Shown here in pieces: positions 1-64,000 of a DNA stretch of 64,000 nucleotides. Location of the stretch: positions 1,488,001 through 1,552,000 of the forward strand of contig NZ_CP099546.1 in the NCBI RefSeq assembly GCF_023973145.1, written 5' to 3'. The notes under the pieces were generated by a model that saw only the letters and a program-made list of their open reading frames with translations, searched no databases and was not told where the DNA came from. A program made the translations under genes and the position numbers. The DNA comes from Natronosalvus vescus (GTDB lineage: Archaea > Halobacteriota > Halobacteria > Halobacteriales > Natrialbaceae). The stretch's first letter is position 1, and each line of letters starts with the position of its first letter.

Positions 1-1047
1 GACGGCGACGGTGAGCTCCTCGTCCATGCCCGGTGCGTGGTGAGAGAGTTCCTGCAAGGACGGGGCGTCGGGTGGGTCGCCACCAACCTGATCACCGTAG
101 ACGTACTGCAAGGCGTCACAGACGTCGTCGCTTTCGATGCTCGGGGCATCTCCATCGTTGTAGCCACCGTAGAGGTCGTCGGCGTCGGTCGCCGCTAAAC
201 AGAGCCACGCTTGCCGCATTGCATCGCCACCGTCGAGATCCTGCGTCCCGAAGACAGCTTCCTGGGTCGCGAAGGCCGCGCTGTTCGCCGTCACTTCGAC
301 GTGGCGGTTCGAGATCACCTCGGAGACGGGCATCCCGCCATACTGGGCGTAGCCGCGAGCCCAGGCCACCGGGTAGAGGCGGCCGCTGAATTGGCGGCCG
401 AATCCGTCGCCCTCGAGCGCGCCGGTGTTGAGTGCGTCTTCGTACGCCTCGGTGCGCTGCTGGAGCTGGAAAATCGGCGACGGAACGTCGACGGTCACCG
501 GTTCGATTCGGGTTGCAACCTCGCGCCCGTCTCGTTCGACGGTCGTGCGAACGCCCTCGATAGTCACCTCGAGATGCCCCGACTCGGACGTCGAAATCTC
601 CATCCGACTCATCCGCTGCTCGAGTGATTCGACGTCGTCTGCGTGTGGCACGGATACGGTGGTCGTCGTCTCACGGATGTCTTGCCCGGCGGTATCGAGG
701 GCATCTTGGACGTTGAGATAGATGCGGAGTTTCAGGTAGTTCTCGAGGATCTCCCGTTCGGTACTCCCGTTGATCAGCTCTCCGTAGCTCGTGTTGGCCG
801 GTTCGACGATCGGTTCGCTGGCGACCTGTTCTGTCGCCTCGAGCGTCGCGTCTCGAATGGCGGTCTGGGTGGCGGCGGTCGTTCGATCCATAGCGACGGA
901 CGGATCGACGTCCGTTTCGGGAGCCGGCCGCGCCTCGAGCGCGCCGACGATGGTGAGGCTGCTGACGAGCAAGAGGACGCCGATCAGCGCGAACGGAATT
1001 CGCCCGCGGTCGTCGGCGGCGAAGGAAACGGTTCGCGGTCGGCTCAT
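1..1047 (-). CDS. DUF7286-like haloarchaeal membrane protein, 3' end outside window
   Basis: No known biochemical function. The visible protein starts MSRPRTVSFAADDRGRIPFA and is at least 349 residues, because the reading frame is still open at base 1. Residues about 15-37 (RIPFALIGVLLLVSSLTIVG) form a membrane segment just after a short charged N-terminus, as in proteins encoded with type IV pilin systems. A long soluble, probably extracellular, region follows. The ATG at 1047 overlaps the stop of the upstream gene by 4 bp (ATGA), which fixes the start and implies one operon with the next two genes. The DUF7286 label rests on remembered similarity of the N-terminus and gene order. Confidence 0.7.
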   Translation of the reverse strand, partial: MSRPRTVSFAADDRGRIPFALIGVLLLVSSLTIVGALEARPAPETDVDPSVAMDRTTAATQTAIRDATLEATEQVASEPIVEPANTSYGELINGSTEREILENYLKLRIYLNVQDALDTAGQDIRETTTTVSVPHADDVESLEQRMSRMEISTSESGHLEVTIEGVRTTVERDGREVATRIEPVTVDVPSPIFQLQQRTEAYEDALNTGALEGDGFGRQFSGRLYPVAWARGYAQYGGMPVSEVISNRHVEVTANSAAFATQEAVFGTQDLDGGDAMRQAWLCLAATDADDLYGGYNDGDAPSIESDDVCDALQYVYGDQVGGDPPDAPSLQELSHHAPGMDEELTVAV

Positions 1048-2024
1048 GTGTCCCACACCTGGACGACGATCGTGGTTTCGGCCACCGTGATCGCGTCGGC
1101 GGCGTCAGCGGGACGCTCGAAGCGGCTGTCCATGTCGCTCGCAAGTTTCTGGGTTAGCGCCTCCACGAGGATTGTGTTCGCTGTTTCGGCGTCGCTCGTC
1201 GACTGGGCGATCGCCTCCTCGAGGTCGCTCGGCTCGACGCCCTCGAGCGCGTTGGAAAACCGGGTGTATCGGTAGACGGTACGATCCCGGTCGAGGCCGC
1301 CACGCTCGAGTGCCAGCGTGGTCTGCTCCGGGGGGAAGTACCCATCCACGATGGTCGTTGCAACGGGTTCGGCGACGGCGTCGAAGTTGTGGTCGGATTC
1401 AGTATCCGCCGGCAACGCCGGATCGTCGAACCCGCTCGGCACCGTCATGGTAACGGTGCTAACGTCCGCGGTCGGTGGCGGCGTTCGTCCGACGCTCGTT
1501 CGCCCCTCGAGCGGTGCGTCCTCGTATGGCGACCAACTCGCGCTCACGGCTGTCGAGGCGTCGACGACGAACAGTTCGCTTGCGATGGGCCCCTCGAGCC
1601 TCGATTCGAATCCGGCTCCCTCGTGACCGAGCCACGCGTCGTCGACGGTAAGGTTCGCGCGGGTGGCATCGGCCAACAGCCCCGCTGTGGGGCCGTGAGT
1701 CACTCGAGTTCGTTCGTCAGGCGGATAGTCGTCGGGTTCATCGAAAACGTCGGCATCGGTTGCTGTAGCGTGCTCGAGCAGGGGATCGAACGAGAACTCC
1801 ACGCTGATCGTCGTCGAGCCGAGGAGTTCGACGACGTGATCGGCCGTCTCAGTCTGGTGGGTTTCGCTATCGTCTTCGGCCGCGAGATAGACCCCGAGTA
1901 CGCCGACGGCGGCGCTCACCAGCACGAGACAGAGGGCGACGTCGAGGACGGTGCTGACGCCGCGGGCGTCGAAGTCCCAATGAGATGGGTTCCAGCCCGG
2001 ATGAAGATCTCGAGAATGCGTCAC
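1044..2024 (-). CDS. DUF7284-like pilin-associated protein
   Basis: Uncharacterised haloarchaeal protein of 326 residues. After a polar leader (residues 1-22) comes a membrane segment around residues 23-48 (VSTVLDVALCLVLVSAAVGV), reminiscent of pseudopilin N-termini. The remaining 275 residues are soluble and acidic, probably outside the cell. It overlaps both neighbours by 4 bp (start/stop ATGA), so the three genes are translationally coupled. In haloarchaea such trios sit behind the ATPase and membrane-platform genes of a type IV pilus-like system. That context is inferred, because those genes are not in this window. Confidence 0.7.
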   Translation of the reverse strand: MTHSRDLHPGWNPSHWDFDARGVSTVLDVALCLVLVSAAVGVLGVYLAAEDDSETHQTETADHVVELLGSTTISVEFSFDPLLEHATATDADVFDEPDDYPPDERTRVTHGPTAGLLADATRANLTVDDAWLGHEGAGFESRLEGPIASELFVVDASTAVSASWSPYEDAPLEGRTSVGRTPPPTADVSTVTMTVPSGFDDPALPADTESDHNFDAVAEPVATTIVDGYFPPEQTTLALERGGLDRDRTVYRYTRFSNALEGVEPSDLEEAIAQSTSDAETANTILVEALTQKLASDMDSRFERPADAADAITVAETTIVVQVWDT

Positions 2025-2626
2025 GACCAGACCTCCACGTGAAGCGTACCGCTCGAAACTTTCCCGGTCGATTCCCGGACGGCGATGGGGCGACTTGCTT
2101 CGTCGACCGAGTTGTCTGCTGGCCTCGGCGGGTCGGAAGCCGGATGATCTGGTGGTGTTCTAGGCTCGTATTCACCGTGGACGTACCTCCCTGTGCTGAC
2201 CGCGACTGGCTGTCCGCGCTCGATCGTCGTCACCGTGATCGTGACGGTATTACCGTCTGGCAGTCGGTCGCTCGGAATTTCCGTGATCGGATCGGGCGTC
2301 GCGTGCGGGTCGTAGACGCCATCGGCCGCGACCGTCCCCTGGACGGACTCGAGCGTTGGCTCGGCCACCGATCGATCGGTGCTCGTTGGAAACATTCCGT
2401 AGAGGGCGCTGGCGTACAGGGCGAGCGCGAGACAGACCGTAGCAACGGCGACGAGTGCCGCGATGGGTTCGGTCTGGCCGCGTTCAGACGTGGTGTTCGC
2501 GTCAGGTTCCACGGTAGTTCGAATTGGGCCGGTCGACCGGAATTGCTTAGCGTTTTGCGCACGCGATGCCCAGCGAATCGGCCTGATCCAATCGATACGG
2601 GCATTATTAGACCTGAACGTCGTCAT
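2021..2626 (-). CDS. DUF7285-like pilin-associated protein
   Basis: First visible gene of the minus-strand trio; 201 residues. A basic, polar N-terminal stretch of about 50 residues precedes GQTEPIAALVAVATVCLALA, a typical haloarchaeal pilin-like membrane segment at about 50-75. The rest is polar and acidic. The start used gives an unusually long N-terminal extension, and a downstream start cannot be excluded. It overlaps the next gene by 4 bp. The gene is divergent from the cetZ paralogue at 2725, with about 100 bp between them that must hold both promoters. DUF assignment is by recall of the family pattern. Confidence 0.65.
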   Translation of the reverse strand: MTTFRSNNARIDWIRPIRWASRAQNAKQFRSTGPIRTTVEPDANTTSERGQTEPIAALVAVATVCLALALYASALYGMFPTSTDRSVAEPTLESVQGTVAADGVYDPHATPDPITEIPSDRLPDGNTVTITVTTIERGQPVAVSTGRYVHGEYEPRTPPDHPASDPPRPADNSVDEASRPIAVRESTGKVSSGTLHVEVWS

Positions 2627-2649
2627 GGCCCGCTCTGGCCGCTCGATCG

Positions 2650-2657
2650 TATATAAA
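2650..2657 (+). promoter_or_regulatory. TATA box for the cetZ paralogue
   Basis: TATATAAA in otherwise GC-rich DNA. Transcription would start about 26 bp from the box centre, near 2679. That lies after the upstream ATG at 2674 and supports the ATG at 2725 as the real CetZ start. Confidence 0.6.
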
Positions 2658-2724
2658 CTATCAGTGGGTCAGCATGTCGGAGTTTCCGGAACGTTCAATT
2701 GGCCATGTGCGTATTGACGAACGT

Positions 2725-3816
2725 ATGAAAGTTGCCCTGATTGGTGTGGGACAGGCCGGCGGCAAGGTGGCCGAACGCCTCACCGAATTCGACGCTGATA
2801 TGGGGTTCAACGCCGTCCAGGGAGCCCTGGCGGTGAACTCCGCGACCCCCGACCTCCAGTCTCTCGAGTACGTCGAAACGCAGTTGATCGGTGCCGATCG
2901 CGTCAACGGTCACGGCGTCGGCGGCGACAACGAACTCGGCGCTGAGATCATGCAGTCGGACATCCAGGAGGTGCTGGGATCGCTCGACGGCCACGTCACC
3001 TCCCGTGCGGAGGCCATCGTCGTCGTCGCTGGCCTCGGTGGCGGCACCGGGAGCGGGGGTGCACCCGTGCTCGTCCATCACCTCAAACGGGTGTACGACG
3101 TACCGGTGTACGCACTCGGCGTTCTCCCGGGACGAAACGAAGGCTCGCTCTATCAGGCGAACGCCGGTCGGTCGCTGAAAACGGTCGTCCGCGAAGCCGA
3201 CGCCACGATCCTCGTGGACAACGACGCCTGGCACAGCCAGGGTGAAAGCGTCGAAAGCGGCTTCGATTCGATCAACCAGCACATCGCCCAGCGCTTCGGC
3301 CTGCTGTTTGCCTCCGGCGAGGCCGTCGAAGGGGTCGGCGAGAGCGTCGTCGACTCGAGCGAAGTGATCAATACGCTCCGGCAGGGTGGTATCGCGGCGC
3401 TTGGGTACGCGAGTGCGCCCGCAAGCGACGATTCCACGCAGAACATCAGGAACGTCATGAGCGTCTCCCGGCAGGCGTTGCTGACGGGGACGAGTCTTCC
3501 GGAAGCCCGCAAGGGGGACGCCGCACTGCTGGTCATCGCCGGTCGACCGGAATCGATTCCCCGGAAAGGCGTCGAGAAGGCGCGCCGATGGCTCGAGGAC
3601 GAAACCCAGAGCATGCAGGTTCGTGGCGGGGACTTCCCGCTCGACACCGATCGCGTCGCTGCGCTCGTCCTGGTCGGCGGTGTCGAGCGATCGGAGCGCA
3701 TTCAGCAGTTCCTCGACAGAGCTCGAGCGGCCCAGAAAGCCGAAGCCAAAAAAGAGGACGACTCGAGCGATCCGGCGGATCCATTTGCCAACGATCAACT
3801 CGAGAACCTGTTCTGA
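2725..3816 (+). CDS. cetZ: CetZ-family tubulin-like GTPase (divergent paralogue)
   Basis: Predicted cytoplasmic GTPase of the archaeal CetZ branch of the tubulin/FtsZ superfamily, which contributes to cell shape in haloarchaea. It has 363 residues, normal for CetZ. Visible motifs are the N-terminal MKVALIGVGQAGGK, the GHGVGGDNELGAE loop, and the tubulin signature GGGTGSGG at about 105-112. A short acidic tail ends in ENLF, close to the family's conserved C-terminal end. The start at 2725 is chosen because it gives the family N-terminus; an ATG at 2674 would add 17 unrelated residues. It differs much more from characterised CetZ1 than the copy at 6114 does, so it is a second subtype with unassigned role. 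Confidence 0.9.
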   Translation: MKVALIGVGQAGGKVAERLTEFDADMGFNAVQGALAVNSATPDLQSLEYVETQLIGADRVNGHGVGGDNELGAEIMQSDIQEVLGSLDGHVTSRAEAIVVVAGLGGGTGSGGAPVLVHHLKRVYDVPVYALGVLPGRNEGSLYQANAGRSLKTVVREADATILVDNDAWHSQGESVESGFDSINQHIAQRFGLLFASGEAVEGVGESVVDSSEVINTLRQGGIAALGYASAPASDDSTQNIRNVMSVSRQALLTGTSLPEARKGDAALLVIAGRPESIPRKGVEKARRWLEDETQSMQVRGGDFPLDTDRVAALVLVGGVERSERIQQFLDRARAAQKAEAKKEDDSSDPADPFANDQLENLF

Positions 3817-3847
3817 GGGCCGAAACTACCGATCGGATCGGTCGATC

Positions 3848-5542
3848 CTAGAGCCCCGTGATGTTCCCGTCGTCGTCCACGTCGAGTTGACGAGCAGCTG
3901 GTTCACTCGGTAGTCCCGGCATGGTCATCACGTCCCCGGTGAGTGCGACGACGAAGCCTGGTCCGGCCGATGGATAGAGTTCGCGGACGGTCAGCGTCCA
4001 GTCGGTGGGGACACCCAGTTTGCCCGGCTCGTCAGAGAGCGAGGACGGCACCTTCGAGAGACAGACCGGGAGGTCGCCGAACCCGAGGCGCTCGAGGCGC
4101 TCGAGGTCGGTACGGGCGGACGAGGTAAATTCGACGCCGTCGGCCCCGTACACGTTGGTGGCGACGGTTTCGATCTTTTCTTCGAGGGGCGTCTCGAGAT
4201 CGTACAGTGGCTCGAAATCTGGTGCGCCTTCGTCGGCCGCATCCCTGACTGCTCTGGCCAGTTCGATCCCGCCCTCGCCGCCCCGTCGGTAGACGTCCGA
4301 GACGGCCGCTCGTACGCCGAGATCCTGACAGTGCGCGCGTACCGCCTCGAGTTCCGCGTCGATGTCGTCCGGGAAGCGGTTGATCGCGACGACGGGATCG
4401 AAGCCGACCTGCCGGAGTACCTCGACGTGGTGATCGAGATTGTCGAACCCGGCCTGGAGGGCCTCGAGATCCTCGCCACCCTCGTGGTCGCCGTTACTGC
4501 CGTGATGTTTGAGCGCGCGGACGGTAGCGACGAGGACGACGGCATCGGGCTCGAGGTCGTTTCGCGAGACGATGTCGAAGAACTTCTCGGCCCCGAGGTC
4601 GGCGCCGAACCCGGCTTCGGTGATGACGTAGTCGGCGAGGGAGAGCCCGACCTGATCGGCGACGACGCTGTTCGTGCCGTGGGCGATGTTGGCGAACGGC
4701 CCACCGTGGACGAACGCCGGGGTTCCGGCCAGGGTCTGGACGAGGTTCGGTCTGACGGCATCGCGCAGGACGGCAGCGACTGCCCCAGTGACACCCAGAT
4801 CGTCGACGGTTACTGGCTGGTCGTCGCGGTCGTACGCGACGATTACGCGACCAACGCGACGTTTGAGGTCGGGGATATCCGCCGCCATGCAGACGACCGC
4901 CATCAGTTCAGAGGCAGCGGTGATGACGAAGTTCGACTCGCGTGGCACGCCGTGGACGGAACCACCGAGGCCGACGACGACGTTTCGGAGTGCCCGGTCG
5001 TTCATATCCATCGCGCGTGGCCAGACCACGTCGCCGACGTCGATCGAGGGATCGTGTCCCTGGTGGATGTGGTTGTCGACCATCGCCGCGACGAGGTTGT
5101 GCGCGACGGTGATCGCGTGAATGTCGCCCGTGAAGTGGACGTTGATGTCGTCCATTGGTACGATCTGTGCGTAGCCCCCACCCGTCGCCCCGCCTTTGAT
5201 GCCGAAAATCGGGCCGAGCGAGGGTTGCCGGACGGCGACGAGCCCATCTTCACCGAGTTCACCGAGGCCCTGACCGATGCCGACGGTCGTGAGCGTCTTT
5301 CCTTCGCCCGCACGCGTCGGGGTCATTGCCGTGACGAGGACGAGGCGACCATCACGGTCGTCGCTCGAACGTAGCTGAATCGCCCTGTGAGTGATCTTGG
5401 CTTTGTTCGGGCCGACACGTTCGATCTCGTCGGGCTCGAGTCCGAGATCGGCGGCGACGTCTTCGATCGGTCGGGTTTCTGCTGCGTTCGAGATTTCGGC
5501 ATCGCTGGGGACGTCTTCGAGGAGCCTGGTGGGATCAGTCAT
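3848..5542 (-). CDS. fhs: Formate-tetrahydrofolate ligase
   Basis: Catalyses ATP-dependent formylation of tetrahydrofolate to 10-formyl-THF, feeding one-carbon units to purine synthesis. It has 564 residues, the normal family length. The nucleotide loop TPTRAGEGKT is at 74-83, followed by the characteristic RQPSLGPIFGIKGGATGGG stretch and NVHFTGDIHAI. The C-terminal GFVVALTGDVMTMPGLPS is also family-typical. It is a single gene, convergent with the first cetZ (31 bp between stops) and divergent from cetZ1. Possession of fhs varies among haloarchaea, so it is informative about folate metabolism in this strain. Confidence 0.95.
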   Translation of the reverse strand: MTDPTRLLEDVPSDAEISNAAETRPIEDVAADLGLEPDEIERVGPNKAKITHRAIQLRSSDDRDGRLVLVTAMTPTRAGEGKTLTTVGIGQGLGELGEDGLVAVRQPSLGPIFGIKGGATGGGYAQIVPMDDINVHFTGDIHAITVAHNLVAAMVDNHIHQGHDPSIDVGDVVWPRAMDMNDRALRNVVVGLGGSVHGVPRESNFVITAASELMAVVCMAADIPDLKRRVGRVIVAYDRDDQPVTVDDLGVTGAVAAVLRDAVRPNLVQTLAGTPAFVHGGPFANIAHGTNSVVADQVGLSLADYVITEAGFGADLGAEKFFDIVSRNDLEPDAVVLVATVRALKHHGSNGDHEGGEDLEALQAGFDNLDHHVEVLRQVGFDPVVAINRFPDDIDAELEAVRAHCQDLGVRAAVSDVYRRGGEGGIELARAVRDAADEGAPDFEPLYDLETPLEEKIETVATNVYGADGVEFTSSARTDLERLERLGFGDLPVCLSKVPSSLSDEPGKLGVPTDWTLTVRELYPSAGPGFVVALTGDVMTMPGLPSEPAARQLDVDDDGNITGL

Positions 5543-6036
5543 GATGAGGGATTCGAGAGTAGCGTAGTTAAACGATGGCCGTGATTGTTACAGGCTGGGA
5601 ATTCCGGATTGCCAGGGAGCGCCGATCGATGACCACCGCCACATCAGACGCTGGCCACGACGTCGACGTCGATTCGTCCCGACACGAGACGAGATGTGCG
5701 CGTCACGAGAGGGCCGTATCGAGTCAGACGCGGTTGTTGTACTGATCAAGCCATGGAAGACCGGGTCGTGAGACTGGGATTCGAACTCGTGTGGTGAAAC
5801 GCGTCACAAATATAGTGACAACTGAAGCGATTTCCACACCGATCGTAGACACGTCTTGCGATCGGTTGTGCATGTCTTTCAATGGCTACTATCAATCGAC
5901 GTGTGAACAATGGCACACGTTACATATCACAGACGGTATAAAAGTCAAATTAACTACTGGTATCTTCGTCCTATCCAACAGTCCCAAAAGCACTAAATCA
6001 CCGCTCTGCACAGCGGTTTCGTCGATATATTGGGTT

Positions 6037-6055
6037 GGTGGACATTCAGTCCATC
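6037..6055 (+). promoter_or_regulatory. Candidate operator before the cetZ1 promoter
   Basis: GGTGGAC-ATTCA-GTCCATC is an inverted repeat with 6 of 7 paired positions. It ends 6 bp before the TATA box, overlapping the position where TFB or a repressor would bind. Function is inferred only. Confidence 0.35.
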
Positions 6056-6061
6056 ACAAAG

Positions 6062-6068
6062 TTTATAT
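6062..6068 (+). promoter_or_regulatory. TATA box of cetZ1
   Basis: TTTATAT, 46 bp before the ATG at 6114. Expected transcription start is near 6092, leaving a short leader of about 20 nt. Confidence 0.5.
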
Positions 6069-6113
6069 CCTTCATCGCTCTGTTTTCAGTTCAACGGAGC
6101 CCCCTGACTAACA

Positions 6114-7295
6114 ATGAAGCTGGCGATGATCGGATTCGGACAGGCCGGTGGGAAAATCGTCGATCGTTTTCTCGACTACGACGATCGAACGAATAGCGGA
6201 ATCGTCCGTTCGGCGATCGCTGTTAACTCGGCGAAAGCGGATCTCATCGGACTGGACAATATCCCCAAGGAGAATCGCGTACTCATCGGCCAGGCCCGGG
6301 TAAAGGGCCACGGCGTGGGTGCAGACAACGAACTCGGCGCGGAAATCGCCGAAGAGGACATCGACGAAGTGCAAAACGCCGTCGATGCGATTCCAACCCA
6401 CGAGGTCGATGCGTTTCTCGTCGTCTCCGGGATGGGTGGCGGAACTGGCTCGGGTGGTGCCCCCGTCCTCGCAAAGCATCTCAAGCGAATTTACACGATT
6501 CCTGTCTACGGTCTCGGCGTCTTGCCTGGAACGGACGAAGGTGGCATCTATACCCTGAACGCCGCCCGATCGTTCCAGACGTTCGTCCGCGAGGTCGACA
6601 ACTTGCTCGTCTTCGACAACGACTCCTGGCGACAGACCGGCGAGTCCGTGGAAGGCGGCTACGACCAGATCAACGAGGAGATCGTTCGCCGGTTCGGCAT
6701 CCTCTTCGGTGCCGGTGAGGTCGGCGAAGGCCAGGAGGTGGCCGAAAGCGTCGTCGACTCTTCGGAGATCATCAACACCCTCTCTGGCGGCGGCGTCTCC
6801 ACGGTTGGCTACGCCTCGGAGGACGTCGAACTCAACACCGGCGGTGGCCTTCTCTCCCGATTTACCGGCGGCGGCGCCGGCGCCGACGACGGCCTCGACG
6901 CGGCCAACACGACCAACCGCATTACGAGCCTCGTCCGCAAGGCCGCCCTCGGCCGACTGACCCTGCCGTGTGAGATCGAGGGCGCTGAGCGTGCCCTCCT
7001 CGTCCTCTCCGGCCCCAGCGAGTACCTGAACCGGAAAGGCATCGAGCGCGGGCGGAAGTGGCTCGAGGAGGAGACCGGTTCGATGGAGGTACGGGGCGGG
7101 GACTACCCCCAGAACGTCCCCGAAGTGTCGGCGGCGATCTTGCTCTCGGGCGTCACGAACGTCCCGCGGATCAAGCGCCTCCAGCAGGTGGCGATCGAAG
7201 CCCAGGACAACATGGAAGACATCGAGTCCCAGAGCAAGGAGAACCTCGAGACCCTCGTCGAAGACGACGAGGACGAACTCGAGCCGCTGTTCTGA
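6114..7295 (+). CDS. cetZ1: CetZ1 tubulin-like cell-shape protein
   Basis: Tubulin/FtsZ-superfamily GTPase that in Haloferax volcanii is required for rod shape and normal motility; acts under the membrane in the cytoplasm. It has 393 residues, as in CetZ1. Family features are MKLAMIGFGQAGGK at 1-14, VKGHGVGADNELGAE, GMGGGTGSGGAP at about 106-117, YTLNAARSFQTFVREVDN, and the conserved C-terminal tail rich in Asp/Glu ending ELEPLF. The glycine-rich linker after ELNTGGGLLSRFTGGG is also typical. It is very similar along its whole length to the well-studied protein, unlike the paralogue at 2725. It is probably monocistronic, with its own promoter in a long intergenic region. Confidence 0.95.
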   Translation: MKLAMIGFGQAGGKIVDRFLDYDDRTNSGIVRSAIAVNSAKADLIGLDNIPKENRVLIGQARVKGHGVGADNELGAEIAEEDIDEVQNAVDAIPTHEVDAFLVVSGMGGGTGSGGAPVLAKHLKRIYTIPVYGLGVLPGTDEGGIYTLNAARSFQTFVREVDNLLVFDNDSWRQTGESVEGGYDQINEEIVRRFGILFGAGEVGEGQEVAESVVDSSEIINTLSGGGVSTVGYASEDVELNTGGGLLSRFTGGGAGADDGLDAANTTNRITSLVRKAALGRLTLPCEIEGAERALLVLSGPSEYLNRKGIERGRKWLEEETGSMEVRGGDYPQNVPEVSAAILLSGVTNVPRIKRLQQVAIEAQDNMEDIESQSKENLETLVEDDEDELEPLF

Positions 7296-7438
7296 ACGTC
7301 TGATCGGTCGTCCCATTTCTGAACCGCGTTACGCGTTTTCCCACCGCTGAGCCTGGCCTACACAGCGCGTGTGAGCGTCGACGTCGATCCCGTCGCTATC
7401 CGACGTGCTTTTAGCTCCCGGTTCGAAACTCTCGGCGA

Positions 7439-8071
7439 ATGCACGTCGTCGTTCCGTTCGCCGGTGAAACGCCGAAGTCGCGGCTCGCGCCCGCCCTCGA
7501 GTCGACCGAGCGCCGGGAGTTCGCTCGAGCGATGCTCGCGGACGTCTGTACGGCGATACAGGAAACCGGACGGGAGCCGACGATTCTCTCGACAGAACCG
7601 CTATCGGCGTCGGTTCTGGAGTCTATCCCAGGCACCGTCGAGGTCGACGACCAATCGCTCTCCGTCGCCGTCAATGCGATCCTCGAGTCCACCGACGGAC
7701 CGGTTGCAGTCGTGATGGCCGATCTCCCGCTCGTGACGCCGGCCGTCCTCAAGCGGCTGTTCGACGCGGTGGGTGACGTGATCGTCGCCCCAGGACGCGG
7801 CGGCGGCACGAACGCGCTCGTCGTTCGTCACCCGGAGTTTCGAACGGATTACCACGGGGCGTCTTATCTCGATCACCAGAAAATCGCGCGCGAGGTGGGT
7901 GCCACGCTCGAGACGATCGACTCGTTTCGCCTGTCGACGGACATCGACGAACCCGACGACCTGGTCGAGGTCTGGCTCCACGGCGGGGAACGTTCACGAA
8001 CGGCGCTCGAGCAGTTCGGGTTCGGGCTCGAGACGACCGCGGGTCGGGTTCGATTGGTTCGAACGGACTGA
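7439..8071 (+). CDS. cofC: 2-phospho-L-lactate guanylyltransferase
   Basis: Activates 2-phospholactate (or a related C3 acid) with GTP in coenzyme F420 biosynthesis. It has 210 residues. The N-terminal nucleotidyltransferase motif MHVVVPFAGETPKSRLAP matches the family, followed by VVMADLPLVTP (metal-binding aspartate) and APGRGGGTNAL. A TATA-like element near 7408-7415 lies about 27 bp before the ATG, suggesting a leaderless transcript. It is followed after 83 bp by cofG in the same direction, consistent with an F420 synthesis pair. Confidence 0.93.
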   Translation: MHVVVPFAGETPKSRLAPALESTERREFARAMLADVCTAIQETGREPTILSTEPLSASVLESIPGTVEVDDQSLSVAVNAILESTDGPVAVVMADLPLVTPAVLKRLFDAVGDVIVAPGRGGGTNALVVRHPEFRTDYHGASYLDHQKIAREVGATLETIDSFRLSTDIDEPDDLVEVWLHGGERSRTALEQFGFGLETTAGRVRLVRTD

Positions 8072-8154
8072 TAGACGAGTCGTCGTCCGGAAACGCCTCG
8101 AGTGCGACGACCGTCCGACAGGCTATTGACGCTGGGGACGACTCACTCGAGATA

Positions 8155-9300
8155 ATGATCCCCGGGGCCGAGGCCTACGACGTTGACATCGGCATCGATG
8201 CGGACGAGCGCGGCCGACTGCTCGAGGTGATGCCAGACGACGTCGACCCGGCCCCCGAACTCTCGTTCTGCCGTAACGTGTTCATCCCGCTGACGACCGC
8301 CTGCCGATACACCTGCACATACTGCACGTACTTCGATCCACCTGGCGAGGCCTCGCTATTGGGCCTCGAGGAGGTGCGCGACATCTGTCAGCGTGGTGCC
8401 GACGCGGGCTGTACGGAAGCGCTGTTCACCTTCGGGGACGACCCCGACGAGCGCTACACCGGTATCTACGATCAGCTCGAGTCCTGGGGGTACGAGTCGA
8501 TTCACACCTATCTGCGAGCGGCCTGTGCGGTCGCCCTCGAGGAAGGCCTGCTTCCCCATTCGAATCCAGGCGACCAGACGCTCGAGCAGATGGAGACGGT
8601 CGCCGACGTCAACGCGAGCATGGGCGTCATGCTCGAGACGACGGCGGACGTGGACGCCCACGCGGGCCCGCGCCGGAAGGAACCCGGCCAGCGCCTGCGG
8701 ACGATTCAGAACGCCGGCGAACTCGACGTCGCGTTCACGACCGGCATCCTCGTGGGCATCGGCGAGTCGTGGCGCGACCGCGCCGAGAGCCTGCTCGCCA
8801 TCGCCGAGTTACACGGCCGCTACGATCACATCCAGGAGGTCATCGTCCAGCCCGTCGCCGACAACGAGCGCTGGTCGGGTGGCGGCCCAACCCTCGAGAC
8901 GATGCGTCGCGTGACGGCGATGGCGCGGGTGGCCCTTCCCGAGGAGATTTCGGTGCAGGTGCCCCCGAACCTTGCCCCCGCCCGAGAGCTTATCGATTGC
9001 GGCATCGACGACCTCGGCGGCGTGTCGCCGGTCACCGACGATCACATCAACCCCGACTACGCCTGGCCGGCGCTGCGCGAACTCGAGGCCATCGCCGAGA
9101 CGGCGGGGGTTCCGTTGTGGGAGCGACTGCCGGTGTACGAGCGGTTTCTGCCCGAATCGCTTCGATCGCTCGACTTCGACGGCGTACTTGCGGACGGCGT
9201 CGACGACGAAAACGGGAATCGGGAGTGGATCTCCCCGACGATACGGGCGGCGCTCGAAGACTCGAGTTGTCCGTCGAATTGCGGGCGGCCCGTTCACTGA
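8155..9300 (+). CDS. cofG: FO synthase subunit 1 (radical SAM)
   Basis: With CofH makes the deazaflavin chromophore FO (7,8-didemethyl-8-hydroxy-5-deazariboflavin) from tyrosine and a ribityl-aminouracil, the latter also a riboflavin intermediate. It has 381 residues. The radical-SAM cluster motif TACRYTCTYC places the three cysteines at 50, 54 and 57. GDDPDERYTGIYDQL, SNPGD and a TIM-barrel-like remainder fit CofG rather than CofH. The partner cofH is not in the window. It probably belongs with cofC just upstream. Confidence 0.95.
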   Translation: MIPGAEAYDVDIGIDADERGRLLEVMPDDVDPAPELSFCRNVFIPLTTACRYTCTYCTYFDPPGEASLLGLEEVRDICQRGADAGCTEALFTFGDDPDERYTGIYDQLESWGYESIHTYLRAACAVALEEGLLPHSNPGDQTLEQMETVADVNASMGVMLETTADVDAHAGPRRKEPGQRLRTIQNAGELDVAFTTGILVGIGESWRDRAESLLAIAELHGRYDHIQEVIVQPVADNERWSGGGPTLETMRRVTAMARVALPEEISVQVPPNLAPARELIDCGIDDLGGVSPVTDDHINPDYAWPALRELEAIAETAGVPLWERLPVYERFLPESLRSLDFDGVLADGVDDENGNREWISPTIRAALEDSSCPSNCGRPVH

Positions 9301-9532
9301 TTGGGAACGGTGTACCACTGTCCTACCGTTCGCCTATCTCAGGGAGGTGGCGGCTGAATCGCCCTCGAGCGGCCGTCACCCGGTTGTCGGGCGGCGTGCC
9401 GTGGGCCGGTGTGACTCGGGGAACGGATATCGTTGCTGTCGTCTCAACTTCACATGGCCAGACGAGCCCGGATCGATTCACCACAGCAAAACAGTTGTCT
9501 ACTGGTAAATTGGGCATAAGAAGCGGGTAGTA

Positions 9533-11242
9533 ATGGGGGTCTTCGAAGCTGTCAGCAGTATGCGAGAGTTACCTCGCCGAACGGTGCTTGCGACAGGTGT
9601 AGCGCTTACGTCCGGCAGCGTTCTCGGTTCGAAAGGGATCGGCGCGACCGACGCGGATGCGGGGAGTGCGGACGACCTCCCGGATTCGACGATCGAGGCG
9701 AATCCGGAGATGGACGACGACTGGCCCTCCCACCGGGGTGATCCCGGGCACGCGAGATACATCGACGACGGCCACGCGTTCGACGGAGACTCGCTCGAGG
9801 CCGCGTGGTCGGTCGAACACGGTGGGTTAGACTCGGTGGGCAACGTCGGAACCGTCGCCGTCGCCGACGACACGGTGTACACGACCACCGAAGACGGCGT
9901 CGCCGCGCTCGAGGCCGCCGACGGCTCGGTCGTCTGGGAGAACACGGAGGTCGAAGCGGGCACGCCGTCGGTCGTCGACGAGCGCGTCTACCTCAGCGGG
10001 TACGAGGTGGTCGCGCTCGACCGAACCGACGGCTCGGTCGTCTGGGAGACCGAGTTCGATCCCGAGGAGGAGATCTACTGGCAGACGGTCGCCTACGGCG
10101 GCGTCTACGTCGTCGTCGACGGGACGTTGTACGCGCTCGATGCCGACGACGGCTCGATTCTGTGGGAGAAGGAGTCGGTCACGGCCCCCGAAGACTTCTA
10201 CCACGGCGAGGGCGAGGCGGAGTACGAGTTCGTCACGGCGACCGCGGCGGCCAACGGCGTGATCTACAGCGTCACGGGTGCAGGCCCGATTGCGTTCGAG
10301 CCAGAGACCGGTGAGGAGGTCTGGCGGGAGGAACGCGAGCCCTACACGACGTCGCCCGGCATCCACGCGACGTCGACCGCCGTCGCCTACTACGGTGGGG
10401 CCTACAACGAACGGCTGGTGCACGACGCCACGACGGGTGAGTGGCTGACGATGGCACACGGCACCCGCGAGCTGGCGATCGGCGAAGAACTCTACGTCGG
10501 TGGCGGTACCGATCAGGAGTACAACGGCGGGCCGATCGATGGCGACGAACCCAGCTGGAGTCTCGACGTGACCTACACCTACGGGCGTGCCGTGATCAGC
10601 GGCGACACGGTGTACGCGTATTTGTACCAGGACGGACACAATTACGGGGATCGGGACTACGACGAAGAGCTCGTCGCCCTAGACAAGTACGACGGCTCCG
10701 AGAAGTGGACCGTCGAGAGGGGTGACGCGCCGGTCGGAGCAATTCGTGCGATCAGTGGCGAGACGATCTACGTCGATCACGACAGCGAGCTCGTCGCACT
10801 CCGAGAGTCACCAGACGAGGATGACCAGCAAGACGAGGACGACGGAACCGACGACGATCTGCAGGACGATCCCGGCGACGAGGACAGTGACGAGGAGGAT
10901 GGCACTGATGAAGACGGAAACGAGGAACCCGACGAGAACGGGAGTGACGACGACGACAGTTGCCCGGACGACGACGGCGGTGGGTGTCCCGACGATGACG
11001 AAACAGACGGGGAAGACACAGCGGGCTCCGGTGACGGTGACGGGGATACCGACGACGGAACCGGCGGCTCGAGTGACGATGATGACGCCGGCGAAGCGGA
11101 CGAATCCGCGTCCCAAACCGGCCAGAGCGCCGCGGACGATGGGATGCCGGGGTTCACGGTCGGAGCGAGTGCACTGAGCGGTCTCCTCGGTCTCGAGTGG
11201 CTGCGACGGCGGGCCGACACTGACGAATCCACGGAGAAGTAA
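9533..11242 (+). CDS. Secreted PQQ-like beta-propeller protein with PGF-CTERM-like anchor
   Basis: Probably a cell-surface protein; substrate unknown. A twin-arginine-type signal (LPRRTVLATGVALTSG) lies within residues 13-35, so the protein likely folds before export. Residues about 65-425 contain repeated blades of the form VxALDxxDGSxxWE, typical of PQQ-like propellers. Residues about 425-545 are an extreme Asp/Glu/Gly/Ser linker. The end (PGFTVGASALSGLLGL then RRR) matches the tripartite PGF-CTERM signal: PGF, hydrophobic helix, arginines. Such signals are processed by archaeosortase ArtA and linked to a lipid; the archaetidylserine synthase at 42808 belongs to that pathway. A start 27 codons or fewer downstream is possible. 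Confidence 0.85.
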   Translation: MGVFEAVSSMRELPRRTVLATGVALTSGSVLGSKGIGATDADAGSADDLPDSTIEANPEMDDDWPSHRGDPGHARYIDDGHAFDGDSLEAAWSVEHGGLDSVGNVGTVAVADDTVYTTTEDGVAALEAADGSVVWENTEVEAGTPSVVDERVYLSGYEVVALDRTDGSVVWETEFDPEEEIYWQTVAYGGVYVVVDGTLYALDADDGSILWEKESVTAPEDFYHGEGEAEYEFVTATAAANGVIYSVTGAGPIAFEPETGEEVWREEREPYTTSPGIHATSTAVAYYGGAYNERLVHDATTGEWLTMAHGTRELAIGEELYVGGGTDQEYNGGPIDGDEPSWSLDVTYTYGRAVISGDTVYAYLYQDGHNYGDRDYDEELVALDKYDGSEKWTVERGDAPVGAIRAISGETIYVDHDSELVALRESPDEDDQQDEDDGTDDDLQDDPGDEDSDEEDGTDEDGNEEPDENGSDDDDSCPDDDGGGCPDDDETDGEDTAGSGDGDGDTDDGTGGSSDDDDAGEADESASQTGQSAADDGMPGFTVGASALSGLLGLEWLRRRADTDESTEK

Positions 11243-11403
11243 CGAGACGCTCGTCGAAGCCACGTCCAGATCGTGAACGTGATCGTGGTCGTGAGGACGA
11301 ACCGGGCGTGGAACCGAACGTGATCCGGCCCACAGTTTCGAGCCGACGGACGTGAACACCGTCCCTCGAACGCTTATGAGACCGGTGTCCGAATAGTCGA
11401 CAA

Positions 11404-13287
11404 ATGCCGATCACGACGACGCAAGTTGTTCTCGGGCTCACGGTGGCTGCCGCCCTCCTCTTCGTGTGGTACGCCGACGGTCGGACGAGCGTGCGTGGGG
11501 CGCTCGAGCACCGATTCCTCTACGGCGTTCCCTGGGGAACGGCGGTCACGGTGTCGATCGTCGTCGCGTTCTACCTGTTCGTCCAGGGCGGACTTCGTCA
11601 CTGGAGCGAGCCGCTGATGCTCCCGTTCGTAACCTGGTCGTACTTCTACCCCACGGGAGTGCTCACTGCTGGTGTCGCACACGGCTCGCCCGCCCACCTG
11701 CTGTCGAATATGGCGGCGACGCTCGTCTTCGCCCCGCTCGCGGAGTACGCGTGGAGCCATTACCCCGACCTGGAGCGACGAAAGCGGTCTCGAGGGGCTG
11801 ACTCTGATGGTAGCGAATACGATCCCACTTACGACGGAGGCCTGGTAAACCACCCGTGGGTACGGGCCGTCGTGATATTCCCGGGTGCCCTGCTCGGGCT
11901 GGCGCTACTGACTGCAGCGTTTTCGCTGGGCCCGGGGCTCGGCTTCTCCGGAGTCGTGTTCGCCCTCGCAGGATTCGTGCTGGTGATCTACCCGCTTCCT
12001 GCGGTGATCGCGACGGTCGGTGCCGGGGCGCTGAGCACGCTTTTCACCGCGTTTTCCCAGCCAATTCTGCGCGAAACGCTCGACCCGGGTGCACCCTCGC
12101 CACCCGCGTGGGCGGGGATTGGATTTCAGGCTCACCTGCTCGGCTTCCTCATCGGTGTCGTTCTTGGAATCGCCCTTCTCTCCCTCCGAAATCGCCGCCC
12201 GGAAGCCAGACACGTCTTTTTCGCGACGCTCCTGTTCGGGATGGCACAGGCGCTGTGGCTCATCGCGTGGCCAGGGGGTGACGACAGTTTTTACCTGTAC
12301 CGCGGGGCTGGCGTTACCCTCGTCTTCGTACTAACTATTCTCATCACCGTCGCTGTCGCGGGTCGGACACAACCGCTTCCGCGACCGCTTTCCGGCGTGG
12401 CTCGCGCGCCCTCGAGACGCCAGTTCTCCATCCTGTGGCTCGTGGTTCTGTTTGCCCTGGTCGTGTTGCTAGTCGCGAGCGCCGTCGCAGCCGGCGAGTC
12501 TGTCGTATTGGTGGCCATGACGGTAGGGCTGGTCGCGCTGGTACTCGCCACGCCGGCACTACTGGCGGTCGTCCCCACCAGGTTGCGACCCGGCAGCGGG
12601 CCGACTACCTATCGCCAGGGTGCAGTCGTCGTGCTCGTGGTGTTCACCGTTCTCGTCGCGGCGTCCGGGATCCCATTGAGTCTGGCGGTCGTCGACGACG
12701 ACAGCGCGCCTGCCGGGGGCGTCGAGGTCGGCGACTACACCGTTACCTACGCCGAGAACGCGACCAGTGGGCAGGTGCCTGGTGTCGACCTCGGTGACGA
12801 CGAGCTCTTTGCGAGCGAGCAAAGCGGGGTCATCGTGGTCAGCGAACAGCGTCACCTGTGGACGGTACCCATTCGCGACGTGGTGCTCGCACACGACGGA
12901 AACGGAACGGTTCACGTCGGTGGTGTCGACTGGCGGGAAACCGTCCACGTCGAGCGAACCGGCTGGGAGGTGACCGGCAACGACACCGTTTACGTCGTCG
13001 ACCTCGAGGTCAACGGCGAGGTGACGCGTTCGTTCGAATCGGAACCGGCCACCGCCCACGCACAGATCGACGAGCAATCCATCGTCATCGTCCCGACAGC
13101 GGAGGGATTCGACGTTCGGATTACGCGAGACGGGGAACGCATCGATGAGACTCCACTCCCGTCCGCTGGCGAGACGGCGACGGTCGGGGATCTCGAGATT
13201 GCGACTGAGGTCGTCGACGGCGTCGATCGCCTCGTCGTTCGCGGCGACGGCTCGAGCGTGCAGGTCGCCGAGCGGGAAACGTACTGA
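11404..13287 (+). CDS. Rhomboid-family intramembrane serine protease with C-terminal extension
   Basis: Predicted to cleave membrane proteins within the bilayer. It has 627 residues, much longer than a minimal rhomboid. The rhomboid core occupies about 1-260. Asn102 is in the SPAHLLSNM segment, the catalytic serine is in GFSGVVFA (Ser182), and the histidine is in GFQAHLLGF (His244). Around 120-147 is a charged loop. Residues 265-440 add further membrane segments, and about 450-627 form a soluble beta-rich domain probably outside the cell. The core dyad is intact, so activity is expected. The role of the C-terminal domain is unknown. It stands alone between the propeller gene and small zinc-finger genes. 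Confidence 0.85.
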   Translation: MPITTTQVVLGLTVAAALLFVWYADGRTSVRGALEHRFLYGVPWGTAVTVSIVVAFYLFVQGGLRHWSEPLMLPFVTWSYFYPTGVLTAGVAHGSPAHLLSNMAATLVFAPLAEYAWSHYPDLERRKRSRGADSDGSEYDPTYDGGLVNHPWVRAVVIFPGALLGLALLTAAFSLGPGLGFSGVVFALAGFVLVIYPLPAVIATVGAGALSTLFTAFSQPILRETLDPGAPSPPAWAGIGFQAHLLGFLIGVVLGIALLSLRNRRPEARHVFFATLLFGMAQALWLIAWPGGDDSFYLYRGAGVTLVFVLTILITVAVAGRTQPLPRPLSGVARAPSRRQFSILWLVVLFALVVLLVASAVAAGESVVLVAMTVGLVALVLATPALLAVVPTRLRPGSGPTTYRQGAVVVLVVFTVLVAASGIPLSLAVVDDDSAPAGGVEVGDYTVTYAENATSGQVPGVDLGDDELFASEQSGVIVVSEQRHLWTVPIRDVVLAHDGNGTVHVGGVDWRETVHVERTGWEVTGNDTVYVVDLEVNGEVTRSFESEPATAHAQIDEQSIVIVPTAEGFDVRITRDGERIDETPLPSAGETATVGDLEIATEVVDGVDRLVVRGDGSSVQVAERETY

Positions 13288-13531
13288 CCGCAGTAGTGAC
13301 GAGTGGCACCGTCTCGAGACGGCTCGACCAGCGAAACGGTCGCGTGTACACGTGAGAACCTCACTTCCGGTGATCGTCGACGGCGCGATCCAGGATCGCA
13401 CCCACGCTTGTACTTCAGGATACTGTCAGACCAGTCTCATCACAATCATTCTGGTATCAGAACCGAGCACATGCGGTTTGACCAACGGGATGTAACTGGG
13501 TTTTATGTACGAGTATAACTAATCCAGTAGT

Positions 13532-13651
13532 ATGGCAACCGTCAGCGCCTGTCCAAAGTGTGGTTCCACCTCGCTCGCCCTCGAAAAACAAGGCTTCACC
13601 TGTGGCGATTGTGACTGGCTGGCCTGTCCGGAACACCTGATGGAACTCTGA
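13532..13651 (+). CDS. 39-residue CPxCG-type zinc-ribbon mini-protein
   Basis: Reads MATVSACPKCGSTSLALEKQ and continues with FTCGDCDW and a short C-terminus. The two cysteine pairs (CPKCG and CGDC) form a single zinc ribbon, and a further Cys and His follow in the tail. Haloarchaea encode many such proteins below 70 residues; several affect swarming, biofilm or stress phenotypes, but this one is unassigned. The start follows an AT-rich segment with a TATA-like tract (GAGTATAACT at 13511-13520). The gene is easily missed because of its size. Confidence 0.75.
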   Translation: MATVSACPKCGSTSLALEKQGFTCGDCDWLACPEHLMEL

Positions 13652-13719
13652 GGACACGGTCGCTATCGGCAAGCGGTATTCGTTGCTGCGTATCTATGAG
13701 TTTGAGCCAACGCTCCGAC

Positions 13720-14562
13720 TCAGTCGGCTGTGATCGAACAGGTTTCGTCGTAGCTGACGTCGTGAATCGAGTCGATAGCTGGATCTCTGCCACAGACCGG
13801 ACAGTCCGGATTGGGGAGCATCTCGACCGTCTCGAACGTCATCTCCATCGCGTCGTACAGCAGGAGTCGCCCCTCGAGCACCTCGCCCGTCTCGAGGAGG
13901 AGTTTGACGACTTCCGTCGCTTGGATACAGCCGACGGTTCCGGGAAGCACGCCGAGAACGCCGGTCGTGGCGCAGTCGGGAACCGTACCGGGTTCGGGCG
14001 CTTCCGGGAAGAGACACCGATAACAGGGGGTCTCGTCGGGATTCGGTTCTCGAGCACCGTTCGTGAACGTGGTCATCTGCCCTTCGAATCGGTAGATTGC
14101 GCCGTGTGATAGCGGCGTCTCCGTCAGGACGCAGTAATCGTTGAGTAGATACCGGGTCGCGAAGTTGTCGCTGGCGTCGAGGACGATATCGTATGGATCG
14201 ACCAGGTCGGCGACGTTCTCCGGCGACAGGCGAGTTGGGTATTTATCAACGTCCACGTCCGGATTGAGGCCATGGACGAACGCCGCTGCGCTGTCGACTT
14301 TCCTCCGGCCGACGTCGTCGTCAGCGTGGATGATCTGACGTTGTAGGTTCGACCGGTCGACCACGTCGTCGTCGACGATGCCGAGCCGGCCGACGCCCGC
14401 TGCCGCCAGATACTGGATCGCCGGCGATCCGAGGCCGCCGGCACCGACGACGAGTACCGAGCCATCGAGCAGGCGTTGCTGTCCTTCGGGGCCAACTTCG
14501 TCCATAATGACGTGTCTCGAGTAGCGCTCGAGTTGCGTCGAATCGAGGCGGAGATCACTCAT
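13720..14562 (-). CDS. ubaA: SAMP-activating enzyme E1 (ThiF/MoeB type)
   Basis: Adenylates the C-terminal Gly-Gly of ubiquitin-like SAMP proteins, for both protein modification (SAMPylation) and sulfur transfer in molybdopterin and thiolated tRNA synthesis. It has 280 residues. The nucleotide loop GAGGLGS begins at 40. DDDVVDRSNLQRQ at about 64-76 is the family signature. The catalytic cysteine is expected at Cys197 in VPDCATTGVLG. Two zinc pairs, CYRC (180/183) and CPVC (254/257), are intact. The chosen start MSDLRLDSTQLERYSRH is the family N-terminus; an upstream ATG would add 34 unrelated residues. There is no rhodanese domain. Confidence 0.93.
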   Translation of the reverse strand: MSDLRLDSTQLERYSRHVIMDEVGPEGQQRLLDGSVLVVGAGGLGSPAIQYLAAAGVGRLGIVDDDVVDRSNLQRQIIHADDDVGRRKVDSAAAFVHGLNPDVDVDKYPTRLSPENVADLVDPYDIVLDASDNFATRYLLNDYCVLTETPLSHGAIYRFEGQMTTFTNGAREPNPDETPCYRCLFPEAPEPGTVPDCATTGVLGVLPGTVGCIQATEVVKLLLETGEVLEGRLLLYDAMEMTFETVEMLPNPDCPVCGRDPAIDSIHDVSYDETCSITAD

Positions 14563-14714
14563 GGCTGGACGTTCGTGCGGTGGAAAGAAAAGTTCGCGGT
14601 CACGATCAACGGTTTGCACTGCTCGACTGACCGGTACAACACGACTGCCAATGTAGACGGACAATCTCTGTCAGTACCCGATGTTTTATGTGTGTGGTGT
14701 GCGATAGCATGACT

Positions 14715-14900
14715 ATGGCATCCTCACCCAACGGTGCCGGTGACGACGTTTTCGACCAGTTCCTCGCCGACCGCGGCCACGCGACCGAGCGAACAGGCTG
14801 GAAACGTGATTACAATAAAAAGCAGTGTCCGGACTGTGGCGGCCTTCACGACCCCGCAGCGACGACCTGCACCGTCTGTGGGTGGGCTCCCCGACCGTAA
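14715..14900 (+). CDS. HVO_0416-family zinc-finger protein
   Basis: 61 residues, starting MASSPNGAGDDVFDQFLADR. The C-terminal half has two cysteine pairs, CPDCGG and CTVCGW, forming a zinc ribbon. The block between them (GLHDPAATT) is nearly invariant in this haloarchaeal family as I recall it. Function unknown. An ATG 6 bp upstream (14709) would add only Met-Thr. Divergent from ubaA. Confidence 0.85.
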   Translation: MASSPNGAGDDVFDQFLADRGHATERTGWKRDYNKKQCPDCGGLHDPAATTCTVCGWAPRP

Positions 14901-15036
14901 TTTCGTTCCCAACCTCTTTTCGAATCGATTAGGCTCCAGCGGACGCTCCGTTTGTAACCGACGTTCATAATTTCATATGTGTAATGTCGATAGTATTATT
15001 ACGGATTATACCACACTGATCGGTACGGGATCATCA

Positions 15037-15195
15037 ATGCCGAAATGCCAGAACTGCGATTCTTTCGTGACGGATGCGTATGCGAGAGTATTCACCCCAC
15101 AAGGTGTCGACAACCCCCGTGTCTGCCCGGAATGTACGGACAAGATCCGCGATGGCGGATCCGTTCGGAAGGCCCGCTCTCCACGGAACAACTAA
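15037..15195 (+). CDS. DUF7563-like zinc-binding mini-protein
   Basis: 52 residues beginning MPKCQNCDSFVTDAYARVF. Two CxxC pairs (CQNC and CPEC) indicate one bound zinc, followed by a basic tail KARSPRNN. Small haloarchaeal family with no assigned function. The internal ATG at 15037 is preferred over one 20 codons upstream because the conserved region begins exactly at MPKC. It precedes the helicase gene by 79 bp in the same direction. Confidence 0.8.
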   Translation: MPKCQNCDSFVTDAYARVFTPQGVDNPRVCPECTDKIRDGGSVRKARSPRNN

Positions 15196-15274
15196 CACCT
15201 GACCGGCCCGCTAAGGCCTGCTTCTCGAGGGAAACCCACGTGACTTATAGGAGTCGCGTGCCTGATAGGCTACA

Positions 15275-17164
15275 ATGGCTACTACGGAGACGGACACGAC
15301 GGCGGGGACACACGTCACCCGCCTGTTCGGCGGGCCTGGCAGCGGGAAGACCACGGCCCTCCTCGACCACGTCGAAGACATTCTCGAGGACGAAGACGTC
15401 ACCTTCCGTGACATTCTCGTCGTCTCGTACACGCGAGCAGCCGCCCAGGAGATTCGCGAACGCCTCGCCGACCGCCTCGACGAGAGTCCGCGTGCGCTCC
15501 AGGGCAACGTCTGTACGATGCACGCGAAAGCGTACGACCTCCTCGATCTTTCCCGTGGCGACGTGATCGGCGAGAAGGACAAAGAGGAGTTCTGTGAGGA
15601 CTACGGCATCGAGTACGAAGACGAGTACAGCGGGGCTGGCCGCCGAACGGCCCGCTCGACGACGATCGGGAACAAGATCATCGCCACGAGCCAGTGGCTC
15701 CAGCGCACCCGTCGAGACGTCGCCGACTGGTACGACGTACCCTTCCAGTGGGACGTGGAATCGGTTCGTCTCCCGCCGGAAATCGACCCCAACGCCCAGG
15801 AGGGCAACAAGTACACGCCGACGTGGCCCTCCGACGACGACCGGATCGACGTCCCCGAGGCGATTCGCGCCTGGCGCAACTACAAGGGCCAGGAAGGAAA
15901 GATCGGCTTCGCGGACATGCTCGAACGTGTGAAACAGCGCTCGCTCGTCCCGAACGTCGACTACCTCATCATCGACGAGTTCCAGGACATCACCACCCTG
16001 CAGTACGACGTCTACGAGGAGTGGAAACCCCACGTCAAGCGAGTGCTTATCGCCGGTGACGACGACCAGGTCGTCTACTCCTGGCAAGGTGCCGACCCGG
16101 CGCTGTTGCTCGATGAAGCAGTCGACGAGGACATCATCCTCCCCAACTCTTACCGACTGCCCTCGAACGTGTTGAATGCGGTAAACCAGGAGATTCGACA
16201 CATCGACGTCCGCCAGGACAAAGATCTCAACCCGCGGAAAGAGGGTGGGCTCGTCGAGGCCTACCAGAACCGTTCGATGCTCGACTTGGTTCGGATGGTG
16301 CGCCAGACGCTCGTCGAAGATGAGGGGACGATCATGCTGTTGTTCCGCGCCCGGTACCAGATGTTCCAGTTCATCGACGAGTTCATCACCGAGGGGATCC
16401 CCTTCACTGCGCTGACCGACCAGCGGATGTGGACCGATCGGCTCACCCAGTACGTTCGGGCGATCGAAGCACTCGACGCGGGCGATGACGTCACTGGGCT
16501 CCAGGCTCGGCGTCTCGCTGACATGCTCATGGACTCCGCCTTTGGAACGAACGAGCGCGACGCGCTCTTCGACGAGATCGACGAACGGCAGGAGGAGGCG
16601 GGTATCGACGACCTCGAGGAACTCATGATTCCGGCCTCGGTCATCGAAGATCACGCCCCGTTCGTCCCCGGCCCGGCGTCAGCCTCTGACATGGTGCGAA
16701 AGGTGACGAACTTCCAGAAGAAGTCGATAAAGGCGTACTTCGCCATCGGAACCTACGAGGGAATGGCCACCGACCGCGTCCGCGTCGGCACCATCCACTC
16801 CGCGAAGGGTCGTGAGGCCGACCACGTCTTCGTCGGCACCGATCTCACCGAAAAGGTCGTCGAACAGATGGTCGCCACCGTCGACGACCCCACGGACGTC
16901 CCGGGCGTCGAGGAGTTCACCAAGACCACTTCGCCCGTCCCCGTCCTTACGGACAACGAACGACGTGTGTTCTACGTCGGGATGTCCCGTGCCCGCGAGC
17001 GCCTCGTCCTCCTCGAGAACCTCGTCGACGGTGCACCGACGCTGCCGATCGACGTCTTACTCAACAATCGACAGACAGGTGCCGACCTCGAGGAACTGAT
17101 CGAACAGGCACAGTTGCCCGAGTCTGAGCGACTCGCGGCCGAGGCCGAAGTCGAAGCGCCGTGA
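15275..17164 (+). CDS. UvrD/Rep-family superfamily 1 DNA helicase
   Basis: ATP-driven 3'-5' DNA translocase/helicase, presumably for repair or replication restart. It has 629 residues. Walker A GGPGSGKTT is at 19-27, motif Ia is VVSYTRAAAQEI, the DExx box DEFQDIT is near 235, and GDDDQVVYSWQGA is motif III. The C-terminal RecA half has VRVGTIHSAKGREADHVF and YVGMSRARERL. All ATPase motifs look intact. A TATA-like CTTATAGG near 15243 is about 29 bp before the start. The stop overlaps the GTG of the next gene, so the two are co-translated. Shorter than bacterial UvrD; no nuclease domain seen. Confidence 0.92.
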   Translation: MATTETDTTAGTHVTRLFGGPGSGKTTALLDHVEDILEDEDVTFRDILVVSYTRAAAQEIRERLADRLDESPRALQGNVCTMHAKAYDLLDLSRGDVIGEKDKEEFCEDYGIEYEDEYSGAGRRTARSTTIGNKIIATSQWLQRTRRDVADWYDVPFQWDVESVRLPPEIDPNAQEGNKYTPTWPSDDDRIDVPEAIRAWRNYKGQEGKIGFADMLERVKQRSLVPNVDYLIIDEFQDITTLQYDVYEEWKPHVKRVLIAGDDDQVVYSWQGADPALLLDEAVDEDIILPNSYRLPSNVLNAVNQEIRHIDVRQDKDLNPRKEGGLVEAYQNRSMLDLVRMVRQTLVEDEGTIMLLFRARYQMFQFIDEFITEGIPFTALTDQRMWTDRLTQYVRAIEALDAGDDVTGLQARRLADMLMDSAFGTNERDALFDEIDERQEEAGIDDLEELMIPASVIEDHAPFVPGPASASDMVRKVTNFQKKSIKAYFAIGTYEGMATDRVRVGTIHSAKGREADHVFVGTDLTEKVVEQMVATVDDPTDVPGVEEFTKTTSPVPVLTDNERRVFYVGMSRARERLVLLENLVDGAPTLPIDVLLNNRQTGADLEELIEQAQLPESERLAAEAEVEAP

Positions 17165-18363
17165 CCGGTCGGGATAGCCAGCCCCATCAGTCGGACTCTA
17201 CTCGTTCAAAGGGTGGCCTTCGCGAACACGTCTCGACGGGGATCGAAGCCGCACTCGAGGAACGAGATGCCAGCGCGTTCGTTCACGCCGGCCCGCCCAC
17301 CGATCCGGACGTTCGATACTGTGTGCTGGCTGCTGATGCTCTCACCGAATTCGGTTCCGTGATCGTCGACGAGAACGACGAGACGGTACTCGAGAACCCT
17401 TGCCTTGCGGTCGCTTTCGACGGCAACTCCTGGGCAATCGAGGCCGTCTCACGACGGGAACTCGCGGCGGGGGCTACGCACCCCGCCAGTCGACTTGCCG
17501 ACACACTCGAAGCCGGTAGACGGCTGCTGACGCCCGCAACGATCCCACACGATGCCGCGTTGTATCTCGAGCGAGCGGGATTCGATCTCGCCTCGAGTGG
17601 TGTCCTCGCTCAGTTGCGGGCCGCAAAGACAGGGTTCGAGCGACACCATCTCGAGACCGCTCAGTGGGCCGTCCGCGCTGGCCTCGAGCGAGCGGAATCC
17701 ATGCTCGAGCGAGCGACCGTTTCCGACGAAACGAGCGAGGACGTTGATTCAGTCGGCTCCGAGTCGGAAACACCACAATCGGTACAACGGTCGCTGTCGC
17801 TCGCGGGTGAGCCCCTGACCGCCTCGCGACTCCGAGAAGCGATCGAATCGGCAATCGCGGAGGCGGGTGCTCGACCGGTGTCGACGATCATCTCGCCATC
17901 CGGAGCGATTCCCACCAGCGAACCGGTCGTCGTCGCCGCCACTGCAAAAACGCCGACCGGCTACCACGGTCACCTCGCCCGCACGTTCGTCGTCGCACCG
18001 GCGGGTGGGGCCGAACGCCGCGCTCACGTCGCGCTCACCCACGCGTTTCGCTCGATCCGATCGAAGCTCACCGCCGACGACCACGCCGTGCGGGCGCTCG
18101 AGGCCGACCTCGAGGCCGAAATCCGTGCGTTCGGGTTCGACGAGTCGGATTCGATCGACACACGCGTGTCGGGTATCGGACTCGAGCCTCGTGAATATCC
18201 GCTCGGCGGCGGTGACGACACTTGCATCGGGTCGTCGCTACGCGTCGATGCCGCGGTGGGTACCGGGGACGAACGCGTTCGACTCGCCGACGTCCTGTGT
18301 CGAACGACCGATGGGGCGCACTGGCTCGTTCCAACCTCGCGGTCGCTGGTTCCGGAGAAGTAA
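17161..18363 (+). CDS. M24-like pita-bread-fold protein with degenerate active site
   Basis: 400 residues, starting at GTG within the helicase stop (GTGA overlap). The C-terminal part is related to Xaa-Pro peptidases: GYHGHLARTFVVAP aligns with the M24 block GxxxDxTRTFxxG, but the metal-binding Asp is replaced by His. The usual HGxG and final Glu motifs are not evident either. I infer that it is not an active metallopeptidase and may bind peptide or act structurally. Residues about 195-215 are an acidic linker. Coupling to the helicase hints at a partner role, untested. An intact M24 enzyme occurs at 53402 for comparison. Confidence 0.7.
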   Translation: MTGRDSQPHQSDSTRSKGGLREHVSTGIEAALEERDASAFVHAGPPTDPDVRYCVLAADALTEFGSVIVDENDETVLENPCLAVAFDGNSWAIEAVSRRELAAGATHPASRLADTLEAGRRLLTPATIPHDAALYLERAGFDLASSGVLAQLRAAKTGFERHHLETAQWAVRAGLERAESMLERATVSDETSEDVDSVGSESETPQSVQRSLSLAGEPLTASRLREAIESAIAEAGARPVSTIISPSGAIPTSEPVVVAATAKTPTGYHGHLARTFVVAPAGGAERRAHVALTHAFRSIRSKLTADDHAVRALEADLEAEIRAFGFDESDSIDTRVSGIGLEPREYPLGGGDDTCIGSSLRVDAAVGTGDERVRLADVLCRTTDGAHWLVPTSRSLVPEK

Positions 18364-18391
18364 GCGGCTCGAGGATACTCGCCTATCGGCG

Positions 18392-18859
18392 TCAGTCGCG
18401 TGCTGACCGGAACAGCCGGTACGATCCCTGTCCGGTGGCGACTTCTCTGGTTTCGCCGTCGGGGGTCGTGCTCTCGACCATGATCTCGCTGACGCCGACG
18501 CTGCTCCCGGCTCTGATGATCCGGGCGGTAGCCTCGAGATCGCCGGTCGCTGGCCGCAGATAGTTCACGTTGAGGTTGATCGTCGCTGCGCCAGCATCGA
18601 TCGGATCGTCGAAGTCGGTGTGGAACACGATGCCGCCGACCGTGTCGATGAGCGTGGCGGCGACACCACCGTGGATATCGGGTCGCCGGTCGCCGTTCGA
18701 CGGTCGCGTGTTCGTGAGCTTTTCGTCGTACGGAATCGCCATGGTCATCCGTCCGTCGTCTACCGATTCAACGGTCGCTCCGAGCCAGGAGAGAAACTCG
18801 TGATTCTCGTCGATATAGCCCTGCAAGACGGCGTGAATCTGGTCGTACGACTCGGTCAT
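18392..18859 (-). CDS. PaaI-family hotdog thioesterase
   Basis: Predicted acyl-CoA thioesterase of the hotdog fold; natural substrate unknown. 155 residues, normal length. The catalytic region DIHGGVAATLIDTVGG carries the family HGG(V/A) and downstream Asp. The strand NLNVNYLRPATGDLEATARI is the typical core. The C-terminal GQGSYRLF fits a short tail. It is single and convergent with the M24-like gene. Confidence 0.85.
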   Translation of the reverse strand: MTESYDQIHAVLQGYIDENHEFLSWLGATVESVDDGRMTMAIPYDEKLTNTRPSNGDRRPDIHGGVAATLIDTVGGIVFHTDFDDPIDAGAATINLNVNYLRPATGDLEATARIIRAGSSVGVSEIMVESTTPDGETREVATGQGSYRLFRSARD

Positions 18860-18937
18860 ACCCTCGAGTGGGCGATCCAGTAATTTGTGTCCTGCGTTTG
18901 TCCGCTCGAGGCCGTTTATCGCGGTTTATTCCCCTGG

Positions 18938-20302
18938 TCACTGATGTGGCCAGGCCTCGATCGTTCCGTAATCACCAGGTGGAATTGGTTCCTCGAGCAA
19001 GGGATCGTTGGTCTCTTTCATCCACGTGTGGAGCTGTTCTGAGAGGTCGCGTCGGATCTCCGAATAGCGCGGTTCGAACGCGACGTTATCGGCTTCCTGG
19101 GGATCCTCGTAGAGGTCGTACAGCTCCTCGTAGGGTCGGGGTGGCGCGCCGTAGCGTTCGCGCACTTCGCGGCCGGATTCGCTCGCGTAACAGTCTTTAG
19201 TGAGGTACACCTTCGGGAGGTGCCAGAAGTTCCTGACGTACTTGTAGTGTTCCGTCCGGATCGCCCTGACTGGATTGTACATGTCGTGCCAGGTCATCTC
19301 CGCAAACAGCCGCTCGTGCGGGTCGTAGGCGTCAGGATCGTCGTCGAATACTCCGGTCAATAGCGGGCGAAAACTCCGCCCGTCGAGTTGCACCGTTCCA
19401 GGAACCTCGATATCGCCGATCTCGAGCAGCGTCGGGAGAACGTCGACGTTCGTGATGAGCTCCGTCCGTCGCTGGCCGGAGACGGTTTCGGGCCCAGCCC
19501 AGATGAGAACGCCCTCGATTCCGGCGTCGTAACACGACCCCTTCGCTCGCGGGAAGGCGATACCGTGCTCGGTCGTGAAGATCACGACCGTCTCCTCCTC
19601 GAGGCCGGTCGATTCGAGGCAGTCGACGATCGTCCTCATCGCTTCGTCGACGGCGTACACCATTCCGTGCATCTCTCCGAGATCACGTCTGATCCCCCGT
19701 CTGTCGGGGAGATACGGAAGCGGGCGAATGTCGTCGGGGTCGTCGGTCTCGTAGTGATCGGGTTCGAATCCGAACCGGCCGTTCTCCTCCTCGACTCGAT
19801 GTAACTCGAAGAAGCCGACGCTCGCGAAAAACGGATCGTCTCCGGCGTCTCGCTCGAGGAACGTCGTTACGACGTCCGCGACGTTTCTGGCCCGATTGGC
19901 CTGGTGAACTGCCGGGGAGACGCCCGGATACAGGTTCCCCTCGGAGTGGACGTAATCGTATCCCAGCCGGTCGGTGTCCTGGGTGATGTGCTGGAGGCCG
20001 AAGAGGTGTGTTTCGTAGCCTGCATCGCCGAAGTACTGGGGCATGATGTACTCATCGTCGTGGAGCTCCCAGCTACCGTGGGCGAGTCCCATGAGCCCAT
20101 TGACGTGGGGATATCGGCCGGTCATCAGACTGCCTCGAGAGGGTGAACACTGGGGTGCCGTCACGAAGTGATTCTCGAAGAGCGTACCTCGCTCGGCCAG
20201 GTCGTCGATGTTCGGTGTCTCGATATCGACGCCGTAACAGCCGAGGTATTGCCCGAGGTCGTGGCAGTGAATCAGCAGGACGTTTGGTCGGTCGTCGGAC
20301 AT
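18938..20302 (-). CDS. Sulfatase, heparan N-sulfatase-like group
   Basis: Predicted hydrolase of sulfate esters or sulfamates; substrate unknown. 454 residues. The maturation motif CSPSRGSLMTGRYPH puts the Cys to be converted to formylglycine at residue 52 and Arg at 56. Metal-site segments include the N-terminal PNVLLIHCHDLGQYLGCYG and TTEHGIAFPRAKG, the latter resembling sulfoglucosamine sulfohydrolases. There is no signal peptide, so it appears cytoplasmic, unlike many sulfatases. No formylglycine-generating enzyme or anaerobic maturase is visible nearby, so maturation would have to be supplied elsewhere. Confidence 0.88.
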   Translation of the reverse strand: MSDDRPNVLLIHCHDLGQYLGCYGVDIETPNIDDLAERGTLFENHFVTAPQCSPSRGSLMTGRYPHVNGLMGLAHGSWELHDDEYIMPQYFGDAGYETHLFGLQHITQDTDRLGYDYVHSEGNLYPGVSPAVHQANRARNVADVVTTFLERDAGDDPFFASVGFFELHRVEEENGRFGFEPDHYETDDPDDIRPLPYLPDRRGIRRDLGEMHGMVYAVDEAMRTIVDCLESTGLEEETVVIFTTEHGIAFPRAKGSCYDAGIEGVLIWAGPETVSGQRRTELITNVDVLPTLLEIGDIEVPGTVQLDGRSFRPLLTGVFDDDPDAYDPHERLFAEMTWHDMYNPVRAIRTEHYKYVRNFWHLPKVYLTKDCYASESGREVRERYGAPPRPYEELYDLYEDPQEADNVAFEPRYSEIRRDLSEQLHTWMKETNDPLLEEPIPPGDYGTIEAWPHQ

Positions 20303-20439
20303 GGCACCGTCGTACCACGACTGGCCTGATAGTAGTTGGCTGCGTACGTCCGGGCGAGCCCGTCTGCAACCCGTCTCGGTGCCAATTAGAACGTGGTGGC
20401 CTGGTTGAAACTCTTAGTGAGTGATAGGTTTGAACTGCT

Positions 20440-20468
20440 GTGCTGAATCCAGAGGATGTATTCAGCAC
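20440..20468. repeat. Palindrome at the left border of island 1
   Basis: GTGCTGAAT (20440-20448), 11 bp, then ATTCAGCAC (20460-20468): perfect 9-bp inverted arms. The left arm is also the border motif shared with island 2. Confidence 0.75.
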
Positions 20469-20555
20469 GACAAATTCGTTCTTTCCATGCCTGAGCCATT
20501 GAACAAGTTGTTCAGTAGGTTTGCGAACTAAACAGCATAGAAGCTACTGTATAGC

Positions 20556-21581
20556 TTACGAACCCTGCCACCGTATCCAGCTTCCATACGATTCGAACTG
20601 CGCAATCTGGGACTCGGTAACAGCTCCTTCTTTGAACGTCACTATCCGATATGTAGGCCGCCCAAGCCCTTCATCAGGATCAATTGAGAGCCGGTGAACA
20701 GGTTGTTTTGTACTATGGTTGGAAAGGAGTGACCGGAGATCCGCTAGCATACTTTTTTCAAGTTGATAGAGGACATGTGTGCTGAAGACAATGAGATCGG
20801 CTTTATTCGGAGCGTCCGACAGTTGAGTTGGTAATTCAGCAACGGCATCACCTTCAATGAGACGGGGCTGCTTCTCACGTGCTATTTCAATAGCAGCTGT
20901 GAGTTGGTCGTGACGGTGAAGTTGATTCGGTTGAATCAGGGCATGAAGCCACCGTGCATCCTGTTCTGTAGTCACATCAAGCGTATTTAAATCGATACCA
21001 CGCCGGTGAGTAATCGTCGGAAGATCTTGAGAAAGGGGTGGTCGGAGGTCACCACGTACCTCTGTGGTGATTGTCACGGGGGAATCGCTCTTCCCCACCT
21101 GGCCAATTTCACCAAACTCGTACTGATACTGATCCCAATTCAGGTTAAGGCCTGCACTTGTTCCGATTTCGATTTGAGCTAACAGATCGTGTTCTGCAAT
21201 CCTGGAGACGTACTCAAATGATGGAAGGAGGATCGCTGACCGGCCGACATCATTCGTCTGACAGCGACGAGTTGCGATTATCGATCGCAACGTATCCTCG
21301 TTTGCTACACAAAACTCTCGGAAGTGAGGGAAAGGGTCATCATCAGATCCGTTTCGGTTGCAGGTAGGATAAAACTGGGCAAGCGGATGATCTCTTCCCT
21401 GGAGAAGCAGTGAATGCACCGCTGCAAACAAGAGTTCTGGCTCGGGTTGTCCCGCCGATGCTTCTGACGCAATATCAAGAAGGTGATCATCGGTGGCCGT
21501 TACACCCGCTAATGTCGCATACAGTGGACACTTGTCATCTACCCATCGTGCATATCGTGAGAACTTATCAGAGATATTCAT
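20556..21581 (-). CDS. DUF2332-family protein
   Basis: 341 residues, typical for DUF2332, a family with no established function that contains a Rossmann-like core. Visible blocks are ARWVDDKCPLYATL near the N-terminus, HSLLLQGRDHPLAQFYPT, IEIGTSAGLNLNWDQYQYEF (a methyltransferase-like glycine motif with the Asp-Tyr pair), and DLIVFSTHVLYQL. Codon use and GC are clearly lower than in neighbouring genes, and the gene fills the whole TIR-bounded island, so recent acquisition is likely. It reads inward from the right border. SAM binding is a guess from the GxSAGxN motif. Confidence 0.8.
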   Translation of the reverse strand: MNISDKFSRYARWVDDKCPLYATLAGVTATDDHLLDIASEASAGQPEPELLFAAVHSLLLQGRDHPLAQFYPTCNRNGSDDDPFPHFREFCVANEDTLRSIIATRRCQTNDVGRSAILLPSFEYVSRIAEHDLLAQIEIGTSAGLNLNWDQYQYEFGEIGQVGKSDSPVTITTEVRGDLRPPLSQDLPTITHRRGIDLNTLDVTTEQDARWLHALIQPNQLHRHDQLTAAIEIAREKQPRLIEGDAVAELPTQLSDAPNKADLIVFSTHVLYQLEKSMLADLRSLLSNHSTKQPVHRLSIDPDEGLGRPTYRIVTFKEGAVTESQIAQFESYGSWIRWQGS

Positions 21582-21826
21582 AATTCCAATCGAAGCGGTA
21601 ATGTTGTAAATCCCACCTTTTTATCTCGATAATCGATGAGAGATCGCTCTTGTGACGGAGATTGTTGGTAACGATAGCCCGCTCGTTCTGGGCCAACTGA
21701 AGTATCATCACAGCCAATGACGACTGCTTTCTCTGCGTACCACAGTCGGTTCAGTATGACAGCAAAATCACCGGAGGCTCTCCACTAACAATGTGCTTCC
21801 GAAGAGTGATGAGAAATTGTTACCAC

Positions 21827-21896
21827 TACTGACCGACCACTACCCCTTCGAAGATCGACTCTCTGTCTGTGCCACATTCGCGCTGTATATTCAGCA
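21827..21896 (+). repeat. Right-end (R) border repeat of island 1
   Basis: Box TACTGACCGACCACTACC (21827-21844), a variable stretch, then GTGCCACATTCGCGCT and the arm CTGTATATTCAGCA ending at 21896. The same arrangement recurs at 33116-33183 and 35891-35959. Confidence 0.7.
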
Positions 21897-21958
21897 CGTA
21901 GTTCTTGTCAATATTAACAGATTTCAACGGAGCCAGCGTGGTCGTCTTTGCGACCCGT

Positions 21959-22687
21959 TCAGAGCGTCGTCGTCGCCTCGAGCGCGATGTCGATGGCCCG
22001 ACCGACGTTGTTCTTTGCTTTCTCGGGGAGTTCGTCGTCCTCGGTGTCTGTGCCTTTCTGGGTGCCCTTCACGAGGTTGCCGTCGACGGTGCAGATGGCT
22101 CCGGCGCGCAGCCCCTTCCGGCGTGTCAGCGAGAAGACGGCGGCGGCTTCCATCTCGACGGAGAGGAGACCGGCGGCTTCCCAGTCCGTGACGTGTTCGT
22201 CGGTTTCGGCGTAGTAGGCGTCGTCGCTGGCGATAGGGCCGACGTGGACGTCCTCGTCGTTTGCCTCCGCGGAATCGACCAGTGCGGAAAGGACGTGATA
22301 GTCGGGTACGGCGGGGTACTCGACGGCCTCGTAGCGCTTCGACGTCCCCTCGTTTTTGGCTGCCCCGGTGGCGACGATCATGTCGCCGATTTCGACGTCG
22401 GCCTGCAACGCGCCGGTCGTTCCGACGCGGATGAAGGTTTCGACACCGACGGCGGCCAGTTCCTCGATCGCGATCGCGGCCGACGGGCAGCCGATCCCGG
22501 TCGAACAGATCGTCAGATCGCGACCGTCGTAGGTGGCGTTGACGACCTTGTACTCCCGGTTCTGAGCGATCGTTTCGGAATCGTCGCAGTGACTCGCGAT
22601 CCGGTCGACCCGTCCCGGGTCACCGGGGATCAGGGCGATGTCGTGAACGTCTCCGTCGTCGATGAGCAGGTGCGGCTGCGTTGCCAT
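21959..22687 (-). CDS. udp: Uridine phosphorylase
   Basis: Phosphorolysis of uridine (possibly other nucleosides) to base and ribose-1-phosphate, for salvage. 242 residues. Family motifs are ALIPGDPGRVDRIA near the N-terminus (phosphate site), RVGTTGALQADVEIGDMIV, and LLSVEMEAAAVFSLT (the ribose-binding Glu-Met-Glu). The preferred start MATQPHLLIDDGDV is the family N-terminus; an upstream ATG would add 9 residues. It stands just outside island 1 (30 bp) with normal composition. Broad purine specificity is not excluded. Confidence 0.88.
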   Translation of the reverse strand: MATQPHLLIDDGDVHDIALIPGDPGRVDRIASHCDDSETIAQNREYKVVNATYDGRDLTICSTGIGCPSAAIAIEELAAVGVETFIRVGTTGALQADVEIGDMIVATGAAKNEGTSKRYEAVEYPAVPDYHVLSALVDSAEANDEDVHVGPIASDDAYYAETDEHVTDWEAAGLLSVEMEAAAVFSLTRRKGLRAGAICTVDGNLVKGTQKGTDTEDDELPEKAKNNVGRAIDIALEATTTL

Positions 22688-22903
22688 GGCAGGCGGTTCT
22701 TTCGGTGGGTGCAAAAAGGTCGCGTTCGTCGTTCCGTGTTGCCATCCCCGATCCCGGTAGCCGTTCGGTGGTACTAACCGTCTCGAGACACCACGAGTCG
22801 CGGAAAACCGTTCCTGGCGGAGCGAGTGATAGCTCAGACCGACCGGGTCGATAAAGCGGCTTCGCTATGTCGATGGGTGCCAGAGAATCCACTTTGTTCA
22901 CTC

Positions 22904-23230
22904 TCAGTACGTAAGACAGCCCCGATCGCTCGCCGTTACGTCGATACATTCCCGGGTTATGCCGACCGTCACGTCCGGGAGTTCGACCGTCACGCACCCA
23001 TGCGTTCGGGTGGTGCCGTCGTGTCTGTCCGCAAACAGTGCATCGAGCGCGTCCGGGTCGACGTACTCATAGAGCGGCGTCGAAGCTTCGGTCACCGATT
23101 CCCCCCGATAGATCGAAATCGCCTTCGCAGTTGCGATGCTGAGTGGTTCCCCATCTGATCGCTCGTACCGGACGTAGCTACGCTGCGTTGCCGGCCTTGA
23201 ACGAGTGCCTCCTGCTGTTCTGTTAGTCAT
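22904..23230 (-). CDS. HalOD1 output-domain protein
   Basis: 108 residues. A basic, unstructured N-terminus of about 20 residues is followed by a single HalOD1-type domain (AISIYRGESVTEASTPLYEYVDPDAL then CVTVELPDVTVGIT). HalOD1 is a haloarchaeal output domain thought to act in signalling or transcription; no molecular activity is established. Stand-alone versions of this size are common. No partner is visible here. Confidence 0.85.
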   Translation of the reverse strand: MTNRTAGGTRSRPATQRSYVRYERSDGEPLSIATAKAISIYRGESVTEASTPLYEYVDPDALDALFADRHDGTTRTHGCVTVELPDVTVGITRECIDVTASDRGCLTY

Positions 23231-23422
23231 AGCTGATGGTCACGGAACGTGACACTAGATGAGAAAGCAACGGGGCCGATCATATAGGTATCGTCAGACA
23301 CCACCGTCTGAGACATTTTGGTAACAAGGAGCATATCAGCAAGTGTTACCGGAAGTTCGCTCCTGATACAGTGTTCGATCGAAAGCCGGTGCAATTATCT
23401 ATCTGCCACGGCCGGTGCCCAT

Positions 23423-24268
23423 ATGGACGTCGTCAAGCGCGTACATATCGTCCCCGTGAGATACGAGTACGACCGCGTGCTCGAGCCGATCCGTAATCAG
23501 CGAGCAGACGTCGTCTATCTGCTCGAGCACACGGCCGATGGATCGGCTGCAGACGACGACACAGGCGAGAGAGCGTCCAAATCGATCCCTGCTTATCGGG
23601 AGGAACTGCTCGCCGAACTCGAGGCGACGACCACGACGGTACGTCGAAGGGACTGTAATCTGCTGGACGTGTACGGGGTACTCGGTGCCGTAACCACGCT
23701 GGCCGACGAACACGCCGACGACGCGGTGTACGTGAACGTCTCCGGCGGTGGGACGATCGCCGCGATCGGGGCGACGATGGCCTGCATGGACGTCTCGACC
23801 GATGCCATTGCCTACTACGTCGAACCCGAGTCGTACGCCTACGATCAGCACGAAACCCCGCTCTCGAGCGGGATGGCCGACATCTACAGTCTCCCCACCT
23901 ACCCGATCGAGTCGCCGACCCGCGATCAGGTCGCGATCATGGGCTTTCTCGCCGATCCCGAACGCTGGGACGGCTACCACGAGGATCGGACGACGCCGCC
24001 GAAGAAAAAAGACTGTATCGCGTTCGCCCGCGACGCCGGGCTCTCGTTCATGGCCGACCGCGCACCGCCCGAGGCACACCCGGGTGGCGAGGACAAAGGC
24101 GCGTTTCGCGTCCTCGATTCCCGCATCCTCGACCCGCTCGAGGGCGACGGCTACGTCGAGATCGAATCCGTCGGCCGCCGGCGGGTGATCACGTTGACCG
24201 AACAGGGAGCGAACGCCTATCGGGCGTTCAAGCACAAACTCGAGTTTGCCGAGAAGTACGCGGAATGA
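23423..24268 (+). CDS. HFX_2341-type regulator: CARF-like N-domain with winged HTH
   Basis: Predicted transcription regulator of 281 residues. The N-terminal half is Rossmann-like. MDVVKRVHIVPVRYEYDRVL opens the fold, and VYVNVSGGGTIAAIGATMA around 108-127 is a ligand-binding loop of the kind found in CARF domains (Csa3-like proteins that sense cyclic oligonucleotides). The C-terminal part (from about 170) has a winged-helix character ending in RRVITLTEQGANAYRAFKHKL. The start at 23423 fits the family; earlier starts add unrelated residues. It is convergent with dna2. Ligand binding is inferred from fold resemblance only. Confidence 0.75.
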   Translation: MDVVKRVHIVPVRYEYDRVLEPIRNQRADVVYLLEHTADGSAADDDTGERASKSIPAYREELLAELEATTTTVRRRDCNLLDVYGVLGAVTTLADEHADDAVYVNVSGGGTIAAIGATMACMDVSTDAIAYYVEPESYAYDQHETPLSSGMADIYSLPTYPIESPTRDQVAIMGFLADPERWDGYHEDRTTPPKKKDCIAFARDAGLSFMADRAPPEAHPGGEDKGAFRVLDSRILDPLEGDGYVEIESVGRRRVITLTEQGANAYRAFKHKLEFAEKYAE

Positions 24269-24322
24269 GAGTAGATACCGGCTTTAGGGCGGCCGAGGAT
24301 CGCTTTCCGACCGACACACGTT

Positions 24323-27091
24323 TCACCGACCGGCCCACTCGAGCATCCGTGCGTACACTGGATCCGACTCGAGCGCGTTCGGATCACCGACCAGTACGAG
24401 CGCCCGTTTCGGCCGGGTGAGCGCCACGTTGATCCGTCGGTAGTCTTCGAAGATCGGCCCCTCGAGATCGTCCGTCGCCGTAAACGAGATGATGATGACC
24501 TCCTTGCTCGAGCCCTGGAACCGGTCGACCGTATCGACGGCAATGTCGTCGCCGACGATGCTCGAGATGGTCGACACCTGGGCACGGAAGGGCGCGATGA
24601 CGCCGATCTGTTCGGGAGCGACACCAGCCCGTGTGTAGTCCTCGATGATCGAGAGGATCTCTTCGGCTTCCGTGGCGTCGGTGTATTGCTCGTCGTCACC
24701 TTCCACCGGAACGAACGTCACCGGATCGCGTAACGATTCGGGCACGTCGTCTCGGGAGACGCCCTCGAGGTCGTCGAGGGTTCGCCCCGCCACGTCCGGG
24801 TTCGCCGGTCGCAACTCCCCGTCGTAGAACTCCCGGGAGGCGAACGCCTGAATGCGCTGGTTCATCCGGTACTGGCGATCGAGCATCACGCCCGCTCCTG
24901 AATGCAGGTCGACGAGTCGCTCGAACAGCGAGATCGAGAGGTCGTTTTCGGCCCGGACGACTGGCGGGAGCTGTTCGTGGTCGCCGACCAGCACGAACCG
25001 CTCGGCCAGTTCGATCGCTGCGTACGTTCCCGGCTCGGTTAGCTGTGCGGCCTCGTCCACCAGCGCGACGTCGAAGGACTGCTCGGACATGATCCGCGAG
25101 CCACAGGTTGCCGTCGTCGCCGCGACGACGCTGGCGTTCTGCAGTTCGGAAAGCCTGGTCTCGGGGTCGCCCGAGCGCCCGAGCCGGTACCCTTGCATGT
25201 CCTCGCGAACGCCGCTCTCGCTGCCGACGCGAACCACGGCGTCGGGATCGATCCCCTGCTCGAGCAGCGCCTCGAGGGCGTTGTCGACGGCCCGGTTGGT
25301 GAACGCCGACAGGAGGACGCGCTCGCGGCGGTCGACCATCTCGCAGATCGACTGGGCGATGGTGTACGTCTTCCCGGTTCCCGGTGGGCCGTGGATGAGC
25401 GCACAGTCGTTCGCGCCGACGGCTTTCCGGACGGCCTCGTCCTGGGCCGCGTTGTTGTCGATGAACGTCTCCTCGAGGTCGTCGAATTCGGGCGTCTCCC
25501 GGCCGAACAGGATATCTTTTCGGCGCTGGTCGCCCTTCAACAGCGCGTCGTGGAGCGCCGTCAACAGCCGATCGGTCGTGAGTTCGGAGGGGTAGACGTC
25601 CAGTCGGGTCACCTCGACGGGTTCGTCCGCCGTGAGGACGATTTCGTCATCTAGGCGTTCGATCCGCGCCAGTTCGGCCTCCCCACGAACGGGCTGGCCG
25701 TCGCTGGCGAGGACGAGGTCGCCCTCCCGAAGTTTCGAGGCGGCGGGCGAGCGCTGTCGCGCTCGAAGCTCCCACCGTCCCCCCTCGAGCGGGCGCTTTT
25801 CGAGGAACTCGAGGTCGATCAGCGCGCGGTCGTCGTCGGCGCGTTCCTCCGGCGTCTGCTCCCAGAGTTTGGCGTACTCCCGGTGAACCTCCCGGCGTTC
25901 CTCCTCGATGGCTCGGTACAGTCGGTCGAAGTGCTCGAGTTCGTCGTCGGGCAGCGGTTGCCCGATCGTCCCGGCTTTCGACTCCTGGTCGAGGCGTCCC
26001 GAGACGACCATGCAGGTGTCCCGTTCGAAGCAGTACTCACACTTTGCGTCGGCTTCCTTGCCGGTCGGGATCGATCCCGACATCTCCATCGCCGCGATTT
26101 CGTTCCGGAGGCGAACGACGAACTTGAGCAGGCCCTGCCCCATCAAGAAGTCCTTCGCCGGCGTGAGATCGCCGGTCTCCTCGTTTCGCTCGAGCGCCGA
26201 GTTCTTCGTGTAGAGCAGGGTTCCCGTGTCGACCGAATCGCCGTGTTCCTCGAGGATGAGGGCGTAACAGGCCGCCTGCACCTTGTCCTTGAACCGTGGC
26301 TCCTTGCGGAGGTTCTTCCCCGTCTTGAGTTCTACCGGAGCACCTCGACGGATTGCGTCCGCTCGTCCGCGGATGCCGAACGTTTCGCTGATCAGCAGTT
26401 GTTCGGAACGCCACTCGTCGTCCTCGGTGAGCCGCCCCTGCTCGAGCCAGCCTTCGATCGCCGCCGCGTTTTTGCGGACGTCTTCCTCGACGGTCGCGGG
26501 TGCCTCGCCGAGGACGCCGAGTTCGAGGCCGCGTTCGTCCACGCGTTCCTCGATCGAGGCGTCGAGGTCGCGCCCCCGGAGGAGGTCGCCGAACACCTCG
26601 TGGACGATGGTACCCTTGACGACCGGGTAGTTGAGTGGGATTCCCGAGAGCTTGTTCAGGTAGTACAGCCGGGGACACTCGACCCAGCTTCGGATGGCCG
26701 TCACGTTCACGAGAAAGCTCGGCTCGACGACGACGTAGGAGTCGCCGGTCGTCGAGTACTGTGTTTCGCCGTCGAACTCCTTCGTTTCGGCGTTCGTGAC
26801 CAGCAGTTCCATCCCGGGCTCGAGGCGGTCGGCCGATTCCGTCCATTTTCCCCAGCAGGTGACGGTGACAGTAGTCTCGTTTTCGTCCCCGTCGCCACCC
26901 GTCGCTGCTGACACACCATCGACTGTCGCCTGCGCGGAACCGCCGTCGGATCCCGCCTCGGATTCGGATTTGGACTCGGTTTCGGTAACGCCCTCGAGAC
27001 GGAGCGGTACCTCCGCCAGTTCGCTTTGCCCGTAGCTCGTCGGCACCGTTCGAGTCGTGACGTCGGCCGTGACGGTTCCGCGAATGTGCAC
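24323..27091 (-). CDS. dna2: Dna2-like nuclease-helicase
   Basis: Fusion of a RecB/Cas4-type nuclease and an SF1B helicase, for DNA end processing in replication or repair. 922 residues. An N-terminal OB-like region (1-125) is interrupted by an acidic low-complexity loop at about 36-75. The nuclease has Cys139, GRADAI (Asp245), VELKTG (Glu254/Lys256), and CEYCFERDTC (Cys351, 354, 360), so all four Fe-S cysteines are present. The helicase begins with GPPGTGKT near 590, then DEAAQL, GDHEQLPPV, RQYRMN and ALTRPKRAL. It is convergent with the CARF-like regulator and appears to be a single-gene unit. Confidence 0.92.
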   Translation of the reverse strand: MHIRGTVTADVTTRTVPTSYGQSELAEVPLRLEGVTETESKSESEAGSDGGSAQATVDGVSAATGGDGDENETTVTVTCWGKWTESADRLEPGMELLVTNAETKEFDGETQYSTTGDSYVVVEPSFLVNVTAIRSWVECPRLYYLNKLSGIPLNYPVVKGTIVHEVFGDLLRGRDLDASIEERVDERGLELGVLGEAPATVEEDVRKNAAAIEGWLEQGRLTEDDEWRSEQLLISETFGIRGRADAIRRGAPVELKTGKNLRKEPRFKDKVQAACYALILEEHGDSVDTGTLLYTKNSALERNEETGDLTPAKDFLMGQGLLKFVVRLRNEIAAMEMSGSIPTGKEADAKCEYCFERDTCMVVSGRLDQESKAGTIGQPLPDDELEHFDRLYRAIEEERREVHREYAKLWEQTPEERADDDRALIDLEFLEKRPLEGGRWELRARQRSPAASKLREGDLVLASDGQPVRGEAELARIERLDDEIVLTADEPVEVTRLDVYPSELTTDRLLTALHDALLKGDQRRKDILFGRETPEFDDLEETFIDNNAAQDEAVRKAVGANDCALIHGPPGTGKTYTIAQSICEMVDRRERVLLSAFTNRAVDNALEALLEQGIDPDAVVRVGSESGVREDMQGYRLGRSGDPETRLSELQNASVVAATTATCGSRIMSEQSFDVALVDEAAQLTEPGTYAAIELAERFVLVGDHEQLPPVVRAENDLSISLFERLVDLHSGAGVMLDRQYRMNQRIQAFASREFYDGELRPANPDVAGRTLDDLEGVSRDDVPESLRDPVTFVPVEGDDEQYTDATEAEEILSIIEDYTRAGVAPEQIGVIAPFRAQVSTISSIVGDDIAVDTVDRFQGSSKEVIIISFTATDDLEGPIFEDYRRINVALTRPKRALVLVGDPNALESDPVYARMLEWAGR

Positions 27092-27225
27092 GAGTACTGT
27101 GAGGGACGCCGACGTGAAAAACGCTATCGGTCGGTTCCGACGGGTGGCAGTCTATTGTTCACGCGACGAAATATGCTATTACTCGGACAGTGATCGACAG
27201 AACGGTGTAACGGTGTACCCGACTT

Positions 27226-27813
27226 TTGCTGGACGGCGGAAAACCAGCGGTCGTGAACGCTCCGAGCGAGTCGACTGTACGCGCATCGCCGAGACCCGCG
27301 TCCGTGAGCCTCCTCGTGCGGGCTGGGACGACCCTGGCGACCCTCGCCGACAGCCAGCCCGATACGACCGGAGAGGACTACAGCCGTCCGAATCGAAACC
27401 CGGGGCACTCCCCCCAGGTCGCAACTGGCGGCCGTCGACGTCGCCCGTCGATCCTCAATGCGGTGCTCGCCGGCATCGGTCTCTGGGTTGCCACCACCGC
27501 GGTCTTCTTGCCCACCGGTGGCGACCCCGCAGTGGTAACCAACAACGTCTTCGTCGGCCTCGTTATCGCTCTCGCGGCCGGCTACAACTACTATCGCGCC
27601 CAAAATGAGGTGCCGCCGAGTCCCACGGTCGCCTCACTGATCGTCACGCTCGGTCTCTGGCTCGTCGTTGCCGCCCCTGCGTTCGAAATGGGCGGTGCAG
27701 TGTTCTGGAGTACGTTCGCAGCGGGGTTTGCCGTCGCCGGCCTCGCCGGCTACACCGTCTACGAGGCCCGAACCGTTCGGCGGATCGCCCACGAAACGTT
27801 CTCGAGGCGATGA
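27226..27813 (+). CDS. SPW-repeat-like four-helix membrane protein
   Basis: 195 residues from a TTG start. The true start could be the in-frame GTG at 27253 or 27304. The first 75 residues are polar low complexity. Residues about 76-190 hold four membrane segments in two similar halves (ILNAVLAGIGLWVATTAVFL and TVASLIVTLGLWLVVAAPAF, each followed by a second helix with FVGLVIALAAGYNYYRA or GFAVAGLAGYTVYEA). This internal duplication resembles SPW-repeat proteins although the SPW triplet is not obvious. Function unknown. Divergent from dna2. Confidence 0.6.
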   Translation: MLDGGKPAVVNAPSESTVRASPRPASVSLLVRAGTTLATLADSQPDTTGEDYSRPNRNPGHSPQVATGGRRRRPSILNAVLAGIGLWVATTAVFLPTGGDPAVVTNNVFVGLVIALAAGYNYYRAQNEVPPSPTVASLIVTLGLWLVVAAPAFEMGGAVFWSTFAAGFAVAGLAGYTVYEARTVRRIAHETFSRR

Positions 27814-27842
27814 CCGGCTGACCCCGAGCTACTGGGGCGTGG

Positions 27843-28085
27843 CTACTCGAGTGCGGACTCGAGCGTCCATCGATGGTGGCGTGCTCTACACAATCCCAGC
27901 GACACGATGGCGAAGGCGAGCATGGCGACGGCAAATCCAGCGGGTGCAAGTATTGGGCCGTTGTGGACGGCGCTGTTGACGAGTTGCCCCGTAGCGAGAC
28001 CGACCGGCGCGAGAACGGTGATGGTGATTTCCGCTGGCGCTCGGTGAAACAGTTCGACAGTCGAGAGGCTCTCAGATGACGACAT
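27843..28085 (-). CDS. Small two-helix membrane protein, unknown
   Basis: 80 residues from MSSSESLSTVELFHRAPAE. Two hydrophobic segments (ITITVLAPVGLATGQLV and GFAVAMLAFAIVSLGL) with a short loop, then a basic tail. No family recognised. The start at 28085 is preferred over one 28 codons upstream, which adds an atypical Arg/Cys-rich leader. Convergent with the SPW-like gene. Confidence 0.5.
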   Translation of the reverse strand: MSSSESLSTVELFHRAPAEITITVLAPVGLATGQLVNSAVHNGPILAPAGFAVAMLAFAIVSLGLCRARHHRWTLESALE

Positions 28086-28212
28086 TCGGTAAGTTCGCCT
28101 TATCGGTCTACACGACCACCTGATTGTAACTATTTTGATTCGGCACTGGACATCGTGACCGACAACCACCGGGATCGATACGTATTTTCACTCGGGTGCG
28201 TATGTCTCGAGT

Positions 28213-28764
28213 ATGCGGATTCGGGACTGGCAAGACATACTGGAGGACGTCGTCGAGCGGGACGTCGATCCCGACGGCTGGCGGGCCGTCGCCGGCGATC
28301 GCGCCCGCGGGGTCGGCGAGGACATGTACCTCGCCCATCCACGGGCCGGCGTGTTCGTCCTCAAGACCTACGCGAAAAACCCCTACGAGGTGCGCGGCGT
28401 CGGCGGCCGAGTCGCCCGCAACCTCGACGACGAAATCGGCTCGTACCTCCCGGTGGAGGACACCCCGAGTCGGTTCGCGTTACAGTCACCGCCGGCGGAC
28501 GAGGAACACGCCGAATCGGTCGCCACCCGTCTCGAGACGGTCGTGAAGACCCACGCCGATGCGCCCACGCGCCCACAGGACTTCTTCGAGGACGTGATGG
28601 ACGCCCTCGAGAGTCCGGCGTTCGGGCCGATGGCGTACGACCAGTACGACCGTCCCGACGAACTCGAGGGACTCTCGGAGACGTTCGAGGACGCCGAGAA
28701 ATTGCTCGATGCGGAACTGGACGACCTGATCGAGGACGACGACGTCGGGCGTGGGTTCATGTAG
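28213..28764 (+). CDS. Conserved haloarchaeal protein of unknown function
   Basis: 183 residues, soluble and acidic, no membrane segment. The beginning MRIRDWQDILEDVVERDVDP and the central VFVLKTYAKNPYEVRGVGGR and FGPMAYDQYDRPDELEGL look strongly constrained, and I recall similar full-length proteins across haloarchaea without assigned activity. A TATA-like tract (CGTATTTTC) lies near 28181-28189, about 27 bp before the ATG, so the mRNA is probably leaderless. Confidence 0.75.
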   Translation: MRIRDWQDILEDVVERDVDPDGWRAVAGDRARGVGEDMYLAHPRAGVFVLKTYAKNPYEVRGVGGRVARNLDDEIGSYLPVEDTPSRFALQSPPADEEHAESVATRLETVVKTHADAPTRPQDFFEDVMDALESPAFGPMAYDQYDRPDELEGLSETFEDAEKLLDAELDDLIEDDDVGRGFM

Positions 28765-28972
28765 CCAGTACTACGTATTGTGTATCATTATACTACAATA
28801 TGTATGCTTTGCCACTTCAAAACGTATAGCATTGCCTGAAAAAGCCACTCGCCACCGAGACACAGTGCCCTCATCGGACTCGAGGAACCCGCCAGACTCT
28901 CGTTCGAACCGATGGCGGCTGCAAGCCAAAACGCTCTTGGCGTCGAACCTGTACATCCGAACCGGTCGCACT

Positions 28973-29197
28973 ATGTCCGAAGACTCAGACCACGGCCGGG
29001 ACGTCGAACTGGCTAAAGAGGATTCAGAGGCGGACGAGGACGACGACCTCACCGAAGAAGAGCAAGAAGCGCGGGAGCGGGCGGACGAAGCGGAGAAAAA
29101 AGAGGACATCAAACACGGGTCGACCGAACGGGAAAACGAGGCCCTCGAGCAGGAGAACCCGAACCACCACCGGGACGAGGAACCGTACAACGGTTGA
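28973..29197 (+). CDS. Small highly acidic charged protein
   Basis: 74 residues from MSEDSDHGRDVELAKEDSEA. Almost entirely charged or polar with a central helix-forming run (LTEEEQEARERADEAEKKED), likely disordered or a short coiled coil. Similar orphan proteins occur widely in haloarchaea. No function proposed. The frame is open further upstream but only this start gives haloarchaeal composition. Confidence 0.6.
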   Translation: MSEDSDHGRDVELAKEDSEADEDDDLTEEEQEARERADEAEKKEDIKHGSTERENEALEQENPNHHRDEEPYNG

Positions 29198-29457
29198 GAC
29201 CGGCGCCTTCGATTCGGATTCGATGACAGTGTGCGCTCGAACGGGTACGACGTTTTTTCGAGTGACTGCCTGTTGTCTCGAGGGCCAGCGACGTGAGAAT
29301 AGTATCGTCGCTACTCTCACCGTCGCGTGGATGATACGTACCCTGTGACCCAACTGACCAGATGAGCAGATAGGCAAATGAGCAGGTGCAGGCACATTCG
29401 CCCGAAATCTTCGTGGAGAACGGTACCTCTTTTACCCGCCCACACCACCCCTCGCGT

Positions 29458-29880
29458 ATGCCTACGCTCGGTCTGGTGATCGCACAGTTCAATCGACCGA
29501 TCACCGAACAGATGGAAGACGCCGCCCTCGAAGCCGCAGATACCGCCGACGCGGACGTCTACGACGTGGTGTCCGTCCCCGGCGTTTACGACGCACCGCT
29601 GGCCGCCGACCGCCTCGCCCGTCTCGAGGCAGTCGACGCCGTCGTCGTCGTCGGAACGGTCATTACCGGCGATACCGATCACGACCAGGTGATCACCGAC
29701 GCCGCCGCCGGCCGCTTATCGGACGTCAGCCTCGAGCGCGATACGCCGGTGACCCTCGGGGTGACCGGCCCCGGGATGTCCGCCGCCGAGGCCCGCGAGC
29801 GGGTCGACAACGCGGCGAAAGCCGTCGACGGTGCGCTCGCACTCCTCGAGGAGTTGCCCGATTCCGAAGCCACATACTGA
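29458..29880 (+). CDS. ribH: 6,7-dimethyl-8-ribityllumazine synthase
   Basis: Penultimate step of riboflavin synthesis: condenses 5-amino-6-ribitylamino-uracil with dihydroxybutanone phosphate. 140 residues, the short archaeal length. Motifs are LGLVIAQFNRPITEQM at the N-terminus, VPGVYDAPLAADRLA (substrate loop), and VVVGTVITGDTDHDQVI with the catalytic His in the family's TxHxD-type position. TTTTACC near 29429-29435 lies about 26 bp before the ATG, suggesting a leaderless transcript. It is followed after 19 bp by the aminotransferase, likely co-transcribed. Confidence 0.93.
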   Translation: MPTLGLVIAQFNRPITEQMEDAALEAADTADADVYDVVSVPGVYDAPLAADRLARLEAVDAVVVVGTVITGDTDHDQVITDAAAGRLSDVSLERDTPVTLGVTGPGMSAAEARERVDNAAKAVDGALALLEELPDSEATY

Positions 29881-29899
29881 GTGACGATAACTACCAAAC

Positions 29900-31078
29900 A
29901 TGACCATGAACTTCACCGACCGCGTCTCCCGAGTCGAACCGTCCGCAACCCTGACCATCTCCGCGCTCGCCACTGAACTCGAGGCCGACGGCGTCGACGT
30001 CGTCGACCTGAGCGTCGGCGAACCGGACTTCCCGACGCCCGAAAACGTCGTCCAGGCCGGCAAGGACGCCATGGACGCCGGCCACACGGGCTACACCACC
30101 CCCGCGGGCCATCTCGAGTTACGAGAGGCGATCAGCGAGAAACTCGCCGCCGATGGTCTCGATCACGGCCCCGAGGAGATCATCGTCACCCCCGGCGCGA
30201 AACAGTCGCTCTACGAGATCATCCAGACGGTGATCCAGGGGTCTGACGAACAGAGTGGAACGTCGTCCCGCGCAGACGAGGTCGTCCTCCTCGACCCTGC
30301 CTGGGTCTCCTACGAGGCGATGGTGAAACTCGCCGGCGGGAACCTCACCCGCGTCGACCTCTCCGACAGTGACTTTCAGCTCGAGCCAGCGCTCGACGAC
30401 CTCGCCGAGGCCGTCTCCGACGACACCGACCTGTTGATCGTCAACTCGCCGTCGAACCCCACGGGCGCGGTGTACTCCGACGCCGCCCTCGAGGGCGTGC
30501 GCGACCTGGCCGTCGAACACGACGTCACGGTCATCTCGGACGAGATTTACAAGGAGATCACCTACGGCGTCGAGCCGACCAGTCTGGGGACGCTGGAGGG
30601 AATGGCCGACAGGACGATTACGGTCAACGGCTTCTCGAAGGCCTACTCGATGACCGGCTGGCGACTGGGGTATTTCGCCGGGCCGAAAGACCTGATCGAC
30701 CAGGCTGGAAAGCTCCACAGCCACTCAGTCTCTTCGGCGACGAACTTCGTCCAGTACTCCGGGATCGAGGCGCTCGAGAACACCGACGACGCCGTCGCGG
30801 AGATGGTCGAAGCGTTCGAGGAACGTCGCGACCTCGTCGTCGACCTGCTCGGGGAACACGACGTCGACGTGGCGGTTCCCGACGGCGCGTTCTACATGAT
30901 GCTGCCCGTTGATCAGGACGATCAGGCCTGGTGTGAAGGTGCCATCGAAGACGCCCACGTCGCGACGGTTCCCGGGAGCGCGTTCGGTACGCCCGGTTAC
31001 GCCCGGATATCGTACGCGGCGAGTGCGGAACGGCTCGAGGAAGGGATCGAGCGACTGGCTGTTGAAGGCTATTTCTAA
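29900..31078 (+). CDS. Class I/II aminotransferase (aspartate aminotransferase-like)
   Basis: PLP-dependent transamination, probably aspartate/2-oxoglutarate; exact substrate not fixed by sequence. 392 residues. Family blocks are DLSVGEPDFPTPENV, GYTTPAGHLELREAI, VNSPSNPTGAVYSD (Asn binding PLP), ISDEIYKEITYG (Asp and Tyr), and GFSKAYSMTGWRLGY with the Schiff-base lysine. The ATG at 29906 is an equally plausible start. Downstream of ribH by 19 bp. The stop codon ends only 12 bp before the left terminal repeat of island 2, so the island inserted right behind this gene without breaking it. Confidence 0.9.
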   Translation: MTMNFTDRVSRVEPSATLTISALATELEADGVDVVDLSVGEPDFPTPENVVQAGKDAMDAGHTGYTTPAGHLELREAISEKLAADGLDHGPEEIIVTPGAKQSLYEIIQTVIQGSDEQSGTSSRADEVVLLDPAWVSYEAMVKLAGGNLTRVDLSDSDFQLEPALDDLAEAVSDDTDLLIVNSPSNPTGAVYSDAALEGVRDLAVEHDVTVISDEIYKEITYGVEPTSLGTLEGMADRTITVNGFSKAYSMTGWRLGYFAGPKDLIDQAGKLHSHSVSSATNFVQYSGIEALENTDDAVAEMVEAFEERRDLVVDLLGEHDVDVAVPDGAFYMMLPVDQDDQAWCEGAIEDAHVATVPGSAFGTPGYARISYAASAERLEEGIERLAVEGYF

Positions 31079-31231
31079 AGAACCGGTTCTGTTGAAATCC
31101 TCGGAAGACGACAAGAATTGGCTGCTGAATACAGAGGATTAGTGCAGCACAATGAGTCCGTTTGTTTCACGCCGAAACCAGTGAACCATCCGCTCACTAC
31201 ACGTGCGAATTGAGCAAATGAACAAATATGG

Positions 31232-31257
31232 ATTTGACCTTGGAGAAGACATTTATA
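31232..31257 (+). promoter_or_regulatory. Promoter module of first island-2 lipoprotein
   Basis: 26-bp element starting ATTTGACCTTGGAGAA and ending in ATTTATA, 23 bp before the ATG. It matches the element before the second lipoprotein at 23 of 26 positions and at identical spacing, so both genes are probably leaderless and co-regulated. Confidence 0.65.
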
Positions 31258-31279
31258 CATATAATCAGAAGTTCTCAAC

Positions 31280-31696
31280 ATGAACCGTCGTGCCCTCCTT
31301 ACTGCCACTGGGGTTGTACTTTCAGCCCCTCTTGCAGGCTGTCTCTCCGAATATCCGACCAAATTAGGTATCGATAGGTCACAATCAGAAGAATCTGAGG
31401 ATGACAAAAAGATAAAATTAGGCGGATACTTGCTAACTATCCATCACCACCCTGACCGTTCACCTGATGAAGTGGAGTCGTCAATGTCATCTGAAAACTC
31501 CAATCTCGATGACCAACGATTACAGAATCTCTTCGAGGAAGCAGTCAGATCGGGACGCGCAGCGTATAGAACTCATGATGAAGCAGCCACGTTACAAGCG
31601 ATAGTAGACGAAATTCCAGAGGACGAAGACGACAATAGTCAATACGTGACTCACGAGGGAGAGGTTCTTAGTGTGAGGACAGTGACGCTCGAATAG
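31280..31696 (+). CDS. Lipoprotein of unknown function
   Basis: 138 residues. The Tat-style signal MNRRALLTATGVVLSAPLAG is followed by the lipobox Cys at residue 21, so export and lipid anchoring are expected. The mature part is acidic and polar; the only notable feature is the helix-like segment LFEEAVRSGRAAYRTHDEAA followed by a short beta tail (YVTHEGEVLSVRTVTL). No family recognised. GC is lower than chromosomal neighbours. Its promoter and signal peptide closely resemble those of the next gene although the mature proteins are unrelated by eye. Confidence 0.75.
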   Translation: MNRRALLTATGVVLSAPLAGCLSEYPTKLGIDRSQSEESEDDKKIKLGGYLLTIHHHPDRSPDEVESSMSSENSNLDDQRLQNLFEEAVRSGRAAYRTHDEAATLQAIVDEIPEDEDDNSQYVTHEGEVLSVRTVTLE

Positions 31697-31916
31697 TTCA
31701 GAAGTTCGGAGGATGGGTTTGACAAATCAACTACTTTTTGACAGTTTCACTCGAAGAGTATGTTGGGACGAGACCCCAGAAGCGTCGATATTGAGGGGGT
31801 TCTGGGAAACTGACGCCGCACACGTTGTCAGGAATCTCTAGCGGAGTGGATGATATGGTTCGACCACATACTCACGCTCAGGTTTCGACACGCCCACTGC
31901 TGAGAGTAAAACTTGT

Positions 31917-31942
31917 ATTTGACGTTGGAGAAAATATTTATA
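31917..31942 (+). promoter_or_regulatory. Promoter module of second island-2 lipoprotein
   Basis: Begins ATTTGACGTTGGAGAA and ends ATTTATA, 23 bp before the ATG; near-duplicate of 31232-31257 (three mismatches). Confidence 0.65.
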
Positions 31943-31964
31943 GAGAACCACCATTCGGTCTGAT

Positions 31965-33086
31965 ATGAATCGCCGCACGGTCCTCGCTGGTGCAGGAATC
32001 ACGCTTTCCCTCCCTCTCACTGGTTGTCTCAGCGATGAGGAAAATAACTCTGAAGGCCAGACTAGTGAACATGGGACCCCCTCTGTCGAAGATAGCAAGA
32101 CCATCGAAGAAGACCCACGAGTGGATGCCCCATCGCACGAAATCACCCCGCCAGCGGACGAAGATTCTGACGACTGGAACGACGACTACCTTGGTGAGCA
32201 CATGGAGACGGAGCCATCGGTTGTGTTTGAGGAATTACCTATTTCAAGGTTTGCGTTGAAAGCTCAAGACAAACGATTATCAGACCCCACAAGAGGTAAC
32301 GATGAATTCTGGGTTGACGTGCTGGAGAGCGAGGACGACCGCGATACAATTCTTGACATCGAGGATGAAACCATCAGTACGGCGGAACGCGACCAGCTCA
32401 AAAGTATCGATTTCGACGAATCCGTTCTGATTGTGGTAGAAACAGGATACGGTTCTAGTTCTGTAACCCATCGCTGGTCGCGTGTGGAAGATGCTGGAGA
32501 CAGTCTTCACCTCCATGGATACTATACAGACCCTCATGGACGAGATGGTGACGTGTCTACGAGAGCGTCAGTTCTCGAAGTGGAACGACCATCCGACGAA
32601 TTGAACCTCGCTCGCGTGAGTCTCACGGTCGAGGAGGACCGTCGCGTCCACTTCAACTCGACCGAGGGTCCAGTCAGTATCGATGCTTCTTCAGATGAGT
32701 CTGAAACTCTTGACTGTGACCTCGAATATCGACAAGAGCAGGGCAAAGCCGATGCAGTCGAAACGTCGGTATCAAATGCTGACGGGTCTTGTGGGTTTGA
32801 GGCAGCTAGTGCAGCCGTTCAACATATTGAGAGCCAACTCGATACGGAATTCAATTCAAGTTGGGGTGGCCCGAGCTATTCCGCCGTATCAGAAGAAGCC
32901 AGAGTGGAATTACGCGCCATCAAGAACAGAGACGGGGACTACAGCACCTGCCCACCACTCACCTTCGACGAGGTTGTCGAAGTTACTCCGACCAAAGTGA
33001 CCGTCACGGTAGAGGTCGAAAACGGAGAGGACGAAGAATGCACACACAATATCTATGTAAACCAAGTAACCGAACAAGAGGATTAA
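31965..33086 (+). CDS. Lipoprotein of unknown function
   Basis: 373 residues. Signal MNRRTVLAGAGITLSLPLTG with lipobox Cys at 21, then an acidic, probably disordered region to about 85. Residues about 110-245 contain a beta-rich segment (VLIVVETGYGSSSVTHRW, LHLHGYYTDPHG). The C-terminal 115 residues hold three cysteines and end in TVTVEVENGEDEECTHNIY. I recognise no family. It shares its promoter and signal with the gene upstream, 268 bp before it, suggesting paired expression. Low GC. Confidence 0.75.
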   Translation: MNRRTVLAGAGITLSLPLTGCLSDEENNSEGQTSEHGTPSVEDSKTIEEDPRVDAPSHEITPPADEDSDDWNDDYLGEHMETEPSVVFEELPISRFALKAQDKRLSDPTRGNDEFWVDVLESEDDRDTILDIEDETISTAERDQLKSIDFDESVLIVVETGYGSSSVTHRWSRVEDAGDSLHLHGYYTDPHGRDGDVSTRASVLEVERPSDELNLARVSLTVEEDRRVHFNSTEGPVSIDASSDESETLDCDLEYRQEQGKADAVETSVSNADGSCGFEAASAAVQHIESQLDTEFNSSWGGPSYSAVSEEARVELRAIKNRDGDYSTCPPLTFDEVVEVTPTKVTVTVEVENGEDEECTHNIYVNQVTEQED

Positions 33087-33115
33087 ACAGACCACTCCGT
33101 TAACGGGGTTCCCTA

Positions 33116-33236
33116 TACTGATCGATCACTACCGTCAAAAATTGAGCCGAACATCGTGCGACATTCGCGCTTTGTATTCAGCAGAGACTGAACGTTCTAC
33201 TCGGATTCTGTCAGAAGATGCCTGCTGAATATAGAG
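33116..33236. repeat. Island 2 junction J1 (R element plus inverted L arm)
   Basis: R element: box TACTGATCGATCACTACC (33116-33133), GTGCGACATTCGCGCT, arm CTTTGTATTCAGCA (33170-33183). Then exactly 39 bp, then the inverted arm TGCTGAATATAGAG (33223-33236); arms pair at 12 of 14 positions. It separates a plus-strand from a minus-strand lipoprotein gene. Confidence 0.75.
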
Positions 33237-33289
33237 GTTAAATGCAGTACGAGGTGAGTTTCTCAGGCAATCGACGCGATAGATGACAA

Positions 33290-33709
33290 CTACGCGCCAT
33301 CTATTGTGTGGACGATGCCCTCACAATCCTCAACCCAGTAGTCGATCCGTCTGGATTCCGTAATGATGATACGGGTAATCGCGTCGTCACAAATCGGTCG
33401 GGTAATCAACTGGATCTCTTGATCGATTCCGGTAATCGTGACTCTATACTGTGATTGACCGAGGAGATCGCGCTCCGCGCTCTCGTTCGCAGCCACGGTA
33501 GCGTTAGTTTCCGTAACCGGGTCGTACTCCCCACCGTCCCGCCGTTCTTCGATGGCGATAGTAAGAGTGACCTCCCTATCGAGATCGTTGTCGATCACCA
33601 CCGTTTCGTTCACTCCCGACGGACCTCCGAATCCACCAAGACATCCAGCTGTTCCTATAATCGCACTGCTGGAGATGAGTGCCAATAGGTGACGGCGGGA
33701 GCGTGACAT
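33290..33709 (-). CDS. Small lipoprotein of unknown function
   Basis: 139 residues from MSRSRRHLLALISSSAIIGT. Twin-arginine-like basic start, hydrophobic core, and lipobox TAGC. The mature part begins with a Gly-rich linker, then a beta pattern (NETVVIDNDLDREVTLTIAI and QYRVTITGIDQEIQLI) typical of a small immunoglobulin-like or cupredoxin-like sandwich, with two cysteines near the end. No copper ligands seen. The start at 33709 is chosen over 33721 because it gives a cleaner signal. It lies alone between junctions J1 and J2, transcribed toward J1. Confidence 0.7.
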   Translation of the reverse strand: MSRSRRHLLALISSSAIIGTAGCLGGFGGPSGVNETVVIDNDLDREVTLTIAIEERRDGGEYDPVTETNATVAANESAERDLLGQSQYRVTITGIDQEIQLITRPICDDAITRIIITESRRIDYWVEDCEGIVHTIDGA

Positions 33710-33788
33710 ACAGCTTACCACAAGTCGTATTGAATAAAATATCTTCTGTAGACAACAAGACCGGCCAAAGTCATGGCCGATATGCGCC

Positions 33789-33851
33789 CTGTATCTTGCA
33801 TACCTCGATCAGCACATACTCCAAGTGTCACAAACAGCTTGCGAGATACAG
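33789..33851. repeat. Island 2 junction J2
   Basis: Arm CTGTATCTTGCA (33789-33800, preceded by GCGCC), exactly 39 bp, inverted arm TGCGAGATACAG (33840-33851); 11 of 12 positions pair. Variant of the J1 arm (CTTGCA instead of TTCAGCA). Confidence 0.7.
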
Positions 33852-33872
33852 ACGACGACCGTCGCAAATGCG

Positions 33873-34142
33873 CTACGGTTTCAACGGGAGACTCGTTCTG
33901 CCGTTCGAGCGCATGACTTCTCTGTTGCGGTCGGGCCACGTCAGTAACCGATCACGTAGCAGCTCCCCATCAGCTGTCTTCGGATCATAGCCACCGACTT
34001 TGGCGGGGAACGTCAACAGAATCCAGCCACCGTACCCGAGAATAACAGTCACACCAGTCAGTATGACTATTGAGACGCACACCCTCACAAGACGCTTTCT
34101 GAACCGTATATCTGAAGTATTCGATTCTCCTATTGTTGTCAC
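33873..34142 (-). CDS. Small single-pass membrane protein, unknown
   Basis: 89 residues. A polar start (MTTIGESNTSDIRFRKRL) is followed by a hydrophobic segment of about 25 residues (VCVSIVILTGVTVILGYGGW) and a polar C-terminus. Basic residues before the helix suggest an inside N-terminus. No family recognised. It occupies the piece between J2 and J3. The IS element sits 63 bp upstream of its ATG and may have replaced or moved its promoter. Confidence 0.5.
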   Translation of the reverse strand: MTTIGESNTSDIRFRKRLVRVCVSIVILTGVTVILGYGGWILLTFPAKVGGYDPKTADGELLRDRLLTWPDRNREVMRSNGRTSLPLKP

Positions 34143-34205
34143 ACATCTAACTACTTTGGGTGGTGTCTAAAAGCTATTGGCACTTCTCTCGATAATACAG
34201 TGTTG

Positions 34206-35184
34206 GGCCTTGTTTAGACGCTCGTAACCATGCTGTTTAGCGACTCACGAATTAGTATCGGCTTTCTAGCTGTTCGGGCTAAATGTCTAACTTACTAGGA
34301 AGTGAAGCGGGACGGTTCGTTTGTGTCCAGCAAACTAGCCCGCTTCACTAGCCGCGTTGTCTCGCTCGCCCAAAAAGCCGTCGTTGGAACTCCGAAACCG
34401 GCCGTTCAGAAGGGGAACGGCGGCTACGCCGACTGGGTGATTGTATCGATTCACGGCCTCAAAACGTATCTCAATCTGCCCTACCGCCGACTCCTGGACG
34501 TCCTGTACGAAATGCCGCGGATCACTCGAACTCTCGGCCTAGAACCGGTTGAACTCCCGGACTTCACCACCGTCTGCGCGCGTATGCAACCGCTCAAAAT
34601 GCCTGTCTGGCGCGACTTTCTCCGGTTGTCCGCGGAACTGCACGACACCGGCGAGATCCAGGCGATCGACGCAACCGGTATTGATCGCGTCGCGGCGAGC
34701 CAGCACTATGCCAAACGGACGAATTACACGTTCAAAGCGGTGAAAACGACTGCATTGATCGACTGTTCGACTGGTGTAATTCTCGACATACATTGCTCGA
34801 TGACACAACCGCACGATTCACAGGTTGCCTGGCAGTTACTCACGCGAAACCTAAACAAACTGACTGTACTAACCGCGGACAAAGGATACGACTGGGAGCT
34901 ACTTCGACGTAGACTCCGTGCTGAGGGCGTCAAACCGGTGATCAAGCACCGCGAATTCGGCTGGCACGGCGTCGCCAACAATGTGTTGATGGATGATACG
35001 ACCTACCATCAACGCTCGAACGTCGAATCGACGTTTTTCGCGATTCGACGAAAATACGGTGAGATCGTTCGAGCGAGAACGTGGTTTGGACAGTTCCGTG
35101 AACTCGTTCTCAAGTGCGCCGTCAGAAACGTCGAACTAGCTCTCGACGACTCTAACGGGTGAATTTAGGCATCTAAACAAGGCC
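34206..35184 (+). mobile_element. IS5-family insertion sequence (ISH1-group-like)
   Basis: 979 bp with terminal inverted repeats GGCCTTGTTTAGA (13 of 13) and an 8-bp target duplication CAGTGTTG (34198-34205 and 35185-35192). The 8-bp duplication fits the ISH1 subgroup of IS5. It carries one transposase gene. Removing it and one duplication restores the R-type border element GTGTTGCATTCGCGCC before junction J3, so it inserted into a pre-existing border repeat. Confidence 0.85.
34302..35162 (+). CDS. IS5-family DDE transposase
   Basis: 286 residues from GTG. The DDE triad is visible: Asp in IDATGID, Asp in VLTADKGYD, and Glu in RSNVESTFFAIRRKYG (the R-x3-E-x6-R/K signature of IS4/IS5-type enzymes). 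The N-terminal part (GYADWVIVSIHGLKTYLNLP) is a typical helical region before the catalytic core. The frame is intact and runs almost to the right inverted repeat, so the element may be active. It acts only on its own IS ends, which differ from the island borders. Confidence 0.88.
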   Translation: MKRDGSFVSSKLARFTSRVVSLAQKAVVGTPKPAVQKGNGGYADWVIVSIHGLKTYLNLPYRRLLDVLYEMPRITRTLGLEPVELPDFTTVCARMQPLKMPVWRDFLRLSAELHDTGEIQAIDATGIDRVAASQHYAKRTNYTFKAVKTTALIDCSTGVILDIHCSMTQPHDSQVAWQLLTRNLNKLTVLTADKGYDWELLRRRLRAEGVKPVIKHREFGWHGVANNVLMDDTTYHQRSNVESTFFAIRRKYGEIVRARTWFGQFRELVLKCAVRNVELALDDSNG

Positions 35185-35202
35185 CAGTGTTGCATTCGCG
35201 CC

Positions 35203-35265
35203 CTGTATCTTGCACACTTCGCCCAACCTATCCAGAAGCTGGTAAAAAGTGTGTGCAAGACTCAG
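35203..35265. repeat. Island 2 junction J3
   Basis: Arm CTGTATCTTGCA (35203-35214), exactly 39 bp, inverted arm TGCAAGACTCAG (35254-35265); 10 of 12 positions pair, extended by CAC/GTG next to the arms. Preceded by CATTCGCGCC as in the R elements. Confidence 0.7.
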
Positions 35266-35402
35266 AACATGTGTGCAGCACAGAAGATTCGTTGCATCCA
35301 ACCAATCTGTGCTGGAGCCGATGGTAGCTGAAGGGTGCTGGTTGAACGCCGTGGGAGAATGTTTATGCGACAGTGGAACCTCTCATTTTGGAGATAGTCG
35401 AT

Positions 35403-35840
35403 ATGGTCAAAGAGTTGACGCAGATAGAGAATATGTGGGCCAGCCACTCCAATCCGAAGAGCGGGTGGAGTCGAATGGCAGCAGGGTTCGTGGCCGTGGC
35501 GGCACTTTACCATCGGAAATGGAATTTGTTGGGACTCACTCTCCTGTTCTTAATCATCAATCCGGTACTATTCCGCGAACCAAGTGAAGAGTTGGATGAC
35601 TGGATGTACAAGGTCGTACGTGCTGAAGAACGCTGGACTAACGACGGGCACCGCCTCATCGGCCTCGGCTACCCACAGATCCTAAACGCCGTGAGTATCC
35701 CAATCGGGCTCTATGGTCTCTACGCGGCGTACAAACGCAAGCCTGTCTCAACGTTGGTTTTCACGCTCGCATCACAAGGACTCAACCAGTGGTGTTTGAG
35801 GGAGATTATCGAGTACTACGAAGAAGTCGATTCGCAGTAA
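35403..35840 (+). CDS. DUF6653-like membrane protein
   Basis: 145 residues from MVKELTQIENMWASHSNPKS. The HSNPKSGWSR block followed by a hydrophobic helix, a short YHRKW loop and a second helix (LLGLTLLFLIINPVLF) matches the DUF6653 pattern (RHANPWSxWTR, then helices) as I remember it. A later segment (ILNAVSIPIGLYGLYAAY) gives a third helix and STLVFTLASQGLNQ a possible fourth. Function unknown. TTTATG near 35360 may be its TATA box. It is the last piece of island 2, reading toward the right border. Confidence 0.65.
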   Translation: MVKELTQIENMWASHSNPKSGWSRMAAGFVAVAALYHRKWNLLGLTLLFLIINPVLFREPSEELDDWMYKVVRAEERWTNDGHRLIGLGYPQILNAVSIPIGLYGLYAAYKRKPVSTLVFTLASQGLNQWCLREIIEYYEEVDSQ

Positions 35841-35890
35841 GAATAGGTCCTATATTGATCGTCCGTCCAGAACGATGCGTGCGTCACCTG

Positions 35891-35959
35891 TACTGAGCGA
35901 CCACTAACCCTCGCAGGTCGTCTCTTGGTGTGTGCCACATTTGCGCTCTGCGTTCAGCA
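35891..35959 (+). repeat. Right-end (R) border repeat of island 2
   Basis: Box TACTGAGCGACCACTAAC (35891-35908), then GTGCCACATTTGCGCT and the arm CTCTGCGTTCAGCA ending at 35959. Box-to-arm-end distance is 69 bp, against 70 in island 1 and 68 at J1 (counting both ends). Confidence 0.7.
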
Positions 35960-36132
35960 CGACTGCTGAAACTTATCACCAGTCAAGGAGTTCAACAATC
36001 CAAGGAACCATTCCGGTTCCACTACATCAGCTTGCTATCTTCCGACGCGTTACTCGAGTATATTCGTTTCCGTATGTGACAACCTCGATAGCGCCTCTTG
36101 ATTCATTTCAGCGACTATCTCGTGATAGAACC

Positions 36133-36693
36133 CTAGCCCCGGCGCCGAAGAATCCGCTCGATAATCAGTCGCGTCGAGAGCAGTTCGTCCTCGTACTGCG
36201 GCTCGCGGCCGGAGGCCCGCTCGACGCGACAGTCGACCCCGCGGCACTCGAGTTCCTCCCGGATCGCGTCCGGATCGTGGTGCTGGTCGTGGCCCAGTGC
36301 GATCACGTCGGGCTCGAGTTCCTCGATGGGACGGAAAATATCCTCCGTATCGCCCAGAATTGCCCGATCGACCACCGCGAGGGCATCCACGAGTTCCCGA
36401 CGCTGGTGGGCCGAACAGATCGGTGCCTCCTTGTGATCGACGTTCGTCGGTCGGGCGACGATCACGACGAGTTCGTCGCCCATCGCCGCCGCCCGCTCGA
36501 GATAGTGGACGTGGCCGGGGTGAAGCAGGTCGAAGGTTCCCTGGGCGACCACGAGGACGTTCGATTCGTCATCCTCGCCACCACCGTCGGTCGCTACTCG
36601 AACTGGTTCTGACCGATTCGACCCGTTCGATCGCAGTGGTCGCGATACCCGGTCGCCGTCGCCGTCATCGTCATCGTCGTTCGTACGCGTCAT
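36133..36693 (-). CDS. ribL: Archaeal FAD synthase
   Basis: Transfers AMP from ATP to FMN to make FAD, the archaeal replacement for bacterial RibF. 186 residues. The nucleotidyltransferase motif is HPGH (58-61) in [18 protein letters not shown]. Further blocks are [20 protein letters not shown] and [13 protein letters not shown]. The C-terminal STRLIIERI is typical of the family. The first 45 residues are an acidic, low-complexity extension with no conserved feature, and a start nearer [10 protein letters not shown] may be used. It precedes no overlapping partner; the JAMM gene lies upstream by about 100 bp on the same strand. Confidence 0.88.
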
Positions 36694-36796
36694 GGTTGAT
36701 TTTCGCTGGGGTTCGCGCTACGCCGTCCTCGAATCGCACGTCGCTGGTCGGCGATTGCGGTGGGCTGTCCTGCCATCGAGTCGTCCACCCGAACGC

Positions 36797-37294
36797 TCAT
36801 CGGCCTAACTCCTCGTCGATGTCCGCCTGCGTAAAGTCGAAGAACTCCTCGCTGTCCGGGAGGTCGACGTCGATCACGTTCAACCGCGTCGGTCGGCCCT
36901 GCGGATCGAACGCCTTCCAGTCGCTCCGACGGTAGGGGGCGCCGATGATGATGTGCACCGTTCCGCGACCGAACGTCTCGAGATCGGCCTGGCTCGGTCG
37001 CATCACCCCGTTCGGGTGGGAGTGCACGCTGCCGAGTGCCTTCACGTCGTTCGGGATCGAGCTCGTCCGTACGGTCGCGCTGACGCTGTTCGACTCGGTT
37101 CCCGGCACGATCAGGATGTCAGTGATGACGAGTCCGTCCTGTTCGAGGCCGAGTTGCGTCGCTTCGGTGCCGCGAAGAAAGCCCATGTACTCGTTGGGAT
37201 GGGTGGCCTCCGACGACTCCAGCGCGAACTCGAGCGTTTCCTCGGCGATCCCGAGAATCTCACTCGAGCGAAAGAGCGCGTCCAGCAGGCCCAT
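36797..37294 (-). CDS. JAMM/MPN+ metalloprotease (deSAMPylase-like)
   Basis: Predicted zinc isopeptidase of the type that removes ubiquitin-like SAMPs from proteins. 165 residues. All JAMM residues are present: Glu35 in NEYMGFLRG, then H91-x-H93 and Ser101/Asp104 in VHSHPNGVMRPSQAD, which matches HxHx7SxxD. The C-terminus (FFDFTQADIDEELG) is acidic. It resembles HvJAMM2 of Haloferax more than the shorter HvJAMM1, and the neighbouring FAD synthase gene is consistent with that context. The matching E1 enzyme (ubaA) is 22 kb away in the same window. Divergent from the DHH gene. Confidence 0.88.
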   Translation of the reverse strand: MGLLDALFRSSEILGIAEETLEFALESSEATHPNEYMGFLRGTEATQLGLEQDGLVITDILIVPGTESNSVSATVRTSSIPNDVKALGSVHSHPNGVMRPSQADLETFGRGTVHIIIGAPYRRSDWKAFDPQGRPTRLNVIDVDLPDSEEFFDFTQADIDEELGR

Positions 37295-37514
37295 ACCCCT
37301 CGTCGGCGCTTGACGTTGCTAAACGTTGCGGAACCCGTTGCAGGGCAAAACCAGTTCCCGCCGTGTTCCGCTGGTCGCTATCACCCCGTCTGGTTGTCAC
37401 TACCCACCCAGACGATCGCTCGAGTGTGCGTTCCTCCTCGGTGGCCACCCGAGTGTGCGTTCCGACACCTGCTTGGTAAGCGTTATACGCGCCGATGCCA
37501 AACTACCGCTACCG

Positions 37515-39428
37515 ATGACACGTGACTCCGCCGGAGGTTCCGGCGATGACGGAGATGTTTCCGTCGTTTACGATCTCGCTCCCGATTGTACCGCTTCGGA
37601 TCTCGAACCAGACACCCAGTACCTAGCCGAAATCAACGGCATCGTCGAGTACGGTATTTTCGTCGACCTCTCCGAGAACGTCTCCGGACTGATCCACGAA
37701 TCCGTCCTCGAGGGCACGTTCCAGGTCGGCCAGGAGCTCATCGTCGAACTCGAGGACGTCCGCGAGAACGGCGATCTGGCGTTCCAGCCAGCCGATATCG
37801 ACACCGACGACGAGTACGCCGTCGAACCGGTCACCCACGAGTATCCACTGACGGGTACCGACCGCCTCGGGGCCAACGTCGGCGAGCAGATCCACCTCGA
37901 GGGCGAAATCGTCCAGATCAAACAGACCGGCGGCCCGACGATCTTCCACGTCGCCGACGAGTACGGCGTCGTCCCCTGTGCCGCCTTCGAGGAAGCCGGC
38001 GTACGCGCCTACCCGGCAGCCGAGGTCGGAGATATCGTCCGCGTGACCGGCACGCCCGAAACCCGCGAGGAAACCGTCCAGATCGAAGTCGACGGCCTCT
38101 CCCGACTCGACGGCGAGGACGAAGCCGACGCGCGGGAACGACTCGAGGCCGCACTCGACGAGCGCGCCCAGGCCCACGACGTCGAGCCGTTGATCGACTG
38201 GCCCGCCTTCGAAAAGCTCCGGGACGACCTCATGGAAGTCGCCACGTTGCTGCGACGAACCGTCCTCGAGGGACGCCCGATTCGCGTCCGCCACCACGCC
38301 GACGGCGACGGCATGTGTGCCGCGGTGCCCGTCCAGCTCGCACTCGAGCAGTTCATCGCCGAGGTACACCAGGACGACAACGCGCCACAGCACCTGATCA
38401 AACGTTTGCCCGCGAAGGCACCGTTTTACGAGATGGAAGACGCCACGCGTGACCTCAATTTCGCGCTCGAGGATCGCGAGCGACACGGCCAGCAACTGCC
38501 GCTGTTGTGCATGCTCGACAACGGCTCGACCGCCGAGGACGTCCCGGCCTACGAGACGCTGGCCCACTACGACATCCCGATCGTCGCCATCGACCACCAC
38601 CATCCCGACCCCGACGCAGTCGGCGACCTTCTCGATGCCCACGTCAATCCGTACCTCCACGACGAGGACTACCGGATCACGACCGGAATGCTCTGTGTCG
38701 AACTCGCCCGGATGATCGCCCCCGATCTGACCGACGACCTCCGACACATCCCGGCCGTCGCGGGCGTCTCCGACCGCTCGAAAGCCGACGCAATGGCGCA
38801 GTACCTCGAACTCGCCGCCGAAAACGGCTACGACGAAACCCGGCTGAAGGACGTCAGTGAAGCCCTCGACTACGCCGCGTTCTGGCTTCGATACAACTCC
38901 GGCGATCAGCTGATCCAGGACGTCCTCGAGCTATCCGATGCCGACGAAGAACGCCACCAGCGGCTCGTCGAGTTCCTCGCCGACCGTTCCCGACGCGCTG
39001 TCGACGACCAGCTCGACGCCGCGATGACCCACGTCGAACACGAACGCCTCGACAGCGGGGTTCACCTCTATCGGATCGACGTCGAACACCACGCCCACCG
39101 CTTCACGTACCCTGCACCGGGGAAGACGACGGGCGAAATCCACGACCGCAAAATCACAGAAACCGGCGACCCGGTCATCACCGTCGGCTACGGGCCGGAC
39201 TTCGCCGTCCTCCGCAGTGACGGCGTCCGCCTCGACATCCCGCGGATGGTCTCCGAACTCGAAGAGGAGATTCCGGGTGGCGGCGTCTCCGGTGGCGGGC
39301 ACCTCGTCGTCGGCTCGATCAAGTTCGTCAAGGGCAAACGTGAGGAGGTCATCGACGCCCTCGTCGAGAAGATGGCTGCCGCGGACATCGACGAAGCGCT
39401 CTCGAGTGCGGCACCGCTCGAGAACTGA
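37515..39428 (+). CDS. RecJ-like DHH phosphoesterase with S1 and OB domains
   Basis: Putative single-strand-specific 5'-3' exonuclease or nanoRNase of the archaeal RecJ group. 637 residues from MTRDSAGGSGDDGDV. An S1 RNA-binding domain is at about 30-95 (AEINGIVEYGIFVDLSENVS) and an OB-fold nucleic-acid domain at about 115-190. The DHH domain starts near 245 with RHHADGDGM and contains DHHHPD. The DHHA1 domain ends with IPGGGVSGGGHLVVGSIKF. Catalytic motifs appear intact. The first long-frame start (37326) is rejected because translation before 37515 lacks haloarchaeal composition. Its 3' end overlaps the convergent PLD gene by 80 bp. Confidence 0.88.
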   Translation: MTRDSAGGSGDDGDVSVVYDLAPDCTASDLEPDTQYLAEINGIVEYGIFVDLSENVSGLIHESVLEGTFQVGQELIVELEDVRENGDLAFQPADIDTDDEYAVEPVTHEYPLTGTDRLGANVGEQIHLEGEIVQIKQTGGPTIFHVADEYGVVPCAAFEEAGVRAYPAAEVGDIVRVTGTPETREETVQIEVDGLSRLDGEDEADARERLEAALDERAQAHDVEPLIDWPAFEKLRDDLMEVATLLRRTVLEGRPIRVRHHADGDGMCAAVPVQLALEQFIAEVHQDDNAPQHLIKRLPAKAPFYEMEDATRDLNFALEDRERHGQQLPLLCMLDNGSTAEDVPAYETLAHYDIPIVAIDHHHPDPDAVGDLLDAHVNPYLHDEDYRITTGMLCVELARMIAPDLTDDLRHIPAVAGVSDRSKADAMAQYLELAAENGYDETRLKDVSEALDYAAFWLRYNSGDQLIQDVLELSDADEERHQRLVEFLADRSRRAVDDQLDAAMTHVEHERLDSGVHLYRIDVEHHAHRFTYPAPGKTTGEIHDRKITETGDPVITVGYGPDFAVLRSDGVRLDIPRMVSELEEEIPGGGVSGGGHLVVGSIKFVKGKREEVIDALVEKMAAADIDEALSSAAPLEN

Positions 39429-41283
39429 AATAGATCCGTTCGTCTTCTGGTATCTCGGTTTCTCTGTTGCCAGCGACTGTCAGGTGATGCCACCCGAGTA
39501 CCGCCGCGGCGACTAGCCCCGCACCAACAGCACCGAGCAACTCGAGTGGCACCACGACACCATCGTCGTCCCCATCCCAGTCGGCTTCGAAGACGGTTTC
39601 GTAGTACGATCCAGCGGCTTCACCGTGGAGAACGAGGGCGACCTCGCGGTTGTTTCGGAGCGAATTTTCGTTCCAGTTGATACTCCCGACGACGGCCGTC
39701 TCGCCGTTGACGACGAGGCCTTTGGCGTGAATCTTCCCAAAATGGTCATCCTCGTCGACGAGTCGTGCCTCGAGTGGAAGGTCGTCGTCGGCCGCCCATT
39801 CCTCGAGCCGCAGGACGAGTTCCCGATTGTCCGCCTCGAGGTACCAGCTCGAATCGAGCAACACCCGTACCTCGACGCCTCGCTCGGCGGCATCGACGGT
39901 CGCCTCGAGCACTGAGAGGTCGTCGCCACGGATGCTGGCCTGTTTGATGATGATCGACTCGTTCGCACCCTCGAGTAACTCGACCAATCGCCCCTCGGCG
40001 TTGTCGGGGGCGAGCAGGAGTTCTACCTCGTCGACGGTGAGTTCCTGCGGTTCGTGAGTTTCCGGAAACGACGCCATCGGTGAGTCGTCCTCGACGAACG
40101 TCGCCGTGTCCCGGTGTTCCGTCCACGGCGAGACGTCCCAGCCGTCCGCGTCGGCTCGAAACACCGCCTTGAGGTCGGCAGCGAGTGCTGGCTCCTCGAC
40201 GACGACACTCCAGCCGCGACTGGAGGTGCCCCCGAGCCCTGATGGCTTCCAGTTCTCGGTAGCGACGAGTACGGATTCGTCGACGACGGCGTACTTCGGG
40301 TGGTGGTAGCGATATCGGGCACCCGACCCGCCCAGTGCGTCGACCTCGGCGCCCGCGGCCTCGAGTCGGGTGAGAAGGTCATCCGTTCGTTCGGGCGTGC
40401 CGCCGACGGGGCCGGCCTCGACCAGCACCTCGACGTGAACGCCACGCTCGAGGGCGGCTTCCAGGGCGTCAGTGACGTCCGGCGAGACGAAGGTGTAGCC
40501 GGCGACCAGTATCCGATCTTCTGCCGAGTCGATTCGCTCGAGCACGACGTCGGGGCTGTCGGGGAGGACGAACGCCGTCGCCGCTGATCCGTCGTAGGAG
40601 GTCACCGGAAAACAGGGGGCACCGCGGGGCCACCACCCGCCGTCGGCTGGATCGGTGGTGCCAACGCCGGAACCATCCTGTACCGCACTCGAGCCATCGG
40701 GGGACGAGGCGTTTCGATGCCAGACCGTCGCCGTGCGCGCCCGGCCGTAACTGATCGTATCGACGACGGTGTCTCCGTCCTGCAGGGTGAGGCGGTCGCC
40801 GTCGGCCGCCAGTCGAACGTACCCCTCGAGTTCGATGACTGCGAGGTCGGTCATCGCGGCAGTTTCGTCGGGATCCATCGTCACCGCGACGGGATCAGAA
40901 ACGGTGACGTTGGGAAATTCGGCCGTGGTGTGACCGTCGGTGATCGTCCAGTTGTCGAGCCGGGTGGCGGGAGGCGTCTCGAGCACGAAGTACTCGCCAA
41001 CGTTGCCGTCTGTGGTCGGATTCGGATACACTGCCGTGATTCGAGGGCCAGGTGGCGGGTCGAATGCCGTGGTTCCGGGATGGTCGGTCGCCGATGGAAG
41101 CGCCGTCTCAGCGGCGACTGGACAGGCACGACCGACAGGTGTGGCCGTGTGTGAGGACTGCGACGTTGCACCCGACATCGGTGGCGACGCCACGACCGAA
41201 TCTGACGACTCGGAGGTCGTGACTGCTGCAGCGGCGGGAAACACCGCTTCACCAGCAGTCGCTCCCCCCGCCACGATCAGCAC
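39349..41283 (-). CDS. Secreted phospholipase D-like protein with two HKD-type domains
   Basis: 644 residues. A hydrophobic N-terminus (the best start is a GTG) and a membrane segment near the C-terminus (PLELLGAVGAGLVAAAVLGW) suggest an exported, anchored protein. Residues about 80-190 form a lamin-tail-like beta domain (ITAVYPNPTTDGNVGEYFVL, DTVVDTISYG). Two PLD domains follow. The first has HHPKYAVVDESVLVATENW with HxKx4D intact; the second has HAKGLVVNGETAVVGSINW, where the Asp of HxKx4D is Asn. Substrate unknown (phosphodiesters or DNA). The last 26 residues lie antisense to the end of the RecJ-like gene. The TATA-like TTTATATACG near 41340-41349 precedes it. Confidence 0.8.
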   Translation of the reverse strand: MLIVAGGATAGEAVFPAAAAVTTSESSDSVVASPPMSGATSQSSHTATPVGRACPVAAETALPSATDHPGTTAFDPPPGPRITAVYPNPTTDGNVGEYFVLETPPATRLDNWTITDGHTTAEFPNVTVSDPVAVTMDPDETAAMTDLAVIELEGYVRLAADGDRLTLQDGDTVVDTISYGRARTATVWHRNASSPDGSSAVQDGSGVGTTDPADGGWWPRGAPCFPVTSYDGSAATAFVLPDSPDVVLERIDSAEDRILVAGYTFVSPDVTDALEAALERGVHVEVLVEAGPVGGTPERTDDLLTRLEAAGAEVDALGGSGARYRYHHPKYAVVDESVLVATENWKPSGLGGTSSRGWSVVVEEPALAADLKAVFRADADGWDVSPWTEHRDTATFVEDDSPMASFPETHEPQELTVDEVELLLAPDNAEGRLVELLEGANESIIIKQASIRGDDLSVLEATVDAAERGVEVRVLLDSSWYLEADNRELVLRLEEWAADDDLPLEARLVDEDDHFGKIHAKGLVVNGETAVVGSINWNENSLRNNREVALVLHGEAAGSYYETVFEADWDGDDDGVVVPLELLGAVGAGLVAAAVLGWHHLTVAGNRETEIPEDERIYFSSRAVPHSRALRRCPRQPSSRRGRR

Positions 41284-41367
41284 GAGGACGACGAGAACGA
41301 CGATCGAGCCGGCGCGTATAGCCCCCTCTCGCTGCCCGTTCGTATATAAAGAATCGGCGTCGGGCCG

Positions 41368-42615
41368 TTACGCGGTCGGCTCGAGTGCTGGCTGGGCTTT
41401 CTCGGCTTCGGCCTGGACGAGATACGATCGGTCGTCGGCGTACTCCGCGACGGCTTCGAAGGCGTCCTCGGTGGCGATCTGGTTGAGCGCCCAGGCGGCC
41501 GAGGAGCGGACGGTGTCGTCGTCGTCTTCGGCGAGGATGTCCGCGAGTGGATCGATGGCTCGCGTGTCGCCGATCAGTCCGAGGGCACGTGCGGCGGCGC
41601 TTCGAACCTCGTCGTTTTCGGCGACGAGTTGGTCGGCAAGCGGCTGGACGGCCGCCTCGGCACCGATCTCGCCGAGGGCTTTGAACGTCACCTTCTGAAG
41701 CAGCGGATTCGAGTCGTTGTCGACGTAGTCGACGAGCGTCTCGACGACGTCCTCGTCGGCGACGCCGATTTTGCCGAGGATGGTGATTGCGTCCTGATCT
41801 CGACGAGTCGCCCGCTGGGCCATCGGTTCGATCGCCTCCTCGGAACCCATCCGCTCGAGGGCCTCGAGGGCGTGTTCCTCCATGAAGTCCGAGTCGAACG
41901 TCTCGAGGGCGAGCAACACCATGTCGACGTTGCCGCGCTTTTCGTGTACCTTCAGCGCGTGCCACTCCGGCGGGTAGTCCTTGACGTGTTCGAGGACGTC
42001 GTAGTAGCCCTGGGCCCGGAGTTGCTGGCGAACCGAGAGGTCGTCCCATCGCTGGGCGTCGTCGACGCCGTCGGTGAGCGTCCCTGCGGCCTCGAGCAAG
42101 GCGGCGATCGTCTCGGCGTCCTCGTCAGCATCGAGGTCGGCCGTCTCGATGGCCGCGCTCGCGTTCTCGAGGATCGCCGTCAGCCTGGCGGGAACGTCAT
42201 CTCCGTCGTTGACGAGCGTCAGGTCGGCGCCGAGGATGTCGTTGACGTCGACGACGAACGAATCGACGACGTCGATCAGGGTCGCTTCGCCCCGTTCGGT
42301 CCAGCGGGTCTCGGCGATCTCGTCTTTTGCCTCGCTGACTTCGGTGACGACGTCCTCGGCGTAGGGGCCGCGAGCGTCCTCGAGGTCGTCTGCCAGTGCC
42401 TCGACGTCGCCCTCGAGATCCTCGTCCTCGTCTTCTTCGTCCTCGAGGTCGGCTTCCTCAACATCTGCTTCGAGTTCCTCGAGGGCAGATTCGACGTCAT
42501 CGAGATCGGCTTCGGTCTCGGCGTCGTCGAGCGCCGCTTCGATCGACTCGAGGCGTTCGCGAAGTGACTCGACGGTGAGTTCGTCGGTCGTATCCGCGTT
42601 TCCGTCGTCGCTCAT
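41368..42615 (-). CDS. HEAT-repeat protein with acidic coiled-coil N-terminus
   Basis: 415 residues. Residues 1-90 are extremely acidic and helical (LRERLESIEAALDDAETEAD onward), likely a coiled coil. The middle (about 100-215) is helical without a known family. From about 225 to 400 there are at least five HEAT/PBS-lyase-type repeats (for example EVRSAAARALGLIGDTRAID and TVRSSAAWALNQIATEDAFE), a scaffold for protein interaction. Haloarchaea have such proteins conserved near lipid or cell-surface genes, but no function is fixed. It is 84 bp from the PLD gene and on the same strand. Confidence 0.85.
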   Translation of the reverse strand: MSDDGNADTTDELTVESLRERLESIEAALDDAETEADLDDVESALEELEADVEEADLEDEEDEDEDLEGDVEALADDLEDARGPYAEDVVTEVSEAKDEIAETRWTERGEATLIDVVDSFVVDVNDILGADLTLVNDGDDVPARLTAILENASAAIETADLDADEDAETIAALLEAAGTLTDGVDDAQRWDDLSVRQQLRAQGYYDVLEHVKDYPPEWHALKVHEKRGNVDMVLLALETFDSDFMEEHALEALERMGSEEAIEPMAQRATRRDQDAITILGKIGVADEDVVETLVDYVDNDSNPLLQKVTFKALGEIGAEAAVQPLADQLVAENDEVRSAAARALGLIGDTRAIDPLADILAEDDDDTVRSSAAWALNQIATEDAFEAVAEYADDRSYLVQAEAEKAQPALEPTA

Positions 42616-42807
42616 GGAATCACCTGGCGACGCGTCGCCGTCGGGTGACGCAGTACCGTCTTCATACGGATGAGTCGTGTCAGGATGCTCCTAAGCGTTT
42701 CCATCTGGTGACGGCCATCGCATGTCCATTGCATGTCCATCGACGTTAACGGATGGGGCAATCGCTGAGACGGGGGCTCCGCTCGAGTCCGTGAAGTCGC
42801 CGGATCG

Positions 42808-43542
42808 TTACTCGGCGCTCGCGATCGGTTCCTCGTCGACCGGAGCAGGGTCTGTCCCCCAGTAAAACCAGGGACTCAGCGTCATGTAGGCGATTCCGAG
42901 TGTGAGCAGCGCGAACGGAAACGTTCGGCCCGCCGCGTTCGGAACGAGAATCGCCAGCCCGTGGATGACACCCATGATCAGGGCGTCTCGAGCGAGGAGG
43001 TCGGGATACCGGATTCGAGAGACCATCAGGTAACAGAACGCGCCGGTGATCGCGAGGATCAGCCAGGGGTCGTCGACCGGGTGGCCGGCCAGAATCGCCG
43101 CGCCCATGATCGTCGCGGCGAGGGTCGTCTGGATCCCTTCCGTGTAGTGGTCGGCCGTATCGTACGCGGTATAGAGACCCAGTCGCGTGACGGCCATCGC
43201 CACGAACAGGCCACAGACGGCCGTGACGAGGCCGAGTTCGACCGTCACCGTCTCGAGGCCGATGCCGAGACCGTCGCTGATCACGACGAACGCGAGCACC
43301 GCTGGAGCGATGGCGAACGAGGCCACGTCGGCGAGGGAATCGAGATACGGGCCAGCCTCGGTGCCACCGTAGTGTCGGGCGAGGAGGCCGTCGAGTCCGT
43401 CGGCGATGGCTGCGAGTAAGATGAGGCGGGCCGCGAGGTGGATGTCGACGAAGGCGACGACGACCGCGACGAATCCGAGGGCGGCGTTGGTGATCGTCAC
43501 GGCGTCGGCGATCCCGAGTCGGCCGACGAACCGGGGCAGCAT
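42808..43542 (-). CDS. pssA: Archaetidylserine synthase of the protein-sorting type
   Basis: Integral membrane CDP-alcohol phosphatidyltransferase that condenses CDP-archaeol with serine. Together with PssD it is needed for archaeosortase-dependent lipid anchoring of PGF-CTERM proteins. 244 residues from MLPRFVGRLGIADAVTITNA. The full CDP-OH motif is visible: Asp48, Asp51-Gly52, Ala55-Arg56, Gly64, Asp68, Asp72. Six or more membrane helices follow. The start at 43542 gives the family N-terminus; an upstream one adds 37 Cys/Arg-rich residues. A likely client, the PGF-CTERM-like propeller, is at 9533. Confidence 0.85.
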   Translation of the reverse strand: MLPRFVGRLGIADAVTITNAALGFVAVVVAFVDIHLAARLILLAAIADGLDGLLARHYGGTEAGPYLDSLADVASFAIAPAVLAFVVISDGLGIGLETVTVELGLVTAVCGLFVAMAVTRLGLYTAYDTADHYTEGIQTTLAATIMGAAILAGHPVDDPWLILAITGAFCYLMVSRIRYPDLLARDALIMGVIHGLAILVPNAAGRTFPFALLTLGIAYMTLSPWFYWGTDPAPVDEEPIASAE

Positions 43543-43697
43543 ACACGCGGATTCGACCGGCAGCCGTCTTACGTGTTTCCGTTTCCGACAGTTGCACCGT
43601 GCCCTGCACACCCGCTCGAGAACGACTTCAAAGCCGCTCGAGCAGGTTTTCATCCGGCGACCACAGCATTCGTACGCGGTGGGAAAGACCGAGGGCG

Positions 43698-43703
43698 TTA
43701 TAT
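43698..43703 (+). promoter_or_regulatory. TATA box of the halocyanin gene
   Basis: TTATAT centred 26 bp before the ATG at 43726, so the transcript is expected to be leaderless. Confidence 0.6.
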
Positions 43704-43725
43704 CGCCACTCTCCTAACTCGGGGT

Positions 43726-44160
43726 ATGCACCGGCGCGCGTACCTGGCGACTGCGGGAAGTGCCACGTTGGCAGCGCTCGCGGGCTGTACAGTGGTCGGA
43801 GACGTCGGCGAACGCGTCCTCGGACGGACGGACTACGACATCGGCATGACTCGAATGGAGTATCTCCCCTTTTCCTACGAGGCGACCGTCGGCGAACCTG
43901 TCGTCTGGAAAAACACCAGCGAGGCCGATCACACGATCACCGCCATCGAGTCGATGCTCCCGGAAGGAGCGACGTACTTCGCAACCGGCGACTACGACGA
44001 CCAGGACACTGCGGAAGCCGCCTGGCACGACCACCACGGCGGTCGACTCGGGACGCGAGACACCTACGAACACACGTTCGAGGTTCCAGGCACCTACGGC
44101 TACATCTGCGTTCCACACGTCGGGGGCGGGATGGTTGGGGAAGTCGTCGTCACCGACTAA
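43726..44160 (+). CDS. Halocyanin-like cupredoxin lipoprotein
   Basis: Membrane-anchored blue copper protein, probably an electron carrier on the outer face. 144 residues from MHRRAYLATAGSATLAALAG. Tat-style signal, lipobox Cys at 21. Type I copper ligands are all present: His69 (SEADHTIT), Cys128, His131 and Met136 (GYICVPHVGGGMVGE). The start at 43726 fits the TATA spacing; the frame is open upstream but antisense to pssA. Divergent from pssA and flanked by the convergent rps3ae operon. Confidence 0.9.
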   Translation: MHRRAYLATAGSATLAALAGCTVVGDVGERVLGRTDYDIGMTRMEYLPFSYEATVGEPVVWKNTSEADHTITAIESMLPEGATYFATGDYDDQDTAEAAWHDHHGGRLGTRDTYEHTFEVPGTYGYICVPHVGGGMVGEVVVTD

Positions 44161-44333
44161 TTCTCGCTGTCGGTTCTCTCTGATTACCAATCGGCTGTGA
44201 CGCTCGAGTTGGAGCGTATGCAAGTAGTCACTACCACTTCTCCACACCGTCGTCACTACTTCACAGTGCCGTCGCTCTCACTCTCGAGCAACTCGGTCGA
44301 AAAAGCTGCGTTCGATACGGCTCGAGTGATCGA

Positions 44334-44975
44334 TTAGTCGTCGACTGCGACGTCGCCTTCGTCGACGTCGACGCTGGTCGCTTCCTCTTCGGCCACTTCA
44401 TCTGGGTGGGCTTCGACAGTCGTCTTCTGGATCTCGACGCGGCGAAGCGGATAGATCGTCTTGGACTCGCCGTAGATGGCGGAGGAGAGACGGCCCTCGA
44501 CGATGCTGTCGATGAGTTCCTCGAAGGTGCGCTCGGCGGCCGCTTCTTCGGTCATCTCGACCATCTGCTTGCGAATCGCCTTCTCCTGACTCGCGTCCGC
44601 TTTCTTCGTCGTGAACGCGACTGGCTGAACCTGAACCCGGTAGTCGTCGGTCGTCAGCACCGTCACGTAGGCGTCGATTTTCGAGGCCCCGCGGCGGACG
44701 AGCGAGCGCAGGTAGTCACGGGTCAGCGAGTGCTCCTTGAACTCCGTGTAGGCGGCGTCGCTGCCGACGTCGTTCACCTGGAAGGTGAGCTTCGTGTTGT
44801 TCTCGCTGGCGTTGTTCGTGAGTTCGCCGAGCGTCGTTACGATGGTTCGGTCGTAGACCTGTTCTGGTTCGTCGGCGGGGGTCTCGCCGAGCTCCGCCCG
44901 GTCGAACTGCTCGGGGGCGAGCACGGTGTACCACCGCTTCTCCTGCTTCGCGCGTGAAACTGATCGTTCGCTCAT
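44334..44975 (-). CDS. rps3ae: 30S ribosomal protein S3Ae (eS1)
   Basis: Archaeal/eukaryotic small-subunit protein eS1. 213 residues. Recognised from the N-terminal KQEKRWYTVLAPEQFDRAELGE, the central NNTKLTFQVNDVGSDAAYTEF, RRGASKIDAYVTV, and KTIYPLRRVEIQK, followed by the acidic tail usual in halophiles. The start codon overlaps the pcc1 stop by 4 bp. It is the last gene of the rps15, recJ-like, pcc1, rps3ae operon. Confidence 0.95.
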   Translation of the reverse strand: MSERSVSRAKQEKRWYTVLAPEQFDRAELGETPADEPEQVYDRTIVTTLGELTNNASENNTKLTFQVNDVGSDAAYTEFKEHSLTRDYLRSLVRRGASKIDAYVTVLTTDDYRVQVQPVAFTTKKADASQEKAIRKQMVEMTEEAAAERTFEELIDSIVEGRLSSAIYGESKTIYPLRRVEIQKTTVEAHPDEVAEEEATSVDVDEGDVAVDD

Positions 44976-45307
44976 TGTGTGTTGGTATCTGTATCGGTCT
45001 CCGTCGCCGACTCGTGTTCGTCCGGAGTCGATGTCGGAGTGGTCGCTGTCGTTCGTCCGTGCTGTGCAACTCTCTCCGCCACGTCGAGGTTGACCACGTA
45101 ATCGTCGACCGTCGAGTGGAGACCGCCCGTCGTCTCACGCTCGATCGTGGTGACGACGCGTTCGGAGGCTCCGTCAGCCCGCTCGAGGCGAGTGTCCATC
45201 TCGTCGGTGTTGTCGGGTGCGATAGCCGCCACGACGATCGACGAATCGACGTCGTGTCGCGTCCGTATCGTCGCCCGACGGCTCGCTCGCTTTCCGTCGC
45301 CCGTCAT
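44972..45307 (-). CDS. pcc1: KEOPS complex subunit Pcc1
   Basis: Small dimerising subunit of KEOPS, which makes t6A37 in ANN-decoding tRNAs. 111 residues. The alpha/beta core is about 10-85 (ATIRTRHDVDSSIVVAAIAP, ERVVTTIERETTGGLHSTVD, YVVNLDVAERVAQ). The last 27 residues are a Thr/Glu/Asp-rich tail. It overlaps both neighbours by 4 bp, so the ribosomal and tRNA-modification genes are translationally linked. The catalytic subunit Kae1/Bud32 is not in the window. Confidence 0.9.
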   Translation of the reverse strand: MTGDGKRASRRATIRTRHDVDSSIVVAAIAPDNTDEMDTRLERADGASERVVTTIERETTGGLHSTVDDYVVNLDVAERVAQHGRTTATTPTSTPDEHESATETDTDTNTQ

Positions 45308-46503
45308 AGGTGCTCCCTCACTGCCGCGATGATTGCTTCGTCCGCACGTTCGCCGTCGTGTTCGAGGATGCCGCCACGGTGACCGACGTCGTACGCGCCA
45401 CCGAGCTCGAGGTCGCGGGCGATCGCCTCGAGCGTCGAACCCAGCTGTCGGGGTTCGCGGGTAGCGATCGCCGCGCCGTCAGTCCCGACGACCAACACGG
45501 TCGACTCCGGCGATCGGTACGCCAGTGCGAGCCGTGCCACGGTTTCGAGCGGGGCCTCGTCGACCCCGAGGACGTACAGGCCGTCGTATCGACCGGTCGA
45601 CGCTCCGTCGAGTGCGACGTGGGCTCGCTTGCCTCGGCGTTGCCAGGCATCGAGCGCCGGCTTCCGTGCGTCGTGCCCCATCGCCAGGGCGACACCGGTG
45701 GCGGGCTCGACGGCAGCGGTTGCCTCGAGCACGTCCGCGTAGCCGCCGAGGGTCGCGAACGATCGCTCGCGGTCGTCATCGGCCCCGATTTTGATCGCGT
45801 ACGGGTGAAGGAATCGCGCGAGCGACGCCGCAGCCTGGTCGATCGCATCTTCCGCACCGACGACGTCGAGGGCGACCACCGATCCGATCGTCCGGTGGCC
45901 GTCAGCGTCGAGTTCGTTGGTCTCGACGTCCTCGAGTGCCGTCCGCACGGCAGCGACGTCTCCCGACCAGGGAGCCCGACAGAACGCGGTGTGTGCGAGT
46001 CCGTCGATTACGTCCGTCGTGGGGACGGCGACGCCAGGTCGACGTTCGAGCAGCGATTTCTCGAGTGCTGCCTCGAGGAGCCACTCGGTTTCGCCGGCAC
46101 CAGGCTCGAGCCCCGCGGCAACCGTGCCGGCAAGGGTGAGCAGGGGATCGGGTGTCGATCCGAGATCGCGGGCGAGTTCCGCTGCAGCGAGACTTGCCGG
46201 TCGGTCGTGGGTCTCGAGGCTGACCAACTCGTCCGCTCCGTCGTCGACGTCGTGTGGCCCGATCGCGATGGCGACCGACCGCGTGTCGCGACGGTCGTCG
46301 GCGGTCAGGCGCGTCGTCCGATCCGCGATCGTCCGACCGGTCGTCACCTGGAACGGCGTCTCGCGGTGTGAGAGCGTGCGGGCCAGAAGGCCGGCCGCAG
46401 CCAATCCGTCGCCATCCGCCAGCGTTACGATGTGGACGAAGTCGGCACTCTCGAGTGCCGAGGTGGCGGTCGAACCGGCTGCGACGCGACCTTCCGTTGC
46501 CAT
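45304..46503 (-). CDS. Degenerate RecJ/DHH-family protein
   Basis: 399 residues. The first DHH-type motif is close to intact (HIVTLADGDGLAAAGLL), but the diagnostic DHH box reads LETHDRPAS, so key metal ligands are missing. The C-terminal half has a DHHA1-like region (VALAMGHDARKPALDAWQRR, STVLVVGTDGAAIAT). Archaeal genomes often pair an active RecJ with an inactive one, and inactive versions can act as GINS/CMG partners. Here it lies inside the rps15 and pcc1 operon, with 11 bp to rps15 and a 4-bp overlap with pcc1. The intact-looking paralogue is at 37515. Confidence 0.78.
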   Translation of the reverse strand: MATEGRVAAGSTATSALESADFVHIVTLADGDGLAAAGLLARTLSHRETPFQVTTGRTIADRTTRLTADDRRDTRSVAIAIGPHDVDDGADELVSLETHDRPASLAAAELARDLGSTPDPLLTLAGTVAAGLEPGAGETEWLLEAALEKSLLERRPGVAVPTTDVIDGLAHTAFCRAPWSGDVAAVRTALEDVETNELDADGHRTIGSVVALDVVGAEDAIDQAAASLARFLHPYAIKIGADDDRERSFATLGGYADVLEATAAVEPATGVALAMGHDARKPALDAWQRRGKRAHVALDGASTGRYDGLYVLGVDEAPLETVARLALAYRSPESTVLVVGTDGAAIATREPRQLGSTLEAIARDLELGGAYDVGHRGGILEHDGERADEAIIAAVREHL

Positions 46504-46514
46504 TGGTTACTGGA

Positions 46515-46982
46515 TCACTCCTCGAGTAGCTCCACTGCGGCGTCGTAGGAGTACGTGAAGTCGGGGTCGATTTCGTCGCCCCGGTAGTACGAAACGAGTC
46601 TTCGTACTTTCGACTCGGTGTTCTGCAGCGAGCGTTTGTTCTGGAAGTCCTGTGGGTTCGCTTCCGCGTGCTCGCGCAGGCGGATGGCGCGCTCCATCAG
46701 GTTGCGAAGATCCTCTGGAACGTCCGACTTCGCATCGTTCTCCTCCAGGATCTCGGTGAGCTTCTTTCCGGTCGCCAGTTTGACGTCCGGGATCGGGGTA
46801 CCCGTGACACCTTCGTCACGAAGTTTGAGTCCGATCTGACTGGGGTCGTACCCCTGTTCTGCTAGTTCGACGACGCGAGATTCGATCTTCTCTGCGTCGA
46901 CGTCGCTCCACTCCGGTGGTTCGTCTGCCGCTGGCTTGTCCGATCCGGACGCGCCACGGCGGCGGGTGTGCATTCGTGCCAT
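46515..46982 (-). CDS. rps15: 30S ribosomal protein S15 (uS15)
   Basis: 155 residues, the long archaeal/eukaryotic type. It begins MARMHTRRRGASGSDKPAAD with the conserved N-terminal extension. The helical core contains YDPSQIGLKLRDEGVTGTPI, NLMERAIRLREHAEANPQD, and RRLVSYYRGDEIDPDFTYSY. The internal ATG at 46982 is preferred because the archaeal family starts MARMHxRRRG; an upstream start adds 22 non-conserved residues. First gene of the operon ending with rps3ae. Confidence 0.96.
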   Translation of the reverse strand: MARMHTRRRGASGSDKPAADEPPEWSDVDAEKIESRVVELAEQGYDPSQIGLKLRDEGVTGTPIPDVKLATGKKLTEILEENDAKSDVPEDLRNLMERAIRLREHAEANPQDFQNKRSLQNTESKVRRLVSYYRGDEIDPDFTYSYDAAVELLEE

Positions 46983-47237
46983 TGTTCGAGGATAGGAATC
47001 GCACTGACCGCGAGCGAATCGCTTCGTCCCGGCTCTCGCCGGCTGCACTTCCGCAATCCCAAGTCACCCGACAATCCGTGGATGACACGTCGGATTTGCG
47101 GCCGTGCGCTTCCCACATGGTACTTTCCGGTCGGAGGCAAAAACGTTGCGACCTGAGTGTTCGGTTCAGATCTCACTCTCGTCGGTCGACGTGCCTCGAG
47201 CAGGCTACCCCACTGACGACGGCCGAAAACTGCCCGC

Positions 47238-48212
47238 TCAGGCCGGCGTTACCGGGCTATCCTGGTCGGATTGCTCCGTCGTCGTCTCTTCCGTTTCCGC
47301 GCGGTTGAGCAGTTCTTTGAACTTCTCGGAGCGGTTCTCGATCTCTTGACGCGTCTTCGAGTCCGGCGTTTTATCCTGGGCTTCGATCAGGAACGTCGTG
47401 ATGACGACCGTCTTCACCCACGGCTTGAGCAACCCGGAGTAGACGGTCAACACGAGGCCGACGACGACGACCCACCCGATCAGCTCGAACGTCGTCGACA
47501 GGCCGCTCAGGACGCTCGCGAGCGGCGTCAACGCCAGAAAGAGGACGAGAGCAGCGACGTACATTCCACCGACGATCAGCAACGTCGAGCCGAGCACTGG
47601 CTTCCAGCTCTTGGCGTAGAGGACGAGGCCATCTCCGGCGGCCTTCCACCGATTTTCCTCGTCGCTGATGAACATGTACGCGACGATCGCCTCGTCGATG
47701 TACGAAGCTGCGATCGCGACCGCGCGACCGACGAACTCGATGATCTGCTTGAGCGTCGGGACGAACGACACGAGGTTCGAAAACGAGAGCACTCGTCGGT
47801 TGAACTGTTTGATGACGGCCTTGACGACCTGATCGACGGCGAACAGCGCACTCGCCTCGGTGAAGTGCTCTTTGACCTTCCCCGTCCCGTAGGAGATCTG
47901 GTTCGATGGCACCTCACCTGTCTGTACGATGTGGGCAATGACGGCGATGTGGCCAGCTTTGACCAGATACAGCACGTACTTGACCAGCAATTGCCACGCC
48001 TTGATGAACAGCACCAGGGCGATCAGCAAGGCGACTATCGCCACCCAGCCCGAAATCGTTTCCGCGTCCACGAACGTCCACGCTAGCCAGCCGATTACGC
48101 CGAAGTAGACGATCGAGACGATCCCTAACAGCAGCCCAATCCCCATCCGAAGCAAGACGAACGGCATCGTCTTCAGGTAGATACCTGTTGCCTTACCGAA
48201 GTGTAACACCAT
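47238..48212 (-). CDS. Polytopic membrane protein, choline-transporter-like pattern
   Basis: 324 residues from MVLHFGKATGIYLKTMPFVL. Six to seven hydrophobic segments, with a middle amphipathic region (SALFAVDQVVKAVIKQFNRR) and a C-terminal charged tail. Patterns such as ASYIDEAIVAYMFISDEENRWKAAGDGLVLYAKSWK are probably diagnostic of an archaeal family, but I cannot name it with confidence. It could be a transporter or envelope protein. The start at 48212 is preferred to 48260. Monocistronic, upstream region AT-rich with GTAAGTTG-like repeats (48258-48295). Confidence 0.7.
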   Translation of the reverse strand: MVLHFGKATGIYLKTMPFVLLRMGIGLLLGIVSIVYFGVIGWLAWTFVDAETISGWVAIVALLIALVLFIKAWQLLVKYVLYLVKAGHIAVIAHIVQTGEVPSNQISYGTGKVKEHFTEASALFAVDQVVKAVIKQFNRRVLSFSNLVSFVPTLKQIIEFVGRAVAIAASYIDEAIVAYMFISDEENRWKAAGDGLVLYAKSWKPVLGSTLLIVGGMYVAALVLFLALTPLASVLSGLSTTFELIGWVVVVGLVLTVYSGLLKPWVKTVVITTFLIEAQDKTPDSKTRQEIENRSEKFKELLNRAETEETTTEQSDQDSPVTPA

Positions 48213-48257
48213 ACAACACGTCAATTTAATTCGGGGGTAAAAAGCTTTGATACTTTC

Positions 48258-48295
48258 CACCGGGTAAGTTGTAAGTTACGTCCGGGTAAGTTTCC
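48258..48295. repeat. Short direct repeats upstream of the membrane protein
   Basis: The motif CCGGGTAAGTT occurs twice (about 48260-48270 and 48282-48292) with GTAAGTTA between. It lies 50-80 bp before the start of the minus-strand gene at 48212, in the position of an operator or activator site. Function not known. Confidence 0.4.
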
Positions 48296-48458
48296 CCGAG
48301 GGTGGTGGCCGGCTCGAGTCAGCAGGCGATTGCTCGAGATAATCACAGTTGTGTTCGTGGCGAGCGTCGTCAAACGGCAAACCATGTGCCAGCGTAGCGC
48401 CCTCACACCAATTCGAGAGGTTTATCTATGCCCACCGGAAAGCAGAGAGTGCACACGC

Positions 48459-48530
48459 GGGCTCGTAGATCAGTGGTAGATCACTCCCTTGGCATGGGAG
48501 AGGCCCCGGGTTCAAATCCCGGCGAGTCCA
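48459..48530 (+). tRNA. tRNA-Ala (GGC)
   Basis: 72 nt without encoded CCA. Acceptor GGGCTCG pairs with CGAGTCC and includes the G3-U70 wobble that identifies alanine tRNAs. The anticodon arm is CTCCC-TTGGCAT-GGGAG with anticodon GGC. The T arm is CCGGG-TTCAAAT-CCCGG. TTTATCTA near 48420 is a likely TATA box. Its 3' end is copied downstream, a mark of integration events. Confidence 0.95.
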
Positions 48531-48790
48531 CTATTCTGCGCCGCGAGCATATTCGCGAGCGGCGCAAATTGTCGTCGAAGGCGGGATTTGAAGCCCTGGA
48601 AGTCGCAGCGCGAGCGGAGCGAGCGACCGTCTTCCTTCGGGTTCAAATCCCGGCGAGTCCACGACTGAACGAGCGAAGCGACGTGAAGAAGTGGACTCGC
48701 CGAACATCGCAAACTATGGGTTTGCTCAATCCAGGCGAATCCACTATTCTGCGCCACGAGCACATTCGCGAGCGGCGCAAATCGTCGGTG
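48507..48790. repeat. Duplicated tRNA-Ala 3' ends (attachment-site scars)
   Basis: The last 25 bp of the tRNA gene plus the next base (48507-48531) are copied exactly at 48638-48662. A third, diverged copy, GGCGAATCCAC and its flank (48734-48787), matches 48521-48574 at 50 of 54 positions. That flank includes the hairpin arms TGCGCCGC/GCGGCGCA. An inverted partial copy, GTGGACTCGCCG, lies at about 48692-48703. No genes are supported between 48531 and 48854. I read this as nested att sites left by integrated elements. Confidence 0.75.
48537..48568 (+). terminator. Hairpin downstream of tRNA-Ala
   Basis: TGCGCCGC, a loop of about 14 bases, GCGGCGCA: perfect 8-bp stem starting 7 bp after the tRNA. 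It is repeated with one change near 48750-48781. It may end the tRNA transcript; archaeal termination by hairpin is uncertain. Confidence 0.4.
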
Positions 48791-48854
48791 AAGACGGGAG
48801 TTGACTTATAAGGAACCCATGGCAGGAAAAAGTGCACTCAACAATAGAGAATCG

Positions 48855-49280
48855 CTATTCGTGCAGGTGCGAGCGATAGCCTTTGGGTTCGAATCCGCGC
48901 CGGCAGATAACGTGTTTGCGTCCAACGGTGATCGCACTGATCTGGTCATCCTCTTCCATCTCCTCGATGACCGCAGAGAGATGGTCTTCTTTCCACCCGG
49001 TTTCCTCGAGAATTGTCGTTTCGTCGACGCGCCCACCGCGTTTGACGAGGAGTCTGAGTACCTGATCCTCGTCACTAATGTCCCGTTTTTCGACGCCGTA
49101 CTCGATCTGTTCGGCGTAACTCAACGTCTCATCGGCTGGGTGGTCGTCGGCGTGCTCGGTGGCCGTGCTCGAGTCTGTGGCGGTCGCCGATGGAGGTTGG
49201 GTCTGTGTCTGGACGTCTTCGGAACCGGTTTCCGATCCCCAGAGCGACGAGAGGCGGTCTCGAAGTGAATTGAATACCAT
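48855..49280 (-). CDS. Winged-helix DNA-binding protein
   Basis: 141 residues from MVFNSLRDRLSSLWGSETGS. Residues 1-65 are polar and Thr/Glu-rich. From about 70 a winged helix is seen: QVLRLLVKRGGRVDETTILE, TGWKEDHLSAVIEEMEEDDQ, ISAITVGRKHVICRRG. This is the standard haloarchaeal layout of a stand-alone wHTH with a basic wing. The conserved-looking end FEPKGYRSHLHE is unusual. Target unknown. It is the first intact gene beyond the tRNA scar zone. Confidence 0.8.
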   Translation of the reverse strand: MVFNSLRDRLSSLWGSETGSEDVQTQTQPPSATATDSSTATEHADDHPADETLSYAEQIEYGVEKRDISDEDQVLRLLVKRGGRVDETTILEETGWKEDHLSAVIEEMEEDDQISAITVGRKHVICRRGFEPKGYRSHLHE

Positions 49281-49496
49281 TGTTGTGATCACCAGTTGCA
49301 GTGGATACGGATGATAGGATGTGCTCCTACCTTTCTCTTATGCTCGCAGGATTATATGTGTGTGGCGTCGGGTTCGAGGCCATGACTGTCGTCGGAGTGT
49401 ACGTTACAGGCGCACGCATCAGTCAGATGATGCATATATTTGGCCCCCGCGCTCGATTCGAGGGCGACGGCATACGGATGCCGACGGCCTGCTATG

Positions 49497-49730
49497 CTAC
49501 TGTCGGTTGCGACGGACGCGTCTCACGATCTCGTCGATGTCGAACTCGTCTTCGCTGACGTCGAACACCGTCGTCCCGTCGATCCGGACGCGAAAGACGC
49601 CGTTGTCGCCCACGACGAGCGACGCACGCTCGAGTTCGGTGCCGAACGAGCGCATCACGGCGGCCTGTACGTCGAGTGCACGGTCGAGAAAGCCACAGGG
49701 ATGGCAGTATTCGATCTCGATGGACGTCAT
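49497..49730 (-). CDS. SelT/SelW/SelH-family thioredoxin-like protein
   Basis: 77 residues from MTSIEIEYCHPCGFLDRALD. The redox motif CHPC sits after the first strand, as in SelW (Cys instead of Sec). The rest (VVGDNGVFRVRIDGTTVFDV, FDIDEIVRRVRR) is the conserved core with the usual negatively charged turn. Probable thiol-disulfide role, partner unknown. The start at 49730 gives the minimal family N-terminus. A block of 7-bp tandem repeats lies 77 bp upstream of this start, in its promoter side. Confidence 0.8.
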   Translation of the reverse strand: MTSIEIEYCHPCGFLDRALDVQAAVMRSFGTELERASLVVGDNGVFRVRIDGTTVFDVSEDEFDIDEIVRRVRRNRQ

Positions 49731-49807
49731 ACGGTGCTCGAGGGCTTCGAGCGGGAAAGGAGTCACGACGCGCCCGCCGGAAGCTGGGTGGGTGGAGGTC
49801 GGGAATC

Positions 49808-49891
49808 GGTACTGGGTACTGGGTACTGGGTACTGGGTACTGGGTACTGGGTACTGGGTACTGGGTACTGGGCACTGGACACTGGGTACTG
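49808..49891. repeat. Tandem 7-bp repeat array (GGTACTG)
   Basis: Twelve consecutive 7-bp units: nine perfect GGTACTG, then GGCACTG, GACACTG and GGTACTG. It lies between surE and the SelW-like gene (both minus strand). A second loose repeat of CGTCACTCGC-like units follows to about 49954. The unit is not a multiple of three and no gene spans it. Confidence 0.9.
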
Positions 49892-49954
49892 GGTGCTCGT
49901 ACTCGTCACTCGCTCCTCACTACCTGCTACACGTCACTCGCAACTCGTCACTCG

Positions 49955-50785
49955 CTACTCGGACGACGAAGCCCGCTCGAGACGACCGTAGGACTCGATG
50001 AGGTCTGTGAGTGCGTCTGGCGTCGTGACGGAGTGGGGGGCGGTCAGCGGCGAGACACTAATCCGGCCTTCGGCCACGGCGCGGCGGTCGGTGCCGTCGG
50101 GGTCGGGGATCACGTCGGGATCCATCTCCTCCCAGACGCGGTCGTGGAGGGTGATGGCGTCGGCGTTTCGGCTCGCGTCCATTTCGTAGCGCGTCGAGGG
50201 TTGGGTGATCTCGAGCGGGGCGAGGTCGATCGGTTCGTCCGACCGTTCGGGCATGGGTGCGTTCACGTTCAGGTATGCCGCAACGTCGAAGATTCCAGCA
50301 TTCAAGCCCTGTTCGGCGAGATAGCGGGTCGCATCGGCGGCGAGGGCGTAGTCTTCAGTTCTCGTTTCGATCTCGTTGAAGGCGAGATCGCCTGCGGGGA
50401 CGTACAGGGAGGTGGCGATGGCCGGGATGTCGAAGAAGGCGGCTTCGACGGCCGCGCTGACGGTTCCCGAGCGGCCGAGGACGTACTCGCCGAGGTTGGC
50501 CCCTTTGTTACAGCCGGAGACGACGAGGTCGGGGCAGTCAGTCGGACACAGTTCGGAGAGACCGGCGACGACGCAGTCAGACGGCGTGCCGTGAACGGCG
50601 TACCCGAGTTCGTGGTCGGTGACCTCGACCTCGTGGGAGATCGCTCGACCGATTGCGCTCTTGTCGGTGGCAGGCGCGACGGTCGTAACGGAGCCGATTG
50701 TCGAGAGTTCGTTGTACAGCGCCCGAATCCCGGGGCTGTCGATCCCGTCGTCGTTCGTCAACAGGATCTGGAGTGAGTCGCTCAT
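49955..50785 (-). CDS. surE: 5'/3'-nucleotidase SurE
   Basis: Metal-dependent nucleoside monophosphate phosphatase. 276 residues. The N-terminal LLTNDDGIDSPGIRALYNEL holds the two metal-binding aspartates. AVHGTPSDCVVAGL and SGCNKGANLGEYVLGRSGTV are the family blocks (Ser and Asn ligands). The C-terminal domain has TDRRAVAEGRISVSPLTAP. Full length and apparently functional. The stop is next to the repeat block at 49808-49954. Confidence 0.95.
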   Translation of the reverse strand: MSDSLQILLTNDDGIDSPGIRALYNELSTIGSVTTVAPATDKSAIGRAISHEVEVTDHELGYAVHGTPSDCVVAGLSELCPTDCPDLVVSGCNKGANLGEYVLGRSGTVSAAVEAAFFDIPAIATSLYVPAGDLAFNEIETRTEDYALAADATRYLAEQGLNAGIFDVAAYLNVNAPMPERSDEPIDLAPLEITQPSTRYEMDASRNADAITLHDRVWEEMDPDVIPDPDGTDRRAVAEGRISVSPLTAPHSVTTPDALTDLIESYGRLERASSSE

Positions 50786-50890
50786 ACACCTCTCTTGGCC
50801 GGACGGTCGAAAAGTCCACCGCTTGGTGGCGTCTCTCGCCGTGAGTGTGTCTGGATCTGGACTACGACTGTTGGCACAGGGACGTAGCGA

Positions 50891-52489
50891 TCACGCCAAC
50901 CGGTCGACGATGGTCTCCTCATCGACGACGAGATTGTACGCTCCTTCGTCGTCGTTCCAGAGGACGAGCACGTTCTCGAAGCTGAGGACGTCCCCATACC
51001 CCGCCTCGAGGAGAGCGCGGTTGAGCGACGTCTCCCCGGTGAGGACGGCGTAGTGATCGACGGCTTCGCTGCCGTCGCTGATCTTGAAGAGTGGGTTCGG
51101 TCGGCCACGAGCGCCGCCCCGGTGACCGCCGTGCTCGTCGTCCGGGCCAGCCTCGCTCAACGAGTGGCTGAGCTTCGCCGCCGTCAGGTCGATCCGGTTC
51201 GTTACGTGGCGTTCCATCTCGGCCATCTTCGCGCGTCCAGTTCCCTCGAGTGACAGTTCGACCCGGCGCGTCCCGTCCAGTCGAAGGATCGAGTAGGAAA
51301 ACTGGACGTCAACGTTGACGAACTCGCCGGGGGTGTGGTTATCGTCGTCGTCCGGCGTCGCCTCGTCGAGTTTTCGCTGGAACGGTGGCACCTCGAGATC
51401 CGGTCTGACGTCGAACGACCAGCCGCGATCGGATGGTGTCTCGCCGGCCCAGAGGCGGACGGTCGGGCTGTAGACGGTGACGGTTCCTGTCGGTTTGGTA
51501 CTGGTGTCGGGATTAGTGTCCATACTGCCAGCACCAATGCGGTCGATCTCGACCGCTCGCTCGAGACGACGCAGTTCGATGCTCGCGTTCTTGTCCGCGG
51601 GGGCCATCGCCAGCAGGGCTCCGCCGGGGGCGACCCACTCGAGCGCCTGCCGGAGGACGGCTTCGGGGTCGTCCAATTCGCTGAGGACGTTGCAGAGACA
51701 GACGAGGTCGAATTGCTCACTGGTGTCGTTGCGTCCGTTTGCATCATCTCCTTCACTATCGTCACTCGCATTTTCCCCGTCGTCGACCGAGGCCGGATCG
51801 AACGTTTCGACGGTCGTCCGGTGGACGGTCGAGTGGACGTTCGAGCCGGTTTCCTCGAGGAACGCCTCGAGTAGATCCGCACCTTCCCCCGGTTCGATCG
51901 CGTGGTACTCGAGGAGGGCGTCCTCGGGCAGATAGTCACAGAGTCCCAGCGCTGGGCCACCGACGCCGGCACCGACGTCGAGGACGCGCAACCGTCGGTC
52001 GAGGAAGCCGCGTTCGGCGAAGTCGTCGAGCGCGTACTGGATCGCCGCGTAGTAGCCGGGGAGGTGGTAGATGGCGTAGCCGGCGGCGACGTCCTCGTCG
52101 TAGGTGACCGACTGGCGTTCGAGGTACTGTGCTTTGACCCGTCGAATCGTCGACCGGAGGAGGTCGCCGGAGGCCCCCTCGTGCCAGTCGACGCCGTAGC
52201 GGTCGACGAGTTCGTCCTCGAGCCGATTGGCATACTGGTCGGGAAGCCGTCGAACTGGCTCGGGATCCGTCGCCGTCCTCGGCGGAACGGGGTCGTCCTC
52301 CACGGGAACGAACGTCCCATCCGTGCGCTCGATCAATTCCAGGTCAAGCGCTTCCTCCCGTAACACCTGCCTGACGACGGCCGGGTGGGGCGAGCCCTCG
52401 ACGTAGGTGGCGATCTCCTCGGGATCGATGGGACGGACGTGCTGGAGATACCTGGCGTTCGCCCGGATCGATTCGCGCTGGTCAGTCAT
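50891..52489 (-). CDS. Rsm22-like small-subunit rRNA methyltransferase
   Basis: Predicted SAM-dependent methyltransferase of the Rsm22 family, associated in mitochondria and archaea with small ribosomal subunit assembly. 532 residues. Residues about 105-140 contain a family-like helical entry (YAIYHLPGYYAAIQYALDDF), followed by the SAM motif VLDVGAGVGGPALGL. FDLVCLCNVLSELDDPEAVL and VAPGGALLAMAPADK are later motifs. An acidic insertion (about 235-255, DGENASDDSEGDDANGRNDT) is a halophile feature. A C-terminal extension of about 200 residues is less conserved. The start overlaps the tyrA stop by 4 bp. Confidence 0.75.
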   Translation of the reverse strand: MTDQRESIRANARYLQHVRPIDPEEIATYVEGSPHPAVVRQVLREEALDLELIERTDGTFVPVEDDPVPPRTATDPEPVRRLPDQYANRLEDELVDRYGVDWHEGASGDLLRSTIRRVKAQYLERQSVTYDEDVAAGYAIYHLPGYYAAIQYALDDFAERGFLDRRLRVLDVGAGVGGPALGLCDYLPEDALLEYHAIEPGEGADLLEAFLEETGSNVHSTVHRTTVETFDPASVDDGENASDDSEGDDANGRNDTSEQFDLVCLCNVLSELDDPEAVLRQALEWVAPGGALLAMAPADKNASIELRRLERAVEIDRIGAGSMDTNPDTSTKPTGTVTVYSPTVRLWAGETPSDRGWSFDVRPDLEVPPFQRKLDEATPDDDDNHTPGEFVNVDVQFSYSILRLDGTRRVELSLEGTGRAKMAEMERHVTNRIDLTAAKLSHSLSEAGPDDEHGGHRGGARGRPNPLFKISDGSEAVDHYAVLTGETSLNRALLEAGYGDVLSFENVLVLWNDDEGAYNLVVDEETIVDRLA

Positions 52490-53316
52490 TGACGGTCACC
52501 TCCGGGCTCGTCGGTGGTCGCCTCCGGTGTCCGTGCGTCTTGATCGGGAGCCCCGCTCCACGTTCGAGCCGCTTCCTCGAACAGCGATTCGAACGTCGTT
52601 TCCCCGTCCTCATCTGCGGCGTCGGCGATCGCTCGAGCGGCTTCGGCCACGGCGTCGGCCCCGTCGAATGTGGTCTGGATGTCGGCGTACACTCGAGGCG
52701 TCCCGTTCGTGACGAACGTGGTGAGCCGGCGAAGCTCCTCGTAGATTGGCGTTTCGAAGCCGTCGGGAGCCGGCCTCGCAGCGAGGGCAAACGAGAGGAT
52801 GGCGGCGTGGGCCGACGCCTGTACAGACTCCATCGCCCGGTCGTGTTCTTCTGCGGTCGTCTCGACGAGCCGGTTTCCGGCAGCCTCGAGCGCCGACAGT
52901 ATCTGGTTGGTAACCGGCCCGCCGCGGGCCTGAACCGTCGCGATGGAGCCCGGAGCTCGTTCGGGAGCGAATAGCGGGTGGAGACTCAGCCGCTCACGCT
53001 CGGGAGCGTGTTCGGCCATCGCCTCGAGCGGCGTTTCCATCACGCCGGTCACGTCGATCAGGGCGCGTTCGGCTCGCGGGGCGTACCGTTCGATGGCGTC
53101 GGCCGCGTGTCGCATCGGGACAGCGATACAGACGGCGTCGTACCCCTCCTCGCCGTCCGGGTCACCAATCGTTCCGCCGACGGTCGCCGCTGCTCGCTCG
53201 GCTGTTTCCGGGTCGACGTCGACGAACGTGATCGCCGCCTCGACGCCGTCCGCGTCGACGAGAGTCGAACCGACCCACACACCCATCGCCCCGGCCCCGA
53301 CGATTAGAACGTCCAT
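52486..53316 (-). CDS. tyrA: Prephenate dehydrogenase
   Basis: NAD(P)-dependent oxidation of prephenate (or arogenate) in tyrosine synthesis. 276 residues. N-terminal Rossmann motif LIVGAGAMGVWVG, then AVCIAVPMRHAADAI and the family SLHPLFAPERAPGSI with the His that contacts prephenate. The C-terminal helical dimerisation domain contains SAHAAILSFALA. The tail after about 250 is disordered and acidic. It overlaps the Rsm22-like gene by 4 bp; the link between the two functions is not obvious. Confidence 0.88.
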   Translation of the reverse strand: MDVLIVGAGAMGVWVGSTLVDADGVEAAITFVDVDPETAERAAATVGGTIGDPDGEEGYDAVCIAVPMRHAADAIERYAPRAERALIDVTGVMETPLEAMAEHAPERERLSLHPLFAPERAPGSIATVQARGGPVTNQILSALEAAGNRLVETTAEEHDRAMESVQASAHAAILSFALAARPAPDGFETPIYEELRRLTTFVTNGTPRVYADIQTTFDGADAVAEAARAIADAADEDGETTFESLFEEAARTWSGAPDQDARTPEATTDEPGGDRQ

Positions 53317-53401
53317 TACACACTGCTATCGGGTGCCGTCGCAAAAGCGGTTCGATGCAGGCACTCGAGATTGTGTTTGAAACGGGGAGGCGAGCGAAGC
53401 C

Positions 53402-54598
53402 TCAGTGATCGTTCGCACGAGTCGACGGCTCGAGGTCGATCGGGTAGTCGGTCAGGTTCTCGTAGCCGTCCTCGGTGACGACGACGAGGTCTTCGATCCG
53501 GACGCCCCCGACAGCAGGGTCGTAGAGCCCCGGCTCGATTGTGATCACATGTCCGACCTCGAGTTCCTCGCCGACCGGCGAGATGCTCGGCCCCTCGTGG
53601 ATGTCGAGGCCGACGCCGTGGCCGGTGCTGTGGATGAACCCGGTGTCGGTGCTGGAATCGCTCCGCAGAGTCGCGTACCCGGCGTCCTCGATGACGTCAC
53701 AGGTCGCGTCGTGAACTTCTTTGCCGGTCACACCGGCCTCGACCGCTTCCAGTGCAGCCTCGAAGGCCTCGTGGGTGACCTCGTAGCGCCGTGTCATCTC
53801 GTCGGTCGGCGTCCCGCGACAGAACGTCCGGGTCATGTCGCCGAAGTATTTCGTCTCCTTGTCCCGCGGGAAAATGTCGATCACGATCAGTTCGTTCGCT
53901 TCGAGCGGGCCGCTCCCGCGGTCGTGGGGATCGGCGCCGTGTTCGCCACAGGCGACGATTGTCTCGTCGAGCGAACAGCCGTTTCGCAGGAGCGTGACCT
54001 CGATTTCCTCGGTGACGCGCTCGCTGGTGAGCGGTTCGCCGTCGACGACGAGAACGCCGTCTTCGATATCGGCCTCGGCGATGAGCGTTTCGGCGACGGC
54101 CATCGCCTCCTGGTTCGCTCGCTGCGTGCGGTGGATCGACTCGATCTCCTCGTCGTGTTTGACGGCGCGAACCTCGCTGACGATGCCGTCCGGTTCGACC
54201 GCGACGTCGATGCCGTGGTCGCGAAGACCGTCGGCGGTGCCAGTGGGGAAGTTTCGGGGGACGGCGATCCGTTCGACGCCGTGGTCGGCGAGGAACTGCG
54301 TGTAGACGCGAAGGCCACCTTCGTACCGGCCGTGTTCGGCGACGAGTTCCTGGGCATCGTAGTCGGCAGTTCGCGTTACGCTGTCTGCATCGGCTTCCTT
54401 GATGGCCCGGCCGTACTCGAGGCCCGAGACGAGCAGGTGGACGTCGCCATCGGCGGTGACGAGCGTCTGATAGGCGTCCGGTGCAGAAAAGCCGGACACG
54501 TAGCGCTGGTCGGAATCGCTCGCATCGTCGTCGATGAAGTAGCCGTCGACTCCTTCCGTCGTGAGATAGTTCGTGAGTGGTGAAAGATCGATCTCCAT
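53402..54598 (-). CDS. Xaa-Pro aminopeptidase, M24 family
   Basis: Cleaves N-terminal residues before proline. 398 residues from MEIDLSPLTNYLTTEGVDGY. The N-terminal creatinase-like domain spans about 1-155. The catalytic domain has all five metal ligands: Asp in VIDIFPRD, Asp in YFGDMTRTF, His in STGHGVGLDIHE, Glu in ITIEPGLY, and Glu in GVRIEDLVVV. The start at 54598 is the conserved N-terminus; upstream codons add 72 unconserved residues. Compare the degenerate relative at 17161. Confidence 0.92.
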   Translation of the reverse strand: MEIDLSPLTNYLTTEGVDGYFIDDDASDSDQRYVSGFSAPDAYQTLVTADGDVHLLVSGLEYGRAIKEADADSVTRTADYDAQELVAEHGRYEGGLRVYTQFLADHGVERIAVPRNFPTGTADGLRDHGIDVAVEPDGIVSEVRAVKHDEEIESIHRTQRANQEAMAVAETLIAEADIEDGVLVVDGEPLTSERVTEEIEVTLLRNGCSLDETIVACGEHGADPHDRGSGPLEANELIVIDIFPRDKETKYFGDMTRTFCRGTPTDEMTRRYEVTHEAFEAALEAVEAGVTGKEVHDATCDVIEDAGYATLRSDSSTDTGFIHSTGHGVGLDIHEGPSISPVGEELEVGHVITIEPGLYDPAVGGVRIEDLVVVTEDGYENLTDYPIDLEPSTRANDH

Positions 54599-54813
54599 AC
54601 GCGGGTGTGTGGCTGCTGACGTAATATAGCCTCGGCAAGCGGCGAGCACGTTTGCCGGATGGCTTTCGAGGACGGGATCGTTCACTCCCGCGGACGAGGA
54701 ACGTTCGGGGCAGGTGTCGCGTTCGAGGTAACTGACGATTATGTCGGTCGTCGGTCGACGTTCCGTCCGTGTATTCTCTCTATTACAATACCGGTACCCC
54801 GCACAGGTGACCA

Positions 54814-54861
54814 ACAGTATGTCCGAGAACGGTTCGAACAGTATGTCCGAGAACGGTTCGA
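54814..54861 (+). repeat. Two tandem 24-bp units
   Basis: The unit (ACAGTATGTCCGAGAACGGT then TCGA) occurs twice back to back. It would encode SMSENGSN twice in the frame of the small gene starting at 54819. A recent duplication is likely. Confidence 0.85.
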
Positions 54862-55229
54862 ACCAGTCGACACGCTCGAGTGGCTCGCGACGACCGTTCG
54901 TCGTGGGCGTCGGTGCCGCCGGCGTGTCGGTGGAGGTAGCCGGCGGTATCTACGGCGATAACGGCGACCGTGAGGTGACGGTCACGTTCGGGTTCGATCC
55001 GGACGCGGCGAACCAGCTCGGCGAGGCACCGTTCGGAACGGACGCGAAATCGACCTGTCGGAACCGAATTGGTTCACAAGCGCGAACTCGTCACACTCGT
55101 CTCCTACGGCGGCCTGACGACCCTGTTCTGCTTCTGGATCTACGGCATCGTCACTTTCGTCCTCGACGTCAAAAACAGGATTATTCTTGGAATCAGGCAG
55201 TACCGTCGGGGGCGGCCACGGTGCCGTGA
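54819..55229 (+). CDS. Uncertain small gene, possibly decaying
   Basis: 136 residues from MSENGSNSMSENGSNQSTRS. Residues 26-45 (RRPFVVGVGAAGVSVEVAGG) look like a signal or membrane segment, followed by EVTVTFGFDPDAANQLGEAP with haloarchaeal composition. After about residue 90 the translation becomes Arg/His-rich and implausible. From about 55069 a plausible membrane helix appears in another frame (see next entry). I read this as a possible frameshifted pseudogene or two tiny genes. The surrounding 54599-54818 shows nothing else. Confidence 0.3.
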   Translation: MSENGSNSMSENGSNQSTRSSGSRRPFVVGVGAAGVSVEVAGGIYGDNGDREVTVTFGFDPDAANQLGEAPFGTDAKSTCRNRIGSQARTRHTRLLRRPDDPVLLLDLRHRHFRPRRQKQDYSWNQAVPSGAATVP

Positions 55230-55305
55230 GACGCGAGAACGAACACGAGAACGGAAAAAATCGAGAACCGTACTCCAAGAACGTGAAGAACGAGAACTGT
55301 ACTGA
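55069..55305 (+). CDS. Uncertain 78-residue membrane peptide
   Basis: Starts at TTG (MVHKRELVTLVSYGGLTTLF). A single hydrophobic segment runs through CFWIYGIVTFVLDVKNRIIL, then a strongly basic tail of Arg/Lys/Glu. It overlaps the previous reading in another frame. The hydrophobic segment looks coding, the tail less so. It could be the C-terminal part of a gene broken by a frameshift near 55030-55070. No family recognised. Confidence 0.3.
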   Translation: MVHKRELVTLVSYGGLTTLFCFWIYGIVTFVLDVKNRIILGIRQYRRGRPRCRETRERTRERKKSRTVLQEREERELY

Positions 55306-55357
55306 TCGCTCACTCGAAGTACCGAGACGGAGATGGATGCGACCAGTGACCTGATAC

Positions 55358-56431
55358 ATGATGAACGATCCGCCACCAGCCTCGATCCGAGCCGGTATCG
55401 TCGGCCTCGGGAACATCGGTCAGTACCACACGGAGCGACTGCTCGATCATGGCATCGAGCTCGTCGGTGGGATGGACGTCTCTGCCGACGCTCGAGAGAG
55501 CTTCGGCCGTCGGTATGGCGTCGAGGCCTACGACGATCACGAGGAACTGTACGACGAAACTGACGCGATCATCGTCACGACCCCCAACAAGTTCCACGAA
55601 CAGTACACCGTGGACGCCCTCGATCGCGGCGTCCACGTCCTGGTCGAAAAACCACTCGCCCACTCCCTCGAGAGCGCCCAGCGAATCGTCGACGCCGAAG
55701 CCGCTAGCGACGCCGTCTGCATGGTCGGGTTCAACAATCGATTCCTGAACACCGTTCAGATCGTCAAAAACCGGATCGACCGTGGCGACCTCGGGGAGGT
55801 GACCCACGTCGAGGCCAACTACATTCGTCGCCGAGGCGTCCCCGGTCGCGGGTCGTGGTTTACACGCCAGGCTGTCGCCGGCGGCGGCGCACTGATCGAC
55901 CTCGGGGTGCACGCCATCGATCTGGCGATGTACGTTCTCGGCTATCCAGAGGTGACCGAAGTCAGCGGCGTCACACGCACCGAGTTCGGTTCGCGGAGCG
56001 ATTACGCGTATCTCGAGATGTGGGGTGAAGACGCAGGACCGGAAGCGTTCGACGTCGACGACTCGGCGAGCGCGTTCATCCGGTGTGCCGACAATCGATC
56101 GATCGCCCTCGAGGTCGCCTGGGCGACGAATCGACCGGCAGCGCACAATTTCATCGTCCGCGGGACGGAAGCCGCCGCCGAATTCGATCTCATGGAGGGT
56201 GATCTGTCCGTTTACTCGGCCAGTTCGGACGGGCCGAACCACCTCGAGGATACCTCAGTGAAGGCCGCTCACAACGACACGCACGCCGACGAGCAGCGAG
56301 CGTTTTTCGAGGCTATTGCGACCGGTCAGCACCACAACGAGAGCATCGAAGAGGCGTTCACCGTTCAGCAGATCATCCACTACATCTACCGCTCGAGCAC
56401 GGAGGGACGGACTGTTCCGCTCGAAAAGTGA
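55358..56431 (+). CDS. Gfo/Idh/MocA-family oxidoreductase
   Basis: NAD(P)-dependent sugar or inositol dehydrogenase type; substrate unknown. 357 residues. The nucleotide motif GIVGLGNIGQYH is followed by VHVLVEKPLAHSLESAQ (the conserved EKP) and NNRFLNTV. The catalytic-domain pattern GGGALIDLGVHAIDLAMYVL (Asp/His pair) is conserved. A start at the adjacent ATG (55361) is equally possible. It is followed after 129 bp by a sugar isomerase-like gene in the same direction, a pairing typical of sugar or inositol catabolism. Confidence 0.88.
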   Translation: MMNDPPPASIRAGIVGLGNIGQYHTERLLDHGIELVGGMDVSADARESFGRRYGVEAYDDHEELYDETDAIIVTTPNKFHEQYTVDALDRGVHVLVEKPLAHSLESAQRIVDAEAASDAVCMVGFNNRFLNTVQIVKNRIDRGDLGEVTHVEANYIRRRGVPGRGSWFTRQAVAGGGALIDLGVHAIDLAMYVLGYPEVTEVSGVTRTEFGSRSDYAYLEMWGEDAGPEAFDVDDSASAFIRCADNRSIALEVAWATNRPAAHNFIVRGTEAAAEFDLMEGDLSVYSASSDGPNHLEDTSVKAAHNDTHADEQRAFFEAIATGQHHNESIEEAFTVQQIIHYIYRSSTEGRTVPLEK

Positions 56432-56560
56432 GCCTCGAGGGGCGGAACCGGTTTGCCTCGCGTCGCAACTGCCAGGCGCTGGAAAATCGTTGCGGGCAGC
56501 GCCGCAGGAAGTGCCGTCGTCACCCGTCTTTATTTTGGACGGGACCGTTGAGCCGCTTGT

Positions 56561-57529
56561 ATGGATATTGGCGTACACACTCCACCATTGTACGGTGAAT
56601 CACTCGAGGACGCCCTTGCCTACCTCTCCGATCACGGCGTGAGCGCGATCGAACCCGGCGTCGGCGGTTTTCCGGGCGACACGCACCTGCCTCGGGAGGA
56701 GTATCTCGACGACGACGATGCACAGGCCGAGTTACACGACCTGCTCACGGAGTACGAGATGCGCATCAGCGCGCTCGCAACCCACAACAATCCGCTCCAC
56801 CCGGACGACGAGCGGGCCGCCCACGACGACGCCGAACTCCGGGAGGCGATCCGGCTGGCCGACCAACTCGAGGTCGGTACCGTCACGTGTTTCTCGGGCC
56901 TACCGGCTGGCGGCCCCGAGGACGACGTCCCCAACTGGATCACCGCGCCGTGGCCGAGTGAGCACGCCGATGCCCACGAGTACCAGTGGGAGGTTGCCGT
57001 CGACTACTGGGACGACCTCGCGGCGTTCGCCGACGACCACGCGGTCGATTTAGCGATCGAAATGCACCCGAACATGCTCGTCTACGAGCCCACCGGCCTG
57101 CGCCGACTGCGGGCGGAAACGAACGAACGCATCGGTGCCAACTTCGATCCCTCACACCTCTACTGGCAGGCGATTTCGATCACCGACGCGATTCGTTTCC
57201 TCGGCGAGGACGACGCTATCCACCACTTCCACGCCAAAGACACGCGGGTGTACGAGGAACAGTCCCGCGTGAAAGGTGTCCTCGACACCACGGCCTACGA
57301 CGACGAACCCAACCGATCCTGGCTGTTCCGGTCGGTCGGCTACGGCCACGGCGAGGAACACTGGAAGGACATCGTCTCGACGTTGCGGATGGTCGGCTAC
57401 GACGGCGCGCTAAGTATCGAGCACGAAGACTCCCTGACGAGTTCGAAAGAGGGGCTCGAGAAGGCGATCGAACTGCTCGAGCGAGCGATCTTCGAAGAAA
57501 TGCCCGGTGAGGCCTACTGGGCGGAGTGA
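56561..57529 (+). CDS. Sugar phosphate isomerase/epimerase (xylose isomerase-like TIM barrel)
   Basis: 322 residues with the AP-endonuclease-2/IolE-type barrel. MDIGVHTPPLYGESLEDALA opens the barrel. Metal-binding candidates are Glu in LAIEMHPNMLVY, Asp/His in IGANFDPSHLYWQ, His in IHHFHAKDTRVY, and Glu in GALSIEHEDSL, which is the normal set. ALATHNNPLHPDD is family-typical. It probably epimerises or isomerises a keto-sugar or inosose produced by the oxidoreductase upstream. Substrate not identifiable. Confidence 0.85.
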   Translation: MDIGVHTPPLYGESLEDALAYLSDHGVSAIEPGVGGFPGDTHLPREEYLDDDDAQAELHDLLTEYEMRISALATHNNPLHPDDERAAHDDAELREAIRLADQLEVGTVTCFSGLPAGGPEDDVPNWITAPWPSEHADAHEYQWEVAVDYWDDLAAFADDHAVDLAIEMHPNMLVYEPTGLRRLRAETNERIGANFDPSHLYWQAISITDAIRFLGEDDAIHHFHAKDTRVYEEQSRVKGVLDTTAYDDEPNRSWLFRSVGYGHGEEHWKDIVSTLRMVGYDGALSIEHEDSLTSSKEGLEKAIELLERAIFEEMPGEAYWAE

Positions 57530-57613
57530 GCGTCGGTCGCTCTCCACGAGCCGTCGTCACTCCCTCCGGTCGCCGTCACTCCTTCCAGCCGCCAATACTC
57601 CCCCGATCTTCCG

Positions 57614-59020
57614 TCACTCTCCACGAGCTATCTTGAACATCTCGAGCGCCCGTTCGCGACGCTCGCCGTGATCGACGATCGGATCCGGATACTCGGGCGC
57701 GAGTTCGCGTCGGCGGTCGTCCGCGAGATCAGGCCAGGCGTGAATCTCCTCGGGCGGAACCCCCTGTAGCTCCGGGACGTACCGAGTGATGTACTCGGCG
57801 TCGGGATCGTATTTCTCCCCCTGAGTCGTCGGATTGAATATCCGAAAGTACGGCTGGGCGTCGGTGCCCGTCGAGGCCGCCCACTGCCAGCCACCGGTGT
57901 CGTTCGACGTATCGTGATCGACGAGGTGGCGTCGGTACCAGTCGTAACCCGCCCGCCAGTCGATCAACAGATCCTTCGTGAGAAACGAGGCGACGATCAT
58001 ACGGACGCGGTTGTGTACCCATCCCTCCGCCAGTAACTGGCGCATCCCGGCGTCGACGATCGGATAGCCGGTTTTACCGGCTTTCCAGGCCTCGAGTTCC
58101 GCTGGGTCGTTTCGCCACTCGATCTCGTTTTGGTAGCCGGAGAAGTTCTCGGAGACGACCGACGGATTGAACGCCAGCACGTGGGCGTAAAACTCCCGCC
58201 AGGCCAGTTGTTGTCGAAACGTATCGACCCCCTCTCTGTCGGCGTCGCTCGTCGCGTCTTCCCATGCCCGCTCGGTCAACGCGTACAGCGCCCGAATCCC
58301 GATCGTCCCGTACTTCAGGTCGACCGAGAGTTGGGACGTTGCCTCGGCGGCCGGATAATCGCGTTCGTCCGCGTATCGGTAGATCGTTCCGTCCGCCAGA
58401 CAAAACGCCGTCGCCCGGTCTCGAGCCGCTTCGGGCGTAACCGTCGGTACCGATGCGCTGGGTTCCTCGAACTCGAGTTCCGAACGCGTCGGCAGTGGGT
58501 CGCCGGAGACGTCGGCCAGTGCTGACGCTGGCGGCGAGTCGACGGGTGCGGCTTTCTCTCGATCTCGCCACTTCTTCCAGAAGTACGTGAACACCGAGTA
58601 GTGGCTTCCTTCGTTCGTCGTAATCGACCCTGGCTCGTGACAGATGGCGTCGTGAACCGTCTCGTACTCGATTCCGTCCTCCTCGAGGGCGGCGACGACG
58701 GCGCGGTCTCGGTCACGCCCGAGGCCACTGTAGTCCTCGTTCCAGGTGACGGTCGACGCCTCGAACTGATCCACGAGGTCGGGTATCACGCCACTGGACT
58801 CTCCACGGGCGACGACGAGGTCGCTCCCCTGCTCGCGGTACCACTCGGCCAGCGCCTCGAGTGCCTCCAGGAGACAGGCGACGCGCACTGGCGAGGCGTG
58901 CTCGAGGATCGTCGGGTCAAAGACGAAAACGGGGACGACCGGTTCCTCACTGTCGCTGGCTGTGGCGAGAGCCCGATTGTCCCGCCATCGTAGATCACGA
59001 CGGTGCCAGTGGATGTGCAT
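57614..59020 (-). CDS. phr: Deoxyribodipyrimidine photolyase
   Basis: Light-driven repair of cyclobutane pyrimidine dimers, with FAD and probably an antenna pigment (in haloarchaea plausibly F420/FO). 468 residues, standard length. The N-terminal domain starts MHIHWHRRDLRWRDNRALAT. FAD-domain blocks are FRQQLAWREFYAHVL, GYPIVDAGMRQLLAEGWVHN and NDTGGWQWAASTGTDAQPYF, ending YDPDAEYITRYVPEL. Apparently functional. Class I CPD type judged from these blocks. Confidence 0.93.
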   Translation of the reverse strand: MHIHWHRRDLRWRDNRALATASDSEEPVVPVFVFDPTILEHASPVRVACLLEALEALAEWYREQGSDLVVARGESSGVIPDLVDQFEASTVTWNEDYSGLGRDRDRAVVAALEEDGIEYETVHDAICHEPGSITTNEGSHYSVFTYFWKKWRDREKAAPVDSPPASALADVSGDPLPTRSELEFEEPSASVPTVTPEAARDRATAFCLADGTIYRYADERDYPAAEATSQLSVDLKYGTIGIRALYALTERAWEDATSDADREGVDTFRQQLAWREFYAHVLAFNPSVVSENFSGYQNEIEWRNDPAELEAWKAGKTGYPIVDAGMRQLLAEGWVHNRVRMIVASFLTKDLLIDWRAGYDWYRRHLVDHDTSNDTGGWQWAASTGTDAQPYFRIFNPTTQGEKYDPDAEYITRYVPELQGVPPEEIHAWPDLADDRRRELAPEYPDPIVDHGERRERALEMFKIARGE

Positions 59021-59086
59021 GGGTGCTCTGTACGGTCATAATCGTGAAACGATCTGGGTCGCGGCGAACGTGTTACGGCGAGTGCT

Positions 59087-59950
59087 TCACTGTGGGCTTC
59101 GCCGACGGTGCGCCCGAAGGAACGTAACGAGGGAGTGTCGAAGCCCCTCGAGGCTGTAGTTGACGCCGACGTAGACGCTAATCACCGCGAGAATGGTTCC
59201 GGCGACGACGTCCGAGAACCAGTGGATGCCGAGATACATCGTCGCAACCATCACGCCCAGGGCGAGAAATCCGGAGAGGATCGTCCACAGTGGATACTCA
59301 TCGCGGGTGACCCAGGCGAGCAAGAACACCGTGACCGAGAGCGAGGTGTGCAGCGACGGGAACACGTTGGTGTTCTGGTTCACCTCGTTCGTCAGGAACC
59401 TGGACTGCGGATGGGCTTCGTACAGCACAGGGATCACTTCGATCGCGAGGATGTTTCGCGGGCCGTAGGCAATGAAGAGCGTGTAAAAAAGCAATCCCAG
59501 CGCGTAGTTGACGGTGAACGCGAGGACGAGCGAGGAGAACCGATCCATTCTCCGGAGCGAAAAGTACGCGATAAACGGGAACAACAACAGGAAGGCGTAG
59601 CCATGGATGTAGATAAAGACGAAAAACGAGGACAAGAGGTCCGTTTCGAGCGCCTGGAGGATGACGACCGGATTCTGACCGAAGAGTTCCCCCTCGAACT
59701 TTTCGATCTGGGAGGTAATCTCCCGCCCGACGACGCGAAACTGAAGCCAATGGATGAGATCCTGGTTCCACCAGCGGAAAAAGAGAACGCTGCCAAGTGC
59801 GGCGAGCGGAAGCGCCATCGCTCGAGCACGCCATCGAAAGCCTCGAGCCGCGTGGATGAATCTATCGGGGCCGACGATGACTAACGTCGCGACGACGAGC
59901 ATCGTCCCCACGATAAGGGCGAGTTCGCGGATGACTCCCTCGAGGGCCAT
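59087..59950 (-). CDS. PAP2-family membrane phosphatase
   Basis: 287 residues with six or seven membrane helices. The phosphatase signatures VFPSLHTSLSVTVF (Ser/His) and MYLGIHWFSDVVAGTILA (His/Asp) are clear. The first motif (KxxxxxxRP) appears degenerate as YGPRN. It therefore resembles the inositolphosphorylceramide synthase/AUR1-like subgroup. Likely acts on lipid phosphates or polyprenyl pyrophosphates at the outer face; substrate unknown. It is about 70 bp from phr on the same strand. Confidence 0.85.
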   Translation of the reverse strand: MALEGVIRELALIVGTMLVVATLVIVGPDRFIHAARGFRWRARAMALPLAALGSVLFFRWWNQDLIHWLQFRVVGREITSQIEKFEGELFGQNPVVILQALETDLLSSFFVFIYIHGYAFLLLFPFIAYFSLRRMDRFSSLVLAFTVNYALGLLFYTLFIAYGPRNILAIEVIPVLYEAHPQSRFLTNEVNQNTNVFPSLHTSLSVTVFLLAWVTRDEYPLWTILSGFLALGVMVATMYLGIHWFSDVVAGTILAVISVYVGVNYSLEGLRHSLVTFLRAHRRRSPQ

Positions 59951-60120
59951 ATCGTGTAACCTACGTGCTCGAAGGGATTAAAGGAACCCCTTCGTTACGT
60001 GCTGGTGGTCTCGAACCCAGCTACAGGGTCGTGGTGGAACTGTTCGACCCGCGCTCTGAAGATGGTGTGGAACTATTCGATCCGTAAACCGAAGTGACAA
60101 ATATATCTGCATGGGCGATG

Positions 60121-62022
60121 CTATTCGACTAACTCGTCGTTGACGTAGTTGTATCCTGCCTCCTCGAACAGTTCACGCGTGAGATCCGTGTCGAGATCCC
60201 CGTCGCTTCCGGGAAAACTGTAGTCACTTGCTGGGTGTGGACTGTCCCAATCCTGTCGGCGCACGCCGACGAACGAGCTATGCGTATCCGGAATGGCCGC
60301 GTGCCCATCGAAGAACGCCTCGACGACGTGCTCCCTATCGACGAGTCGGGAAACCACTCCCCTGAACCGTCGGTTTCCGAGCGACGCGTGTCGGAGGTTG
60401 TACCCGATCATGTAGAACGCGCTCGTTTCTCGTTTGACCCGTTGGATCTCCTCCTCGGAGTCGATATCCTCGAACCGGTCGATGGGGAGTTCGTTGCCGA
60501 TGATGTCGATGTCGCCATCGCGAAGCGCATCCAGGGCGGCCCCCGCGTTCGGCAGCACTTGATACTGTAGCCCGTCGAAACTGGTCTCATCGTTATCCTG
60601 TGTCGTTCCCGACGAATCCTCACGTTGCCTGGTCTCCGTCTCGGTGTCCGTGTCGTTGTCATCCGTGTCCGCTCCCGCCCCCTCATCATCAGGTTCGTCG
60701 TCCCCGGTTTCATCGTCACCGGGCTCGCCGTCCCCGGTTTCGTCGCCGGGTTCGTCGTCATCAGGTTCGTCGTCCGACCGAAGAAACACGTGATCGTCGA
60801 ATAGCTCGAGTGTGAGCGACTCGTTCTCTTCACTGTCTACGTAGCGGAACAGTCCCGAACCGACTGGTTCGTCGTTATCCCAGGTGAGGGCTTCGGTACG
60901 GTGGTCACCGTCCAGGTCAGTACGCTCGTTCCAGATGTGTGCCGGCAGGAGCGGGATCGTAAACCCCCAGGTGGCGACTTCCTGTGACGCAGTGCCAAAT
61001 GAGACGCGTACCGTTCGTCCGTCTATCACCGTCGTCTCTTCGATCAAGGATTGGCGACCACGGTAGCGTGGAGCCGTCACCGGACTCTCTGCCTCGCCCA
61101 TTGAGGTGTCGGCCAGGAACGCCGTCGTAAACTTGACGTCATCGGCGTCTATCGGTTCGCCGTCGTGCCACTGGAGATCATCGCGGAGGGTAACGGTTGC
61201 CTCCACGGTACGTCCGGACTGTCCCCACTCGATCGACTCAGCGAGCCACAGCTGGTATTCGTCGTCGACCTTCCGAACCAGCGGATCGTACAACAGATCG
61301 AGAATCACGCTCACGTCGCTCAGATCGACGGCGATGGGGTTGAGCCGACCGATCAATTGCTGACCGAAGAGACCGATTCGAAGCGGTCGTTCGGCGGCCT
61401 CCTCCGATGGTGCGTTCGACACTGCCTCGAGGAACTCCTGTGGCGTGTTTGGAACGATGGCCGTCGGAAGCTCCGACCGAACGGCACCCAGGTGATCGTG
61501 GTATGCAACGACGGTGTAGGGTGCCATGTCATCATCGACGAGATACGAAAACAGGTCGTTATAGATTGCCTCTCGTTCGGTGCCGGCAGCCTGTCGTTGG
61601 TCATCCAGATAGTCGTCGGCAGTCGGATCGGAGAAACTGAACGGATTCTGCCAGCCCTGTTCGCCGACGTAATCTGAGTGCAACAACGACCGAAGCGAGT
61701 CGACCTCTTCGATGCCTGGATAGCGCATGACGAAGAGGTCGTAATCGCGTTCTATCAGCACCTCGCGGTGCAGTTCGGGCTCGTCCATCGCGATATGGTC
61801 GGTGTCGATGCCGGCCGCTCGAAGCGACTCGGTAAGGTGGTTCGCGATTCTGGCGGCTTTCAGGTCGTCGTCCGCGGGAACGGTTTTTAGCTGGAGGGCG
61901 ATCTGTTCGGGCGCGGTGTTCTCAGCGCGCGACCAGACGTACTCCGAGCAGCCAGCGAGAACACCGCTACTGGCCATTCCGAGGGTGGCCAGGAGCTGTC
62001 GCCGACGAACTCGATCATCCAT
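60121..62022 (-). CDS. ABC-transporter solute-binding lipoprotein with acidic insertion
   Basis: 633 residues of the SBP_bac_5 (oligopeptide/nickel-type) family. Signal MDDRVRRRQLLATLGMASSG with lipobox LAGC. The family blocks include LYDPLVRKVDDEYQLWLAES, WHDGEPIDADDVKFT and LGNRRFRGVVSRLVDREHVV. An Asp/Glu/Gly/Thr low-complexity insertion at about 417-475, made of short DEPGDE-like units, lies inside the binding domain and is unusual. No permease or ATPase genes are adjacent, so it is an orphan component. Confidence 0.82.
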   Translation of the reverse strand: MDDRVRRRQLLATLGMASSGVLAGCSEYVWSRAENTAPEQIALQLKTVPADDDLKAARIANHLTESLRAAGIDTDHIAMDEPELHREVLIERDYDLFVMRYPGIEEVDSLRSLLHSDYVGEQGWQNPFSFSDPTADDYLDDQRQAAGTEREAIYNDLFSYLVDDDMAPYTVVAYHDHLGAVRSELPTAIVPNTPQEFLEAVSNAPSEEAAERPLRIGLFGQQLIGRLNPIAVDLSDVSVILDLLYDPLVRKVDDEYQLWLAESIEWGQSGRTVEATVTLRDDLQWHDGEPIDADDVKFTTAFLADTSMGEAESPVTAPRYRGRQSLIEETTVIDGRTVRVSFGTASQEVATWGFTIPLLPAHIWNERTDLDGDHRTEALTWDNDEPVGSGLFRYVDSEENESLTLELFDDHVFLRSDDEPDDDEPGDETGDGEPGDDETGDDEPDDEGAGADTDDNDTDTETETRQREDSSGTTQDNDETSFDGLQYQVLPNAGAALDALRDGDIDIIGNELPIDRFEDIDSEEEIQRVKRETSAFYMIGYNLRHASLGNRRFRGVVSRLVDREHVVEAFFDGHAAIPDTHSSFVGVRRQDWDSPHPASDYSFPGSDGDLDTDLTRELFEEAGYNYVNDELVE

Positions 62023-62222
62023 TACGTGAGTGATTAACCACCGCTCAGTATATGACTTTCTACTGAATCGACATCATTTCTGAACGGGATCGGTTCGACA
62101 CTATAGTAGCCACTGTAAATCATTGAACACCTGTTCGCTAGATGTATCGTCGATCAGTGTGTGTACCGGTTCAGTTGTTCCTATAGCCAAAACCGGTTCT
62201 CGTCTCACCGACACCGAGACAA

Positions 62223-62241
62223 TCAACGTTAAGAACGTTGA
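62223..62241. promoter_or_regulatory. Perfect inverted repeat upstream of the SDR gene
   Basis: TCAACGTT-AAG-AACGTTGA, 8-bp arms with a 3-bp centre, ending 49 bp before the SDR ATG. This is in the usual position for a repressor or activator site. Regulator unknown. Confidence 0.5.
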
Positions 62242-62290
62242 CTGTGTATTTCTCCGTGTGAATGTGTGACGCAATACGGAGTGGCTGGCG

Positions 62291-63067
62291 ATGACGACTG
62301 AACAGTATCACGTCGACGGCGACGTTGCCCTCGTGACCGGGGCCTCGAGCGGGATCGGTCGTGCCATCGCTGAGCGCTTCGCTGACGACGGCGTCGACGT
62401 CGTGATCTGTTCGCGAGAGCAAGATCGGGTCGACGAGGTGGCGAATGCCATCGCCGAAAGCGACCGGCCGGGTTCCGCTCTCGCCGTCGAATGCGACGTC
62501 ACTGAGCACGACGCCGTCGACGCGCTCACCGAAACCACTGTCGATGAGTTCGGCGAACTGGACGTCCTCGTGAACAACGCGGGTGCCAGCTTCATGGCCG
62601 ACTTCGACGGCATTAGCGAAAACGGCTGGCAAACCATCGTCGACATCAATCTGACCGGCACCTACCGGTGTACCCACGCCGCTGCCGATCACCTGAAGGA
62701 TGGCGGTGGTATCGTGGTCAACCTCTCGAGCGTGGCGGGAATCCAGGGGGCACCCTACATGAGTCACTACGCGGCGGCGAAAGCCGGCGTCAACGCGTTG
62801 ACTGCCTCGCTCGGCTTCGAGTGGGCGAGCGAGGGCGTACGCGTCAACGCCATCGCCCCCGGCTTCGTCGCGACCGAGGGGATCGAGACACAGATGGGGA
62901 TCAGCGCCGCGGACGTCGATCGGGACGCCCTCGACAGACGCATGGGTACCGTCGAGGAGATCGCCGACGTCGCCCAGTTCCTCGCCAGTCCAGCCGCCTC
63001 CTACATCGTCGGACAGACCCTTGAGGTCGCCGGGAAGCCGGCGATCATGGAGGAACCAACCGTTTGA
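62291..63067 (+). CDS. Short-chain dehydrogenase/reductase
   Basis: 258 residues, classical SDR. The cofactor motif TGASSGIG is at 16-23, NNAG follows DVLV, and the catalytic Ser, Tyr and Lys are in NLSSVAGIQ and YMSHYAAAKAG. FabG or glucose-1-dehydrogenase-like; substrate cannot be assigned. It is divergent from the solute-binding lipoprotein with 268 bp between, containing the palindrome above. A 17-bp gap links it to the F420-dependent oxidoreductase that follows, so the two are probably one operon acting on the same pathway. Confidence 0.88.
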   Translation: MTTEQYHVDGDVALVTGASSGIGRAIAERFADDGVDVVICSREQDRVDEVANAIAESDRPGSALAVECDVTEHDAVDALTETTVDEFGELDVLVNNAGASFMADFDGISENGWQTIVDINLTGTYRCTHAAADHLKDGGGIVVNLSSVAGIQGAPYMSHYAAAKAGVNALTASLGFEWASEGVRVNAIAPGFVATEGIETQMGISAADVDRDALDRRMGTVEEIADVAQFLASPAASYIVGQTLEVAGKPAIMEEPTV

Positions 63068-63084
63068 CCAGTTGAGAGCTACTG

Positions 63085-64000
63085 ATGACAGCAAAAACGC
63101 TTCATTTGCCCGTCGCCGCACAGCCGTCCGTTGAATCGATCGTTGACATCGCTAAACGAGGTGAACAACGCGGATACGAACGCGCCTGGCTTCCAGAAAC
63201 GTGGGGGCGAGACGCCGTCACCGTCTTGACCCGGATCGCCAGCGAAACCGACGAGATCGGGATTGGCCCCAGCATTGCCAACGTCTACTCGCGCTCACCA
63301 GCCCTGCTCGGCCAGACTGCGGCGACCCTCCAGGAGGTCTCCGACGGCCGGATGCGACTCGGGATCGGGCCGAGCGGCCCCGCCGTCATCGAAGGGTGGC
63401 ACGGCGTCGACTTCGACCGCCCGCTTCGACGCACCCGGGAGTACGTCGATATCGTCCGCGCGGTGACGTCCGGTGAGACGCTCTACTACGACGGTGACAT
63501 CTTCTCGCTGGCCGGATTTCGACTTCGCTGTGATCCACCGGAGACGCCGATCCCGATCGACGTCGCCGGCATGGGCCCGAAATCGGTCGAGTTAGCCGGC
63601 CGATTCGGCGACGGCTGGCACGCGATCGTGTTCACCCCCGAGGGAATGAAGAACCGACTCGAGGATCTCCGACGCGGCATCGAACTCGGCGAGCGCGACC
63701 CAAACGACGTCCGGGTGACGCTCTCGGTGACGGCCTGTGCCCTCGAGGACGGCGATCGAGCCCGTGAGCTGGCACGCCAGCATCTGGCCTTCTACGTTGC
63801 GGCGATGGGGACGTACTACCGCGAATCGCTCGCTCGGCAAGGCTACGAGGAGGAGGCCAACGAAATCGCGGCTGCCTGGTCGAGCGGCGAGCAGGAACGA
63901 GCCTGTTCGCTCATCCCGGACGAACTGCTCGACGATCTGGGTGCGGCCGGCACGCCGGAGCGCGCCCGAGCGGAACTCGAGAAGTTCGAGGCAATCGACG
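63085..64000 (+). CDS. F420-dependent LLM-class oxidoreductase, 3' end outside window
   Basis: Luciferase-like monooxygenase family, TIGR04024-like haloarchaeal group. 305 residues are visible, and the frame is still open at base 64000. Starts MTAKTLHLPVAAQPSVESIV. Family features are RGYERAWLPETWGRDAVTVL, DEIGIGPSIANVYSRSP, SDGRMRLGIGPSGPAVIEGW and PIPIDVAGMGPKSVELAGRF. It uses F420 rather than FMN by family membership; F420-synthesis genes cofC and cofG are in the same window. Substrate unknown. Downstream of the SDR by 17 bp. Confidence 0.88.
   Translation, partial: MTAKTLHLPVAAQPSVESIVDIAKRGEQRGYERAWLPETWGRDAVTVLTRIASETDEIGIGPSIANVYSRSPALLGQTAATLQEVSDGRMRLGIGPSGPAVIEGWHGVDFDRPLRRTREYVDIVRAVTSGETLYYDGDIFSLAGFRLRCDPPETPIPIDVAGMGPKSVELAGRFGDGWHAIVFTPEGMKNRLEDLRRGIELGERDPNDVRVTLSVTACALEDGDRARELARQHLAFYVAAMGTYYRESLARQGYEEEANEIAAAWSSGEQERACSLIPDELLDDLGAAGTPERARAELEKFEAID

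What the first reader, a model, noticed from the sequence alone, without database searches (positions are those of the whole stretch)
31232..31984. Two adjacent lipoproteins share a near-identical promoter and signal but unrelated mature proteins
Seen: 26-bp upstream elements at 31232-31257 and 31917-31942 match at 23 positions and both end 23 bp before ATG; both proteins start MNRR and reach a lipobox Cys at 21. The mature parts show no visible similarity. This could be a reusable expression-and-export module fused to different cargo.
Basis: partly seen in the sequence, partly recalled or inferred. Interest (0 to 1): 0.6.

Follow-up and report, generated by a model that had tools for sequence, protein, structure and literature searches.

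The report
Shared control switch for archaeal lipoproteins
Two neighbouring surface-lipoprotein genes of a salt-loving archaeon carry the same DNA control site, and that site recurs across haloarchaea almost only in front of otherwise unrelated surface lipoproteins and of one membrane-anchored regulator gene, which points to an undescribed gene network for the cell surface.

Summary
The 26-bp elements match at 23/26, both end 23 nt before ATG, and both genes encode Tat lipoproteins (Cys21) with unrelated mature parts. The element is a regulatory site, not a copied module. It refines to an inverted repeat, RSTSAAA-N6-TTTSASY, followed by a BRE and a TATA box 22-23 nt before ATG. A strict pattern hits 117 sites in 392 genomes of the order; the same pattern reversed hits none. 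Of 119 sites inspected, 99 precede lipobox proteins (nearly all Tat) and 1 a Tat/PGF-CTERM-like protein. Nine precede an HVO_1552-type regulator: ArsR-like winged helix, transmembrane helix, outside loop, transmembrane helix. The mature cargo falls into about 20 sequence clusters (serpins, PQQ propellers, DUF4349 and others). Other Tat lipoproteins of this genome lack the site, so it marks a regulon, not lipoproteins in general. The regulator is present in all 125 family genomes, and its own promoter carries the same architecture. Best explanation: a haloarchaeal lipoprotein regulon driven by this autoregulated membrane-anchored factor, probably as an activator. The operator and regulon are well supported; the factor's identity, the sign of control and the signal are inferred. 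I found no description of it in the paper library.

The parts
31220..31239 (+). operator of gene 1: GAACAAA-TATGGA-TTTGACC (inverted repeat, consensus RSTSAAA-N6-TTTSASY)
   Evidence: sequence; consensus from 101 promoters
31245..31248 (+). GAAG at the BRE position of gene 1 (SAAR in the consensus)
   Evidence: position relative to the TATA box; consensus
31252..31257 (+). TATA box TTTATA of gene 1, ending 23 nt before ATG (fits a leaderless transcript; inferred)
   Evidence: the same spacing in most other sites
31280..31696 (+). gene 1: 138-aa Tat lipoprotein (signal 31280-31339, lipobox Cys codon 31340-31342); mature part nearly an orphan
31905..31924 (+). operator of gene 2: AGTAAAA-CTTGTA-TTTGACG
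31930..31933 (+). GAAA at the BRE position of gene 2
   Evidence: consensus
31937..31942 (+). TATA box TTTATA of gene 2, ending 23 nt before ATG
31965..33086 (+). gene 2: 373-aa Tat lipoprotein (lipobox Cys codon 32025-32027)
32028..32681 (+). gene 2 domain A (about aa 22-240): family otherwise found as stand-alone Tat lipoproteins, many with the same operator
32682..33083 (+). gene 2 domain B (about aa 240-373): a second lipoprotein family, fused here to A
   Evidence: stand-alone B proteins under the operator: L129, L187

Best explanation
The repeated element is the binding site plus core promoter of a lipoprotein regulon. A dimeric winged-helix factor binds RSTSAAA-N6-TTTSASY immediately upstream of the BRE and TATA box and controls leaderless transcription of a chosen subset of surface (mostly Tat) lipoproteins with unrelated mature domains. 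The factor is most likely the HVO_1552-type protein (HTH_20 plus PF24267): a cytoplasmic winged helix, a TM helix, an acidic extracytoplasmic loop and a second TM helix. It also carries the operator in its own promoter (autoregulation) and would sense the cell surface directly and, by analogy with GvpE sites, most likely activate. Shown by computation: the operator, its consensus, fixed spacing, target class, specificity and presence at the regulator promoter. Inferred: that this regulator binds it, that it activates (about 0.65), and that the signal is envelope or protein stress (about 0.4).
For: (1) Strict pattern VAAA-N6-TTTSA-N7-SAA-N4-HTTAY: 117 sites in 91 of 392 genomes of the order, reversed control 0 in every genome. 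(2) Of 119 sites read, 99 precede lipobox genes, 1 a Tat/PGF-CTERM-like gene, 9 an HVO_1552-type regulator; 77 of the 93 Tat-lipobox genes recognised by the script start exactly 22 or 23 nt after the site (sequences read by eye). (3) In the genus, all 24 sites with at most 1 mismatch precede Tat genes, 23 of them lipobox. (4) Columns not in the search pattern are conserved and complete the inverted repeat: -1 T 88%, -2 S 91%, -3 R 91%, +15 S 93%, +16 Y 90%. (5) The regulator is in 125/125 family genomes; 43 of 48 of its promoters have AAA-N6-TTTNA-N5..7-VAA (shuffled mean 0.21 for the first spacing), including this genome's copy at G000:C1:2261529. (6) Regulators under strict sites in other families pass the PF24267 cut-off. 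(7) About 20 cargo clusters. (8) Site placement matches the 20-nt GvpE activator site adjacent to BRE (PMC4390858).
Against: No binding or expression data. A shared site at the regulator gene is also expected if another factor controls both. Operator arms at gene 1 are imperfect (GAACAAA). Right- and left-arm S positions do not covary within sites. Strict sites are few per genome (4 here), so regulon size is uncertain. 7 of 119 sites have no recognisable target. The pattern was refined from family-A homologues before wider testing.
Confidence: 0.72

Rival explanations
1. A regulon exists as described, but the factor is not the HVO_1552-type protein; another unidentified DNA-binding protein controls both the lipoproteins and that regulator.
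For: Only shared sites were shown, no binding; haloarchaeal genomes encode many winged-helix proteins.
Against: The HVO_1552-type gene is the only recurrent class without an export signal among 119 sites (9 sites, several families), its operator is conserved in 48 promoters read, and it is membrane-anchored, which fits surface targets.
Confidence: 0.2
2. The element is an extended core promoter read by an alternative TFB/TBP pair (sigma-like selection), not an operator.
For: It abuts BRE and TATA at fixed distance; haloarchaea have several TFB and TBP genes (PMC2121645, PMC4390858).
Against: The most conserved part lies upstream of BRE and forms a 20-bp inverted repeat; the TATA part varies (CACTTAT, CGTTTAC, AGTATA) while the repeat stays.
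Confidence: 0.1
3. Local duplication: promoter plus signal of one gene was copied in front of the other (module shuffling or diverged tandem paralogues).
For: The genes are adjacent, the promoters are unusually alike (top 1.4% of pairs) and the signals alike (38% over 50 aa).
Against: TATA-ATG spacers unrelated (4/22), synonymous codon differences, mature parts unrelated, and each feature recurs without the other gene elsewhere.
Confidence: 0.06
4. Ordinary coincidence: a general haloarchaeal promoter plus the general Tat lipobox.
For: BRE/TATA and the MNRR lipobox are common in haloarchaea (lipobox: PMC2945643).
Against: 0 of 385 other ORFs and none of the other lipobox ORFs in 464 kb of this genome carry the site; 117 versus 0 control.
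Confidence: 0.02

Closest known systems
GvpE and its UAS in gas-vesicle promoters (Halobacterium, Haloferax)
   Same: About 20-nt two-part site directly adjacent to BRE/TATA; a dimeric activator recruits TFB/TBP (PMC4390858).
   Different: GvpE is leucine-zipper-like and soluble, its half-sites are 8 nt with a 4-nt gap, and it serves gas-vesicle genes; here 7-6-7, winged-helix candidate, lipoprotein genes.
Transmembrane transcription regulators (ToxR/CadC type; ArnR/ArnR1 of Sulfolobus)
   Same: One-component factor with DNA-binding domain and TM helices, regulating surface structures (PMC10269533, PMC6396743).
   Different: HVO_1552-type has an ArsR-like HTH_20 domain, two TM helices and an acidic loop; no described regulon was found.
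HVO_1552 family (Pfam HTH_20 plus PF24267 HVO_1552_C)
   Same: The candidate regulator is a member by Pfam score.
   Different: Only a domain model exists; 0 papers in the library name HVO_1552.
Bacterial envelope-stress regulons (Cpx, Rcs, sigma-E type)
   Same: A regulator controlling many unrelated envelope proteins, some lipoproteins.
   Different: No kinase or sigma factor; archaeal; signal unknown. Functional analogy only.

Membership tests
HVO_1552-type regulator (own genome, G000:C1:2261529) | HTH_20 winged helix above the curated cut-off | tested here: met
   54.9 bits, cut-off 27
HVO_1552-type regulator (own genome, G000:C1:2261529) | PF24267 C-terminal domain above the curated cut-off | tested here: met
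   54.7 bits, cut-off 27
Transmembrane transcription regulator | DNA-binding domain plus at least one TM segment in one chain | tested here: met
   C-terminal TM helix in all six orthologues examined; a first TM helix passes the hydropathy cut-off in four of six
Transmembrane transcription regulator | regulates transcription from the membrane in response to an outside signal | not testable with these tools
   needs experiment
Haloarchaeal Tat lipoprotein (both window genes) | twin arginine near the N-terminus and a lipobox Cys | tested here: met
   MNRR..., LAGC and LTGC with Cys21
Regulon under one operator | same site, fixed spacing, unrelated target genes, absent from non-targets | tested here: met
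Regulon under one operator | binding of the named factor and co-regulated expression | not testable with these tools
   no expression or binding data held
Tandem paralogues (genes 1 and 2) | similar mature sequence | tested here: not met
   BLASTP E = 1.1
Tandem paralogues (genes 1 and 2) | similar fold of the mature parts | tested here: inconclusive
   single-sequence AlphaFold2 models, pLDDT 42 and 39

The most novel reading that the evidence does not exclude
Haloarchaea have a universal membrane-anchored one-component envelope response: an autoregulated HVO_1552-type factor senses the cell surface and switches on, through one conserved operator, a rapidly diversifying set of surface lipoproteins (serpins, propellers, DUF4349 and orphan cargos, including domain fusions such as gene 2).
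Probability: 0.45. Interest if true: 0.85.

Novelty: new variant of a known kind. Interest (0 to 1): 0.72.

Why it matters
Haloarchaea anchor an unusually large share of their exported proteins as Tat lipoproteins (PMC2945643), yet I found no described lipoprotein regulon or envelope-stress response for them in the paper library. A conserved operator with a candidate membrane-anchored regulator makes this directly testable in Haloferax volcanii, gives a handle on many lipoproteins of unknown function (co-regulation with surface serpins hints at proteolysis or envelope protein quality), and gives PF24267 a predicted function.

Tried and rejected
Generic promoter explanation: rejected. Generic lipoprotein promoter: rejected, since other lipobox proteins of this genome lack the site. 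Copied promoter-plus-signal module: rejected on spacer and codon differences. Gene 1 as a member of the regulon cluster with 'EVDxALEDGxYET' cargo (L097, L105, L191): looked plausible by eye but not supported by profile comparison (hhalign probability 0.2%); only L049 (41% over 54 aa) is a likely relative, and it lacks the element. The weak gene 1 hits L016/L017 (Gfo/Idh-type dehydrogenases) were chance-like. AlphaFold2 models of both genes were too poor to search. A first regular expression for the element had wrong spacing and found nothing, corrected. A genome-wide scan with a narrower pattern gave 4 contigs, all haloarchaeal.

Full report
WHAT WAS CLAIMED AND WHETHER IT IS THERE. The two 26-bp elements are at the stated coordinates, differ at three positions and end 23 nt before their ATGs. 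Shuffled windows give none; the rest of the 3.84-Mb genome gives none at up to 3 mismatches. Both ORFs begin MNRR and have a lipobox Cys at 21. The mature parts do not match each other or Pfam/NCBIfam above cut-off.

THE GENES. Gene 2 is a fusion. Its residues about 22-240 (domain A) match stand-alone Tat lipoproteins in many genera, and residues about 240-373 (domain B) match a second Tat lipoprotein family. Gene 1 is almost an orphan: no convincing relative in 125 family genomes, and one likely relative (L049, 41% over 54 aa) in the order.

FROM TWO PROMOTERS TO A MOTIF. Upstream of family-A relatives in other genera the same element recurs at the same distance from the start, e.g. TTTGAGCTAGCTCAAGACACTTAT. 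In about 360 kb of held sequence all 15 occurrences of the loose form lay directly before these lipoprotein genes or gene 1. Searching 125 family genomes with a loose pattern gave 47 matches against 11 for the reversed control. I could read 37 as promoters of lipobox, Tat or regulator genes, and the other 10 equal the background.

THE STRICT TEST. Every good site also has an A-tract exactly 6 nt before TTTSA. The pattern VAAA-N6-TTTSA-N7-SAA-N4-HTTAY gives 117 sites in 392 genomes of the order, with none for the reversed control. In the eight genus genomes all 24 sites with at most one mismatch sit 22-23 nt before Tat genes, 23 of them with a lipobox. I read 119 distinct strict sites. The script called 93 Tat-lipobox, 2 other lipobox, 9 HVO_1552-type, 6 'RR', 6 other and 3 none. 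By eye, four of the 'RR' class also have lipoboxes, so 99 are lipoproteins (a few look Sec-type). One is a Tat protein with a PGF-CTERM-like end (this genome, 1886872), 3 others are secreted or membrane proteins, and 7 are unassigned.

THE OPERATOR. Aligning 101 distinct non-regulator promoters shows conserved columns that were not part of the search: T at -1 (88%), S at -2, R at -3, S at +15, Y at +16. They complete an inverted repeat RSTSAAA-N6-TTTSASY of 20 bp. SAAR (BRE position) and the TATA box follow. This is the layout of the GvpE activator site, a 20-nt two-part element adjacent to BRE (PMC4390858). In the window: 31220-31239 and 31905-31924. The S positions of the two arms do not covary site by site, so each arm is read with S = C or G independently.

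NOT A COPIED MODULE. Between the two window genes the TATA-to-ATG spacers are unrelated (4/22) and the twin-arginine codons differ synonymously. Pairs of regulon promoters reach 23/26 identity in 1.4% of cases. Selection on a binding site explains the similarity; a recent copy of promoter plus signal does not.

CARGO. Mature parts of 99 proteins fall into about 20 BLAST clusters; two of the singletons are doubtful reading frames. The largest is serpin (28 proteins, E = 2e-69 for a representative). Others include PQQ propeller, DUF4349, a weak BsuPI-like match, family A and family B. In 464 kb of this genome (window plus 400-kb sample), 0 of 385 other ORFs and none of the other lipobox ORFs have the site, so the regulon is a subset of lipoproteins. 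The sampled set of true lipoproteins was small (fewer than 15).

THE CANDIDATE FACTOR. The only recurrent targets without an export signal are genes for HVO_1552-type proteins (HTH_20 plus PF24267). The family is in all 125 family genomes. Of 48 promoters read, 43 have AAA-N6-TTTNA-N5..7-VAA and the other five deviate by one base in the first tract. Topology from hydropathy: cytoplasmic winged helix, TM, acidic loop, TM; the first TM helix is weak in this genome's copy. That it binds the operator is an inference from shared sites, universality, winged-helix type and membrane location.

KNOWN OR NEW. No paper in the library names HVO_1552, and searches for haloarchaeal lipoprotein regulons or envelope stress factors found none. 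The library lacks most subscription papers and all preprints, so prior description cannot be excluded.

VERDICT. A real, deeply conserved operator of a haloarchaeal lipoprotein regulon (about 0.93), controlled by the HVO_1552-type membrane-anchored factor (about 0.7), acting as activator (about 0.65), with envelope or protein stress as signal (about 0.4).

Noticed in passing
31100-31150, 33160-33184, 33200-33250: Related intergenic repeats (GCTGAATA..AGAGG..TGCAG; GACATTCGCGCTTTGTATTCAGCAG) bracket the gene pair; degenerate copies occur at 21873, elsewhere in this genome (L272, L278) and downstream of a regulon lipoprotein in another genome (L127).
   Followed up: partly
34204-35186: Insertion sequence: DDE transposase (34302-35162, PF01609) between 18-nt inverted repeats, close to the pair.
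   Followed up: no
33290-33721 (-): A third Tat lipoprotein of 143 aa next to the pair, without the operator.
   Followed up: partly
G112:C2 about 12185-20510 (L187, L203, L229, L230): Five operator-like sites, each before a Tat lipoprotein, within 8.3 kb of a secondary contig of a congener: a cluster of regulon lipoproteins.
   Followed up: partly
L189, L242, L315, L328 and others: Serpin (protease inhibitor) Tat lipoproteins are the commonest strict-site targets across haloarchaeal families; L328 has two in a row.
   Followed up: partly
L019, L021, L026, L027, L032: Family A also occurs with an extra N-terminal domain between lipobox and domain A, so domain A is fused repeatedly to other lipoprotein domains.
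   Followed up: no
L298 (G203:C4:66433): A strict site precedes a 59-aa membrane protein of the PLDc_N family, a possible non-lipoprotein envelope target.
   Followed up: no
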